A DNA stretch of 44,251 nt from a virus. Location: IMG/VR virus record IMGVR_UViG_3300010885_050341, positions 1 through 44,251 of that record; one strand, given 5' to 3'. Made by a program: the position numbers and the translations under genes. The notes under the pieces were generated by a model that did no database searches, was not told the DNA's origin, and saw only the letters and a list, made by a program, of their open reading frames with translations. Positions within the stretch are counted from its first letter, which is position 1. Each line of letters starts with the position of its first letter. Positions 1 to 44,251 of this stretch are shown here, one piece after another.

Positions 1-264
1 ATTTCCAGGCTGGCCATATGTTTGGCCATTTGCATAAACTCTTTTTATTTCAAATTTTTTATCAGATATTGTTTCGATAATTTTTAAAAAGTCGTTTTTA
101 AAAAAAAGATCGTTTTCTAAATCCATATACCAAAATTTATAATCGGATGGGTTTTTGCTATAACCGATATATTTCCACTGACCGTTTAAAATTGTTTTTT
201 CTAAAACGTAATTATATTGTTCGTCATTTAATACATTATAAAAGTATTTCACATTAAACTCCAT
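1..264 (-). CDS. 2OG-Fe(II) oxygenase (prolyl-4-hydroxylase type), N-terminal part only
   Basis: Reading leftward from an ATG at 264, 88 codons stay open to the window edge, so only the N-terminus is present. The protein starts MEFNVKYFYNVLNDEQYNYV and its last visible stretch is RVYANGQTYGQPGN. That stretch matches the conserved strand just before the first iron-binding His of the 2OG-Fe(II) oxygenases common in T4-like marine phages; the HxD...H iron ligands would lie outside the window. Family knowledge: such enzymes hydroxylate prolines or other substrates using 2-oxoglutarate and O2. The substrate here is unknown. The start lies 3 nt after the stop of the adhesin gene, so it is probably the last visible gene of the fibre transcript. 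The ribosome binding site is weak. Confidence 0.72.
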   Translation of the reverse strand, partial: MEFNVKYFYNVLNDEQYNYVLEKTILNGQWKYIGYSKNPSDYKFWYMDLENDLFFKNDFLKIIETISDKKFEIKRVYANGQTYGQPGN

Positions 265-267
265 AAA

Positions 268-1140
268 TTAAATATTATTTTGAGACCCGTAAATTGTTCC
301 TACTTGAGCAAACTGAACATAATTCGAACCTAATATAGAAGCACCACCTTCTCCTGGAGTTGTTGAAGAACCCTGTTGCCCCGCTCCGCCCGCTTGACCT
401 AAACCGCCACCAGAACCACCTTGGCCACCACTATTAAACGCTTGACCGTTTGTGCCACCTGGTAAACCACCAGCAGTTAACGAACCCACTTGACCTTCAC
501 CACCACCAGCGTGCTGACCACCAGAACCAACTACATAACCTGCACCACCGCCACCGCCAGCACCACCGTGACCTCTTCTTGGTCGTTGGTTGTCTTCATA
601 ACCACGACCTCCGTTACCACCGCCTCCGCCTCCGCCAATAACGCCAACGTTATAAAGGATAGTTGGTGCACCATTTATTAAAAGCGCAGTACCACCTGCT
701 TGACCTTGACCGCCTTGTGATGGTCCTGGGTTTGAATAAGTTCCTGTACCACCATTACCGCCTTTGCCGACGATATAACCAGCATTTTGTATAGTTATAA
801 GATCGCCTGTAGCACCTTGTATGTTTAAACCATAATTAGAAGTAGTAGTTGCTCCTAATACAACTTCAGAACCAATACTAACAACTCCATATGTTTTCCC
901 TGGGGATGGAGATGTAAATACGTAATCTGTTTGATTAGTATTAAGCGTTGTTATTAAAGCTGCATGACTTAGCAAATTATTTGATGATATAATAGTTCCG
1001 GAATTTGTTTGAACACCAGTTCCGCCAACTGATGCAAGGTTTCTTACATCAGCATCATTGAAAGACAAGGTTGCTGTAGCTTGTCTCCCTAATTCCGTAT
1101 TAATAGCCGAAAAACTTAGTGAACTTGCGGGTAAAGTCAT
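268..1140 (-). CDS. Glycine-rich tail-fibre adhesin (gp38-like receptor-binding protein)
   Basis: 290 residues. The N-terminus (MTLPASSLSFSAINTELGRQ, then a SFNDADVRNLASVGG stretch) is the kind of attachment segment seen in many phage tip proteins. Residues about 125-270 are a glycine-rich domain with repeated GGxGG runs, as in polyglycine-helix adhesins of the T-even gp38 type. The C-terminus ends YVQFAQVGTIYGSQNNI. Family knowledge: such domains bind outer-membrane receptors, and the loops between Gly segments set specificity. The ATG overlaps the stop of the upstream S74 fibre by 4 nt (ATGA), implying translational coupling and perhaps a fibre/tip pair. The receptor is unknown, and a capsular polysaccharide-binding role is equally possible. 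Confidence 0.7.
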   Translation of the reverse strand: MTLPASSLSFSAINTELGRQATATLSFNDADVRNLASVGGTGVQTNSGTIISSNNLLSHAALITTLNTNQTDYVFTSPSPGKTYGVVSIGSEVVLGATTTSNYGLNIQGATGDLITIQNAGYIVGKGGNGGTGTYSNPGPSQGGQGQAGGTALLINGAPTILYNVGVIGGGGGGGNGGRGYEDNQRPRRGHGGAGGGGGAGYVVGSGGQHAGGGEGQVGSLTAGGLPGGTNGQAFNSGGQGGSGGGLGQAGGAGQQGSSTTPGEGGASILGSNYVQFAQVGTIYGSQNNI

Positions 1141-2471
1141 TTAGACTCTAACTCCTTAACTCTGTTTTCTAGTTCTTTAATTGCTTCGATAAGAAGAGGT
1201 ACAAGCTTTTCGTAACGAACAGTAAGATACTTATCGTCAATAGGAGCTGGTACGACAATCTCTGGCATAACAGCTTGAACTTCTTGAGCCGATACACCAA
1301 CTTCTGGAGTTGCTTCATACCCTAATGACTGAGCTAATTCGTTTGCTTCGTAATAAAAGCCAGAGAGTGCCTTGACCTTTTCAAGAGCATTTTCGATATT
1401 GCCCTTACGAATCTTAAGACGTTCGTCTGAATAGTAAGCAGTAATGTTACCAGTTGCGTAAATAGCGCCAGCGCCTGGATCGGCAGTCGTTCCAACAGAA
1501 AAACCACCACCAGCAGGAAGACGTGCACGTTCAGAACCACCAGTAAATAATGCCATAGCGCCAGATGCAGGTCCAACACGACAAACTGCAGAGCTTACGC
1601 CAGGAGCAACAATAAAATCTGAAGTAGATGAATCAGTTACAACTAAACCGTTATTTCCTGCGCTAGCAACTACTTTTAATTTTGAATCTGTTGCTGTTGA
1701 GCCGATACCAACGTTACCAGTTGCAGTAATACGCATACGTTCTTGAAAGCTATCAGAACCGTTGCCTGTATTGAATCGGATAGAACCTAAATCGGTTCCT
1801 TCCATAACACCATCGATACTAGCAACCTTTTCAGCAGTATTTGCACCAGTCCATTTAATGTAACTACCATCGCCAGATGCGCCAGCCGCTGTTTGTAAAT
1901 TGATACCAGATGTAACACCAGAACCAGCCGAACGGTTGATTATTAACACATCTGACAAAGTGTTACTTGCAGTAATAGAAACTTGACCATTAGCAACAAC
2001 AGTCATACGAGCAGCATTATTACTAAACAAAACTAAACTATCAGCTGTTTGTGTACCAACAGCAAACCCACCTAAATCAGATGGACCAATAAAGCCATTG
2101 AGCGTACCGCCGCTTTGATTGATTTTCAAACCACCATTAAGCGCTGGGGTTATTTTTACGTTTCCGTTTACTTCTAATTTTTCACTTGGACTATTGTTAG
2201 CAATACCTAAATTACCATTAGCAACGAAATAAGAAGCAGTGCCTACAGTAAATGTATTACTTACTGTAGCAGTAACTGCTGAAGTTCCGGAAAATGCTGT
2301 TGAGTTGATTGTAGCGTTTACAGAAGAATTACCGATGGTAATTAATGACGGGGTAAACACAATACCATTTGAAGTAGAATTGATAGTCCCTAAACCAACT
2401 ACAGTTGAGTTAGCTACGAAACTTGTGTTTACTATCAGACCGTTTTTTACTACGAAATCTTTACCTGCCAT
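1137..2471 (-). CDS. Tail fibre with C-terminal S74 intramolecular chaperone
   Basis: 444 residues. Residues 1-340 are low-complexity beta-structured fibre repeats (short NSTVVGLG- or GNVGIGS-like strands). Residues about 345-444 form a Peptidase_S74 domain: YSDERLK with Ser348-Asp349, GVSAQEVQAVMPE, then a coiled coil to the end (LIEAIKELENRVKELESK). Family knowledge: the S74 domain helps the fibre trimerise and then cuts itself off at the conserved Ser-Asp. The start has an AAAGGGAACC ribosome binding site. Its stop overlaps the downstream glycine-rich adhesin start, suggesting the two are made together. Chaperone assignment is firm; which fibre position it occupies is inferred only. Confidence 0.86.
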   Translation of the reverse strand: MAGKDFVVKNGLIVNTSFVANSTVVGLGTINSTSNGIVFTPSLITIGNSSVNATINSTAFSGTSAVTATVSNTFTVGTASYFVANGNLGIANNSPSEKLEVNGNVKITPALNGGLKINQSGGTLNGFIGPSDLGGFAVGTQTADSLVLFSNNAARMTVVANGQVSITASNTLSDVLIINRSAGSGVTSGINLQTAAGASGDGSYIKWTGANTAEKVASIDGVMEGTDLGSIRFNTGNGSDSFQERMRITATGNVGIGSTATDSKLKVVASAGNNGLVVTDSSTSDFIVAPGVSSAVCRVGPASGAMALFTGGSERARLPAGGGFSVGTTADPGAGAIYATGNITAYYSDERLKIRKGNIENALEKVKALSGFYYEANELAQSLGYEATPEVGVSAQEVQAVMPEIVVPAPIDDKYLTVRYEKLVPLLIEAIKELENRVKELESK

Positions 2472-2505
2472 TGTGGTTCCCTTTCCCCTGGCTTTTTATT
2501 TTTAT

Positions 2506-2748
2506 TTAGGTGTTTAAAACTTCTGGCCACACAGCTTTAAGTTCTTCTACTGTTTGAGCAGCTTCAATAGCTGGATCAGATGTTACATCCCTAAGAGCTT
2601 GTTTTTGAGCCACAATTGTAGCAGTATTTGCATTTTGTTCTAGTGCTCGTTGAAAAGCTACATCTAATGCAGCAAGTAATGGTGCACGAGCAGCACGCAT
2701 TTTTTCACGATGAATATTACGAGCTTTTTCCATATTAACAGTAATCAT
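2506..2748 (-). CDS. Small phage tail assembly chaperone-like protein
   Basis: 80 residues, mostly helical and charged: KARNIHREKMRAARAPLLAA, a KQALRDVTSDP segment, and a C-terminal VEELKAVWP. This pattern (RAARAPLLAALDVA ... LRDVT.DP.I ... ELKAVWP) recurs in small proteins encoded beside tail fibres in phages and prophages, where they are usually called tail assembly or fibre chaperones. The assignment is by recalled family resemblance. Its start overlaps the upstream gene stop by 4 nt. A structural role rather than a chaperone one cannot be excluded. Confidence 0.58.
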   Translation of the reverse strand: MITVNMEKARNIHREKMRAARAPLLAALDVAFQRALEQNANTATIVAQKQALRDVTSDPAIEAAQTVEELKAVWPEVLNT

Positions 2749-2993
2749 TGACTATTTCCCTGTTTTGCAAACCAAGCTTCGTGACCGACACCATATCCAT
2801 CAGGCGTGGTAAAGTCGGCTTCCCATGCATTAAAAAAACTATCGTCAGGAAGTTCTACGGTGTCTTCTACAAACAAATAAGGTATACCAGCTGGAACATC
2901 TTTGCGAGCAACTTCTTCAATTGCAAGTTCGCCAGTTGGTATAATCATTGCAATACCACCAGTATCATTTGGAAAAATAATATATTTTCTCAT
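2745..2993 (-). CDS. Conserved small phage protein of fibre loci
   Basis: 82 residues beginning MRKYIIFPNDTGGIAMIIPT. A longer frame from 3053 exists, but the ATG at 2993 is preceded by GAGGCAAAT, a good ribosome binding site, and the upstream extension is hydrophobic and overlaps the preceding gene, so 2993 is chosen. The text (IIPTGELAIEEVARKDVPAG, then FFNAWEADF) is a family I have seen beside tail fibres of diverse phages; its function is not known. It is coupled by a 4-nt overlap to the next small gene, which suggests a shared role in fibre assembly. Confidence 0.58.
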   Translation of the reverse strand: MRKYIIFPNDTGGIAMIIPTGELAIEEVARKDVPAGIPYLFVEDTVELPDDSFFNAWEADFTTPDGYGVGHEAWFAKQGNSQ

Positions 2994-3000
2994 ATTTGCC

Positions 3001-3420
3001 TCATCTAATAACAGCAGCGTTAAAGGTGTAAATATCGTTTGTAGCGTAAACAACCAAACGAACTTGTGTAGTTGACATTAAAGTCGGAGCTGCTGTGATA
3101 GCTGATGCTAAAATACGAGCATTAACAGTACCACCAGCAACATCTCCAATTATAGCGCTTACGCAATAACTTGTATCGGGCATAGCAGTAGTAAAATTAA
3201 GCGTGTAATCACCTATACCGTTTCTAGTAACAGATGAAATATTTCCACTAGCGTTAACAGCTACTGTAGCAGTACCTTTATAACTTACCCATGCACGGCA
3301 ACCATAAGCAACAGCAGCTGAACCAAAACCAGAGTTAAAAGAACAGTTAGCACCAACACTAAGATTGGTGTCGACAGTAGCCGTTCCATATACTCTTGTT
3401 CCACTTAAAAGTTTTGCCAT
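3001..3420 (-). CDS. Short fibre-tip-like structural protein
   Basis: 139 residues, rich in Thr, Ala, Val and Gly with alternating beta strands. The central part, SSVTRNGIGDYTLNFTTAMP, is a motif that recurs in phage tail-fibre C-terminal domains (the GxGDYTVNFTTAMPD type). The start is preceded by AAGAGGACTATA and a NATAAATA late-promoter-like motif 21 nt upstream (3441-3448). The neighbours are fibre genes. It may be a small tip or a detached distal domain of a longer fibre; exact function unknown. Confidence 0.6.
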   Translation of the reverse strand: MAKLLSGTRVYGTATVDTNLSVGANCSFNSGFGSAAVAYGCRAWVSYKGTATVAVNASGNISSVTRNGIGDYTLNFTTAMPDTSYCVSAIIGDVAGGTVNARILASAITAAPTLMSTTQVRLVVYATNDIYTFNAAVIR

Positions 3421-3439
3421 TATAGTCCTCTTTAAATTA

Positions 3440-3607
3440 TTATTTATTACTTAATTCTTTTATTTGATTATCAAGATCTGTTATTATAGATTTTAATGCT
3501 TCATTTGCAGCCATATAAATGACTAGCTCATCAACACACTGCGAAAGCAATACCTTTGGATCCCAGTTATCAACATCAGTACCACCAAGTTTATACTGTA
3601 ACTTCAT
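3440..3607 (-). CDS. Hypothetical 55-residue protein, possible coiled coil
   Basis: A short frame overlapping the end of the LamG fibre gene by 17 nt: ATG at 3607, stop at 3440-3442. The product begins MKLQYKLGGTDVDNWDPKVL and ends with a heptad-like stretch LKSIITDLDNQIKELSNK. It has acidic/aliphatic composition unlike the Gly/Thr-rich fibres and ordinary codon use for this phage. It fills a gap that would otherwise be about 170 nt without a gene. I do not recognise a family. Whether it is translated depends on coupling with the upstream stop; no clear ribosome binding site was seen. Confidence 0.45.
   Translation of the reverse strand: MKLQYKLGGTDVDNWDPKVLLSQCVDELVIYMAANEALKSIITDLDNQIKELSNK
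3441..3448 (-). promoter_or_regulatory. Possible T4-type late promoter (AATAAATA)
   Basis: On the minus strand AATAAATA lies 21 nt upstream of the ATG at 3420. It differs from the T4 late consensus TATAAATA at one base. In an AT-rich genome a single such motif is weak evidence; position directly ahead of a gene raises it. Confidence 0.35.
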
Positions 3608-5975
3608 CAAAAGAACCATTTACAGATAATGTACCATCTGAAAACAATTTTTGAACTACACCATCTGTTGATGCAACTGGTGCAAAATGCTTATAAAGAG
3701 CAGTGTTATTATTTGTTATTGTAAGCGAATTAGTACTAGAATCTGTGACAATTGCAGAACTATTAGCAACTTTAAGAAGTAGTGCTGTATTAGTTATTGC
3801 TTGCAACACATCTGTCGGTGGTGTAAAACTTGTAGTATAAACTGCTGTGCCTTTTACCCAACGAATATTAGTAAGATAGCCAGTAAAATATGGTGTGCCT
3901 GAAGTATCCCATCTTCTTCCAATATTCCAACCATCGCCATTGCTGTTTAATGTACCATCCCAAGTACTAGCAGCCCCCGCTGCAGTTGAATCAACCCCAT
4001 TTATATAAATTTTAAACGTGCTACCAGTAAAAACAAAAGCAATATGATACCAAGTATTAAGTGCAAGTGCTGAAGTAGACACTGCAGATCTTACCCATGC
4101 AGATCCATTATAATATCCAATATATGGAAATAATCCAAGTACTTGTGGATCAGTTCCACCATCATTTAACCCTATATAAAGATTTACTGGATTACTAGTA
4201 CCTGTAAAAGTTTCAGAAAGTATAGAGGCTTGTGTTGCTGAAGAACCAACATTTATCCAACATTCAAAAGTAAACGGTGTTGTATTTGTTGGAATAGAAA
4301 ATGCGGAAGTAGCGGCAAAAGACAGATATTGAGATAATCCGTTAAACAATATACTGCCGCATGTAGTAGTAGTAAATGGGCTTATTTTATTAAAACCTGT
4401 ATTACCAGGATTTGTTACTAAAACTCTAGTGTTTGCACCACCAGAAGCTGTAATACTATTTGCTTCAGCAGTTTCTAATAATAAAATTGTATTTGCTGTT
4501 GCGCCTAAATTATATTTTGATGGAGTAAAATTTGTTGTATATAGAGCAGTATTTGTTAATCTAAGATTACTTATACTACCATTCCAAAAAGTACTTGTTT
4601 GGTTTCTTCCAATATAAGCAGTTGAAACAGTTGTATTACCAGAAATAGTAGCAGAACCATTAGCAGTACCATTAAGATACTGAGTTAATGTTGTACCATT
4701 TCTTACAAGAGCAACGTGATACCAAGTATTATTAGCTAATGCTGTACCAGTTATTGTTGCAGAACCGCTATTATAATATGCAGAGAGGACGTTATTAACT
4801 AATCTAATTTCATAGTTGTTAGTACCAGAGTTGTATGCTTTAAAAACTGGCCCTTCAGCTACCGATGTAGCAGGATTAATCCACGCTTCGAGTGTAAAAT
4901 TGCTACCAGTTAAAGATGGTAAAGTTGTTGTTGTAAAATAATTATTAACACCATTGAAATAAGCACTACCACCATTTAATGTTACTTCATCAAAACCTTT
5001 AACTACTTGCACCGAATTATTTGAATATATTCTTTGTGTTGGTGTATAACTATTAGTAACAAATGTACCATTAGATGTAAATGTATGGACTTGATATGTA
5101 CCAGAAGAATTTGAAAATGATGTTATTGTTCCACCAGTTGCAGCAGGTCCAAAAGCTTTGTATGCAATAATAACAGCGCCGTTTGAACCAGCTTTACCTG
5201 GACCATCGGCACCACCTGCGCCAGCACCGCCACCACCACCAGAACCAATGCCTGTACCAACTGTTGCTGCTTTATTATTTTGCGATGTAGCGCCTTCACC
5301 ACCACCGCCTGTTCCACCAGTACCAATTGTTGTGGAGCTACTACTGAAGTTACCACCACCACCACCAGCGCCGTAATAAACAGTAGCACCAGTTATGGTA
5401 AGTGGAATACCAGCACCACCATTTAACGTACCTACAGCACCACCACCACCACCGCCACCGCCTCTGCTGCCGTTACCAGCGCCACCTCTGTTGCCATAAC
5501 CGCCAGTTGCAGAAGAAGCTTGTTGATCGTTACTAGGTGCACCTGTCGCATTATCACCGTTACCACCACCGGAACCACCAGATCGACCAACAGCACTAGA
5601 TAATCTATTGATACCGCCACCACCACCGCCAATAGCAGTATAAGTTGTTGCACCAATAGTTACTGTAGTATTTGAACCATCACCGCCCTGTGTATAGGTA
5701 GTACTTGAAGTAGATACACCACCACTACCAGATGTTCCGACAACAATCGGTATTGAACAAGCAATTGGAATTGTTACGTCTGTTAAGTAAAATACACCAC
5801 CGCCGCCACCACCACCGCCAGCGTTACCATAACCTGCACCACCACCACCGCCACCGCCAGCACCTAATATATCAAAAATTGTTGCATTATATACACCATT
5901 TATAGTATACTCATCAAAATCGCCACTACCACCAGTAGTTAAAATACCTACATTACTAATACTAACGTTAGCCAT
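3591..5975 (-). CDS. Large glycine-rich tail fibre with two LamG/concanavalin-like domains
   Basis: 794 residues. Residues about 38-270 are glycine-rich (GAGGGGGGGAGYG and similar). Two LamG-type jelly rolls follow at about 336-485 and 543-725. Each has the pattern FTLEAWIN or FTFECWIN, then NTWYHVALV or NTWYHIAFV, then IGRN or IGRR, then a NLRLTN / NIRWVKG strand and YTTxFTP. The phrase FDEVT recurs at 328-332 and at the C-terminus, and FDEYT near the start, suggesting module boundaries. LamG folds usually bind carbohydrates, so this is likely a polysaccharide-binding fibre. The start overlaps the upstream stop as TAATG. Function beyond adhesion is inferred. Confidence 0.84.
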   Translation of the reverse strand: MANVSISNVGILTTGGSGDFDEYTINGVYNATIFDILGAGGGGGGGAGYGNAGGGGGGGGVFYLTDVTIPIACSIPIVVGTSGSGGVSTSSTTYTQGGDGSNTTVTIGATTYTAIGGGGGGINRLSSAVGRSGGSGGGNGDNATGAPSNDQQASSATGGYGNRGGAGNGSRGGGGGGGGAVGTLNGGAGIPLTITGATVYYGAGGGGGNFSSSSTTIGTGGTGGGGEGATSQNNKAATVGTGIGSGGGGGAGAGGADGPGKAGSNGAVIIAYKAFGPAATGGTITSFSNSSGTYQVHTFTSNGTFVTNSYTPTQRIYSNNSVQVVKGFDEVTLNGGSAYFNGVNNYFTTTTLPSLTGSNFTLEAWINPATSVAEGPVFKAYNSGTNNYEIRLVNNVLSAYYNSGSATITGTALANNTWYHVALVRNGTTLTQYLNGTANGSATISGNTTVSTAYIGRNQTSTFWNGSISNLRLTNTALYTTNFTPSKYNLGATANTILLLETAEANSITASGGANTRVLVTNPGNTGFNKISPFTTTTCGSILFNGLSQYLSFAATSAFSIPTNTTPFTFECWINVGSSATQASILSETFTGTSNPVNLYIGLNDGGTDPQVLGLFPYIGYYNGSAWVRSAVSTSALALNTWYHIAFVFTGSTFKIYINGVDSTAAGAASTWDGTLNSNGDGWNIGRRWDTSGTPYFTGYLTNIRWVKGTAVYTTSFTPPTDVLQAITNTALLLKVANSSAIVTDSSTNSLTITNNNTALYKHFAPVASTDGVVQKLFSDGTLSVNGSFDEVTV

Positions 5976-6898
5976 TATCCAAAAACCGTATCAAGAGAAC
6001 CTGTTGTTGCGTTATATATTTGATAAACAACACTACTAGTTGTGTTAGCAAAACCAACACGACCGCCAACATATAAATTATTTGCTACACCAAGACCACC
6101 AGCAGTTGTAATTGCACCAGAAGTAGCATTAGCGGAAGCTGTTACATTGGTAAATGCATATGACGAAGCAAGGTTAACACCACCACCGGAAACAGTTGAC
6201 CAATACACATTACCAGAAGCACCAGAGGTTAATACTTGACCTGCAGTACCAACACTAGCATTAGCTGTGATGGTAGTAGATATTACTACGTTACCAGAGA
6301 ACGTAATAGTATTTGTAAACGATTGAGTATTAGACCACGTATACTGTGCAGCAGTATTAACACCTGCAGCAGCTGCAGCCCAATATGGCGAACCTGTTGT
6401 GCCATTCGAGGTTAACACTTGTCCAGAAGTTCCCGAACCGCCATTAGAAATAAGCGGCGTAGTTAATACAATATTAGCATTATGAGTATAAACACCAGAT
6501 ATAGTAAATGAACCAGTGCTATTAACAACGTTAACGCCTAATTGAGCATAAGGCAAAGTGCCAGTAGTAATATTAGTAGCGTTCGTATAATATGCTGGTA
6601 ATTGTCCACCAAGGTTGTTAGCATTATTAGCTGTACCATTAATTACTTGAGAAAATGTAATAGTATTAGAAAATGTTTGGGTATTTGACCAAGTATATTG
6701 CGCAGCTGTGTTAGTACCAACAATAGTAGACCAGTAAACAGCAGATCCATTAGTTGTTAATGCTTGCCCAGATGTACCAAGAGTACCGTTAGCCGAAACT
6801 GTTGTAACTGCAAGCGTATTTGCAATCGACACAGTACCTGATGCTGTGTTAACGGTTACATACTGTCCAAATAAACTTAACTGTTGATTCTGTGCCAT
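5975..6898 (-). CDS. Repeat-built tail fibre segment
   Basis: 307 residues starting MAQNQQLSLFGQYVTVNTAS and ending NATTGSLDTVFG. It contains repeated modules: YTWSNTQTFSNTITFS at two places, and GTSGQALTTNGSAVYWST-like units (GQVLTSNGTTGSPYW, GQVLTSGASGNVYWS). The same module type appears in the genes at 9716-12244 and 14184-15971, so these fibres share parts. Its stop overlaps the LamG fibre start (TAATG), and the two may form one composite fibre. An AATAAATA motif lies 17 nt upstream. No enzymatic motif seen. Confidence 0.76.
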   Translation of the reverse strand: MAQNQQLSLFGQYVTVNTASGTVSIANTLAVTTVSANGTLGTSGQALTTNGSAVYWSTIVGTNTAAQYTWSNTQTFSNTITFSQVINGTANNANNLGGQLPAYYTNATNITTGTLPYAQLGVNVVNSTGSFTISGVYTHNANIVLTTPLISNGGSGTSGQVLTSNGTTGSPYWAAAAAGVNTAAQYTWSNTQSFTNTITFSGNVVISTTITANASVGTAGQVLTSGASGNVYWSTVSGGGVNLASSYAFTNVTASANATSGAITTAGGLGVANNLYVGGRVGFANTTSSVVYQIYNATTGSLDTVFG

Positions 6899-6914
6899 TG
6901 GTTGCCTTTTTAAC

Positions 6915-6922
6915 TATTTATT
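6915..6922 (-). promoter_or_regulatory. Possible T4-type late promoter (AATAAATA)
   Basis: Minus-strand AATAAATAG lies 17 nt before the ATG at 6898, between this gene and the end of the 57-residue gene. One mismatch to the T4 late consensus. Confidence 0.37.
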
Positions 6923-7091
6923 CGTTTGGCGTATCGGCAGGTAACGGTTCGTTGCCTTCAGCAAGCCAGCGCACATACTCTTCAGCAGTCACAAGGCACG
7001 ACTCTTGATGACCATCAGGCCACTCGCGCCAAACGACTTGAATAGATTGCATAGGTCGAATAGGTAAAAGTTTCCAAATTGGTTCGCTCAT
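6918..7091 (-). CDS. Small tail-fibre assembly-type protein (57 aa)
   Basis: ATG at 7091 overlaps the TGA of the upstream fibre as ATGA; the stop is at 6918-6920. The product starts MSEPIWKLLPIRPMQSIQVV, and its C-terminal part AEEYVRWLAEGNEPLPADTP carries the W-L-A-x-G-N-x-P-L-P-A-D pattern typical of small fibre-assembly proteins in phages. Trp-rich and acidic, unlike the fibres themselves. The coupling to the fibre gene suggests it helps that fibre fold or attach. The assignment rests on the motif and position. Confidence 0.58.
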   Translation of the reverse strand: MSEPIWKLLPIRPMQSIQVVWREWPDGHQESCLVTAEEYVRWLAEGNEPLPADTPNE

Positions 7092-8194
7092 AATTCACAC
7101 CCTGTAAAATACATTAATGCGCCGGAATTGCTCATATAAATCATAGTTGCATTACCAGCAACTAGTCCGCTCATACCACTAAGTAAAATAAACGCAGCTG
7201 AATCATTCGAACCACCAAAAGTAACACCTGTTGAATTGCTAGTTGCTGTAGAAGCTAAAAAACCAGCAAAATGAGAAGCACTACTTACAAAAATGCCAGT
7301 AGCTGGAATACGCGGGCGAACCATATATGGTATAACATAATAAGCGGAAGTGGTTGAACCAGCCATTCCGGAACCAATATATGGGTTTGCTCCACCAGCG
7401 TAGGAAAATGATGGAAGATATCTCTGACACTTTGCCAGCGTATTGGAATAAATCTCCCGCTCAAACGGCGTTGCCACAGAGCCAACTTCAAGCTGGACGC
7501 CTGTAAGATACCAAGTAGCACCATTGTTAGCAACAATATTTTGCGAACCCGATACACTTAATGCGCCGCCAGCACCCCATACGTTTGCCGTAGAATTAAA
7601 ATTTGAACCAGATCCAAGACTAAACCAAAAACCAAAACCACGACCATTTGTTGTTCCAAATGTTCCAGTTGTTGGTCCTGGAATCGTAATTGTTTTCTTT
7701 TCCCAAGTATTTGCCGCGTTGATTGTATAGGTGGCTGGATATGCCGCATCATCACTACCAGAACGAACTGCAACAACAAATGTTCCTGTCAAACTGGAAC
7801 GTATCCAAAACGATAATGTTGCACTTAATGCACTAGATGTTCCCCACATTAAATCGGCAGCATTAAATCCTTCCACATATTGAACCATATAGAAGTAATC
7901 ACTCGCACCAATAGTATAAGCAGACAAAGAAGTCACAAGAAGACTATTGGAAAAACCCTGACCAGATGGAACAGTGCTAGATTGTTGCACTGAATACTTA
8001 GATGACTGAGCATTGGTTGCAACCCAACGATCAAGAGTATATGTTGAACCAATAGTGGTTGGCGTAACACTTGCCCCCGCATTACGCTGGTCAATGACCA
8101 TCGCGCCGTTGATGATGCGATTGCGCATGAATCCGCCAGCGTTAACACCACCAGCACCACCAGCAAGGACAGCAAGATCGTTAGTAATTGTCAT
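7088..8194 (-). CDS. Tail fibre with carbohydrate-binding-type domain
   Basis: 368 residues. Near the N-terminus, RNRIINGAMVIDQRNAG followed by YTLDRW is a widespread signature of phage and prophage tail-fibre head domains. The middle (LSFWIRSSLTGTFVVAVRS, KKTITIPG, WYLTGVQLEVGSVATPFE) resembles a jelly-roll carbohydrate-binding module ending in LEVGS.ATPFE. After CQRYLPSF a short C-terminal domain of about 100 residues follows, probably the exchangeable receptor-binding tip. Flanked by fibre genes; the 57-residue chaperone-like gene follows with ATGA coupling. Confidence 0.77.
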   Translation of the reverse strand: MTITNDLAVLAGGAGGVNAGGFMRNRIINGAMVIDQRNAGASVTPTTIGSTYTLDRWVATNAQSSKYSVQQSSTVPSGQGFSNSLLVTSLSAYTIGASDYFYMVQYVEGFNAADLMWGTSSALSATLSFWIRSSLTGTFVVAVRSGSDDAAYPATYTINAANTWEKKTITIPGPTTGTFGTTNGRGFGFWFSLGSGSNFNSTANVWGAGGALSVSGSQNIVANNGATWYLTGVQLEVGSVATPFEREIYSNTLAKCQRYLPSFSYAGGANPYIGSGMAGSTTSAYYVIPYMVRPRIPATGIFVSSASHFAGFLASTATSNSTGVTFGGSNDSAAFILLSGMSGLVAGNATMIYMSNSGALMYFTGCEL

Positions 8195-8224
8195 TTATTG
8201 TTTCCCCTCTGTCTACCAGTTATT

Positions 8225-8506
8225 TTAATCAAGAATGCTTATATTTTTTACAATATTGAGAAACCTAGAGTTTGGCTCTAAGGCTACAAACTCATGAGCT
8301 TGACCAGGTTTCCAATCAAGGAAATTCCCAGCCTTTGCTATAATCTCCCATCCAGCACCATGAACGCGAATACAACCTTCAAGAACGAAGGAAACATGAG
8401 CGGATGCTTCATCGTGGTTGTGCATGGGAAGCTTATCCCCGACATCCTCAAGCGTGTACAAAGCACCTTTTAGACCACCAAATGTTTTTGGTTCTGCTTG
8501 TAGCAT
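8225..8506 (-). CDS. Small cupin-fold protein
   Basis: 93 residues. The cupin metal-binding pattern is visible: HNHDEASAHVSFVLEG (His29, His31 and Glu34 or nearby His37) and, in the second motif, PGQAHEF. A single cupin barrel of about 90 residues is the usual minimum. Its start codon overlaps the stop of the upstream 112-residue gene. Small cupins occur in T4-like marine phages near fibre genes, but their substrate is not known; metal-dependent sugar or small-molecule chemistry is one possibility, and a non-enzymatic structural role is another. Confidence 0.72.
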   Translation of the reverse strand: MLQAEPKTFGGLKGALYTLEDVGDKLPMHNHDEASAHVSFVLEGCIRVHGAGWEIIAKAGNFLDWKPGQAHEFVALEPNSRFLNIVKNISILD

Positions 8507-8844
8507 CAGATCACCACCGGAGGTTCGCCAACGACAGGCTCAACTTTTACCCAGCGATAGGTCGTTGTATCCAAATACCAGCCGCGACCAGGATACGGTG
8601 GAATAAAAGCACCACTTGGTGCTGCTGACGCATCAAACGTATAATCAATTCCGGCATAGTTATACCGGAAGTTGGCGTTATAGCTTGTCTGCGCCCAGAT
8701 CGTGTCAATGCCAAAAATGCTTTGCAGATATGCAATTCCGACAGGTTCGCTATCTGGAAACGGCAAATTTCCAATAGAACTATTGTCCACGACAAGCACT
8801 TGTTTCACGACGTTGTTCTGATCAAGTTCAGCAAAATTTGCCAT
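8506..8844 (-). CDS. Conserved phage protein of fibre loci (112 aa)
   Basis: Starts MANFAELDQNNVVKQVLVVD, a recurrent opening of small proteins in cyanophage-like and other phages, and ends with a Pro/Trp-rich segment (FIPPYPGRGWYLDTTTYRWV). Aromatic residues and the pattern PPYPG.GW.LD suggest a small beta domain. Its function is not established. It sits between a glycine-rich adhesin and the cupin in an apparent operon, so a virion accessory or fibre-assembly role is inferred. Confidence 0.6.
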   Translation of the reverse strand: MANFAELDQNNVVKQVLVVDNSSIGNLPFPDSEPVGIAYLQSIFGIDTIWAQTSYNANFRYNYAGIDYTFDASAAPSGAFIPPYPGRGWYLDTTTYRWVKVEPVVGEPPVVI

Positions 8845-8852
8845 GTTTCACC

Positions 8853-9716
8853 TTATTGATACAGATAGCGGATGATGACAACACCGGAACCGCCGTTACC
8901 ACCGACAGAGCCACAGCAGCCAAAGTCTTGCCCACCGCCGCCGCCGCCAGAGCCTGTATTGGGAGACCCAGAACCACCGCTAGGTGATCCTGCGTTTCCA
9001 CCCGCACCAGCTCCGCCCCCGCCGCCTGACCCACCAAAGTTTGCTCCACCGCCGCCTCCGCCGCCAGCATATGCAACGGATGACCCGCTAATAGAGTTTG
9101 ATGTAGAGGAGCCGCCATTGGCTCCACCCTTTATCGTTACACCAGATGCCGTAATAGATGCGCCTACAGAACCGCTACCGCCGCCGCCAGCAGCGCCGTT
9201 GACATTGTCTGTTCTTCCGTTGCCGCCATTATTGCCTTGCCCTGATGTTCCAGCGCCCCCAGTAGTAGTTCCGGCTCGTGGATTACCGCCACCACCTGAC
9301 CCGCCAGATTGAGCAGCAACAGCGTTCCAATTGTCGCAACCAGCACCGCCGCCTGTTGATGTAGTAGAAATAGCTGAAGAGTTAGAACCATTACTGTTTT
9401 GTGATCCACCACTACCAACTGTGACAGTATAGCCCTGAACAGAAACTGATTGTCCTGTCGTGTACTGATAACCACCAGCGCCACCCCCGCCAGCGGGCAG
9501 GGCGGCACCGCCGCCGCCTTGCCCACCACCACCGCCGCCAGCGATGACAAGATAATCAACAGCCTGACCAACAGGAGCATTGGTTACTGTAAACGTGCCT
9601 GTGCCAGTAAACGTATGGATTTTGTAATTACCGCTAGTCGTGATTGTGCCACCCGTTGCTTGGATAAACGGACTAGCAGCCGCAGCCGCGCCAAGCAGCA
9701 TTGAATAAGCAGTCAT
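8853..9716 (-). CDS. Glycine-rich tail fibre/adhesin
   Basis: 287 residues from the ATG at 9716 (MTAYSMLLGAAAAASPFIQA). The open frame extends to 9764, but the 9716 ATG overlaps the upstream stop as TAATG, the usual arrangement in this cluster, so it is chosen. The opening TGGTITTSGNYKIHTFTGTG followed by VDYLVIAGGGGGG is the signature of the phage glycine-rich domain family; long GGxGG runs continue to the C-terminus, which ends GSGVVIIRYLYQ. GC content is clearly higher than in the AT-rich neighbours because of Gly and Ala codons. Likely a host-recognition tip. Confidence 0.77.
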   Translation of the reverse strand: MTAYSMLLGAAAAASPFIQATGGTITTSGNYKIHTFTGTGTFTVTNAPVGQAVDYLVIAGGGGGGQGGGGAALPAGGGGAGGYQYTTGQSVSVQGYTVTVGSGGSQNSNGSNSSAISTTSTGGGAGCDNWNAVAAQSGGSGGGGNPRAGTTTGGAGTSGQGNNGGNGRTDNVNGAAGGGGSGSVGASITASGVTIKGGANGGSSTSNSISGSSVAYAGGGGGGGANFGGSGGGGGAGAGGNAGSPSGGSGSPNTGSGGGGGGQDFGCCGSVGGNGGSGVVIIRYLYQ

Positions 9717-12244
9717 TAGGTTAGTCCCCCGCCTGTGATGACGTAAGTATTGGAACCAACGCAAAGAATTGTGCAGAGGCCATACTGAGCTAATGTACGG
9801 TTGCCAGTATTAGCTGTGCCAACCTGACGAAGCGTGACAGAGCTGCCTTGCGTGATCGTCTGATTGGAGCCGCTATCGTTGTAGATTGAAACAGACTGGC
9901 CAGCCGTCAAAGCAGTTGATGTCGCAACTGTAACTCCACCCGTTGTAATGCTGATGTATTTACCAGCATCGCCTGAGGTCAACGTGTAAGCGCCTCCTTG
10001 GCTGTTTAGCGGAACAGTGCGAACATTGCCAAGTGCATCACTTACACTGCCATAAGTAGTACTAATATCAAAATTAGCAGTTAACGTCCCAGAAACTGTT
10101 AAAGTATTTGACGTTAAAGTCACGGCGGTTTGATAACCGTAAACGTCAATAATATAGTTATTAGCTGGAGTTACAGTAAAGTTAACATTGCTACCAGAAG
10201 TAATAATTACGTCAGTTCCAGGTATCTGCTTAACACCGTTTAAGAATACTTGAACAGCATTAGCAATATAACCACCAGTAATAGCGAAACTATTAGCAGT
10301 ACCGTTTGCAGTAATTTGCTGAGATACAAGCGTATTAACACCATTGGCCATTAACCCAGAAAGCGCATACGTATCAATAACAGCATTAGTTGGTGGCGTT
10401 GTGACGAACTGGAATGTAGAACCGTTCAATCCTGTAATTTCAGTATTGGTAGCAAGCACACCATTCATAAACACAAGCAATGCATTTGACTGATAACCAG
10501 CGGTAAACGTAAAGGTGTTTTGTGTTCCATCAGCAGTAAATGTCTGACGCGACATTAAACCACTAGTTGTTCCACCACCAGCAGCAGTAGACCAATAAAC
10601 AGACGAGCCATTAGAAGTTAATACCTGACCCGATGTACCGTTTGAACTATTGGCAGTCATTGCGCCAGTAATTACAAAATTATTTACTGATATTGACTGA
10701 CCATTAGTAAACCCACCGCTAGCGCCAGTAGTCCAATATACCGAAGTACCATTAGAAGCCAAATATTGGCCAGCAGTACCAAAACCGCCATTAGCAGAAA
10801 CGCCAGCTGTTGTGCCGATTACTAAATTACCGCTATGGGTGTGAACCCCAGATATTGTATATGAGCCAGAAGTATTAACATAAGAAGCAGCTGCAACACC
10901 ACCTAGATATGATGTATTGTTAGCGGTTAATGCGTTATTTACATTAAGATTAGATTCTGTTTTACCATTGAGGTAAGTTGCAGCATTAGCAGTTAATGTA
11001 GCAACGTTTGACGAGAGCCCAGCAGTCGTTTGATAGTTTGCTAAATTGTTCGTTAGGTTTGTAGCCGTTACGTAGTTAGAAAGATTACCTGATAGCTGTG
11101 CATTAGATACAACGTTAGCAGCGGATACTGTTCCTACAAAAGAAGTATTGTTAGCTGTCAATGTAGCTACGTTTGCAGACAATCCAGCAGTAGTTTGATA
11201 GTTGGCTAGATTGTTTGTTAAATTAGTTGCTGTAACATAATTTGCTAGGTTACCAGATAGTTGAGCATTAGAAACAACATTAGCAGCTGATACAGAACCA
11301 ACAAAACTAGTGTTATTTGAAGTCAGTGCATTGTTAACGTTGAGATTAGATTCTGTTTTACCATTGAGATAAGTTGCAGCGTTTGCAGTGAGGGTAGCAA
11401 CGTTTGCTGATAAGCCAGCGCTAGTTTGGTAATTAGCTAAATTGTTCGTTAGGTTTGTAGCCGTTACGTAGTTAGAAAGATTACCTGATAGCTGTGCATT
11501 AGATACAACGTTAGCAGCGGATACTGTTCCTACAAAATTAGTATTGTTTGATGTAAGAGCTTGACCAGAAAAATATGTTGAATTTGCTACTAAAGAACCG
11601 TTAATTGAAATAGCGCTACTATTAGCAACAACATTTTGAGATGTGTTACCAATTGTTACAAAAGTGTTTACTGTAATTTTACCAGTAAATGCTGGGTCAG
11701 ATATTGTAGCATAATTAGCTAAGTTATTAGAAAGATTAAACGATGTTACGTAATTAACGAGATTACCAGATAGTTGCGCATTAGATACAACGTTAGCAGC
11801 TGATACTGAACCAACGAATGATGTATTATTAGCAGTATCTGACCAATACGGAGTTGAACCATTTGAAACTAATACTTGACCAGTATTACCTGGTAGCCCA
11901 TTTGCATTTAATTCACCATTTAATATAAGACCATTATTAGCAGTAACAATTCCGGAAAAAGTTGCTTCATACGCATCGATATATGTGTTTGATCCGCCAT
12001 AAGAAGTAACACTGAATGCTGTAGAATTTATATTAACATTTGTATTTAAATTACCAACGCTAATTGCTGGTGTTATAATAACATCTGGTGCTATTGTAGT
12101 TAAAACTTGTGTATTTCCAACAGTAATGCTACTAGTATTAGCAAACAATGCGTTTGCGTTTGAATCCACTGCACCATCAAGCTCTTGAAGAGTTTGTATA
12201 GTCAAATATTCGGATGTTAAAAATGATACTTGATTTGTAGTCAT
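9716..12244 (-). CDS. Long repeat-containing tail fibre
   Basis: 842 residues. An N-terminal segment (MTTNQVSFLTSEYLTIQTLQ) is followed by tandem modules of the form SAANVVSNAQLSGNL.NYVT, NLTNNLANYQTTAGLSANVA, TANNTSFVG; at least four degenerate copies are present, two of them with 102 nt of identical DNA. Then come ANGGFGTAGQYLASNGTSVY-type units and two related beta domains (FTFTAGYQSNALLVFMNGVL and FAITGGYIANAVQVFLNGVK) of a kind often seen in phage fibres. Both ends overlap neighbours by one base (TAATG). The repeats probably form a trimeric shaft. Part of it is homologous to the fibre at 24928-26394. Confidence 0.85.
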   Translation of the reverse strand: MTTNQVSFLTSEYLTIQTLQELDGAVDSNANALFANTSSITVGNTQVLTTIAPDVIITPAISVGNLNTNVNINSTAFSVTSYGGSNTYIDAYEATFSGIVTANNGLILNGELNANGLPGNTGQVLVSNGSTPYWSDTANNTSFVGSVSAANVVSNAQLSGNLVNYVTSFNLSNNLANYATISDPAFTGKITVNTFVTIGNTSQNVVANSSAISINGSLVANSTYFSGQALTSNNTNFVGTVSAANVVSNAQLSGNLSNYVTATNLTNNLANYQTSAGLSANVATLTANAATYLNGKTESNLNVNNALTSNNTSFVGSVSAANVVSNAQLSGNLANYVTATNLTNNLANYQTTAGLSANVATLTANNTSFVGTVSAANVVSNAQLSGNLSNYVTATNLTNNLANYQTTAGLSSNVATLTANAATYLNGKTESNLNVNNALTANNTSYLGGVAAASYVNTSGSYTISGVHTHSGNLVIGTTAGVSANGGFGTAGQYLASNGTSVYWTTGASGGFTNGQSISVNNFVITGAMTANSSNGTSGQVLTSNGSSVYWSTAAGGGTTSGLMSRQTFTADGTQNTFTFTAGYQSNALLVFMNGVLATNTEITGLNGSTFQFVTTPPTNAVIDTYALSGLMANGVNTLVSQQITANGTANSFAITGGYIANAVQVFLNGVKQIPGTDVIITSGSNVNFTVTPANNYIIDVYGYQTAVTLTSNTLTVSGTLTANFDISTTYGSVSDALGNVRTVPLNSQGGAYTLTSGDAGKYISITTGGVTVATSTALTAGQSVSIYNDSGSNQTITQGSSVTLRQVGTANTGNRTLAQYGLCTILCVGSNTYVITGGGLT
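11040..11141. repeat. 102-nt direct repeat, copy 1
   Basis: By eye every base matches 11436-11537. The two copies are 396 nt apart (132 codons, in frame) inside the long fibre gene. Confidence 0.85.
11436..11537. repeat. 102-nt direct repeat, copy 2
   Basis: Identical to 11040-11141; flanking sequence on both sides diverges, so the identity is sharply bounded. Confidence 0.85.
11553..11837. repeat. 285-nt segment shared with the fibre at 25721-26005
   Basis: Collinear, same length and same frame as 25721-26005 in a different fibre gene. Similarity is high but not perfect (differences scattered, many at synonymous sites). Indicates a duplicated or exchanged fibre module. Confidence 0.75.
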
Positions 12245-13653
12245 TATACTTTAACCGTTCTTGGGCCAGTTTGATCGAATATTGTACCAATGCTTGTATT
12301 ACCAACATAAATTAAAGTATCCGTAACTCTAATTAAAGTATTACCATTATTAATAGATATACCAACTGGGTTATTAATTGTAAACCCACCAGTTATTGAA
12401 GTATTTGTTGGCAATAATTGTCCAATATGAGAATCAAATATTCCTCCATTAAAGGGTCCTTCATTAGAAGATCGTTTAATAGTTCCTGCACTAAATGTGC
12501 CTGATCTAGCGTTTACAGCACTGGTGTTTAATTTTTTAAATCCAAGGATAGTTGTAAACGATGTACTTGGTACTACAGAAGCTATTAAAAATTTCCCATT
12601 TATTGTAAATGTTTGCGTACCACAAATAAACGAGTTTGGAGTTAACCCAGTTATATCAACAGTATCACCAACTGATAATGTATGACCAGGATAAGTAAAC
12701 GTCATTGAAATACTACCTTGGAAATAAAATTCGATACCAGGTATCGAATAACTTTTGTTAAACATATTTAAAGTTAAATCCGATGGTCCATTAGTGTAAG
12801 AAAACGCTGTTGAATTAATCACATTTGCGGTTGAACCAGTAGTAGAAAAAGGAATTATTGTAGTGCCTTTAGTAGGAGTAAATTTAGGAATAAAAATTTG
12901 CGTTCCGTTTGCAAATTCATGTGATCCAGTAGTAACAACTGTTGCAACACCATTTGCTCTTTGAATTGTCTTAATATTACGATCTCCTGTAGATGCTTTA
13001 TAATTACCAATCGGGATAGTAAAAGATACAGTATTTGCAGTTGGTATATCTAAAATATTAAACCCACTCTTATAACTAACACTATAATTTTCTGTATTAA
13101 GAGTGTTAAGCGAACTATTAATAATAATTTTAGAATTTAAAATTTTCGTAAGCCCATGCGCAGTCGTTGTTTGTATTGTAGCTTTACCAGTTGAATCTAT
13201 ATTTGCACTATAAATTGTAAATGTCGAAGTTCCACCTGTTGTATCAATAAGGGTATTAACAGTAGAATTACCAACAAATATGATTCTTGGCGAAAGGCTA
13301 GAATTACTAATTGTATTTGAAACAGAGATATATGTCGTATTAACAACAGTATTTACTGCACTGTTACCAGCAAACAAAGATGTTGAATTAATAGAAGCAT
13401 TTACTGTAGAGTTACCAACGGAAATACCATTGGCAATAGTAACGCTATTTGCTGCAAGCGTTTCTGCTGAAAGGTTTTTTTGAGACGCACCAACAATAAT
13501 TGAGCTCGTACCATTTGACGTGTAAAGAAGTCCATCTGCCATATTAAGGGCAAACTCACCTGGGGCGATATACGAGGTGTTTGATGGATTCGAAACGTTA
13601 GGTGTACGTCCAGAAACGGAAGAACGCTTCACCTGAATTCTAGTATTGGCCAT
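12244..13653 (-). CDS. Tail fibre or fibre-connector structural protein
   Basis: 469 residues. The N-terminus MANTRIQVKRSSVSGRTPNV followed by YIAPGEFALNMADGLLYTSN is a family opening common to T4-like marine phage structural proteins, probably the virion-attachment domain. The rest is beta-rich with repeated short strands (VGNSTVNASINSTSL, VGNSTVNTLIDTTG) and a middle domain with HEFANGTQIFIP and HTLSVGDTVDITG strands. Its stop overlaps the start of the 842-residue fibre (TAATG). The upstream gap holds a 16-nt palindrome. Role inferred from the family opening and neighbours. Confidence 0.76.
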   Translation of the reverse strand: MANTRIQVKRSSVSGRTPNVSNPSNTSYIAPGEFALNMADGLLYTSNGTSSIIVGASQKNLSAETLAANSVTIANGISVGNSTVNASINSTSLFAGNSAVNTVVNTTYISVSNTISNSSLSPRIIFVGNSTVNTLIDTTGGTSTFTIYSANIDSTGKATIQTTTAHGLTKILNSKIIINSSLNTLNTENYSVSYKSGFNILDIPTANTVSFTIPIGNYKASTGDRNIKTIQRANGVATVVTTGSHEFANGTQIFIPKFTPTKGTTIIPFSTTGSTANVINSTAFSYTNGPSDLTLNMFNKSYSIPGIEFYFQGSISMTFTYPGHTLSVGDTVDITGLTPNSFICGTQTFTINGKFLIASVVPSTSFTTILGFKKLNTSAVNARSGTFSAGTIKRSSNEGPFNGGIFDSHIGQLLPTNTSITGGFTINNPVGISINNGNTLIRVTDTLIYVGNTSIGTIFDQTGPRTVKV

Positions 13654-13668
13654 ATGGCTCCTTTACAG

Positions 13669-13684
13669 CTCAGTATATACTGAG
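13669..13684. repeat. Perfect 16-nt palindrome between two genes
   Basis: CTCAGTATATACTGAG lies one base beyond the stop of the coiled-coil gene and 15 nt before the next start. It could fold as an RNA hairpin in the intergenic leader. There is no following T run on the minus strand, so a Rho-independent terminator is unlikely; an RNA-processing or stabilising hairpin or a protein site is possible. Confidence 0.5.
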
Positions 13685-13685
13685 A

Positions 13686-14165
13686 TTAAAAAATATCTTC
13701 TTCGGTCATTTTAGCCTCATTTGGGCGTTTAACAACCTTTTTCTTATTTATAGTTTTTAAAGATTCGTTTTCATCGTTTATTATTTTCATTTCAGCGTTT
13801 TGGCGCTCAATTTCTCGTTCTAAATCTTTAATACGAGAATTAGCATTATTTAATTCGTTTTGAACTTTTGTTTTTTCATTAAAAACATTATGGTGTTCAG
13901 AAGTTTTTCTATTCGAATCTTCTATAGCTCTATCGAGTTGACTACTCAACGATTTATTTTCAATACTAAGTTTTTCTAAACTACTCAAAACTTCGTTCTT
14001 TAAGTTTTCAGAAGCTTCTAATTGACTTGTAATCAATTCAAGTCGATCGGAAGTTATTTTATTTCTAACTTCCAGATCGATCGTTTTCCTAACATACTCG
14101 ATGAATAAAAACTCTTGACGTTGTGCAAATAATAGGTTATAATTAGACTGTTCGTTTGAATCCAT
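13686..14165 (-). CDS. Coiled-coil protein of the fibre cluster
   Basis: 159 residues, highly charged and helical. Heptad-like leucines/isoleucines run from about residue 35 to 135 (LELITSQLEASENLKNEVLS, then IKDLEREIERQNAEMKI), ending with a basic patch KKKVVKRPNEAK and an acidic tail MTEEDIF. It is unlike its beta-rich neighbours. I do not recognise a family. A rod-like spacer, fibritin-like element or fibre assembly factor is possible by position. A T4-late-type TATAAATA lies inside its coding sequence, about 90 nt ahead of the next gene. Confidence 0.65.
   Translation of the reverse strand: MDSNEQSNYNLLFAQRQEFLFIEYVRKTIDLEVRNKITSDRLELITSQLEASENLKNEVLSSLEKLSIENKSLSSQLDRAIEDSNRKTSEHHNVFNEKTKVQNELNNANSRIKDLEREIERQNAEMKIINDENESLKTINKKKVVKRPNEAKMTEEDIF
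13745..13752 (-). promoter_or_regulatory. Intragenic T4-type late promoter motif (TATAAATA)
   Basis: Exact late consensus on the minus strand, inside the coiled-coil gene and about 90 nt before the ATG at 13653. Could give separate late transcription of the 469- and 842-residue fibres. The motif is AT-rich and could occur by chance. Confidence 0.45.
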
Positions 14166-14183
14166 AATATAGTAACCTTATCG

Positions 14184-15971
14184 TTAGAACGTACCGCCAT
14201 CCAATGCATCATACACCAATGCAGTGCCGTTAGATTGTAGGACGTAACCAGTGGTTCCTAGAGTTAATTCATTATAACCATTTGTCGAATTCCCAACAAG
14301 AATAGCATTATTAGTTACAGTAGCTTTACCAGTACCGCCAGAAGTTCCTGGTAGTGCAGTCGACAGCGATAATGTGTTAGCTACGAAATTAACACCAACT
14401 GAGCTATTTGCAGTAATTTGAACATTAGAGCTATTAGCAACGAACCCTTTACCGCTATTAAGATATGCTTTTAATGTGCCTTGATTAGTAAAATCAACAG
14501 TTGTTGTTGGTTCAGTCGTGGTTGTGAAGAGCTTGAATAAGCCATCAGCATGGTCACGAGCAAGACCAGCAAAGTTTGTTGTGCCGTATGTTGCATAGAA
14601 ACCAGAGTCAAGAGTATCTGCAGAGTTATTAGCGGCAACAGCAATCATGTTGTCCTTAACAACTAGATTGTTTGTATTAACAGTGCTTAGTGTACCATTA
14701 ATTGTCAAATTACCAGAAATAACAGCATCAGCAACTTTAAGCGTTGCAGATGTTGCATCGATATTAGCACCAGTAAATGTTATTTTGGTTGTATTAGCAA
14801 TAAAGTTCGTGCTAATATTATAAGAATTCGATGCGTAGCTAGTTGTTGTATTTGTAGCTACAGAATTTATTGTATTGGCGAGGATAGAGCCATTAAACGT
14901 GATTGTATTAGAAAACGTTTGCGTATTGGTCCAAGAATATTGAGCGCCTTGGTCAACACCAGCAACGCTAGTCCAATATAGAGCCGAACCATTAGAAGCA
15001 AGAAGCTGGCCAGCAGTACCTATGCTACCATTTGCAGTAATACCAACTGTATTAGCGATAGTGATAGAAGAGTCGGTAATACGTAAACGTTCGTTAGCTG
15101 CAAGCCCGCCACCAGTGAAAAAATTAATGTATTTTGAAGCAGTATTAGTGCCGATAGAAAGGTTTCCACCGCCAGTATAAAGATACCCGTCATTCGCGCC
15201 ATTAATTGTCCATTGAGCATTTGACCAACCAGAACTATTGATACCCATATCAACGAAAACAGCATAAGCAGCGACATCATTATAAAGCGCAAGGTCCATC
15301 GAAGCAGATGCGCCAGTATTAGAATTTTGACCTGCTATTTGAAGGTAACTATTGATATTACCTTGGTTTTCTTGCGTAGCTTGAAGGTCAGAAATATATC
15401 CAAGATGAACGTGTGAAGTAGTATTACCAACAAAAATATCACCTGTATCTTTATTGTAAGTAAAGTTCGTAGTACCAGCTAATACACCAGAGTCGTTATA
15501 TTGGAACTGTCCGTTTGAACCCTGTGGATTTGAAGCAGCGGCTGTTTTACCATCTACGTAAGTTTTAATAGCCCAAGATGTAACAAGTTCGTTATTAGAA
15601 GCACCTGTACCATTTACACCAAGAACAGTAGAATTTGCAAATTTTGAAATAGCATTAACGAAAGCGTTGTTGCCCGTAGCACCGCTTCCATTAGAAGGAA
15701 CAATTGTTAAACCCTGCGTAAAGGTATTTGTAGTGAAAGAGTTGGCGTCTGTAATAACAACAGCATTAGAAGTTGTTACGCCTGGATTACCAGCTTGGTG
15801 TAAGTAAGGGTACTTACCACCAGCGATACGATAACTAGTTCCAGATCCATCTGGAGCTCCAACGAATAACGAATTAGAAGTACTTTCTGATGAAAACGCT
15901 AATTCGCCGTTTGACAAACCAGTTGGCGTAGCAGTTGCAGTACTTCTTTTAATTTGAATTTTATTAGACAT
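14184..15971 (-). CDS. Tail fibre with N-terminal attachment domain and repeat modules
   Basis: 595 residues. The N-terminus (MSNKIQIKRSTATATPTGLS, then NGELAFSSESTSNSLFVGAP) is the same attachment-type opening as in the 469-residue gene: ..IQIKRS....P..L..GELAF. Later modules include GQFQYNDSGVLAGTTNFTYN, GTAGQLLASNGSALYWTS, and YSWTNTQTFSNTITFNGSIL, which are shared with the 307- and 842-residue fibres. The C-terminal part GTSGGTGKATVTNNAILVGN ... YVLQSNGTALVYDALDGG is typical of fibre repeats and ends DGGTF like the small gene just upstream. A TATAAATA late promoter lies 23 nt upstream. Confidence 0.8.
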   Translation of the reverse strand: MSNKIQIKRSTATATPTGLSNGELAFSSESTSNSLFVGAPDGSGTSYRIAGGKYPYLHQAGNPGVTTSNAVVITDANSFTTNTFTQGLTIVPSNGSGATGNNAFVNAISKFANSTVLGVNGTGASNNELVTSWAIKTYVDGKTAAASNPQGSNGQFQYNDSGVLAGTTNFTYNKDTGDIFVGNTTSHVHLGYISDLQATQENQGNINSYLQIAGQNSNTGASASMDLALYNDVAAYAVFVDMGINSSGWSNAQWTINGANDGYLYTGGGNLSIGTNTASKYINFFTGGGLAANERLRITDSSITIANTVGITANGSIGTAGQLLASNGSALYWTSVAGVDQGAQYSWTNTQTFSNTITFNGSILANTINSVATNTTTSYASNSYNISTNFIANTTKITFTGANIDATSATLKVADAVISGNLTINGTLSTVNTNNLVVKDNMIAVAANNSADTLDSGFYATYGTTNFAGLARDHADGLFKLFTTTTEPTTTVDFTNQGTLKAYLNSGKGFVANSSNVQITANSSVGVNFVANTLSLSTALPGTSGGTGKATVTNNAILVGNSTNGYNELTLGTTGYVLQSNGTALVYDALDGGTF

Positions 15972-15993
15972 TTGGGCTCGGTCCTTTTTTATC

Positions 15994-16001
15994 TATTTAT
16001 A
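15994..16001 (-). promoter_or_regulatory. T4-type late promoter (TATAAATA)
   Basis: Exact TATAAATAG on the minus strand in the short gap between the 88-residue gene and the 595-residue fibre, with a ribosome site AAGGACC further down. Position and exact match support a gp55/gp33-dependent late promoter. Confidence 0.6.
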
Positions 16002-16003
16002 TT

Positions 16004-16270
16004 TTAAAAGTCCCCACCATCTAAACCTACATTTCCAAAATCAATTTTACGAACCACATATTTGTCAGTATTTGCATTGTATATAAGAGTTGAGCCATCT
16101 AGTTCTGTAGTAGCATCAACGTCCTTTAAATGGTCCAATCTATCTACCCCACCGCTGGTTAAAGTTGGGTTGTTTTTTAATGTTACAGGAGTCGTAGAGT
16201 CGATAATGCCAGCTGTAGCATTAGTCGAAACCTGTATTGTTCTTTTTCTGGCTACTACTACGTTTACCAT
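16004..16270 (-). CDS. Small virion structural protein (88 aa)
   Basis: MVNVVVARKRTIQVSTNATA, then LDHLKDVDATTELDGSTLIY, NANTDKYVVRKI and a final GLDGGDF. The phrase LxxLxDVDAxxxxDGxxLxY is a repeated fibre-type module in T4-like marine phages, commonly found in small proteins or at fibre C-termini. Located directly before the 595-residue fibre in the same transcript, with 2 nt to the 109-residue gene. Structural role inferred. Confidence 0.65.
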   Translation of the reverse strand: MVNVVVARKRTIQVSTNATAGIIDSTTPVTLKNNPTLTSGGVDRLDHLKDVDATTELDGSTLIYNANTDKYVVRKIDFGNVGLDGGDF

Positions 16271-16272
16271 TT

Positions 16273-16602
16273 TTATCTCGTAACTTGAGGCGTAACCGTA
16301 ACAATACCTTCAACAATACGCGAAGTTGTACTGCCATCATTTATTTCTACATCATAAACATATCTACCAGAAGTCATAGCACTGGTTTGGTTCGCAGTCA
16401 ATGAAAGTGTAATCACAGCACTACCTACGTTAATAGAAGTTGTAAAAGTTGCAGTTGCGTTAGTTGATGTATACCACTTTCTAACTTGAGAATTAGCAGT
16501 ATAACCAGACAGTATTAAAGTATCACCGTTCTCGTCAGTTAAGTTGAGATCAGCTGAAAAAGTAGCACCTTGGTCTATTACTAAATTAGCTTTCGTTGCC
16601 AT
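16273..16602 (-). CDS. Virion structural protein, Ig/BppU-like beta domain (109 aa)
   Basis: MATKANLVIDQGATFSADLN followed by LTDENGDTLILSGYTANSQV, RKWYTS, ITLSLTANQT, SGRYVYDVEINDG and EGIVTVTPQVTR. This order (IDQGATF ... LTD..G....L.GYTA..QVRK ... RYVYDVE ... V.EGI..V.P.VT) is a small all-beta family found in tail regions of T4-like marine phages. Its start overlaps the stop of the 195-residue gene. It probably decorates or connects fibre and baseplate; the precise position is unknown. Confidence 0.67.
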   Translation of the reverse strand: MATKANLVIDQGATFSADLNLTDENGDTLILSGYTANSQVRKWYTSTNATATFTTSINVGSAVITLSLTANQTSAMTSGRYVYDVEINDGSTTSRIVEGIVTVTPQVTR

Positions 16603-17189
16603 TAGATATTGAACCTTAAAAACTTAACTGATGTGTTAGTAGAAGTTGGTGTAAAATTAAGTTTTACGTGAGTTGAATTTGCATTAGCGACAAATACACC
16701 TAAAGTACCATTTGAAAGTAAGGTAGCATATTCTGTTGAAAACGCATCGCCACTATTGTGAGTTGTCATAATTTTTGTAGAAACATAAGCGTTTGCATTG
16801 TTATCGATAACATGGACAATATATTCTACAGCTCTATAAGAAGCAAAATCATAGTAATCTATGATAGTGGCTGACGTTCCTGTAGTAGTTGTATTAGAAG
16901 AAGCTGCTATCGATGAGATCGCTGACCAGCTGCCATTAGCATTTAAATAATACTGACCGTTTGACTGTTGCACAGAATTTGCTGTTGAAATTGCAACGTT
17001 AACTGAAGAATTGCCAATAGAAATAGAATTAGCATTAAAGTTACCACTTATAGCAGCATTGCCAACAGCCGTGTTAGTTCCGCCAGCAGTAACAGCATAG
17101 GTAGACATAGCATATGCTAGTTCGTTAGTTCGATTACGCCAATAATCAAACGTATTAGTATTAGCTGTATTTGCTACTGTTACTGTCAT
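16602..17189 (-). CDS. Virion structural protein (195 aa)
   Basis: MTVTVANTANTNTFDYWRNR, with NELAYAMSTYAVT, a short NSISIGNSSVNVAI repeat as in the fibres, and a C-terminal beta domain: DFASYRAVEYIVHV, VSTKIMTTHNSG, STEYATLLSNGTLGVF, VKLNFTPTSTNTSVKFLR. The second half resembles a T4-like cyanophage structural family (YRS.E....V ... K.L..H.G ... TEY....N..LA.F). The stop of the gene upstream (68 aa) overlaps its ATG. Probably a baseplate-to-fibre connector, by position only. Confidence 0.65.
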   Translation of the reverse strand: MTVTVANTANTNTFDYWRNRTNELAYAMSTYAVTAGGTNTAVGNAAISGNFNANSISIGNSSVNVAISTANSVQQSNGQYYLNANGSWSAISSIAASSNTTTTGTSATIIDYYDFASYRAVEYIVHVIDNNANAYVSTKIMTTHNSGDAFSTEYATLLSNGTLGVFVANANSTHVKLNFTPTSTNTSVKFLRFNI

Positions 17190-17392
17190 TTATTAGATCC
17201 GTTTTCTAAGAGCTTTGTAAGCAAACCTTTAATATCATCCAATGATGATTCTATACTTTTAATTCTTTCTTCGTGTGTCCCAACATTTCTCATAATTTCT
17301 CTTTGCCTTTTATAAGCAGCTAATCCAGGATTGTCAACATTTAGCAACGCTCCTGGATTGCTTTCTTGTCTTTCATATTCTTTTGTTTTCAT
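17186..17392 (-). CDS. Small conserved phage protein with helical C-terminus (68 aa)
   Basis: MKTKEYERQESNPGALLNVD, then NPGLAAYKRQREI, and a short helix HEERIKSIESSLDDIKGLLT KLLENGSNK with heptad-like hydrophobics. The NPGALLNVDN..L..YK pattern recurs in small genes of T4-like marine phages. It lies between the giant structural gene (2 nt away) and the 195-residue gene (ATGA overlap). Function unknown; may be an assembly adaptor. Confidence 0.62.
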   Translation of the reverse strand: MKTKEYERQESNPGALLNVDNPGLAAYKRQREIMRNVGTHEERIKSIESSLDDIKGLLTKLLENGSNK

Positions 17393-17393
17393 A

Positions 17394-20300
17394 TTATACC
17401 TGTAGGGCTATAGCTCTAAGATCACTTACCTTTGGAACATAAACTCTGTTAGAACTCAATAGAACAATTTTAATCATAAATGATTTATATGATCTATAGA
17501 TAGCTCCAGTCGAATCAGTATATTCTAGGATATAAGAATTGCTTGCATTCTTGTAACCAGCATACGGATTTGTTGATGGTACAGAAGTTGGAATATTAAA
17601 TTCATATTCTCTAAAATCATAGATATCGATAGGACTACTTCTTGTAGCTGGATTAGCATTTTCAAGTTTTGTCCAAACTTTACTATTGATATTAGAACCA
17701 TCGTCAGCGTTTAAAAACTTTACATATACTTCAACATCTGTATTTATTGGTCTGTATGCACCAACAATTACCTTGATATCTTCTGCATCTTGTCCATCAG
17801 CTAGAACAACTGGCTTGCTAACATATTTCGATATAGCAGAACCATAACGAGTGTTAGCTTCGTTTGTGCTATCGTTATTAATTAAGTTTTCAACAACCAA
17901 TGCTGATTTTCTAGAAAGGTCGATTACTGGCGAAATATACTTATTCGTAGTAGTCATAGTAGATCTAATAGTAAGGGATTTTGTTGCACCCTCATTAGAT
18001 TTACTATAAACAACTCTTTCATAATCGAGCATTTCTCTTTCTTCGTCCATTGAAAGAGTGTTCCAATTTATATCAACAACGTTTGTATTAGAAATTCCTT
18101 TATAATCTAAGTTTAAAGTCGTATTCATAGGCAACATAGTTGCGAAACGAGGAACTATTGAATGTAGTAAAGGATTACTAATAGTATTAATAGTCGCAGT
18201 TGCAATTAACGTTGTTGTATTTGCCTGTGTTGTATTACTTTGCTGAGGTAAACGGAATATACCAATAGTTTTTCCTGTGCTAAATCCTCCGTTAGAAGAA
18301 TCTAAAGTAAGAATTGATTGTGTAGTATCATAACTTTGTAGATAACCGCTTACAGAAGTGTTAGTAATAGAAATATTAGAAGTTGAGTTGATCATGTATA
18401 CTTGATCGCCAACGCTAAGAGATCTTAAACTTGTATTCGCATTAGGATAAGTTAATCCACTATACTTAAAATATTCATCGTTTTCGTTAGTGAATAATGC
18501 CGTTCCTGTTCCAACTGTAAAGTTAACAACATAAAGGTTGAACTTAACATCTTCTTTTGGTAAAGAAGTCCAAGTACGAGCGTTTGAAGAACGGAATGCT
18601 TCGCCAGTGTATGGATTACCGAATACCTGAGCGCCAGTAATAATATCAGTTCCACCAGTTTCTGCCATCCACAATTTATATTCTGGTGAACCGCCTTCTG
18701 GCTCAACATAGAAAGCATATTCCTTATTTGCTGCAAGGAAAATTGGCTGTTCTAACACGAATGTTGTCGCAGTAGCAGCAGTATTGCTGACATTAACAGC
18801 ACTCGAAGCTAATCTAGAAACACCATAGGTCATAGTAGCATCAGGAACGCCGTTATTCATACCAACAATAGCAAGTTTAACACCAAGAGTTGGATCTTTA
18901 GATTTAAAGAAAAGATCTAACTTTGTAATGTATACGCCTGACTGTTCGTTTGGTGGTTCAACATAAAAAGACTGACCGAGTGGATCTTCTCTCGGAACAG
19001 GGCTCTCTGATGTTACAGTTCTGTTGTCTGTCATAGCACTTTGAGTGAATACAGGTTCAACAGCTGTGATCGTTGCATTACGAGTTGAAAGAGAAATACT
19101 AGAAGCTGTAAACACAGCGCTAGCTCTTGTAAGAGCAGCATCAGCACCAGTAATTAAGCTATCAGAATCGATAAGCTGTAATTGACGATCACCAACGCGG
19201 AACTGACCTTCTGGGATTACGAATACCCCGTAAAGAGCACCGCTTGAATCTGTAACTAACTGAGTGCCTAAAGTCGCTGTTCTTGTTAATATAGAATCAA
19301 GACGACCTGTTTTATTAGCTGCTTCGACAATATCTTTTAAAGTTGCACCAAGAGCTGTATTAAGCGTAGCAGGTGCACAATATTGGCTTACCGCTGTGTC
19401 ATCAAAATAAGCATAGATCTTAGTATTTGGCTTTAAGTTACGAGCAATGAACGCGACAGTTCTTGACTTCATATAAGGTTGGATTGTAATATCAGTTACA
19501 TACTTGCCGAGGTCAAAAGTTTTTTTAGTCGAAGTTACAAAGGTATTTGTACCATTTCTTACTTGTTCAGTAGTCGTAGTTATAGTTTCGCCATCTGAAG
19601 ATGAACTTGATTTTGTAGTTCTCCAATCGCCCCAACGAGTTCCAAAAATTGTAGTATTCGTTGATTTAGATAACACATTAGCAAAATTTAAAAATGGAGT
19701 AGTTAAATCAATAGAAGCATCAACGTTTGGAAGATTTTTCTCGTCGCGGTTCATATCGTATGACGGATATAAATCTACGCTACCTTTCCAAGACCAAATT
19801 TCTTGAGTAGTATTACGATATTTTGTAGCAAACGGTTGATTAATATACTTTTCATGAGTATATGGAAGTGTAATAATTTTACCAGTTAACGTAATACCAG
19901 AGCTATTAGTAGAATCGTATATTAAATCGATATTTTCAGAATCGAAAAGTGGACGACCATAACCACGATCAAAATCTATGCTATAACGATATTCAATATC
20001 ATCAGATTGAGCAAGAGCATGGCTATTCATAGGATCGGCAAAAATACCGTTTTTAAATCTATTCAAACCGTTAGAATCTGGCGTTTGAAGAGAATTAGCT
20101 TTTTGTTCAAGAAGATTTAATGTTGTATAGTATTCTAAACGATTGATACGGGCTTCGATAGTACCAATATCTTTCATAGTATAGCCACGATTTGTGACCA
20201 ATTGAGTACGTACAGCATAATCTTTTCTATTGTATGCTTCGGCTTCTCTTACGCTTAACGATGGGTAAGGTGGAACGAAACCATAAGAAAGAATCATAGT

Positions 20301-23120
20301 ATCAGTGTCGTTAATAGGACGAACTGGTTTTTCAGAAGGGGTGCCCTTGATAACACCAAGACCACCAGTGCTATTCATTGTCACAAGATCGATACGACCA
20401 AGATAATATTCAATATCAGCTTGGAAATTTGTATCAGGCTCAGCAATATATGTTGTGCTATAACTAATGAAGTTATTAGTTGTTGCTGGGTTTAAAGTAG
20501 CATTAGCAACAGATGTAGAGCTATTCGCAGTGTTAGCTTTAAACGGGCGGAAATCGGCTGAATCTCTCAAGTCGATAAATGTATTATCCGATGAGATATA
20601 GTAAGGAATTTGAGCTGTTTGAATTGCATTTGTGTTGGCAGTGTTAGCATCATCTCTTGGATAAGAATCGACGGAGAAAAAGCCAACACCATTATTCAAA
20701 TTAGCTGTGAAGTGATCTAACTTAACAGTTAGATATTCGTTACCGAGAAACCCAACGTATTTTGGGTTTAAAACAAGTTTACCATGGTCATACATCTCAT
20801 CTCTTTGACCATTGTCAAGATAAAAATAATTTGTAACATCGGTGCCCGTTGTTGAAAACGAAGCAGTGTTTGAAGTTACTGATACAATTCTGAATACGTC
20901 TGGTAAACCAAGGTTCCAAGAATTACCAACGGCAGCGTTAGCATAGATCTTAACGTAGCGATCTCTATTGATATCTTTCTTAGCCTGAACTGCTTGAGTT
21001 CTAAGCATTCTAAACTGAACCCAAACATTAGCTGATGATGTTAAAGCAGCTGCCGATGCAGTACCAGAATTAATTTCAAAAGAAGAACTATCAATTACAT
21101 TAATGCTTCTTGATCCAGGATAAGTGTTATCCAATGGAATATAATAACCAGCTGGATAATGTTTACCAAAAGAAGCAGCAGTGTTTGAAGTTCCAGGAGC
21201 CGAACTAAGAACAATTTTAGTTGTATTTGAAGTTACGACTCTATAATAGTCTGTTGTAGTTGTATTAGCATGAATTCTTATAAATTCACCATTTGCAAAA
21301 AACGTATTAAGGTTTGTGCCTGTTATATGAGTACAACCAGAAGTAATAGCAACGGTATTTGCCGAAACGTTTGCGCTTGAAACGTTTGATTGTAAAGATA
21401 CAATAAATTCTTTTTCAAGCGTATCACCAACAGTACCATTGCTATAGCCAATACTATCGGTACCACCAGCATATCCAGCAGCTGCAGCAACGGAAATATA
21501 CCCATTTGTTTGAAGAGTAGCTTGAACTGTTTCGCGGAAATAAAATTGAGTTCTGTTATTTGCACCATTATTACTACGAAGAGTTTTAAGAGCTTTTTTA
21601 CCGAATGGGAAAATAAGAGTTGATTTTCCGCTTTCTTCTAAAATTGCTTTTGAAGAGGTAAGAACAATATCACCAAAGAATTTACCATAAGTTGCATCTG
21701 AATTGTAAATTGCCTTAGCATCAGTTGTAAAACTTTTACCGCTATTCATTATGATATCGGTTAAGTAAATACGATAAGTCGTAGCTGGTAAACCAGGATC
21801 GCCCTCATCATGAACAAAAGCTTTTAGTTTAGCAGTACCGATTTTAGTACCCGTTACAGAACCACCAGCAAGAGTTTTATTAGTAATTGACTGTTGAACT
21901 GTATCGTAAATATCAACTTGATCAAAAGTGCTAAAATCAAGAACACCAGAAACTTCGCTCAAATAAAGATAATTACCATAATTTGCTGTGATAATTTGTT
22001 GAGGCGCTTCTAGGGTTGTAACAGCTTTATCTGTATCAATTTTACGAGCAGCAAGATATTCAACTTGACTACCGTGAATATATCCTTTACCAGAAGAAAC
22101 TTGATAAGCAAAAGCTGCTGTATTAGCACCGACAATACTTTCGACTTGGAATGGTTTTGTTACATAGTCGCCAGATTCATCAAAAGTTCTCTGATTCATC
22201 ATGTCAGACAAATCGTCATATGGCGTTTTTTTACGGTTAATTACAAGTTCATTCGAAATGTTAGAAAATTCGAATAAAGTAAAGAAAGTGTCGTTGTTTG
22301 CAATAGTTGTTCTATCTTTAGCAACAATCGTTGGAGTTAGTTTAAGACGATGTGCACCAGGAGCGTTTTCGTTCGGATAGCCTAATGCATTGTCGTTAAG
22401 AGAACTATCATTGTTTTCTGTTACAATTGATTCTACTGTTTCAAACCCAACAACATAACTCGCAACGTTTTGATCATAATCTCTAACGATTGTATATTGG
22501 TCATCAACGAGTTGGAAAAAACCTTTTTGATAAACGATGCCGTCTTCTACACGGAAACCATATCCTGTGCCAATAGCATTAATAGTTGCATTTGTAGAAA
22601 TAACGTTAATTGTATTAACAAGATTATTTGCATCAAGAACATCAAGCTTGCTCTGATTAGCGCTGTAAACAGAAATAACTTCGCCGTTCGAAAATGTAGT
22701 TTTATTATTAGCGCCAGTTGTCAAGTACTTAACATAAAAACGATTTGTATCTGGGTAGTCTAATAAAGAACCAGCTTTCGTAACAACCGAAACGGCTCTA
22801 ACGTTAGAAGTTGCACCAACTAGAAGATATTCGTTTGTAATATCTGTTATGAAAGCATTTGCATTAGCAGTAAAATTATCAGAAACACGAACATAAGGTA
22901 AATTAGCTAGAGTTGTAGGATTACAACCTTCTATAACCGAACCGTCTTTGAACATATGATTGCCAAAACGTTCGATTTGAGCTTGTTGAATAGTTTGAAG
23001 CTGAGTAAGCTCTCTAGCCTGAACTGCTGTCGAAGGTCTAAACAAAATACGATAGTAATTTTTAGCTGGATCGTAATCATCGAAATAAGGAGATACGTTA
23101 AAATCAGTAGTTAAAGGCAT
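17394..23120 (-). CDS. Giant virion structural protein (DUF4815 type), baseplate-associated
   Basis: 1908 residues, the largest gene of the window. The N-terminus MPLTTDFNVSPYFDDYDPAK followed by NYYRILFRPSTAVQARELTQ, LQTIQQAQIERFGNHMFKDG is the DUF4815 signature known from T4-like marine phage structural proteins. Many beta domains follow; one near the middle has PPYPSLSVREAEAYNRKDY and GYTMKDIGTIEARINRLEYY; a later one has DPLGQSFYVEPPNEQSGVYI (a jelly-roll-like motif). Located among wedge genes after gp8, so it may take the place of T4 gp10, gp9 or part of gp7. A CATAAATA motif lies about 72 nt upstream. Structural status is confident, position is inferred. Confidence 0.82.
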   Translation of the reverse strand: MPLTTDFNVSPYFDDYDPAKNYYRILFRPSTAVQARELTQLQTIQQAQIERFGNHMFKDGSVIEGCNPTTLANLPYVRVSDNFTANANAFITDITNEYLLVGATSNVRAVSVVTKAGSLLDYPDTNRFYVKYLTTGANNKTTFSNGEVISVYSANQSKLDVLDANNLVNTINVISTNATINAIGTGYGFRVEDGIVYQKGFFQLVDDQYTIVRDYDQNVASYVVGFETVESIVTENNDSSLNDNALGYPNENAPGAHRLKLTPTIVAKDRTTIANNDTFFTLFEFSNISNELVINRKKTPYDDLSDMMNQRTFDESGDYVTKPFQVESIVGANTAAFAYQVSSGKGYIHGSQVEYLAARKIDTDKAVTTLEAPQQIITANYGNYLYLSEVSGVLDFSTFDQVDIYDTVQQSITNKTLAGGSVTGTKIGTAKLKAFVHDEGDPGLPATTYRIYLTDIIMNSGKSFTTDAKAIYNSDATYGKFFGDIVLTSSKAILEESGKSTLIFPFGKKALKTLRSNNGANNRTQFYFRETVQATLQTNGYISVAAAAGYAGGTDSIGYSNGTVGDTLEKEFIVSLQSNVSSANVSANTVAITSGCTHITGTNLNTFFANGEFIRIHANTTTTDYYRVVTSNTTKIVLSSAPGTSNTAASFGKHYPAGYYIPLDNTYPGSRSINVIDSSSFEINSGTASAAALTSSANVWVQFRMLRTQAVQAKKDINRDRYVKIYANAAVGNSWNLGLPDVFRIVSVTSNTASFSTTGTDVTNYFYLDNGQRDEMYDHGKLVLNPKYVGFLGNEYLTVKLDHFTANLNNGVGFFSVDSYPRDDANTANTNAIQTAQIPYYISSDNTFIDLRDSADFRPFKANTANSSTSVANATLNPATTNNFISYSTTYIAEPDTNFQADIEYYLGRIDLVTMNSTGGLGVIKGTPSEKPVRPINDTDTMILSYGFVPPYPSLSVREAEAYNRKDYAVRTQLVTNRGYTMKDIGTIEARINRLEYYTTLNLLEQKANSLQTPDSNGLNRFKNGIFADPMNSHALAQSDDIEYRYSIDFDRGYGRPLFDSENIDLIYDSTNSSGITLTGKIITLPYTHEKYINQPFATKYRNTTQEIWSWKGSVDLYPSYDMNRDEKNLPNVDASIDLTTPFLNFANVLSKSTNTTIFGTRWGDWRTTKSSSSSDGETITTTTEQVRNGTNTFVTSTKKTFDLGKYVTDITIQPYMKSRTVAFIARNLKPNTKIYAYFDDTAVSQYCAPATLNTALGATLKDIVEAANKTGRLDSILTRTATLGTQLVTDSSGALYGVFVIPEGQFRVGDRQLQLIDSDSLITGADAALTRASAVFTASSISLSTRNATITAVEPVFTQSAMTDNRTVTSESPVPREDPLGQSFYVEPPNEQSGVYITKLDLFFKSKDPTLGVKLAIVGMNNGVPDATMTYGVSRLASSAVNVSNTAATATTFVLEQPIFLAANKEYAFYVEPEGGSPEYKLWMAETGGTDIITGAQVFGNPYTGEAFRSSNARTWTSLPKEDVKFNLYVVNFTVGTGTALFTNENDEYFKYSGLTYPNANTSLRSLSVGDQVYMINSTSNISITNTSVSGYLQSYDTTQSILTLDSSNGGFSTGKTIGIFRLPQQSNTTQANTTTLIATATINTISNPLLHSIVPRFATMLPMNTTLNLDYKGISNTNVVDINWNTLSMDEEREMLDYERVVYSKSNEGATKSLTIRSTMTTTNKYISPVIDLSRKSALVVENLINNDSTNEANTRYGSAISKYVSKPVVLADGQDAEDIKVIVGAYRPINTDVEVYVKFLNADDGSNINSKVWTKLENANPATRSSPIDIYDFREYEFNIPTSVPSTNPYAGYKNASNSYILEYTDSTGAIYRSYKSFMIKIVLLSSNRVYVPKVSDLRAIALQV

Positions 23121-23135
23121 ATTCTGTCCCTATTA

Positions 23136-24686
23136 TTAAACCTGAACAACTAGCTTGAACAATTCGGTTTGAGTGTTCGAACGATTAATATTATTTATGT
23201 TTTGCACGTAAAGTGGTTTTAGATCTTTTGTATAAATCGCACCCATAGTGTTTATAGAAATTGTAGTTGTAGTTCCACCAGAGCTATTTGATAGATATTC
23301 GCCATCTGTAAAAAACTTATCACCTGTTAAATGTACGGTAGTTGAATTTGATAATGCAACAGTTCCTTTTGCGCCACTTGTTTTACCTGTAACTCGTTCA
23401 CCAACTGCGAATGTATACGAAGGAGAAACGTTTGCGTAAAGAGTAGCGCTAAAAGTATTAGATTTATAAACAGACATCTTAGCGCCAGTTGATACATTCG
23501 CTGCATAAGGATTTCTAATTAAACCAATTTTATTATAAACAACATTTGATGTTAAAATAGTATTACCTTCGTTATTCGCAAAAGTAAAGTTTATACCTAA
23601 TGCTTTCATATTTAATTCAGATGCAGGATCGGAACCATGACCGCCTGGAGGGGGAACGATAGCATATAAATTAGCGCCACTGCCATAACTTGTGTTACTT
23701 TGAATTACTACGTTTGCTCTAGAAACATTAGCACCGATATCTAAAATTACAACAGAATTAATGGAATTAGAAGAAGTATTAACAGTAGCATATGCAACTG
23801 GGGTAGTTCCATCTGTATCAAAAACAACAGCTGGTGTAATTAAATATTTCGTAACCGAAGGAGTTATATTCGTTGTATTAGCTTCGCCGTCAAGATAAAC
23901 CCACTTACCGCTAGAATTAGAAACGTAAGAAGAAACAGTAAATAATTGCGAAGTAGTATAACCAACATTATAGATATAGATAGCACTTTTCGTATAAAAA
24001 TCGTTATCAATTGAAGATGTAGATTCAATTTCAATTAATGTTGTATTTGGATTACTTTTAATAGTTCCATTAGAATAAGCTGAATACCCAGAACCAGAAT
24101 TCGAAATCATAACAACTTCAACGCCAGAATTATTTAAAGCAGAAGAAACGATAGAGGAGTTTGGGTAAACAGGAACATATTCGCCTGTCGCAAAAGAATC
24201 GTAGTTACCACCAGAAATAGATGTTATGTATCTCCACTTATAACCATCGCCTGTAGTAAACGTAGTCGTTTGTGTTGGCGTTCCGATCGAAGACGGTTTA
24301 ACAGTAGATTTAGAATTATTTGCATTATCAATACACTTATAAACTAGATAACTACCGCCTGTTGTAGCAGGTTCTGTTATAGCATAAAAAATATTATTTG
24401 TATAAAGTGTATTTGATGTGTTATCATAACGCTCATATAGAGTGTTTGAAGTCCATAAATTTCTCGAAATCATTGGTAAAATGTTACTACTAGTTAATTT
24501 TTTACCAAACAACATTTGCCAGTCGTTAGTAAAACTAGTAGAATAATCGTCATTTGTTAAAGATGGAACTGCGTTTTGAGAAACAGGATTTGCGCCAAAA
24601 GCATAATAATTAGATGTATTCGCTGCAATATTGTCAACGATTTCATCATAGATAGCTTTTTTATACGAAGGAAGTATCTTACCCAT
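23136..24686 (-). CDS. gp8: Baseplate wedge subunit gp8-like
   Basis: 516 residues; T4 gp8 has 334. Matches to gp8 visible in order: NYYAFG near residue 27; WQMLFGKKLTSSNILPMISR; YLVYKCIDN (T4: WLVYRCLDV); TTGDGYKWRYITSI (T4: EPGDGYVWEYLFEI); YVPVYPN. The extra length is inserted beta material, including GPPPGGHGSDPASEL-like text (VPPPGGHGSDPASELNMKAL) found in gp8 of marine T4-like phages. gp8 joins the wedge intermediates with gp7, gp10 and gp6. Gene order gp6, gp7-position, gp8 agrees with T4. Start ATG at 24686. Confidence 0.78.
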   Translation of the reverse strand: MGKILPSYKKAIYDEIVDNIAANTSNYYAFGANPVSQNAVPSLTNDDYSTSFTNDWQMLFGKKLTSSNILPMISRNLWTSNTLYERYDNTSNTLYTNNIFYAITEPATTGGSYLVYKCIDNANNSKSTVKPSSIGTPTQTTTFTTGDGYKWRYITSISGGNYDSFATGEYVPVYPNSSIVSSALNNSGVEVVMISNSGSGYSAYSNGTIKSNPNTTLIEIESTSSIDNDFYTKSAIYIYNVGYTTSQLFTVSSYVSNSSGKWVYLDGEANTTNITPSVTKYLITPAVVFDTDGTTPVAYATVNTSSNSINSVVILDIGANVSRANVVIQSNTSYGSGANLYAIVPPPGGHGSDPASELNMKALGINFTFANNEGNTILTSNVVYNKIGLIRNPYAANVSTGAKMSVYKSNTFSATLYANVSPSYTFAVGERVTGKTSGAKGTVALSNSTTVHLTGDKFFTDGEYLSNSSGGTTTTISINTMGAIYTKDLKPLYVQNINNINRSNTQTELFKLVVQV

Positions 24687-24713
24687 TTTATTCCTAATAT
24701 CCTCTAATCAGTT

Positions 24714-24926
24714 TTAAGTGTTTGATTCTAAAGTTGGTGGCGTAGGAATAATTTGAATTTGACCATTAGAATAATAATATTTATCCGCAACTATACTGTT
24801 ATTACAAGTAACCCAAAATAATGGTTCTGCAATGTCAAAACCGTCTTCATCAACCTGTGCTATTCTAACGCCAGTCGAATTATCACAGTTATATACGATT
24901 TCTTGAGGTGAAATTAATGCTTTCAT
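24714..24926 (-). CDS. Small conserved phage protein (70 aa)
   Basis: MKALISPQEIVYNCDNSTGV, then RIAQVDEDGFDIAEPLFWVT, IVADKYYYSNGQIQIIPTPP. A longer frame starts at 24941 but overlaps the end of the glycine-rich fibre; ATG at 24926 gives the recurrent MKALISPQE opening. The pattern G.RIAQV.....VA.PLFWV.C.....AD..YY is common in small genes beside fibres of diverse phages; function unknown. Cys-containing and acidic. Confidence 0.58.
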   Translation of the reverse strand: MKALISPQEIVYNCDNSTGVRIAQVDEDGFDIAEPLFWVTCNNSIVADKYYYSNGQIQIIPTPPTLESNT

Positions 24927-24927
24927 T

Positions 24928-26394
24928 TTAGTACTCCACAATCACAACACCAGTTGCGCCAGCGCCACCATTTGAGTTGTTCCCGCCGCCGCCGCCGCCG
25001 CCATAGGCTTGACCCGCAACGCCGGTAAACGCCACCGCCCCCGTAGTAGCAGAGCCAGCAGCACCCCCTCCCAAAATGCTGCTACCGCCTGCACCGCCCA
25101 AATTTCTTACATAGCTGATGGAGCTACCGCCACCACCACCGCCAATGTTTAGATCGCCACCTGACCCAATGCCACCTGCGCCACCATTGGCAAAATAGCT
25201 GGTAGACTGGCCCCCACCACCACCACCCGTTGCAGAGCAATACGCACCAAATGATGATGTTCCACCTGTCCCACCAGCACCAGATGTGCCAGCAGCACCG
25301 CCAGCGCCAACCGTAACGGAAACTGTTGCTCCTGGAGTAAGGCCAGTAATTATTTTAATGGCCGCCCCGCCACCACCGCCGCCTGCCGATGCCTGCTCAT
25401 TAGCGCCACTGTAGCCGCCGCCACCACCACCACCAACAACTGTGACTTTAACTTTTGTTATGCCAGCTGGTATTGTAAACGTTCCGTTAGCAGTAAATAC
25501 TTGCCAGTTAGAAAACCCACTAAGTGCAGCAACTGTTTGTGTCGAACCATCAGGAAACTTAACACCACCAGTAGTCGATTCGATAGTACCAGCAACAACT
25601 AACTTTTGACCTGGAGCAGTGTTACCGATACCAAAATTACCGTTAGCGACATGATATGCCGCAGTACCAACAGTAAACGTGTTTGTAGCTGAACTATTGG
25701 CATATGTTGAACTGTTAGCAGTAAGAGCTTGACCAGAAAAATATGTTGAATTGGCTACTAAAGAACCGTTAACAGCAAGGGAAGTAGAATTGATAACAAG
25801 ATTTTGACTTGTATTACCTACTGTAATAAAAGTATTTACTGTAATTTTACCAGTAAATGCTGGATCAGATATTGTAGAATAGTTTGCAAGATTATTCGAT
25901 AGGTTAAACGATGTTACATAGCTAGCAAGATTACCAGATAGTTGTGCATTTGAAACGACATTAGCAGCCGAAACGGTCCCAACGAACGATGTATTATTAG
26001 CAGTAAGAGCAGCAACGTTACCAGATAAACCAGCAGTAGTTTGATAACTGGAAAGATTGCTTGTTAATTGTGCGTTTGAAACATAATTTACAAGATTACT
26101 TGTTAGCTGTGCGTTTGAAACATAATTTACAAGATTAGCTGATAGTTGTGCATTTGAAACCACGTTAGCGGCAGCTACCGAACCAACGTATAGTGTATTA
26201 TTTGCTCTACCAGAAAAAGAAGTCGAGTTTACCGTAGCGTTAACAGAACTGTTACCAACAGTAACGGTATTACTGATAAATGCATTAGCATAAAGCTCAG
26301 TAAAATTGCTATTAATTTTATCAAACGCAGTACGTAGCGGGTCGCCAGTGCCATCGTTTGGTAATGTTCCTATGTTAACAGTTTGCTTTGACAA
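24928..26394 (-). CDS. Chimeric tail fibre: repeat shaft plus glycine-rich tip
   Basis: 488 residues. The N-terminus MSKQTVNIGTLPNDGTGDPL RTAFDKINSNFTELY is a widespread phage fibre opening. Residues about 75-270 contain the same modules as the 842-residue fibre (SAANVVSNAQLSGNLASYVT, NLSNNLANYSTISDPAFTGK, 285 nt collinear DNA). After FPDGSTQTVAALSGF the protein switches to a glycine-rich adhesin domain (WQVFTANGTFTIPAGITKVK VTVVGGGGGGG ...) that ends GATGVVIVEY, with a matching rise in GC. It lies between wedge genes, away from the main cluster, possibly a short or side fibre. A GATAAATA motif is 25 nt upstream. Confidence 0.78.
   Translation of the reverse strand: MSKQTVNIGTLPNDGTGDPLRTAFDKINSNFTELYANAFISNTVTVGNSSVNATVNSTSFSGRANNTLYVGSVAAANVVSNAQLSANLVNYVSNAQLTSNLVNYVSNAQLTSNLSSYQTTAGLSGNVAALTANNTSFVGTVSAANVVSNAQLSGNLASYVTSFNLSNNLANYSTISDPAFTGKITVNTFITVGNTSQNLVINSTSLAVNGSLVANSTYFSGQALTANSSTYANSSATNTFTVGTAAYHVANGNFGIGNTAPGQKLVVAGTIESTTGGVKFPDGSTQTVAALSGFSNWQVFTANGTFTIPAGITKVKVTVVGGGGGGGYSGANEQASAGGGGGGAAIKIITGLTPGATVSVTVGAGGAAGTSGAGGTGGTSSFGAYCSATGGGGGGQSTSYFANGGAGGIGSGGDLNIGGGGGGSSISYVRNLGGAGGSSILGGGAAGSATTGAVAFTGVAGQAYGGGGGGGNNSNGGAGATGVVIVEY
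25721..26005. repeat. 285-nt segment shared with the fibre at 11553-11837
   Basis: Partner of the 11553-11837 segment, about 14 kb away in the same orientation. Confidence 0.75.
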
Positions 26395-26418
26395 CTTTTT
26401 TTCTCCTAATGGAAATGA

Positions 26419-26426
26419 TATTTATC
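26419..26426 (-). promoter_or_regulatory. Possible T4-type late promoter (GATAAATA)
   Basis: Minus-strand GATAAATATC in the 40-nt gap ahead of the chimeric fibre gene, followed by AGGAGAAAAAAAG. One mismatch to consensus; intergenic position supports it. Confidence 0.45.
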
Positions 26427-26434
26427 AACTTAAA

Positions 26435-28696
26435 TTAGACAAAATAACTATCATCCAAATCAGCTGTAAATTCAGCATTATCTGCCGTTAGATTATCAAA
26501 ATCTGATGAAAAATTATAAATGGTTTGTTCAGCTAAAACTTCCATCAATGAAGCTTGAGTGTTAATTAAACTGAACTTTCCAAATAATTCTGAACCAGAA
26601 GTGTGGAATGTATTATAAAGGATTTCCTTATATTTAGCCAATACTTCGGCAACTCTAATTTCATAAGAAAAATCTTGATAGTAATAACTATCTTGAATAT
26701 ACTTGTCTGAATTTAAAAAACCTCGAGTTGTTGACCAGTAACCACGTCCTAATCCAACACCAGTTTTTTTAACTCTTCCGATAATTTCACTTGTTGTATT
26801 AAATTCTGTTATCGAAACAGAAAGCACTGCTCCGGATCCGTTAGCACTTCTAATTCTAGTTACAGGAACGTCTGTATAACCAGAACCAACATAAGTTAAC
26901 GTTACGTTTGTAATTGCACCAGAACTATTCGTAGAAACGAAACCGTCAGCAACCGTAGCAGCGCCACCGCCAGCGAAAATTACAGCATCGCCATTTGAAT
27001 AGTTTGTTCCTGGATTTATAACAGATATATTATTTGAAATACCACCATACAAGTAAGCTTTTACAAGCTCGCCTTCTATATAACCCTTACCAGAGTCGAC
27101 TGCAATAGCTTTACTAGCAATATTATTACCAGAATTTACAGGTGCGTCAATCTCTTCATTAATACCATTAATAGTACCATCTGCTCTATACATTAATGGT
27201 TCGTATAAAGCGAAATTAGAAGGTAAAATTACAGGAGCTGCTCTATATTGAGCTGATGATGTTGAATTTTTAGACGGCGGTCCATAAAGAATTATGCTAG
27301 TATTACTAACGACTTGTTTAATTACTGCTAATTCTATTGAAGAACTAAGGCTCGAATTAGCTTTAAGTTGAATTACGTCGCCATTTGAATAAATCCAATT
27401 AAATATAGTATTAGTACCAGTAATTGTATTAGAAGTAGAATTATAAGATACGTTACCAGGAAGAGCTTTCGAATATTGACAAGATCTAACGAAAACGTTT
27501 GCTGGTTGAGTATAACCGTTACCAGTTCTAATATTAGTTAAATTTAAAATTGTTCCGAAAACATTATTCGTATACGAAAAAGCTATTCCGATGTTAGAAG
27601 ACTGATTAGCTGATGTATTACCAGGAAACCCATAAGAAGCCGCATTGATTGCTAAATTAGAATAGTCGCAAATAATATCTGTATTATATTCTACCGTTTG
27701 TGTATTAGAAACGGGAGCTAATTGAAAAGAAGCTCCTTGACCGTTAGCGCTATTTTTATAAACGAACGTTGCAGCGTTCGACATATAACCGAAACCACCT
27801 TTTACAACGTCAAAGTTAAACGAACCAAACCCTCTTGAAAGTTCAGTAATTTTTAACAGACCATTAACGCCAAATGATATATTTTGACCGTTTGAAACAT
27901 CGTTATGGGCAATTTTAACAACGTCACCAACAGCATAATTTTGACCACCGCTAACAATTGTTAATTCTTGTAAAGAACCAACTACAGTTGGCGCAGAAGT
28001 TACTGCAGCTGTATTTCCGATATTACCAACTACTACAATCTTTTCACCTGGATTGAAATCACCACCACGTGGTGAAATGTTAGAAAGATAAATTATGTTT
28101 AATATGTCTCTATTGAAGGCTTCTTGAATATAATTTTCAACAACAGCTGTTGTTTTACTCGAAACGCCAACGATTTGTTTTCCAACCAACGAAGATAAAT
28201 TGCTATTTTTAGTAACTTCTAAATATCTTGGTTCTATCCAAGTACCATCCGAAACACGAAGCATATCTTTACCAGGAAGATAAACGTCAATATCTTCGTT
28301 ATAAATTAATTTAAATAAAAGTTTATAACATTGAATAGTACCCTTAGAACGATAAACGTCAAGGATGTGTTTTAAGAGAAATCTCTTATTAGCAATAATA
28401 TTAAAAGGAATGCCATACAAATATTTCTTTTGAAAAAACTCTAGGAAATTTTCTAGGGTATTATCGATATCTCTATATTCTAATATAGATCTAGCTTGAT
28501 ATAATGGAGGCAATAGTGGAGAATTAACACTATTAACAATAACGTTGTTAGCTGAATCTCTTAATTGAGTTTGGCTTTCTGCCCATTCGTAATATGCTTT
28601 AGTGAACAATATGAAGTTCTCGCCCTCTTCTTGGTAGAATTGAGGGAACTGATTTTCAATAAAATTCGATATTGTTTTTTCTATTCTAAAGTCCAT
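26435..28696 (-). CDS. Baseplate wedge protein in gp7 position
   Basis: 753 residues; T4 gp7 has 1032. The N-terminus is helical and acidic: MDFRIEKTISNFIENQFPQF, then FILFTKAYYEWAES; a motif LEFFQKKYLYGIPF, then KRFLLKHILDVYRSKGTIQC, YKLLFKLIYNEDIDVYLPGK. Later there are repeated GSGY-type beta turns (SGGQNYAVGDVV, GFGYMSNAA, PGTNYSNGDAVIF, GSGYTDVP), a module also met in phage wedge proteins. The C-terminus is helical (LAKYKEILYNTFHTSGSELF). Large proteins like this directly follow gp6 in T4-like marine phages. gp7 is the central wedge initiator; identification rests on position and size, not on clear sequence identity. Confidence 0.62.
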   Translation of the reverse strand: MDFRIEKTISNFIENQFPQFYQEEGENFILFTKAYYEWAESQTQLRDSANNVIVNSVNSPLLPPLYQARSILEYRDIDNTLENFLEFFQKKYLYGIPFNIIANKRFLLKHILDVYRSKGTIQCYKLLFKLIYNEDIDVYLPGKDMLRVSDGTWIEPRYLEVTKNSNLSSLVGKQIVGVSSKTTAVVENYIQEAFNRDILNIIYLSNISPRGGDFNPGEKIVVVGNIGNTAAVTSAPTVVGSLQELTIVSGGQNYAVGDVVKIAHNDVSNGQNISFGVNGLLKITELSRGFGSFNFDVVKGGFGYMSNAATFVYKNSANGQGASFQLAPVSNTQTVEYNTDIICDYSNLAINAASYGFPGNTSANQSSNIGIAFSYTNNVFGTILNLTNIRTGNGYTQPANVFVRSCQYSKALPGNVSYNSTSNTITGTNTIFNWIYSNGDVIQLKANSSLSSSIELAVIKQVVSNTSIILYGPPSKNSTSSAQYRAAPVILPSNFALYEPLMYRADGTINGINEEIDAPVNSGNNIASKAIAVDSGKGYIEGELVKAYLYGGISNNISVINPGTNYSNGDAVIFAGGGAATVADGFVSTNSSGAITNVTLTYVGSGYTDVPVTRIRSANGSGAVLSVSITEFNTTSEIIGRVKKTGVGLGRGYWSTTRGFLNSDKYIQDSYYYQDFSYEIRVAEVLAKYKEILYNTFHTSGSELFGKFSLINTQASLMEVLAEQTIYNFSSDFDNLTADNAEFTADLDDSYFV

Positions 28697-28697
28697 T

Positions 28698-30512
28698 TTA
28701 CTTTACAGTTTCTATTGCTGTTACTGTTACATCGCTCAATTCTAATAGAAGAATTTTGTCTTTAGACATGATAATATCTTTATTATTTGGCAAATAATAT
28801 AATGAAATATAGTTAGTGTAATCTGTAACCTTAAGATTATTGATTTTAACTAAACCTGTAACATAGTCAATCGTACCGATATTACTACTCAATATCGTAT
28901 ATCTGTTATTAATGTATGTATAAAGAATTAAATTGCCGAAACCATCGTCCTGTATATTACAGATACTGTAAGCCGTGCCATCAGTAGAAGTATAAGAAAA
29001 ACTTGAAGAACGTAAAATTGGGTTTAATGGCGGTGCCCCAGCATAAACCTGATCGTATTCGCTACCGTTGTTAAAATCAACAACATAAGATTCGGCAGTG
29101 TTAATTTTAGGTGTAAGTCTTTTAATGATTTGAAGATGAGTATCGTTACTTGTTATACTCGCATCAGAATTATCGATGTAAGCTACAATTTTACTGTATC
29201 TAAAATCGGAACCAAATTTACCTATATTAGCTGTAGCGAACTTATTAATTGCAGTTCTTACAACGCTTACGATATCTTGCTGTAACTTTGTAGTAGCGTT
29301 TTTATCATATTGAACCGTTGTTTCTAAACCAACATAAAAATAATCCGGATCAACGATAGAAACTCTATTCGGAAGGGCGATGTAATTTGTTAAATAATTT
29401 GTAATTTCTGTTTTTAAATAATCAGGAACTATAGTGCCGCCTGTTTGCTTAACAGCAATAACAACTTTACCATATTGTTTTGGTTCTAAAAGTTCGCCAC
29501 CGTAAACATTAACGTCATCAATTTGATTACCGAACTGAGATAAGACGAGCGAAGAATAATCATCAGAAGCAACTGCTCTTTGCTGAGTTGCAAAATAACG
29601 AGGGGCAGAAAATCTAATTGAGTCGATGCTTTCCTGATTAGCGCCACTTGTTGCTATAGCATCAACTGTAATTACGGATTCTGTAGCAATACCGCCATTT
29701 AATGTACCAACATCTGTAACTAGTGTAAAGTTGTCAACACCAAGAGCATCAGAACCGTTTGTAACTCGATAGTTAACCAAAATAGTTGCAGCATTTAGTG
29801 GTTTTCTTCCGAAAAGACCATCGCCGAAAACTACTTCATATTGGTTATTTTCTGCACCTTGAAGGAAGTATACTTCTGATAAAGCTGATAGGCCAAATAA
29901 GTTTTCTGCTTTTTGGAAAACAGTATTAGTCGAACCATTGTTTTCAATGACGTTGATAACCAAGCTATTAATATCTACGTTTTTATTCGATATTAGGAAC
30001 CTTTGATTTTCGATAGTATAATCTACAAGAAACGAATCTTGAAAGGCACTACCTTCGTAAATTTTCAAACCATTTATTGAAAAAGTGCTATTAGCAGAAG
30101 TGTAGCTTGTTTCTAAATCAGTTATGAATGTATATGTTCCGTTAGAATTGTACCCAGAAAATTGTGTACCTTTTTCTAATGTAAGTTCGCCAGAAATACC
30201 AGTTGTGTCAAACGTAAAGGAAATTTGAGCTTCTGAAGAACGAGCAGATTGTGGAAGATAATTGAGCTCTTTAGCGTGTGAAATGACCGACTCGTACTTC
30301 TGAGCCGAATCAAGAAACATTTCAGAAGCAACCATGTTAAGATAGAAAGAATTCAAATAAGAGTTATAACTAAGAACGTCTAATAGAACGTTGATGTTAG
30401 AACCATCAAAATTGTAATCTCTAAAAACAAACTGGGTCGAAAGGAATGTTTTTAAATTTCCTTTTAGCGAATCGAAATCTAGTGAACTTAAATCTAAAGA
30501 GCTATTAGCCAT
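28698..30512 (-). CDS. gp6: Baseplate wedge subunit gp6 (baseplate J family)
   Basis: 604 residues (T4 gp6: 660). The N-terminus contains LDFDSLKGNLKTFLSTQFVF RDYNFDGSNINVLLDVLSYN, then YLNSFYLNMVASEMFLDSAQ, the conserved gp6 opening. RFSAPRYFATQQRAVASDDY marks the J-like core. Family knowledge: gp6 dimers form the inner ring that joins the six wedges around the hub. It lies 2 nt downstream of the gp25 stop, matching the conserved gp25-gp6 pairing of contractile injection systems. An AATAAATA motif lies about 50 nt upstream inside gp25. Identification is firm. Confidence 0.91.
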   Translation of the reverse strand: MANSSLDLSSLDFDSLKGNLKTFLSTQFVFRDYNFDGSNINVLLDVLSYNSYLNSFYLNMVASEMFLDSAQKYESVISHAKELNYLPQSARSSEAQISFTFDTTGISGELTLEKGTQFSGYNSNGTYTFITDLETSYTSANSTFSINGLKIYEGSAFQDSFLVDYTIENQRFLISNKNVDINSLVINVIENNGSTNTVFQKAENLFGLSALSEVYFLQGAENNQYEVVFGDGLFGRKPLNAATILVNYRVTNGSDALGVDNFTLVTDVGTLNGGIATESVITVDAIATSGANQESIDSIRFSAPRYFATQQRAVASDDYSSLVLSQFGNQIDDVNVYGGELLEPKQYGKVVIAVKQTGGTIVPDYLKTEITNYLTNYIALPNRVSIVDPDYFYVGLETTVQYDKNATTKLQQDIVSVVRTAINKFATANIGKFGSDFRYSKIVAYIDNSDASITSNDTHLQIIKRLTPKINTAESYVVDFNNGSEYDQVYAGAPPLNPILRSSSFSYTSTDGTAYSICNIQDDGFGNLILYTYINNRYTILSSNIGTIDYVTGLVKINNLKVTDYTNYISLYYLPNNKDIIMSKDKILLLELSDVTVTAIETVK

Positions 30513-31010
30513 TTATCGTACTCTTTTTAAAAGAATTGTAAGAGTTATAGGTGCTGGATTATTTATTAAATTGTAGACGATTGTAATTCGAATAGAATTT
30601 TCTTCGCTACCGAAACTTTTTGAAGTAGCGAATTCATTACCAACTACTTGAGCCGAAGATAAAAAGTTAGCTCCGCTATCAACAGAAACGCTTTGTAAAT
30701 TTACTCTTGGTTCGTTATTTTCTATAACAGTTTGTATGTAATATTCAGCTTTAGTTAACGAAGTGTCGTCGTTCATTTCAAATAACATATCTCTTATATT
30801 AGAACCAATATAAGGTTGAAACGGACGCTCCCCTAAATTTGTTAAAATAAGATTTCTAAGCGACTGGTTAACAGCTTGTTCGTTTGTAATACGACCAAGT
30901 TGATTGCCAAAAGGAGTTTTAGCAAAACTGTTCAAGAAGTCAGAAAAGTATTCTGTTCTTTTGCTAGTAGCTGTTCCTAATGCATCTGCTCTTGTTAATT
31001 CTGTTGCCAT
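30513..31010 (-). CDS. gp25: Baseplate wedge subunit gp25
   Basis: 165 residues (T4: 132). The conserved gp25 core is complete: KTPFGNQLGRITNEQAVNQS LRNLILTNLGERPFQPYIGS NIRDMLFEMND, including the NLILT..GER.F.P..GS.....LFE motif, followed by YIQTVIENNEPRVNL. gp25 forms the core bundle with gp6 and gp7 that attaches to the sheath. It is the first of the wedge genes after the spike gene. Extra N-terminal 20 residues are charged (RADALGTATSKRTEYF). Identification is firm. Confidence 0.93.
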   Translation of the reverse strand: MATELTRADALGTATSKRTEYFSDFLNSFAKTPFGNQLGRITNEQAVNQSLRNLILTNLGERPFQPYIGSNIRDMLFEMNDDTSLTKAEYYIQTVIENNEPRVNLQSVSVDSGANFLSSAQVVGNEFATSKSFGSEENSIRITIVYNLINNPAPITLTILLKRVR

Positions 31011-31019
31011 TTATTTGCC

Positions 31020-32117
31020 TTATTTGAAAGTAGTTGGAGGTGCGTTTATACCACCGTTCTGAACCTTTGTACCGTTTCCTGCAATGGTAATAACAGAACC
31101 ATTTTCGGCAAACGCTGCCACATCTCCATTATAAGATTTGATAATTGTATCTTTTTTCGAACCAATGAGTACTTCGTCTGTTTCTGAATATAGTACGATT
31201 GGACCAGTTTTTGTTGTTATAGAAATACCAGCTGGGCTAATTACTATCTTATTATTTCCAACAGCTAGAGTTATTTTTGTTGTACTTTTAACAGTTAATT
31301 CGTTGGCGCTAGATAACTGAAGTTTACCAGAATCAACTTTAAGATCGAAATTACCACCACCTTGTACGTTTATTCCAAACTCGCCCTTAACAATATTCAT
31401 CTTATTACCAACGATAGCATCAACTTTATCGCCAGTTATCGATGTATGTTGGTCGCCTTTTAAACTTGTTACACTATCGCCTTCTTTAGATGCAAAAGTT
31501 TTACCGCCAGGAACAACTTCAACTTTACCTTCTGACGCCCCGCCAACTACTTTCGTAGATCCTTCATATTTTGTTCCGCCAGAAGCCGATCCTTTATCGC
31601 CTTTTGTATTTTCATTTTTTGTAGACTGGTTACTTTCGTCGACGTTGCCGTCTGTATTTTTGCTAGAGCTTCCAGCATTTTTTCTTTCATTATGAGTATG
31701 AGAAGTTTCCATACCCTGATAACCATCGGAAACTTCTTTAGTTTTAAAACTTCCGTCGTGGTTAACTTCTGATTCAAACGAGTCACTTGGCTTATTTGGA
31801 TTTCTGTGAACAGACTTTATTTTACCATTCGTATCAGCTTCCATATAAAGATAAACTGGGTGTTCTGGCTCTTTTGTTTGAGCAGCAGAAGGAGGCATTT
31901 TTTTATTTGGAGGCTGACTTGCGCCTGCAGCAGCGGCTGCAGCTCCTCCAACAGAACCAAATCCAGTTAAACCTAAAGCAGCAGCAGCTCCAGCTGCTAA
32001 ATCAGAAACTGCTGAAGCAGCTTGAACGACGAAAGGCTGACCATCACCAATCGTGACAGTATCTCCAGGTTTTGCACCTGCTGCTAAAGCGGCTGAATTT
32101 GGATCAGCAAAAGCCAT
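31020..32117 (-). CDS. Baseplate central spike, gp5 C-terminal beta-helix type
   Basis: 365 residues. N-terminal 80 residues are Ala/Gly-rich (AADLAAGAAAALGLTGF type). Residues about 85-130 (HPVYLYMEADTNGKIKSVHR, SFESEVNHDGSFKTK) match the region after the gp5 lysozyme in which the helix starts. A disordered Ser/Lys/Gly linker follows. Residues about 205-335 are short repeated strands (GDQHTSITGDKVDAIVGNKM, GKLQLSSANELTVKSTTKIT, DTIIKSYNGDVAAF) typical of the triple-stranded beta-helix of gp5 and VgrG. No lysozyme or OB domain is present in this gene; an OB-fold protein is encoded 1.5 kb upstream. Role: membrane-puncturing needle. Confidence 0.8.
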   Translation of the reverse strand: MAFADPNSAALAAGAKPGDTVTIGDGQPFVVQAASAVSDLAAGAAAALGLTGFGSVGGAAAAAAGASQPPNKKMPPSAAQTKEPEHPVYLYMEADTNGKIKSVHRNPNKPSDSFESEVNHDGSFKTKEVSDGYQGMETSHTHNERKNAGSSSKNTDGNVDESNQSTKNENTKGDKGSASGGTKYEGSTKVVGGASEGKVEVVPGGKTFASKEGDSVTSLKGDQHTSITGDKVDAIVGNKMNIVKGEFGINVQGGGNFDLKVDSGKLQLSSANELTVKSTTKITLAVGNNKIVISPAGISITTKTGPIVLYSETDEVLIGSKKDTIIKSYNGDVAAFAENGSVITIAGNGTKVQNGGINAPPTTFK

Positions 32118-33670
32118 TAAACACCTATATTCTCAAGTAAGGAAGTAGTAGCACCAAGAGCTAAGGTAGAAGCTCCACCGATAGCCATTGCATTTGTTAT
32201 ATTACTTTTAGCAACTGATGTACCTTGTGCCGCTAAAGCCATAGCAGATAAAGAAACACCAGCTGATAATAGTTTATCAGAAATATCAGCGTTGGATGCA
32301 AGAGCGCCTGTTATAGCAGAAACTGCACCAAAGCTATTAATACTATTTAACAAATTCGAAGAACCTCCTAATGTAGAAATTGCACCTGGAATAGAAATTC
32401 CCATCCCACCAAGAGCTCCTGCTAAAGAACCAAGACCACCTAAACCAGCAAGCGCCGAAGGTAATTTTAATGCACTTCCTGCGTAACCGCCCATCAAACT
32501 TACCATTGCAGCATTTTTTGTAAAATTAGTTATCGAAGCACTTACACTACCACCTAAAACAGAATCTGGAATATAAAGCGAAGACGCTAAACTTACTGCA
32601 CTTCCAACCGCTCCTAGGATAGAAGGAGCTAAAGCCATTAAGTTTATGCTACTACCTTTACCAACGACTCTTTCCATACCGTTGTTTTCATGTTTAACTT
32701 TATTATCTTCTAAAATTAAATTTAAAATAGAAGCAGTTAATGTCGGTAAACCTGTTAAAGGACTGTTTATAATATAAGGATATAAATCATCAGCTATACC
32801 TTTTTCGGCTATCGCTAGACATTCTGCTTCTGCATTAGAATATGGGTAGTCATAAGATGTTCTTCTTACTAATGCTATCTGACTTTCTGGAGTCGTATAA
32901 TGCATATAACCAATATAAGGATCTTCTCCTAAATTGTAATAATTTTTAGTTGATAGATCTGGCAAATCTGTTATAAGATCATAAAGAACAACATCCGTAT
33001 ATGTTTTTTCAACATAAAAAACTAAAGGAGTTGGTTTAACAGGAATGTTATTTTCGCCAAATATCAAAGCTTTTTCGACAAGTTTTGCTATTCCGTTCTT
33101 AACAATTTCTTGATAATCCGAAGATATAGAATTAATAGCATTACCTGCGAGTGCTATATTCAAAGCTGTTAAAACCTGAACGTAGCTCGTTCTGTTACAA
33201 AGGATACAAAGAGCTTCTGAAAAAGCGTCTGTAACTGTGTTCTTTTGAGTTTGGCCCATAGTTGCGCCACCTTTAGAACCACCAGCCAAAGCCATCAACA
33301 TTTTAATTATAGCAAAGTTTTTAACCATTCCAGCAAAAACTTGTGCTTTACCAGAAGGATCTACTTGAGCTATTATAGAAGCTAAATCGACTCCAGGAGG
33401 AGCAGATGCAGTTGTAGGAAAATCCGCTTTTGGTACAAATTTTTGAACGGCAGTTTCTAAAGCTTTCGGACCAGTTCCGTTTTCAACAGTTACTGATTTA
33501 CTATCAGCGTATTTTGCTTTTTCTGTATTGAGAGGTTTTCCGCCAACTTTTGTATTATGGGGCGATCTTTTAGAATCGCCAGTTTTACCACCAGCTGGTG
33601 AATCAACTCCTTCTGAACCTGCTTTTTTTTCTGAAATTGAATCTGGTTGATTGCTATTATCTACAGCCAT
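32117..33670 (-). CDS. Unrecognised hub-associated protein (517 aa)
   Basis: Not recognised. The first 90 residues are hydrophilic and probably disordered (Lys/Ser/Gly rich, SISEKKAGSEGVDSPAGGKT). A middle domain has LCNRTSYVQVLTALNIALAG, then TPLVFYVEKTYTDVVLYDLI, and YPYSNAEAECLAIAEKGIAD. From about residue 340 the chain is Ala/Gly/Ser/Leu-rich with long amphipathic or weakly hydrophobic stretches (SLMGGYAGSALKLPSALAGL GGLGSLAGALGGMG). Encoded between the OB-fold hub protein and the spike; start overlaps nothing, stop shares a base with the spike ATG (TAATG). It could be a hub component, a spike chaperone or a membrane-active protein ejected with the tail. Context only. Confidence 0.55.
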   Translation of the reverse strand: MAVDNSNQPDSISEKKAGSEGVDSPAGGKTGDSKRSPHNTKVGGKPLNTEKAKYADSKSVTVENGTGPKALETAVQKFVPKADFPTTASAPPGVDLASIIAQVDPSGKAQVFAGMVKNFAIIKMLMALAGGSKGGATMGQTQKNTVTDAFSEALCILCNRTSYVQVLTALNIALAGNAINSISSDYQEIVKNGIAKLVEKALIFGENNIPVKPTPLVFYVEKTYTDVVLYDLITDLPDLSTKNYYNLGEDPYIGYMHYTTPESQIALVRRTSYDYPYSNAEAECLAIAEKGIADDLYPYIINSPLTGLPTLTASILNLILEDNKVKHENNGMERVVGKGSSINLMALAPSILGAVGSAVSLASSLYIPDSVLGGSVSASITNFTKNAAMVSLMGGYAGSALKLPSALAGLGGLGSLAGALGGMGISIPGAISTLGGSSNLLNSINSFGAVSAITGALASNADISDKLLSAGVSLSAMALAAQGTSVAKSNITNAMAIGGASTLALGATTSLLENIGV

Positions 33671-33672
33671 AA

Positions 33673-33969
33673 TTATCCCTTAGGTAATGCGCCACGTGAA
33701 AACGAACCCATGATAATTGGATATTGTTCAGCAATATCATCGTCCATATAAGCTATAACAACTCTAGAGCCTACTAATAGACCATGAGGTGTTATTCCTA
33801 CTTTACCTGTAGCAGCCGAAGTAACTGGCTGAAGTGGCAAAGCCCATGGCAAATGATCATCTTTAATATTTTGTTCATCGTTTTCATAATTATATTTTCT
33901 AATTTTAACTCTACCTGACTTTAGAGGATCTTTAATATCTCTAACTTCAGCAAAATAAAATTTAGCCAT
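33673..33969 (-). CDS. gp5-type N-terminal OB-fold baseplate hub protein (stand-alone)
   Basis: 98 residues from ATG at 33969 (MAKFYFAEVRDIKDPLKSGR). Three GTG codons extend the frame to 33981, but the ATG is preferred: it is the stronger start and gives the smaller overlap (8 nt) with the gp27-like gene. Text GRVKIRKYNYENDEQNIKDD HLPWALPLQP, TPHGLLVGSRVVIAYMDDD, AEQYPIIMGSFSRG is the OB-fold of gp5/gpV/VgrG: DP...GRV.VR.......... LPWA.PL.P ... G....P..G..V...F.DGD.. .P.I.G. Family knowledge: this domain sits under the gp27 trimer. The absence of the lysozyme and helix in the same chain is unusual. Confidence 0.77.
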   Translation of the reverse strand: MAKFYFAEVRDIKDPLKSGRVKIRKYNYENDEQNIKDDHLPWALPLQPVTSAATGKVGITPHGLLVGSRVVIAYMDDDIAEQYPIIMGSFSRGALPKG

Positions 33970-35212
33970 TCTCACCACCACCTTCTTTATAAGAGCCTTT
34001 TATAACTCCAAGAATCATTGTATATCTTGGAGTTTGTCCAAGAGGTTTTATTTTATGCCTAATTGAAACAACAAGAGCTTTTCCATTAAATTGTTTTTCG
34101 CCACCATTACTACCGCTAGAAGGGTCCGATTTATTAGGAACGTTTAATTCAATCATAGAACCTAATTTAATAGAAGGGTTTCCAGGAACTTCTAATAATG
34201 CATGATTTTGAGCGATATGAGACAAATAATCAATTCTATTTTTTCTAGCTTCAGCTACATTTGTTGTAGTTTTATCATTAGCAGCATCCTTCATTGTTAC
34301 TACAGGAACTGCCTTTGCCGAGCTCGGAGGACTAGAAAAAGTTTGAGTTTTATCTGCTGTCGTAAATTGTGTTTTTTTCTGATTTACTTGATCTGTTTTT
34401 CCAAAAGTTGGGTTATAAGAAAGCTGTTGAGCCTTCGTTGTAGATCTAGCAGGAGTAAAAAACGAATCCGAAACTTTTATCCAAATTATAGAGTTTTGTT
34501 TTTCCGAATCAGAAATATCACCATAGTTTAAACTAGGGGATTGTTTCAAGGTCACAACTGGCGATTGTTTGAATAGTTTTTCGAAAGTAGAAAAAACATA
34601 TTTCGTATCAGTACCCGTCGATTGTTGAAAACAAACAAACGCTGATGATTTATTTTCATTAGAAACGTGTTCCGAGCTTAATTTTCTAAGAGCTTTAATA
34701 GGGTGTTCGTTACTGAAAACGATTCTTCTTTTACCACTGGTTGCTTCTAGATCAATTGTTTTATTAGTTTTGAAATTGTTTTTCAAAATATCTTTAATCA
34801 TATTACTAGTTAAATCATCATAACTTTTTTGAACGAAATTTCCTTGGGAATTCAAAAGTTCTGCCGAACAACATCTAATATCATATTGCTTAAAGTGACC
34901 AGAACTACCACCACCAGGTCTTTCAGACTGATCGTCGACGTTTTTATTTTGCATCATTTTTAATTTAAACGAAGCTTTAGAACCGCTATCAACTAACCCA
35001 AAAGATATATCAACGTCTTGGTCATAGGAACCGTTTAATTTATTTTTACCTAAAGCATCTTGCGCATCGATAACTCGAATATCAGCCAAAACACCAAGTG
35101 GGTTTAAAATGTCTTCATAAACATTAAACCCAGCATACTGTGCTTGTCTAGGATCAAGTAAATCTATTTTACCGATTTTTAACGATGAGATTTTGATATC
35201 ACCAACTGACAT
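33962..35212 (-). CDS. Baseplate hub gp27-like protein
   Basis: 416 residues (T4 gp27: 391). MSVGDIKISSLKIGKIDLLD, then QYAGFNVYEDILNPLGVLAD IRVIDAQDAL is the typical start of hub proteins, where the first domain mimics a tube subunit. The middle has YDDLTSNMIKDILKNNFKTN and FSNEHPIKALRKLSSEHVSN, the order found in gp27/gpD-like proteins. The C-terminal part, ALLEVPGNPSIKLGSMIELN VPN ... GKALVVSIRHKI ... YTMILGVIKGSY, matches the last hub domain (dimension of G.......P...G.......Y.....V). Directly upstream of the OB-fold gene, as gpD/gpV or gp27/gp5 usually pair. Direct sequence identity with T4 gp27 is not claimed. Confidence 0.68.
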   Translation of the reverse strand: MSVGDIKISSLKIGKIDLLDPRQAQYAGFNVYEDILNPLGVLADIRVIDAQDALGKNKLNGSYDQDVDISFGLVDSGSKASFKLKMMQNKNVDDQSERPGGGSSGHFKQYDIRCCSAELLNSQGNFVQKSYDDLTSNMIKDILKNNFKTNKTIDLEATSGKRRIVFSNEHPIKALRKLSSEHVSNENKSSAFVCFQQSTGTDTKYVFSTFEKLFKQSPVVTLKQSPSLNYGDISDSEKQNSIIWIKVSDSFFTPARSTTKAQQLSYNPTFGKTDQVNQKKTQFTTADKTQTFSSPPSSAKAVPVVTMKDAANDKTTTNVAEARKNRIDYLSHIAQNHALLEVPGNPSIKLGSMIELNVPNKSDPSSGSNGGEKQFNGKALVVSIRHKIKPLGQTPRYTMILGVIKGSYKEGGGENG

Positions 35213-35213
35213 T

Positions 35214-36089
35214 TTAAACTTTCATATAATCTCTGAGATTATCAGAAATCGTTTGAGCGTAATCTTTATCTAAAGTTCTTAAAGTTTTGTTATATTCATT
35301 CTTTTCGCTTTCATACTCATAATATGTTACAGGAGACCAATATATGTATTCGCCGTCTTGAATGTTACTAGCTACAGAAGAAACAGAAGTGAATATCGTA
35401 TTCGTTCCGCTTTCGGTGCCGTAAACATAACTCCCTGCTTTAATTGAAACCGTATTACTAGTATAGTAAGTTCCGTAAACATGCTGTATATAAACAGCAC
35501 TATTTGAAACGGAAACTACTTGACCCTTTCCAGTATTAGAACTATCAAAAACGATATCGCAAATTTCGTCTTTTATAAAATCTGTATCGGACACTTCATA
35601 AGATATAATCTTATTTGTATTAGCTATCCAATCTTTTTGAGATCTTTTATAAGAAACGATAGAATTAGTCGCCCCTAAGTTAGGCTCCCAATATTTTTTA
35701 TTTTCTGCAGGCAATGCGTTAAAAGCACTTACGCTGATGTCTTCTCTATTAACCCAATCGTTTCTATAATATTTAATTTTATTAATAGCAGATTCGTAAG
35801 AGCCATATTTCTTAGTTACAAAATTTACGAATTCTGTTTCGCTAAGATACCATTCGTAATACGGATCTGTTATTCTATTCGCGAAATAAATTATCCAACT
35901 TTGAAACGGATCTTCATAATATCTAGAGCTTAATTGATCTGCTCTTTCATAACTAGAAATTTCATAAGGATAAAATACAAACGGATTGTTATAGACTTTA
36001 TCTAAAAGAGTTGTTCTCTTAGTAATATCTACAACAGTAGAATTGTTATAACTTATGGTTGGGAATTTTTCGAAATATCTTTCGGTCAT
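35214..36089 (-). CDS. gp53: Baseplate wedge subunit gp53
   Basis: 291 residues (T4: 196). The family pattern is clear: YFEKFPTISYNNSTVVDITK RTTLLDKV, then FYPYEISSYERADQLSSRYY EDPFQSWIIYFANRITDPYY EWYLSETEFVNFVTKKYGS. In gp53 the text YF..FP...Y....V.DITRR.. and the P.W.....N.I.DPY..W....F......KYGS are conserved. The C-terminal half contains an added beta insertion (VYGTYYTSNTVSIKAGSYVY) and a helical end. gp53 locks the wedges into the iris around the hub. Next to gp4 as in T4, although here on opposite strands. Confidence 0.87.
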   Translation of the reverse strand: MTERYFEKFPTISYNNSTVVDITKRTTLLDKVYNNPFVFYPYEISSYERADQLSSRYYEDPFQSWIIYFANRITDPYYEWYLSETEFVNFVTKKYGSYESAINKIKYYRNDWVNREDISVSAFNALPAENKKYWEPNLGATNSIVSYKRSQKDWIANTNKIISYEVSDTDFIKDEICDIVFDSSNTGKGQVVSVSNSAVYIQHVYGTYYTSNTVSIKAGSYVYGTESGTNTIFTSVSSVASNIQDGEYIYWSPVTYYEYESEKNEYNKTLRTLDKDYAQTISDNLRDYMKV

Positions 36090-36098
36090 ATTAGTCCC

Positions 36099-36959
36099 TT
36101 ATCCTAAACCACCAGTAGAGTTTCTTATGGCATTTCCGATAATTGGTCCAGCCGCCACAAATGCAGCTGCTATATTTCTACCAGCTTGACCTGTGGTGAT
36201 AATTTCTCCAGTATAGTCAGTTTGATCCCAAAGCTGAATTTCTTTAAGTTGTAATGTTAAATTTATAACTGTTGGACGATTTGTTCCTCTAAAAAACGAA
36301 GGATTACCAGCCCCTGTAAAATCAACTTGAACTGAAATGATAGCACAATTTTTAAATTGCATTCCCATTTCATCTGGCAACATTCGTATCCTTACAATAT
36401 CAGGATACTTTAAATATAAACCGCCCATATTTGTAGGTAAAGAAGATTTTCTACATGCGTTGATTATATTATTAAGAGTTTCTGATTCTTGAGGCGTATG
36501 TGGTGCTAATGTCCAAGAAAACGTAAACTCTTTAAAGTTTGGCTGTTTGAACTGCATAAATTGGAATGGGTTTAATGCTGCGCCAATTATAGGACCACCG
36601 ATAGAAATAGCGGTCGATATTTCGGCTGCTCTTGGTACGTTCCCAACTAAAGAAGCTGCTTGTTGCGTCGCACTAATTTCATTCCAAGATAAGGTTGTTG
36701 CATCGTTTATCTTTTTCGGTAATGGTAATCTTATACCATTTCCAGAAGGAAGTAGAGCATTTCCTCTTGGGCCACGATTTCCGCCTAAACCCCCAGCTCC
36801 TTGAATGCCAGTTGTATAATTGGCAAATTCAATTTCCGTAAAAAACCCTCTATCTCTTGCTACTAAGTCATTAGGAAAACTTAGAGTGTCAAAAGTTTTT
36901 CTCGGAGGAGTTGGGAATTTAGCATTATTTCTATATGCTGTTATTGGTATTAAAGGCAT
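36099..36959 (-). CDS. gp48: Baseplate tail-tube cap gp48-like (or gp54-like)
   Basis: 286 residues (T4 gp48: 364). The N-terminus contains a Gly-rich loop (GIQGAGGLGGNRGPRGN); then NPFQFMQFKQPNFKEFTFSW TLAPHTPQESETLNNIINAC RKSSLP, a clear gp48/gp54 pattern (NP......F......R.F.F...L.P......E...I..I...). LYLKYPDIVRIRM and QVDFTGAGNPSFFRGTNRPT VINLTLQLKEIQL continue the tube-like fold. gp48 sits on gp27 and starts tube growth through gp54. The gene is first of the long minus-strand late operon, 40 nt behind a TATAAATA. gp48 and gp54 are homologues, so the number is provisional. Confidence 0.77.
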   Translation of the reverse strand: MPLIPITAYRNNAKFPTPPRKTFDTLSFPNDLVARDRGFFTEIEFANYTTGIQGAGGLGGNRGPRGNALLPSGNGIRLPLPKKINDATTLSWNEISATQQAASLVGNVPRAAEISTAISIGGPIIGAALNPFQFMQFKQPNFKEFTFSWTLAPHTPQESETLNNIINACRKSSLPTNMGGLYLKYPDIVRIRMLPDEMGMQFKNCAIISVQVDFTGAGNPSFFRGTNRPTVINLTLQLKEIQLWDQTDYTGEIITTGQAGRNIAAAFVAAGPIIGNAIRNSTGGLG

Positions 36960-36998
36960 TGAAGTCCCATAATTCGTGGCTAAATATCTTATAATTTC

Positions 36999-37006
36999 TA
37001 TTTATA
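36999..37006 (-). promoter_or_regulatory. T4-type late promoter (TATAAATA) for the hub/wedge operon
   Basis: Exact TATAAATAG on the minus strand, in the 54-nt divergent gap between gp48 and gp4, about 40 nt ahead of the gp48 ATG. It is ideally placed to drive the 36.9-kb minus-strand block in the late phase. Confidence 0.65.
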
Positions 37007-37013
37007 TGAAAAA

Positions 37014-37460
37014 ATGGCAAAATATAATAAAGGCAAGTTCAAACCCAAAAACCCTGAAAAATACAAGGGCAACCCGACAGAGATCTATTATAGATCTGGT
37101 TGGGAATTCAAACTCATGATGTATTTAGATCATACGAAAGAAATCGTAAGTTGGGGGTCGGAAGAAATCATAATACTATATCGTTCGCCTATAGACGGTA
37201 AGATACATCGTTATTTCCCCGATTTTATTGTTACAAAAATAAATAAAGAAGGCAAAAAAGAAACTGCCTTAATTGAAGTAAAACCAGCTTCTCAAACCAA
37301 GCCACCTGCTAGGCAAGAAAAGCCGACTAAACGATATATTACGGAAGTAACGACTTGGGGCATTAACGAAGCCAAATGGAAAGCAGCTTCTGAATATTGT
37401 AAAGACAGAGGCTGGGCGTTTCATATTTTTACCGAAAAAGAACTTGGGATCAAATACTAA
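37014..37460 (+). CDS. gp4: Head completion nuclease gp4
   Basis: 148 residues; T4 gp4 has 150. Nearly the whole length matches: FKPKNPEKYKGNPTEIYYRS GWEFKLMMYLD, then VSWGSEEIIILYRSPIDGKI HRYFPDFIV, LIEVKPASQTKPP, KRYITEVTTW, INEAKWKAASEYCKDRGWAF, TEKELGI. Nuclease-fold residues are visible: E (WEFK), D (PDF) and E-x-K (IEVKPA). Family knowledge: gp4 completes the head, with gp50, before tail joining. First gene of the plus-strand set. No strong ribosome binding site precedes the ATG. Stop and the next start overlap as TAATG. Confidence 0.93.
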   Translation: MAKYNKGKFKPKNPEKYKGNPTEIYYRSGWEFKLMMYLDHTKEIVSWGSEEIIILYRSPIDGKIHRYFPDFIVTKINKEGKKETALIEVKPASQTKPPARQEKPTKRYITEVTTWGINEAKWKAASEYCKDRGWAFHIFTEKELGIKY

Positions 37461-38026
37461 TGGCATTATCTGATTTTTTAACGAACTTACAGAACGCCGG
37501 AAAAGATCTAATTTCGTCGTCTAAACAATCTGAAGAATGGTATAAAAATAAGATCACCGATGTTGTTAAGAAAGACCCATCGAAACTTTTTAAAAAATAC
37601 GCATCGCCTCAAGTTGGAAAAATGTATATTTACGTTTACGACCCAAAGCATAAAGATACGTTACCGTTTTATGATATGTTTCCTTTGGTAATCCCAGTAC
37701 AACCTTACCCCGACGGTTTCCTTGGTATAAACTTACACTACTTGCCCCCAGGAGCAAGAGTTCAACTGTTAAATGCATTGATAAATATTGCTGGTAATGA
37801 TAGAGTAGAAGACACCGTTAAGTTTAATTTATCTTATGACCTATTGAGAAAATATGCTAATCAATTCCCAGGAGCGAAAGCTTGTGTAAAGAGATATCTA
37901 TTTGAACACGTTAGAAGCTCTTTTCATTACGTTGAACCTACTGATTGGGAAAAAGTCGTTTCAATGCCGCTTCAAAAATGGAAAGTAAACCCAGATAAAA
38001 AATACGCTGGTTCGCCACCTTATTAG
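37460..38026 (+). CDS. Conserved T4-like phage protein of unknown function (188 aa)
   Basis: MALSDFLTNLQNAGKDLISS, then YASPQVGKMYIYVYDPKHKD TLPFYDMFPLVIPVQPYPDG FLGINLHYLPPGARVQLLNA and a C-terminal CVKRYLFEHVRSSFHYVEPT DWEKVVSMPLQKW. The PxxGKMY...YDPK...TLP.YD.FPLV.P.....GF.G.N.HYLPP..R pattern is highly conserved among T4-like marine phages next to gp4, but I know no function. Compact alpha/beta composition without transmembrane segments. It may be a head-tail joining or tail-assembly factor given the neighbours gp4 and tail genes. Confidence 0.6.
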   Translation: MALSDFLTNLQNAGKDLISSSKQSEEWYKNKITDVVKKDPSKLFKKYASPQVGKMYIYVYDPKHKDTLPFYDMFPLVIPVQPYPDGFLGINLHYLPPGARVQLLNALINIAGNDRVEDTVKFNLSYDLLRKYANQFPGAKACVKRYLFEHVRSSFHYVEPTDWEKVVSMPLQKWKVNPDKKYAGSPPY

Positions 38027-38034
38027 GAATAAAA

Positions 38035-38679
38035 ATGCCTTTTAACATAAACGCTCTAAAAGCAAATATAGAAGATTTTGGTTATTTAAAAAATAATCAA
38101 TATCAAGTTTTCATTAGCCCTCCGAAAGTGCTATTCAGTACTTCTTTGGCTAATTCCACAGGGTTTAGAACATTAAACCAACTTTCTAGAATACAAACTT
38201 TTAGAATAGATCAAGTTAAGGCTCCTGGAATTTCTTTACTTTCGGCTGACATCAATCGTTATGGCGTTGGTACATCAAATAAGCATCCTTTCAATGCGCA
38301 GTTTAATGAAATTACATTTTCTGTATTAAATGATGAACAAGCTGAAATTTGGCAATATTGGTATCAGTGGATAAAATCTATTTACGATTTTACAGGCTCC
38401 GAAGATAATGGGTTCGGAGAAATAAATGCTATGCCAACATTTACATCAGGTTACAAAGATCACTATCAAACTACGATTCAAATAGTTGTTTATAATTCGT
38501 ATGGCGAAGTAGCACAAAGAATCAATTTGTATGAAGCTTTTCCTGTTGCTTTAAGAGAAGTACCTTTAGCTTGGGCTGATAATAACACCTTGATGAAGAT
38601 TAACGTTTCTATCACTTATTCTCATTTCACAATGGTTAGTTCCGAATTAACTTTACCAGCTTCGATTTTCGTCGTTTAA
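38035..38679 (+). CDS. Tail-tube-fold protein (gp54/gp19-like)
   Basis: 214 residues. ANIEDFGYLKNNQYQVFISP P is a tube-protein opening (...F...G..RNN.F.V.F..P). Then FRIDQVKAPGISLLSADINR YGVGTSNKHPFNAQFNEITF SVLNDEQAEIWQYWYQWIKS IYDF, and a C-terminal YSYGEVAQRINLYEAFPVAL-like segment (actual text NSYGEVAQRINLYEAFPVAL) followed by VPLAWADNNTLMKINVSITY SHF. This order is shared by gp19 and the tube initiator gp54. Given its place among hub genes, gp54 is the more likely counterpart; gp19 normally neighbours gp18, which is not in the window. Good ribosome binding site AGGAAT. Confidence 0.62.
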   Translation: MPFNINALKANIEDFGYLKNNQYQVFISPPKVLFSTSLANSTGFRTLNQLSRIQTFRIDQVKAPGISLLSADINRYGVGTSNKHPFNAQFNEITFSVLNDEQAEIWQYWYQWIKSIYDFTGSEDNGFGEINAMPTFTSGYKDHYQTTIQIVVYNSYGEVAQRINLYEAFPVALREVPLAWADNNTLMKINVSITYSHFTMVSSELTLPASIFVV

Positions 38680-38704
38680 CGTATTTTTATAATGGAGATA
38701 TTTT

Positions 38705-39418
38705 ATGTCAAATTTGCCAAAAATTGACTATCCGATTTACAACTTTAAAGTACCATCTTTAGGAAACAACTATAAGTTTAGACCTTTCCTTGTTAAAGAA
38801 GAAAAACTACTTCTTATGGCAAAAGAAAGCGATAACCCTTCTGATATTTTGTCTGCTATTAAGCAAATTATCAATAACTGTATCATGGATACGAAACTTG
38901 ATATTGATAGGCTTGCTATTTTTGATTTAGAATATCTTTTTTTGAAGTTAAGAGCGGTTTCTATCGATAATATTGCTAAAGTCGCTTATAAAGATTTTGA
39001 AGACGAAAAAATTTATGAGTTCGACGTTGATTTAAATTCTATAGAAGTTGTTTTTCCGAAAAATATTGAAAATAACATAAAAATTACTGAAAAATCAGGT
39101 ATCGTTATGAAGTATCCTTCGTCAACTTTATATGATGACAAAGAGTTTTTAAATTCTGAAAAAGAATACATGTTCGAACTCATAATTCGTTGCATTGATA
39201 AGATATATTATGAGGATGAAATTTACGAATCAAGCAATTACTCTAAAAACGAACTTAGCGAATTTTTAGAAAACTTAAGCATGAAAGTTTTTGAAGATGT
39301 TCAAAAGTTTTTAGTAAATGTACCTAAAATTGAACATAAAATTCAGTATAAAAACTCTTTAGAAAACGATAGAGAAATAGTGTTGAGCTCGTTAAACGAT
39401 TTTTTTACATGGCGCTGA
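38705..39418 (+). CDS. gp26: Baseplate hub assembly chaperone gp26-like
   Basis: 237 residues (T4 gp26: 208). LPKIDYPIYNFKVPSLGNNY KFRPFLVKEEKLLLMAKESD is the gp26 opening (LP.L..P.Y....PS.....RFRPFLVKEEK.LL.A.ES.D). Next are IKQIINNCIMD and LDIDRLAIFDLEYLFLKLRA, and a C-terminal helical acidic domain. Family knowledge: gp26 acts in hub assembly. Ribosome binding site GGAG lies 11 nt ahead. The last codons GAT TTT TTT ACA contain a T7 run, and the following gp51-like frame is -1 to this one, suggesting a G/GT-style tail assembly chaperone pair just before the tape measure. Confidence 0.78.
   Translation: MSNLPKIDYPIYNFKVPSLGNNYKFRPFLVKEEKLLLMAKESDNPSDILSAIKQIINNCIMDTKLDIDRLAIFDLEYLFLKLRAVSIDNIAKVAYKDFEDEKIYEFDVDLNSIEVVFPKNIENNIKITEKSGIVMKYPSSTLYDDKEFLNSEKEYMFELIIRCIDKIYYEDEIYESSNYSKNELSEFLENLSMKVFEDVQKFLVNVPKIEHKIQYKNSLENDREIVLSSLNDFFTWR
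39400..39406 (+). promoter_or_regulatory. Candidate -1 ribosomal slippery site (T TTT TTT)
   Basis: Seven T residues in the phase T-TTT-TTT at the end of gp26, 12 nt before its stop. Slippage by -1 would be fully matched and continues as TAC ATG GCG CTG into the 59-residue ORF. The tail-chaperone context of lambda G/GT supports it. No downstream pseudoknot was established by eye. Confidence 0.55.
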
Positions 39419-39588
39419 ACCATAATTCGTTGGAAAACTACTATACAACGATATTTTCTTTGGTTCAGCATCATAAATATTCAATTAGTGAATTGGAAAA
39501 TTTGATCCCTTTCGAAAGAGATCTTTATACAGAAATGTTAATGAATTACCTTAAAAAATTAGAAGAAAAACAAAACAAAAGTGGTTAA
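39409..39588 (+). CDS. gp51-like small hub-chaperone ORF, possible frameshift extension of gp26
   Basis: 59 residues beginning MALNHNSLENYYTTIFSLVQ, then SISELENLIPFERDLYTEML MNYLKKLEEKQNKSG. The ATG overlaps the end of gp26 by 10 nt, in the -1 frame. The pattern YS..ELE.L.PFERD.Y..ML is the PFER-type helix found in gp51-like and T-domain proteins of tail chaperones. It could be made independently by reinitiation at the ATG or as a gp26-gp51 fusion by slippage at 39400-39406. Placed directly before the tape measure. Too short for default gene finders. Real coding is likely from composition; expression mode is inferred. Confidence 0.65.
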   Translation: MALNHNSLENYYTTIFSLVQHHKYSISELENLIPFERDLYTEMLMNYLKKLEEKQNKSG

Positions 39589-39592
39589 TTAA

Positions 39593-41554
39593 ATGGCTGA
39601 AGTCCAAAACTCACTATTAAGTAGATTTTTAACATCTATGAATAGATCGCATGGTGATTTTCGAAAAAGCGCCAACGATAATAATAGAGATATATCTAAA
39701 ATAGTGAAAGATATATCTGGTGTTTTTTCTAGCCATAAATCTAGCTTTAACGAATTATCTTCCGCATTAAGCGAAGTTCAAAGTCATTCTGCTCAATCAG
39801 CTGCGAAAATAGATTCGACTAATGGATTATTACAACAATCTATTAGCATACAAAATAGTATGCTTGCTGAATTAAGAAGCTTAACATCTTATTTGAAATC
39901 ATCTAAAAGTGCTGGTGGTGCAAGCGGTCAAGACAATACTGGTCTTTTGGATAAATTATTACCAGGAGCTGGATTAGGAAAATGGGCTAAAGGTTTAGCA
40001 GGGTTAACTCTTGGCGCTGGAGCGCTCGGTCTCGGTTATTTAAACAGCGACAAAAGCGGTGGCGCTGGCTATAATGTAGTTGGTGGAACTGAAGACCAAA
40101 AAGTAGATGCTGCTTTACAAACTATTAGAGGAAAGGAATCTGGCGGTAATTATGCAACAACCAGTTTCGCCGAAGGAAAAGGTTCTACTGCTTCTGGTGG
40201 TTATCAGTTTACAGATTCAACTTGGCAAGCTCAAGCTAAAAAAGCTGGTGTAGATATAGAACAATACAAAAGAGCAAAAGATGCTCCACCAGAAGTTCAA
40301 GATCAAGTAGCTAGGTTTTATGTTAAAGATATTTTATCAAGAAATAACGGCGATGTATCTGCTATACCTAGAGAATGGTATACTGGCAATTCTGCAGGAA
40401 AGATGTCAGATAAAGCCATAGAGATAAATCGTGGTCTTACTCCAGAAAAATATACTCAAGATTGGATGCAAAAGTTTAGTCAAAATGCATCTGGTATGGG
40501 AATGACAGTTACAGGAGGTCAAACTTCAGGAAACCAAGGTTCTGACCCGCATTCTCAAGGTGGAATTAAAGTTGGCGGAGAAGGTGCTGGTTCTCAAAAT
40601 GGCATGACAACATTGAGATCGCCAAGTGGAGTCTCTTATACTGTTAATGAAAAATATGCTCAAAATTTTAAAGGATTCGTTGACGAACTAGAAGCTTCTG
40701 GGTATAAAATTAAATCAGTAAGTAGCTATAGACCTGGATCGACGATAGCTGGTACAGGTCGACCAAGTTTCCATTCTCAGGGTATGGCTATTGATATCAA
40801 CCCTAGCGAAAACCCACATACATTCCCTGGCCAACCAAATTATGGTAAAACTGATATGCCAGCTAATGTTGGCGCTATAGCAGCAAAATATGGATTAGGT
40901 TGGGGTGGTAATTGGCAAAGTAGCAAAGATACGATGCATTTTTCCGCAGGGGCATCTGAAGGAGCCGAAGCTGGTGGTAAAATGGATCATTCTCATACAG
41001 CTAGTAGAGGCGGGATGGGAGAAGGTATGATGCCTGGTGTTATGGGCGTCGGTCCGATGGGAATGGGTATGGGTCCTATGGGTATGATGCCTGGTATGGG
41101 AATGCCTCAAATGGGTATGATGCCAATGGGTCGACCAATGGATAATCTTACTGGCGCAGGGATGATGCTTGGTGGCGCTTTTGGAGGCGGTCAAGGAGCT
41201 ATGATCGGTGGGTTAGCAGGAATGGCTTTAGGAGCTATAGGAAGTATCTTTTCCCCTGACGAACGTTCTGGGGGAGAATATGCTAGAAGAGATCAAGAAG
41301 TTAATAGAAGAACAAATCAAATCAATGCTATAAATGAATCTGCCGAAGAAAGAGAAGCATTATCTCAAAGACAATTAAGAAATGCTTCTGAAAAAAGAAA
41401 CGCTCGAGAACAGTCGGATGTTGTTAATAATCAATTTAACGTCGCTGGTCAACGTTCTGATTATAATTCTGATACAAATGCCAAGGCTTCGTGGTGGGCA
41501 GATTTATCTAGAGCTTTTCCTGAATTACAAAGCGCTGTCAAATTTAGTGCATAA
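39593..41554 (+). CDS. Tape-measure/baseplate hub protein with two peptidoglycan hydrolase domains
   Basis: 653 residues (T4 gp29: 590). Residues 1-110 form a coiled-coil (LSEVQSHSAQSAAKIDSTNG). A hydrophobic Gly/Ala segment at 127-150 is followed by a lysozyme/transglycosylase-like domain at about 170-295: IRGKESGGNYATTSF with Glu182, and STASGGYQFTDSTWQ. Residues about 340-455 form an M15 (VanY-type) peptidase: SSYRPGSTIAGTGR, SFHSQGMAIDI (His394, Asp401) and MHF (His449). Then comes a Met/Gly-rich stretch 474-513, a hydrophobic segment 521-553 and a charged C-terminal helix. It follows the gp26/gp51 pair, the usual tape-measure place. Its length would fit a tail near T4 size. Confidence 0.82.
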   Translation: MAEVQNSLLSRFLTSMNRSHGDFRKSANDNNRDISKIVKDISGVFSSHKSSFNELSSALSEVQSHSAQSAAKIDSTNGLLQQSISIQNSMLAELRSLTSYLKSSKSAGGASGQDNTGLLDKLLPGAGLGKWAKGLAGLTLGAGALGLGYLNSDKSGGAGYNVVGGTEDQKVDAALQTIRGKESGGNYATTSFAEGKGSTASGGYQFTDSTWQAQAKKAGVDIEQYKRAKDAPPEVQDQVARFYVKDILSRNNGDVSAIPREWYTGNSAGKMSDKAIEINRGLTPEKYTQDWMQKFSQNASGMGMTVTGGQTSGNQGSDPHSQGGIKVGGEGAGSQNGMTTLRSPSGVSYTVNEKYAQNFKGFVDELEASGYKIKSVSSYRPGSTIAGTGRPSFHSQGMAIDINPSENPHTFPGQPNYGKTDMPANVGAIAAKYGLGWGGNWQSSKDTMHFSAGASEGAEAGGKMDHSHTASRGGMGEGMMPGVMGVGPMGMGMGPMGMMPGMGMPQMGMMPMGRPMDNLTGAGMMLGGAFGGGQGAMIGGLAGMALGAIGSIFSPDERSGGEYARRDQEVNRRTNQINAINESAEEREALSQRQLRNASEKRNAREQSDVVNNQFNVAGQRSDYNSDTNAKASWWADLSRAFPELQSAVKFSA

Positions 41555-41556
41555 AA

Positions 41557-41578
41557 AAAGGGAGCCGAAGCTCCCTTT
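41557..41578. terminator. Bidirectional Rho-independent terminator
   Basis: Perfect stem GGGAGC/GCTCCC with loop CGAA, extended by AAA/TTT, between the convergent tape-measure and gp32 genes. Poly-A and poly-T flanks give terminator shape on both strands; the minus strand has the longer T run (7). Confidence 0.85.
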
Positions 41579-41584
41579 CTCATA

Positions 41585-42493
41585 TTAGCTAGCAGCGAGC
41601 TTTTTGAAAAACTCCAAAGACTCTTCATCTTCGTCTTCATCAGCAGCCGCATACTTAGGAGCAGCTGCAGCCTTTTGCTGCGGAGCTTCTTCAGTACGAG
41701 CCCAAGGAAGATCCTGTTCTTCAGCACGCTGAATCTTTTCAGCGTTAGGATTTTCACCAAGAGCCTTATTGAGACGAGCCTTAAGTTCGTCGTAGCTCTT
41801 GAAGTTCTTAGGGTCAAGAAACTCCTGAAGAGAGTGTTCTGACTGCCAAACCTTTTCGAGCTGCTCGTCGTCAGCAAGAAGAGGCTTCGAAGCTTCGAAC
41901 TCAGACTTATCATAATTACGATAGCCTTCAACGTTACGAATCTTCAACTTGAAGTTAGCACCAGCCCAAAGATCAAAAGGATTGACTGCTTCTTCATCAG
42001 CGAACTGAGGATTCATTGCCTCGTTCAACTTATCGAAAATCTTCTTTCCGTACTTGTAAAGGAAAACCTTACCTTCGTTAGCAGGGTTACCAGAATCGGA
42101 AACAACATAGATATTGCTGACGAAATGAAGGCGACGCTTCTGCTTACGAGCAATTTCCTTGTTAGCTTCAATGCCAGAGTTCCAAAGCTTTGAATTATAT
42201 TCAGAAACTGGATCTTGCTTACCGATAGTGGTCAAAGAATTTTCGATATACCAACCACCTGTTCCTTGAAAACCATGGTCAAAGATACGAACGAAAGGAA
42301 CATCTTCATTTGGGGGAGCAGGAAGAAAACGGATGACGGCGTAACCATTGCCAGCCTTATCAACCGTAGCAGTCCAGAAACGATCATCTGAACCCTTTGA
42401 CTCTGTATTACCATTTACCTTGGTAAGTTCGGCAGTAAGAGCTTCGAGAGACTTCTTACCAGACATTGCCTTAAGCTTAGAAAAATCTACCAT
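41585..42493 (-). CDS. gp32: Single-stranded DNA-binding protein gp32
   Basis: 302 residues (T4: 301). The order fits gp32: an N-terminal cooperativity segment (MVDFSKLKAMSGKKSLEALT), the OB core with YAVIRFLPAPPNEDVPFVRI, FDHGFQGTGGWYIENSLTTI, RRLHFVSNIYVV, NEGKVFLYKYGKKIFDKLNE and GANFKLKIRNVEGYRNYDKS, and an acidic C-terminus (AADEDEDEESLEFF). No cysteine occurs anywhere, so the Zn site of T4 gp32 is missing, as in the marine phage form. It coats ssDNA in replication and recruits gp59 and others. Own promoter, 5' hairpin and repeats upstream. Ribosome site GGAGAA precedes the ATG. Confidence 0.96.
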   Translation of the reverse strand: MVDFSKLKAMSGKKSLEALTAELTKVNGNTESKGSDDRFWTATVDKAGNGYAVIRFLPAPPNEDVPFVRIFDHGFQGTGGWYIENSLTTIGKQDPVSEYNSKLWNSGIEANKEIARKQKRRLHFVSNIYVVSDSGNPANEGKVFLYKYGKKIFDKLNEAMNPQFADEEAVNPFDLWAGANFKLKIRNVEGYRNYDKSEFEASKPLLADDEQLEKVWQSEHSLQEFLDPKNFKSYDELKARLNKALGENPNAEKIQRAEEQDLPWARTEEAPQQKAAAAPKYAAADEDEDEESLEFFKKLAAS

Positions 42494-42512
42494 TTATATT
42501 CTCCGTATGTTT

Positions 42513-42539
42513 TGTATGACAGTGTATGACGTTGTATGA
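42513..42539. repeat. Three direct TGTATGA repeats with 10-bp spacing in the gp32 leader
   Basis: TGTATGA occurs at 42513, 42523 and 42533, exactly 10 bp apart; as RNA (minus strand) this reads TCATACA three times with purine-poor spacers. It lies in the untranslated leader of gp32, between the promoter and ribosome site. Confidence 0.75.
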
Positions 42540-42554
42540 TGAGCTCAATGCTCA
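42540..42554 (-). promoter_or_regulatory. 5'-terminal hairpin of the gp32 mRNA leader
   Basis: On the minus strand TGAGC-ATTGA-GCTCA forms a 5-bp stem with 5-nt loop, close to the expected transcript start (about 42557). T4 gp32 mRNA has a 5' pseudoknot followed by an unstructured stretch that gp32 binds to repress its own translation; this leader has the same order (hairpin, then unstructured repeats, then ribosome site). By inference only. Confidence 0.45.
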
Positions 42555-42563
42555 ACATTATTT

Positions 42564-42591
42564 AGTATACCCTATTCTTCAAAATAGTCAA
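42564..42591 (-). promoter_or_regulatory. Host sigma70-type promoter for gp32
   Basis: Minus strand TTGACT, 16 nt, TATACT. The -35 lies in the end of gp59 and the -10 just past its stop. Five of six bases match at each hexamer. This would allow gp32 to be made early and independently of the gp59 transcript. Confidence 0.68.
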
Positions 42592-43156
42592 GGACAATCT
42601 TTTTCAATTTATCCTTATCACAGTTGATGAAGGGAGAGTACTTCTCAACCTTGGTTTTAAGGTTATCCCAAACCAAGTCGTATTGCATCTTAGAATCCCA
42701 GTAACTTTTCGCACCAGAAAATTCGAGAAGCAAACAGAAAGTTTCTAAGCTGATTTGCTTACCTAGAAACAATTTCAAAAGAATCGGGTGTTCGTTATTC
42801 TTACAGATAAAGTTTTCATTGAAATTAGAATCTAATTGATTCAATTCGCTTTTGAAAACATAACTCAAACTCTGTTGGCGCTTGAGCCAATCCTTGTAAG
42901 TTTTTTCTGCAGTTTCGCTATACGCAAGTTCGCGGATCCAAGACTTTTCATTATCCGAAAGATTCGCGATAAGAAAGTTATGGACGTCTGGATGCTTGGC
43001 TAGTTTTTGAAAGAATAACTTATCTTTACGAACTTCAAAGGAGGAAGGCTTTAACCTTGACTGTCCATTATATTTGAAGTAATCATAAGACGGTTTTGTA
43101 AAGTGGTTTTTAAGAGCCACGTACTCTTTGTAACATTCAAAAGCTGACATACTCAT
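42572..43156 (-). CDS. gp59: Helicase loader gp59
   Basis: 194 residues (T4: 217). MSMSAFECYKEYVALKNHFT, then KPSYDYFKYNGQSRLKPSSF EVRKDKLFFQKLAKHPDVHN, matching the gp59 opening (....Y..Y.A...HF....YD..KY.G......E.F..R.DK..F.KL). Middle FLIANLSDNEKSWIRELAYS and C-terminal LFLGKQISLETFCLLLEFSG KSYWD-like text follow. gp59 loads the gp41 helicase on gp32-coated forks. The start overlaps the protease stop by 4 nt. It ends just before the gp32 promoter, as the 59-32 order in T4. Identification is firm. Confidence 0.88.
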   Translation of the reverse strand: MSMSAFECYKEYVALKNHFTKPSYDYFKYNGQSRLKPSSFEVRKDKLFFQKLAKHPDVHNFLIANLSDNEKSWIRELAYSETAEKTYKDWLKRQQSLSYVFKSELNQLDSNFNENFICKNNEHPILLKLFLGKQISLETFCLLLEFSGAKSYWDSKMQYDLVWDNLKTKVEKYSPFINCDKDKLKKIVLDYFEE

Positions 43157-43602
43157 TTCTTCATTTGTTCTACAAACCTAATATATAAACCTTTTTCGCG
43201 CCCATGCGCTTCTATTTCCCATGGATGATCCCAGTAATCAACTTCGTTAGGATCGATAATCTCACCCTTCCATTTACTCTTATGAACCTTTAAGTAATCT
43301 TTAAGTTCACCTTTAGCATATTGCTTGACATGAACCATCTCGTGGGCGAGGGCTAATAACATAGCCGACTTAGAAAGTTTCTTATCTATCGTTATTATAA
43401 AATCTCTAGAACGATGGTTTTCGAACTCCCATTCGCAAAAAGCATATTCATTGCTATTCGCTTTAAACGTTTCGAAGTTAATCGTTATTTCTAGCTTGTG
43501 ATAGAGGGTTTCGCCGAGCAGTTGACGACCATAAAACTTAACTGCTTCTTTACACAGTTTTATTGGAACCTTTGATGGTTTACCTGACGCTCTGACGTAC
43601 AT
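43153..43602 (-). CDS. SprT-like zinc metalloprotease
   Basis: 149 residues from ATG at 43602 (MYVRASGKPSKVPIKLCKEA). A longer frame from 43656 is possible, but GGAGGGG lies 7 nt ahead of 43602 and the longer version overlaps gp33. The zinc motif HEMVHVKQYAKGEL (HExxH) is at about residues 87-91, followed by a downstream EIEAHGRE helix that can supply the third ligand. Small SprT-like proteases occur in T4-like marine phages; the target is unknown, possibly protein on DNA because SprT/Spartan enzymes act on DNA-protein crosslinks. An AATAAATA motif is 26 nt upstream. Confidence 0.77.
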   Translation of the reverse strand: MYVRASGKPSKVPIKLCKEAVKFYGRQLLGETLYHKLEITINFETFKANSNEYAFCEWEFENHRSRDFIITIDKKLSKSAMLLALAHEMVHVKQYAKGELKDYLKVHKSKWKGEIIDPNEVDYWDHPWEIEAHGREKGLYIRFVEQMKK

Positions 43603-43627
43603 CGCAGCCCCTCCGCCCAATCTCCAA

Positions 43628-43635
43628 TATTTATT
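43628..43635 (-). promoter_or_regulatory. Possible T4-type late promoter (AATAAATA)
   Basis: Minus-strand AATAAATATT, 26 nt ahead of the protease ATG at 43602 and across the end of gp33. One mismatch to consensus. Confidence 0.38.
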
Positions 43636-43849
43636 ATAGAGGCAACCTTGCTCCACGCTTTAGGACATTTAAATTTTCAGCTTCAGCTTGAATTTTAGCC
43701 TTCATCGCTGGGTCCTTTTTAATCCAGTAAGCAGCGGATTCTACCTCTAAATTATTCTTTTCACACCAAATAACAACAGCGTCGATATAGTCAATATTTT
43801 TCGTTCTACAAAGCTTTTCTATTTCTTCAACGAAATTGTTGATGATCAT
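43634..43849 (-). CDS. gp33: Late transcription accessory protein gp33-like
   Basis: 71 residues. MIINNFVEEIEKLCRTKNID, then YIDAVVIWCEKNNLEVESAA YWIKKDPAMKAKIQAEAENL and a C-terminal NVLKRGARLPL. Helical; the pattern YIDAV..WCEKN.LEVE..A..IK....K.KI..EAE.LN.L......LP is that of the short gp33 of T4-like marine phages (T4 gp33: 112). gp33 bridges the RNA polymerase beta flap and the sliding clamp to activate late promoters with gp55. Overlaps the membrane protein gene by 4 nt. Identification is by recalled family pattern, without alignment. Confidence 0.66.
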   Translation of the reverse strand: MIINNFVEEIEKLCRTKNIDYIDAVVIWCEKNNLEVESAAYWIKKDPAMKAKIQAEAENLNVLKRGARLPL

Positions 43850-44061
43850 TTTTCATCCTCTATTTCTACTTCAACGCCTAAGAAGGCAACCCGAAAACCA
43901 AGATTGAAAAGCCGCCAATAAAAAACCGAACATATTACAATACCGATAATAGTATACCAGTAAGTTGTACTTAACAATTGATATACGCCTATAAGGAAAA
44001 ATTGAGAAATAACCATAAGAAGAATACCCATGGGGAGATCTGTAACAAATTCAGTTTTCAT
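43846..44061 (-). CDS. Small two-helix membrane protein (71 aa)
   Basis: MKTEFVTDLPMGILLMVISQ, then a hydrophobic run FFLIGVYQLLSTTYWYTIIG IVICSVFYWRLFNLGFRVAF, ending in an acidic LGVEVEIEDEK. Two probable membrane spans, at about 10-30 and 35-60. It has a strong AGGAGCATAT ribosome site. Not recognised. Might act on the inner membrane as a host takeover or superinfection factor, but nothing in the sequence shows this; the overlap with gp33 indicates co-expression. Confidence 0.62.
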   Translation of the reverse strand: MKTEFVTDLPMGILLMVISQFFLIGVYQLLSTTYWYTIIGIVICSVFYWRLFNLGFRVAFLGVEVEIEDEK

Positions 44062-44076
44062 ATATGCTCCTTGAAA

Positions 44077-44168
44077 TGGTAGGGGATGCAGGATTCGAAC
44101 CTGCTCGAGAACGCTAATCTGGCGCTAGAAGGTTTATAAATCCTCCCTGTGTACCAACACCATCCCCC
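44077..44168 (-). tRNA. Class II tRNA-like gene with abnormal anticodon loop (apparent TAT; Leu-like body)
   Basis: Minus strand, 92 nt. Acceptor GGGGGAT/ATCCCCT (first pair G-T), T arm GCAGG-TTCGAAT-CCTGC, encoded CCA, and a long variable arm (AGCGC-CAGATTA-GCGTT). The anticodon stem GGAGG/CCTTC leaves a nine-base loop ATTTATAAA, or a seven-base loop TTTATAA if an A-A mismatch is allowed; the central triplet is TAT. The D arm is short. The long variable arm would suggest Leu, Ser or Tyr, whereas TAT would read Ile AUA. It may be a decayed Leu(TAA) with one inserted T. Identity uncertain. Confidence 0.6.
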
Positions 44169-44173
44169 ATAAA

Positions 44174-44250
44174 TGGCGATCACTGATGGATTCGAACCAT
44201 CGACCTACAGATTAGAAGTCTGTTGCTCTATCCAGCTGAGCTAAGTGACC
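44174..44250 (-). tRNA. tRNA-Arg(TCT)
   Basis: Complete class I cloverleaf on the minus strand, 77 nt. Acceptor GGTCACT/AGTGATC with one G-T pair, D arm with AGCTCAGCTGGATAGAGC, anticodon stem CAGAC/... with loop CTTCTAA (anticodon TCT), T arm GATGG-TTCGAAT-CCATC, discriminator G and encoded CCA. It reads AGA, a frequent arginine codon in these AT-rich genes. Confidence 0.94.
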
Positions 44251-44251
44251 A

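Follow-up and report, generated by a model that had tools for sequence, protein, structure and literature searches.

Conserved slippery site and covarying RNA stem point to a -1 frameshift in the putative tail-assembly chaperone locus gp26/gp51 of a T4-related virus

Introduction

The slippery site of phage lambda is GGGAAAG. Xu, Hendrix and Duda are said to have described, in 2004, a conserved frameshift in tail genes, that of lambda gpG/gpGT.

The T4 proteins gp26 and gp51 have been described as hub assembly chaperones (PMC3004832). Vladimirov, Gautam and Davidson (2022, Virology 566:9-15), as cited in PMC10885494 and PMC12846349, named them tail-assembly chaperones. The latter paper credits Vladimirov et al. 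(2022) with poly-T -1 signals in the TAC-N genes of T4-like phages. According to the former, again after Vladimirov et al. (2022), some T4-like phages have one short and one long fused gene in place of the frameshift.

We analyzed a gp26/gp51 locus in a viral sequence of 44,251 nucleotides (IMG/VR record IMGVR_UViG_3300010885_050341), called the window below. A preliminary description had proposed a programmed -1 frameshift at this locus and had known of no reported frameshift for the gp26/gp51 pair. The latter statement needs correction, since the citing literature credits Vladimirov et al. (2022) with shift sites of the poly-T kind in T4-like phages. The frameshift itself is supported by the comparisons reported here, from which we conclude that gp26 and gp51 are very probably one tail-assembly chaperone gene read in two ways through a -1 slip.

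Results

The gp26-like gene (38705..39418, plus strand) encodes a TAC-N like protein of 237 residues, the short form, which matched the family PF12322 ('T4_baseplate') almost over its full length (E 3e-54, profile positions 2-218 of 219) as well as phrog_150 (E 3e-56). Its 3' end reads GAT TTT TTT ACA TGG CGC TGA, and the codons GA(T) TTT TTT fit the pattern X XXY YYZ in the zero frame. The seven Ts at 39400..39406 thus form a -1 slippery heptamer (T TTT TTT) in the correct phase, as had been proposed. The zero-frame stop codon TGA (39416..39418) follows 9 nt past the heptamer. After a slip, the reading would be TTT TTT TAC ATG GCG CTG, and this frame, as had also been noted, is open through a 59-codon gp51-like ORF as far as the TAA at 39586-39588. 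The -1 frame extension (39406..39588) comprises 60 sense codons. It would give the long form its gp51-like C-terminal domain, since the small ORF matched phrog_634 ('baseplate hub assembly catalyst', gp51) with E 3e-23. The small ORF also faintly matched the last columns of phrog_150 (237-278), a hint that some members of the family may carry both parts in one chain. The predicted fusion product has 234 + 60 = 294 residues with the junction ...NDFF-YMALNH..., and EIVLSSLNDFFYMALNHNSLENYYTTIFSLVQHHK would be a peptide spanning it. The 44-kb window, which may be a fragment of a genome, contains one gp26 gene. Its layout is of the frameshift type and differs from the T4-type organization, with short and long forms as separate genes.

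In-phase heptamers of the form X_XXY_YYZ are not rare. The window's 30 larger genes contained 84 in 12,954 codons, of which 3 were of the type T_TTT_TTY. The open -1 run after such heptamers had a median length of 7 codons, as compared to 62 codons at the end of gp26, and the gp26 heptamer was the only one in these 30 genes that is located at a gene end and enters a conserved -1 domain. A separate case is the minus-strand gene at 32117-33670, in which an in-phase AAAAAAT heptamer is followed by an open -1 frame of 58 codons.

Conservation was assessed in 90 related viral loci containing both parts, most of them from two scans of viral contigs (two of the loci, L001 and L011, represent the window itself, and L010 comes from a cultured cyanophage, S-RS29). 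The gp51 domain was found in the -1 frame of gp26 in all 90 loci, and all 90 had an in-phase heptamer where gp26 and gp51 overlap, 0-24 nt upstream of the gp26 stop codon. The T run, the phase and the adjacency of the two parts, for which the preliminary description had looked to relatives, are thus all conserved. The heptamer was TTTTTTC in 47 loci and TTTTTTT in 42, and in one locus it was read as TTTTTTA within a longer T run. Layout and shift site are shared by S-SM1, S-RS29, Cronobacter S13, Aeromonas AS-szw, Vibrio VP04, phiN3, pf16, BUCT608, RL38J1, nACB2 and Desulfovibrio 7757.

The codon preceding the Phe-Phe pair encodes Asp, Ser, Asn or Ala, its third base is T without exception, and the first Phe codon is TTT throughout. 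From codon usage in the same genes, and with relatedness ignored, the probability that these two synonymous positions are invariably T is about 10^-20 for 56 loci with less than 70% gp26 identity and 10^-10 for 24 loci with less than 50% identity. Elsewhere in these genes there are 65 Phe-Phe pairs, and T_TTT was present in 1 of them. According to the synonymous-site test, the T run is not explained by conservation of the two Phe residues alone. Chance occurrence of seven Ts in an AT-rich genome is likewise excluded, by the conservation in 90 of 90 loci, the synonymous constraint and the heptamer count in the window.

The preliminary description had also drawn attention to the folding of about 60 nt past position 39406, and a strong stem is indeed predicted there. 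In the window, the 74 nt past the slippery site fold with -22.7 kcal/mol (z -6.0), and over the 90 loci the mean z after the site was -2.1, compared to -0.37 in 691 control windows. The window and its relatives of the TTTTTTT type have a 9-bp stem (GCUGAACCA/UGGUUCAGC in the letters of the window) that starts 7 nt past the heptamer and includes the gp26 stop codon. Its 5' arm, GCTGAACCA, is located at 39414..39422 and its 3' arm, TGGTTCAGC, at 39461..39469. In the TTTTTTT-type loci, 93.4% of the cells of this stem were paired, compared to 20-34% when the stem was slid, and 4 pairs had changes on both sides. Covariation was 0.254 versus 0.168 +/- 0.014 in shuffles, none of which (0/500) reached a value as high. 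RNAalifold predicted 8 of the 9 pairs unaided. Two loci (L005 and L029) are without the 9-bp stem and two others (L003 and L004) have it in another register. In the TTTTTTC-type cyanophage relatives, no common consensus stem was found and hairpins of their own were present. No Rfam family was found at the site. Synonymous recoding, which left 5.0 pairs and a minimum free energy of -6.0 kcal/mol versus the observed 8.4 of 9 pairs and -16.9 kcal/mol, rules out that the stem is a by-product of the protein sequence.

A gene caller takes the ATG at 39409..39411 as the start of gp51. It is in the -1 frame, and some separate gp51 is therefore possible in this phage. Translational coupling, in which ribosomes ending gp26 would re-initiate at this overlapping ATG (ATGGCGCTGA), could accordingly yield a separate gp51 in place of a fusion, and overlaps of the type TAATG/TGATG do occur in VP04, phiN3, BUCT608, XF4, Cygsa01 and K369. 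Nevertheless, we consider this explanation improbable. The codon at the position of the ATG is most commonly ATA (20 of 90 loci). It is GTA in 10 loci, GTG and TTG in 7 each, and ATG in only 4, two of which are the window's own sequence. A Shine-Dalgarno-like motif 5-15 nt upstream of any candidate gp51 start was not found in the 90 loci, and for starts near the site, its place is filled by the T run. We also counted start codons between the upstream -1 stop and the twelfth codon of the domain in the 56 distinct loci (less than 70% gp26 identity). There was no ATG in 40 of them, and 28 had neither ATG, GTG nor TTG. The -1 frame is closed by a stop codon immediately ahead of the slippery site in many of the loci related to the window, so that the open stretch begins with FFY or FFR. 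The second ORF thus has no need of a start codon of its own in many relatives, although this phage has an ATG. The ATG at 39409 rests on the third base of the Thr codon ACA, for which relatives with the same local protein use ACT or ACC, and it is probably incidental. Moreover, re-initiation leaves the invariant heptamer and the stem unexplained. Of the arguments against a frameshift named in the preliminary description, other phases of the two parts do not occur in this clade, and the ATG at 39409, from which gp51 would be initiated independently, is rare in it.

In S-SM1 (L112 3211-3393) and S-RS29 (L010 4738-4875), the annotated gp51 starts lie inside the conserved domain, so that its first part is lost. 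Such starts are to be expected from a gene caller that has to supply one.

Slippage of RNA polymerase would join the same frames by adding an extra U to some of the transcripts, and T runs can cause it. We regard this as very improbable, considering that about half of the relatives have just six Ts followed by a C, that the codon phase, for which polymerase slippage has no need, is invariant, and that the stem is at a spacing typical of ribosomal shift sites. A homopolymer error in sequencing or assembly that split one gene, conceivable for seven Ts in a metagenomic contig, has a negligible probability and is already refuted by the relatives, since the same layout recurs in 90 loci from many samples, including cultured phage genomes and sites with TTTTTTC.

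The preferred reading, a -1 frameshift, can be related to the T4 proteins. Both T4 gp26 (208 residues) and T4 gp51 (249 residues) matched PF12322 over its full length (E 9e-64 and 4e-52, respectively). In addition, T4 gp51 matched phrog_150 (columns 13-280) and phrog_634, i.e. it is a gp26-like protein with the gp51 tail fused in frame, and in a profile comparison, gp26 matched T4-type gp51 with a probability of 97% (E 2.5e-11). Judged by sequence, T4 has a pair of paralogous genes, one for the long form (gp51) and one for the short form (gp26). Because T4 gp51 already carries the tail in frame, the fusion predicted here is the counterpart of the whole of T4 gp51, and gp26 alone that of T4 gp26. 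The preliminary description was thus right in treating the T4 proteins as separate, as there are two genes, but T4 gp51 is not merely the downstream domain. Likewise, the -1 frame would indeed join a gp51 domain to gp26, but the predicted product is equivalent to an entire T4 gp51. At the end of T4 gp26, where the shift site would fall, the sequence is GAG TTC TTT GAG TTA CTA TAA, without a heptamer.

The divergent arrangement of the two genes in T4 is common to Aeromonas 31, Acinetobacter KARL-1, Proteus phiP4-3 and a Krischvirus. In a tree of 44 sequences, a branch (97/93) separated all T4-type gp26 and gp51 proteins from those of the frameshift type. The tree fits one duplication in the T4-type lineage, with the reservation that it is unrooted and that several T4-type branches are long. 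In RB43 (L098 2501-3794), a long (247 residues) and a short (185 residues) PF12322 gene are located in tandem on one strand, an arrangement that is possibly an intermediate of the duplication.

A third group consists of the Ackermannviridae-like loci of SFP10, Dickeya XF4, AV101, KNP4, Menlow, Cygsa01, Vibrio K369 and GR28A (L103, L104, L105, L107, L111, L123, L124 and L125). A canonical heptamer was absent from the gp26 end in these 8 loci. They have kept (A/C/G)TT TTC (GCT TTC in GR28A) one codon before the gp26 stop. Some have TAATG, and in SFP10, KNP4 and Menlow the gp51-like frame has none of the usual start codons. In SFP10 and Menlow, this frame is unannotated.

AlphaFold2 models of gp26 and of T4-type gp51 had pLDDT values of 91 and 83, respectively. 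A Foldseek search with the gp26 model gave no significant match among solved structures (the HK97 chaperone 2ob9 appeared at E 2.7-3.6), and there was no significant sequence relative in the PDB. In a viral library, the fold search returned other T4-like hub chaperones and uncharacterized myovirus proteins. The next gene (39593..41554, plus strand, 653 residues) contains an M15 peptidase domain and has a weak transglycosylase match. No match to a tape-measure family (gp29-like) was found in this or the other scanned genes of the window. By position, it is a candidate for a tape measure or hub protein, and the role of tape measure, which the preliminary description had taken as given, is plausible.

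Discussion

The layout and phase of the locus, their conservation, the start codons missing from many relatives, the covariation of the stem and the homology to the T4 proteins are features of the sequences themselves, and they agree with a shift in reading frame. From them we infer the following course of translation. Most ribosomes would terminate at the TGA at 39416-39418 and produce the short form, gp26, of 237 residues. A minority, with tRNA-Phe in both the P and the A site on the U7 run and stalled by the stem 7 nt further on, would slip back by one base, where UUU UUU re-pairs perfectly. These ribosomes would translate 60 more codons and release a long form of 294 residues with the 'gp51' domain at its C-terminus. 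If lambda gpG/gpGT is taken as a model, the tape-measure protein might be coated by many copies of the short form and few of the long one, and the extension might recruit a tail-tube or hub protein. These putative chaperone roles in the present phage, binding of the tape measure and recruitment of tube or hub, are borrowed from lambda (PMC5009743) and the T4 hub chaperones (PMC3004832).

What is new here is how widely the site is conserved, the stem with its covariation, and a related clade whose shift site is degenerate. Neither the stem nor the clade is reported in the searchable literature, in which Vladimirov et al. (2022) is represented by the papers citing it. We tentatively suggest, with rather more doubt than confidence, that T4-related phages may use three strategies for one chaperone pair: a canonical -1 site, here with a covarying stem that would set the ratio; in the T4 lineage, duplication with in-frame fusion; and in the Ackermannviridae-like clade, re-initiation at TAATG and/or a degenerate site, (A/C/G)TT_TTC.

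The findings bear on annotation, since the 'gp51' of hundreds of marine T4-like phage genomes, usually annotated as a separate gene and often truncated, would be more aptly described as the C-terminal part of a frameshift product. They also offer a natural comparison for the ratio of short to long chaperone, which would depend on a slippery site and a stem in one lineage and on separately expressed genes in T4.

Among the known systems, T4 gp26 and gp51 belong to the same family, PF12322, and form the same pair of short and long proteins as in this phage. The difference lies in the encoding: T4, Aeromonas 31, KARL-1, phiP4-3, the Krischvirus and RB43 have separate paralogous genes, whereas this phage has one gene with a shift site and a stem. 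In lambda gpG/gpGT (reviewed in PMC5009743), the downstream part is likewise read as an extension, giving a short and a long product. In contrast to lambda, this phage has T_TTT_TTT, its locus adjoins hub/baseplate genes, and its protein has no significant match in fold or sequence to the solved HK97 chaperone. The TAC locus of Vandenendeviridae and Andersonviridae (PMC12846349) is similar in that a conserved -1 poly-T shift ends TAC-N and the downstream part is misannotated as a hypothetical gene. It differs in belonging to other phage families and in its GTTTTT motif, and in the parts of PMC12846349 available to us, no covarying stem was met. In view of these earlier reports of tail-assembly chaperones and poly-T sites, as far as they are known through citing papers, the gp26/gp51 pair itself is not new, and the present locus is an unusually well-supported further case.
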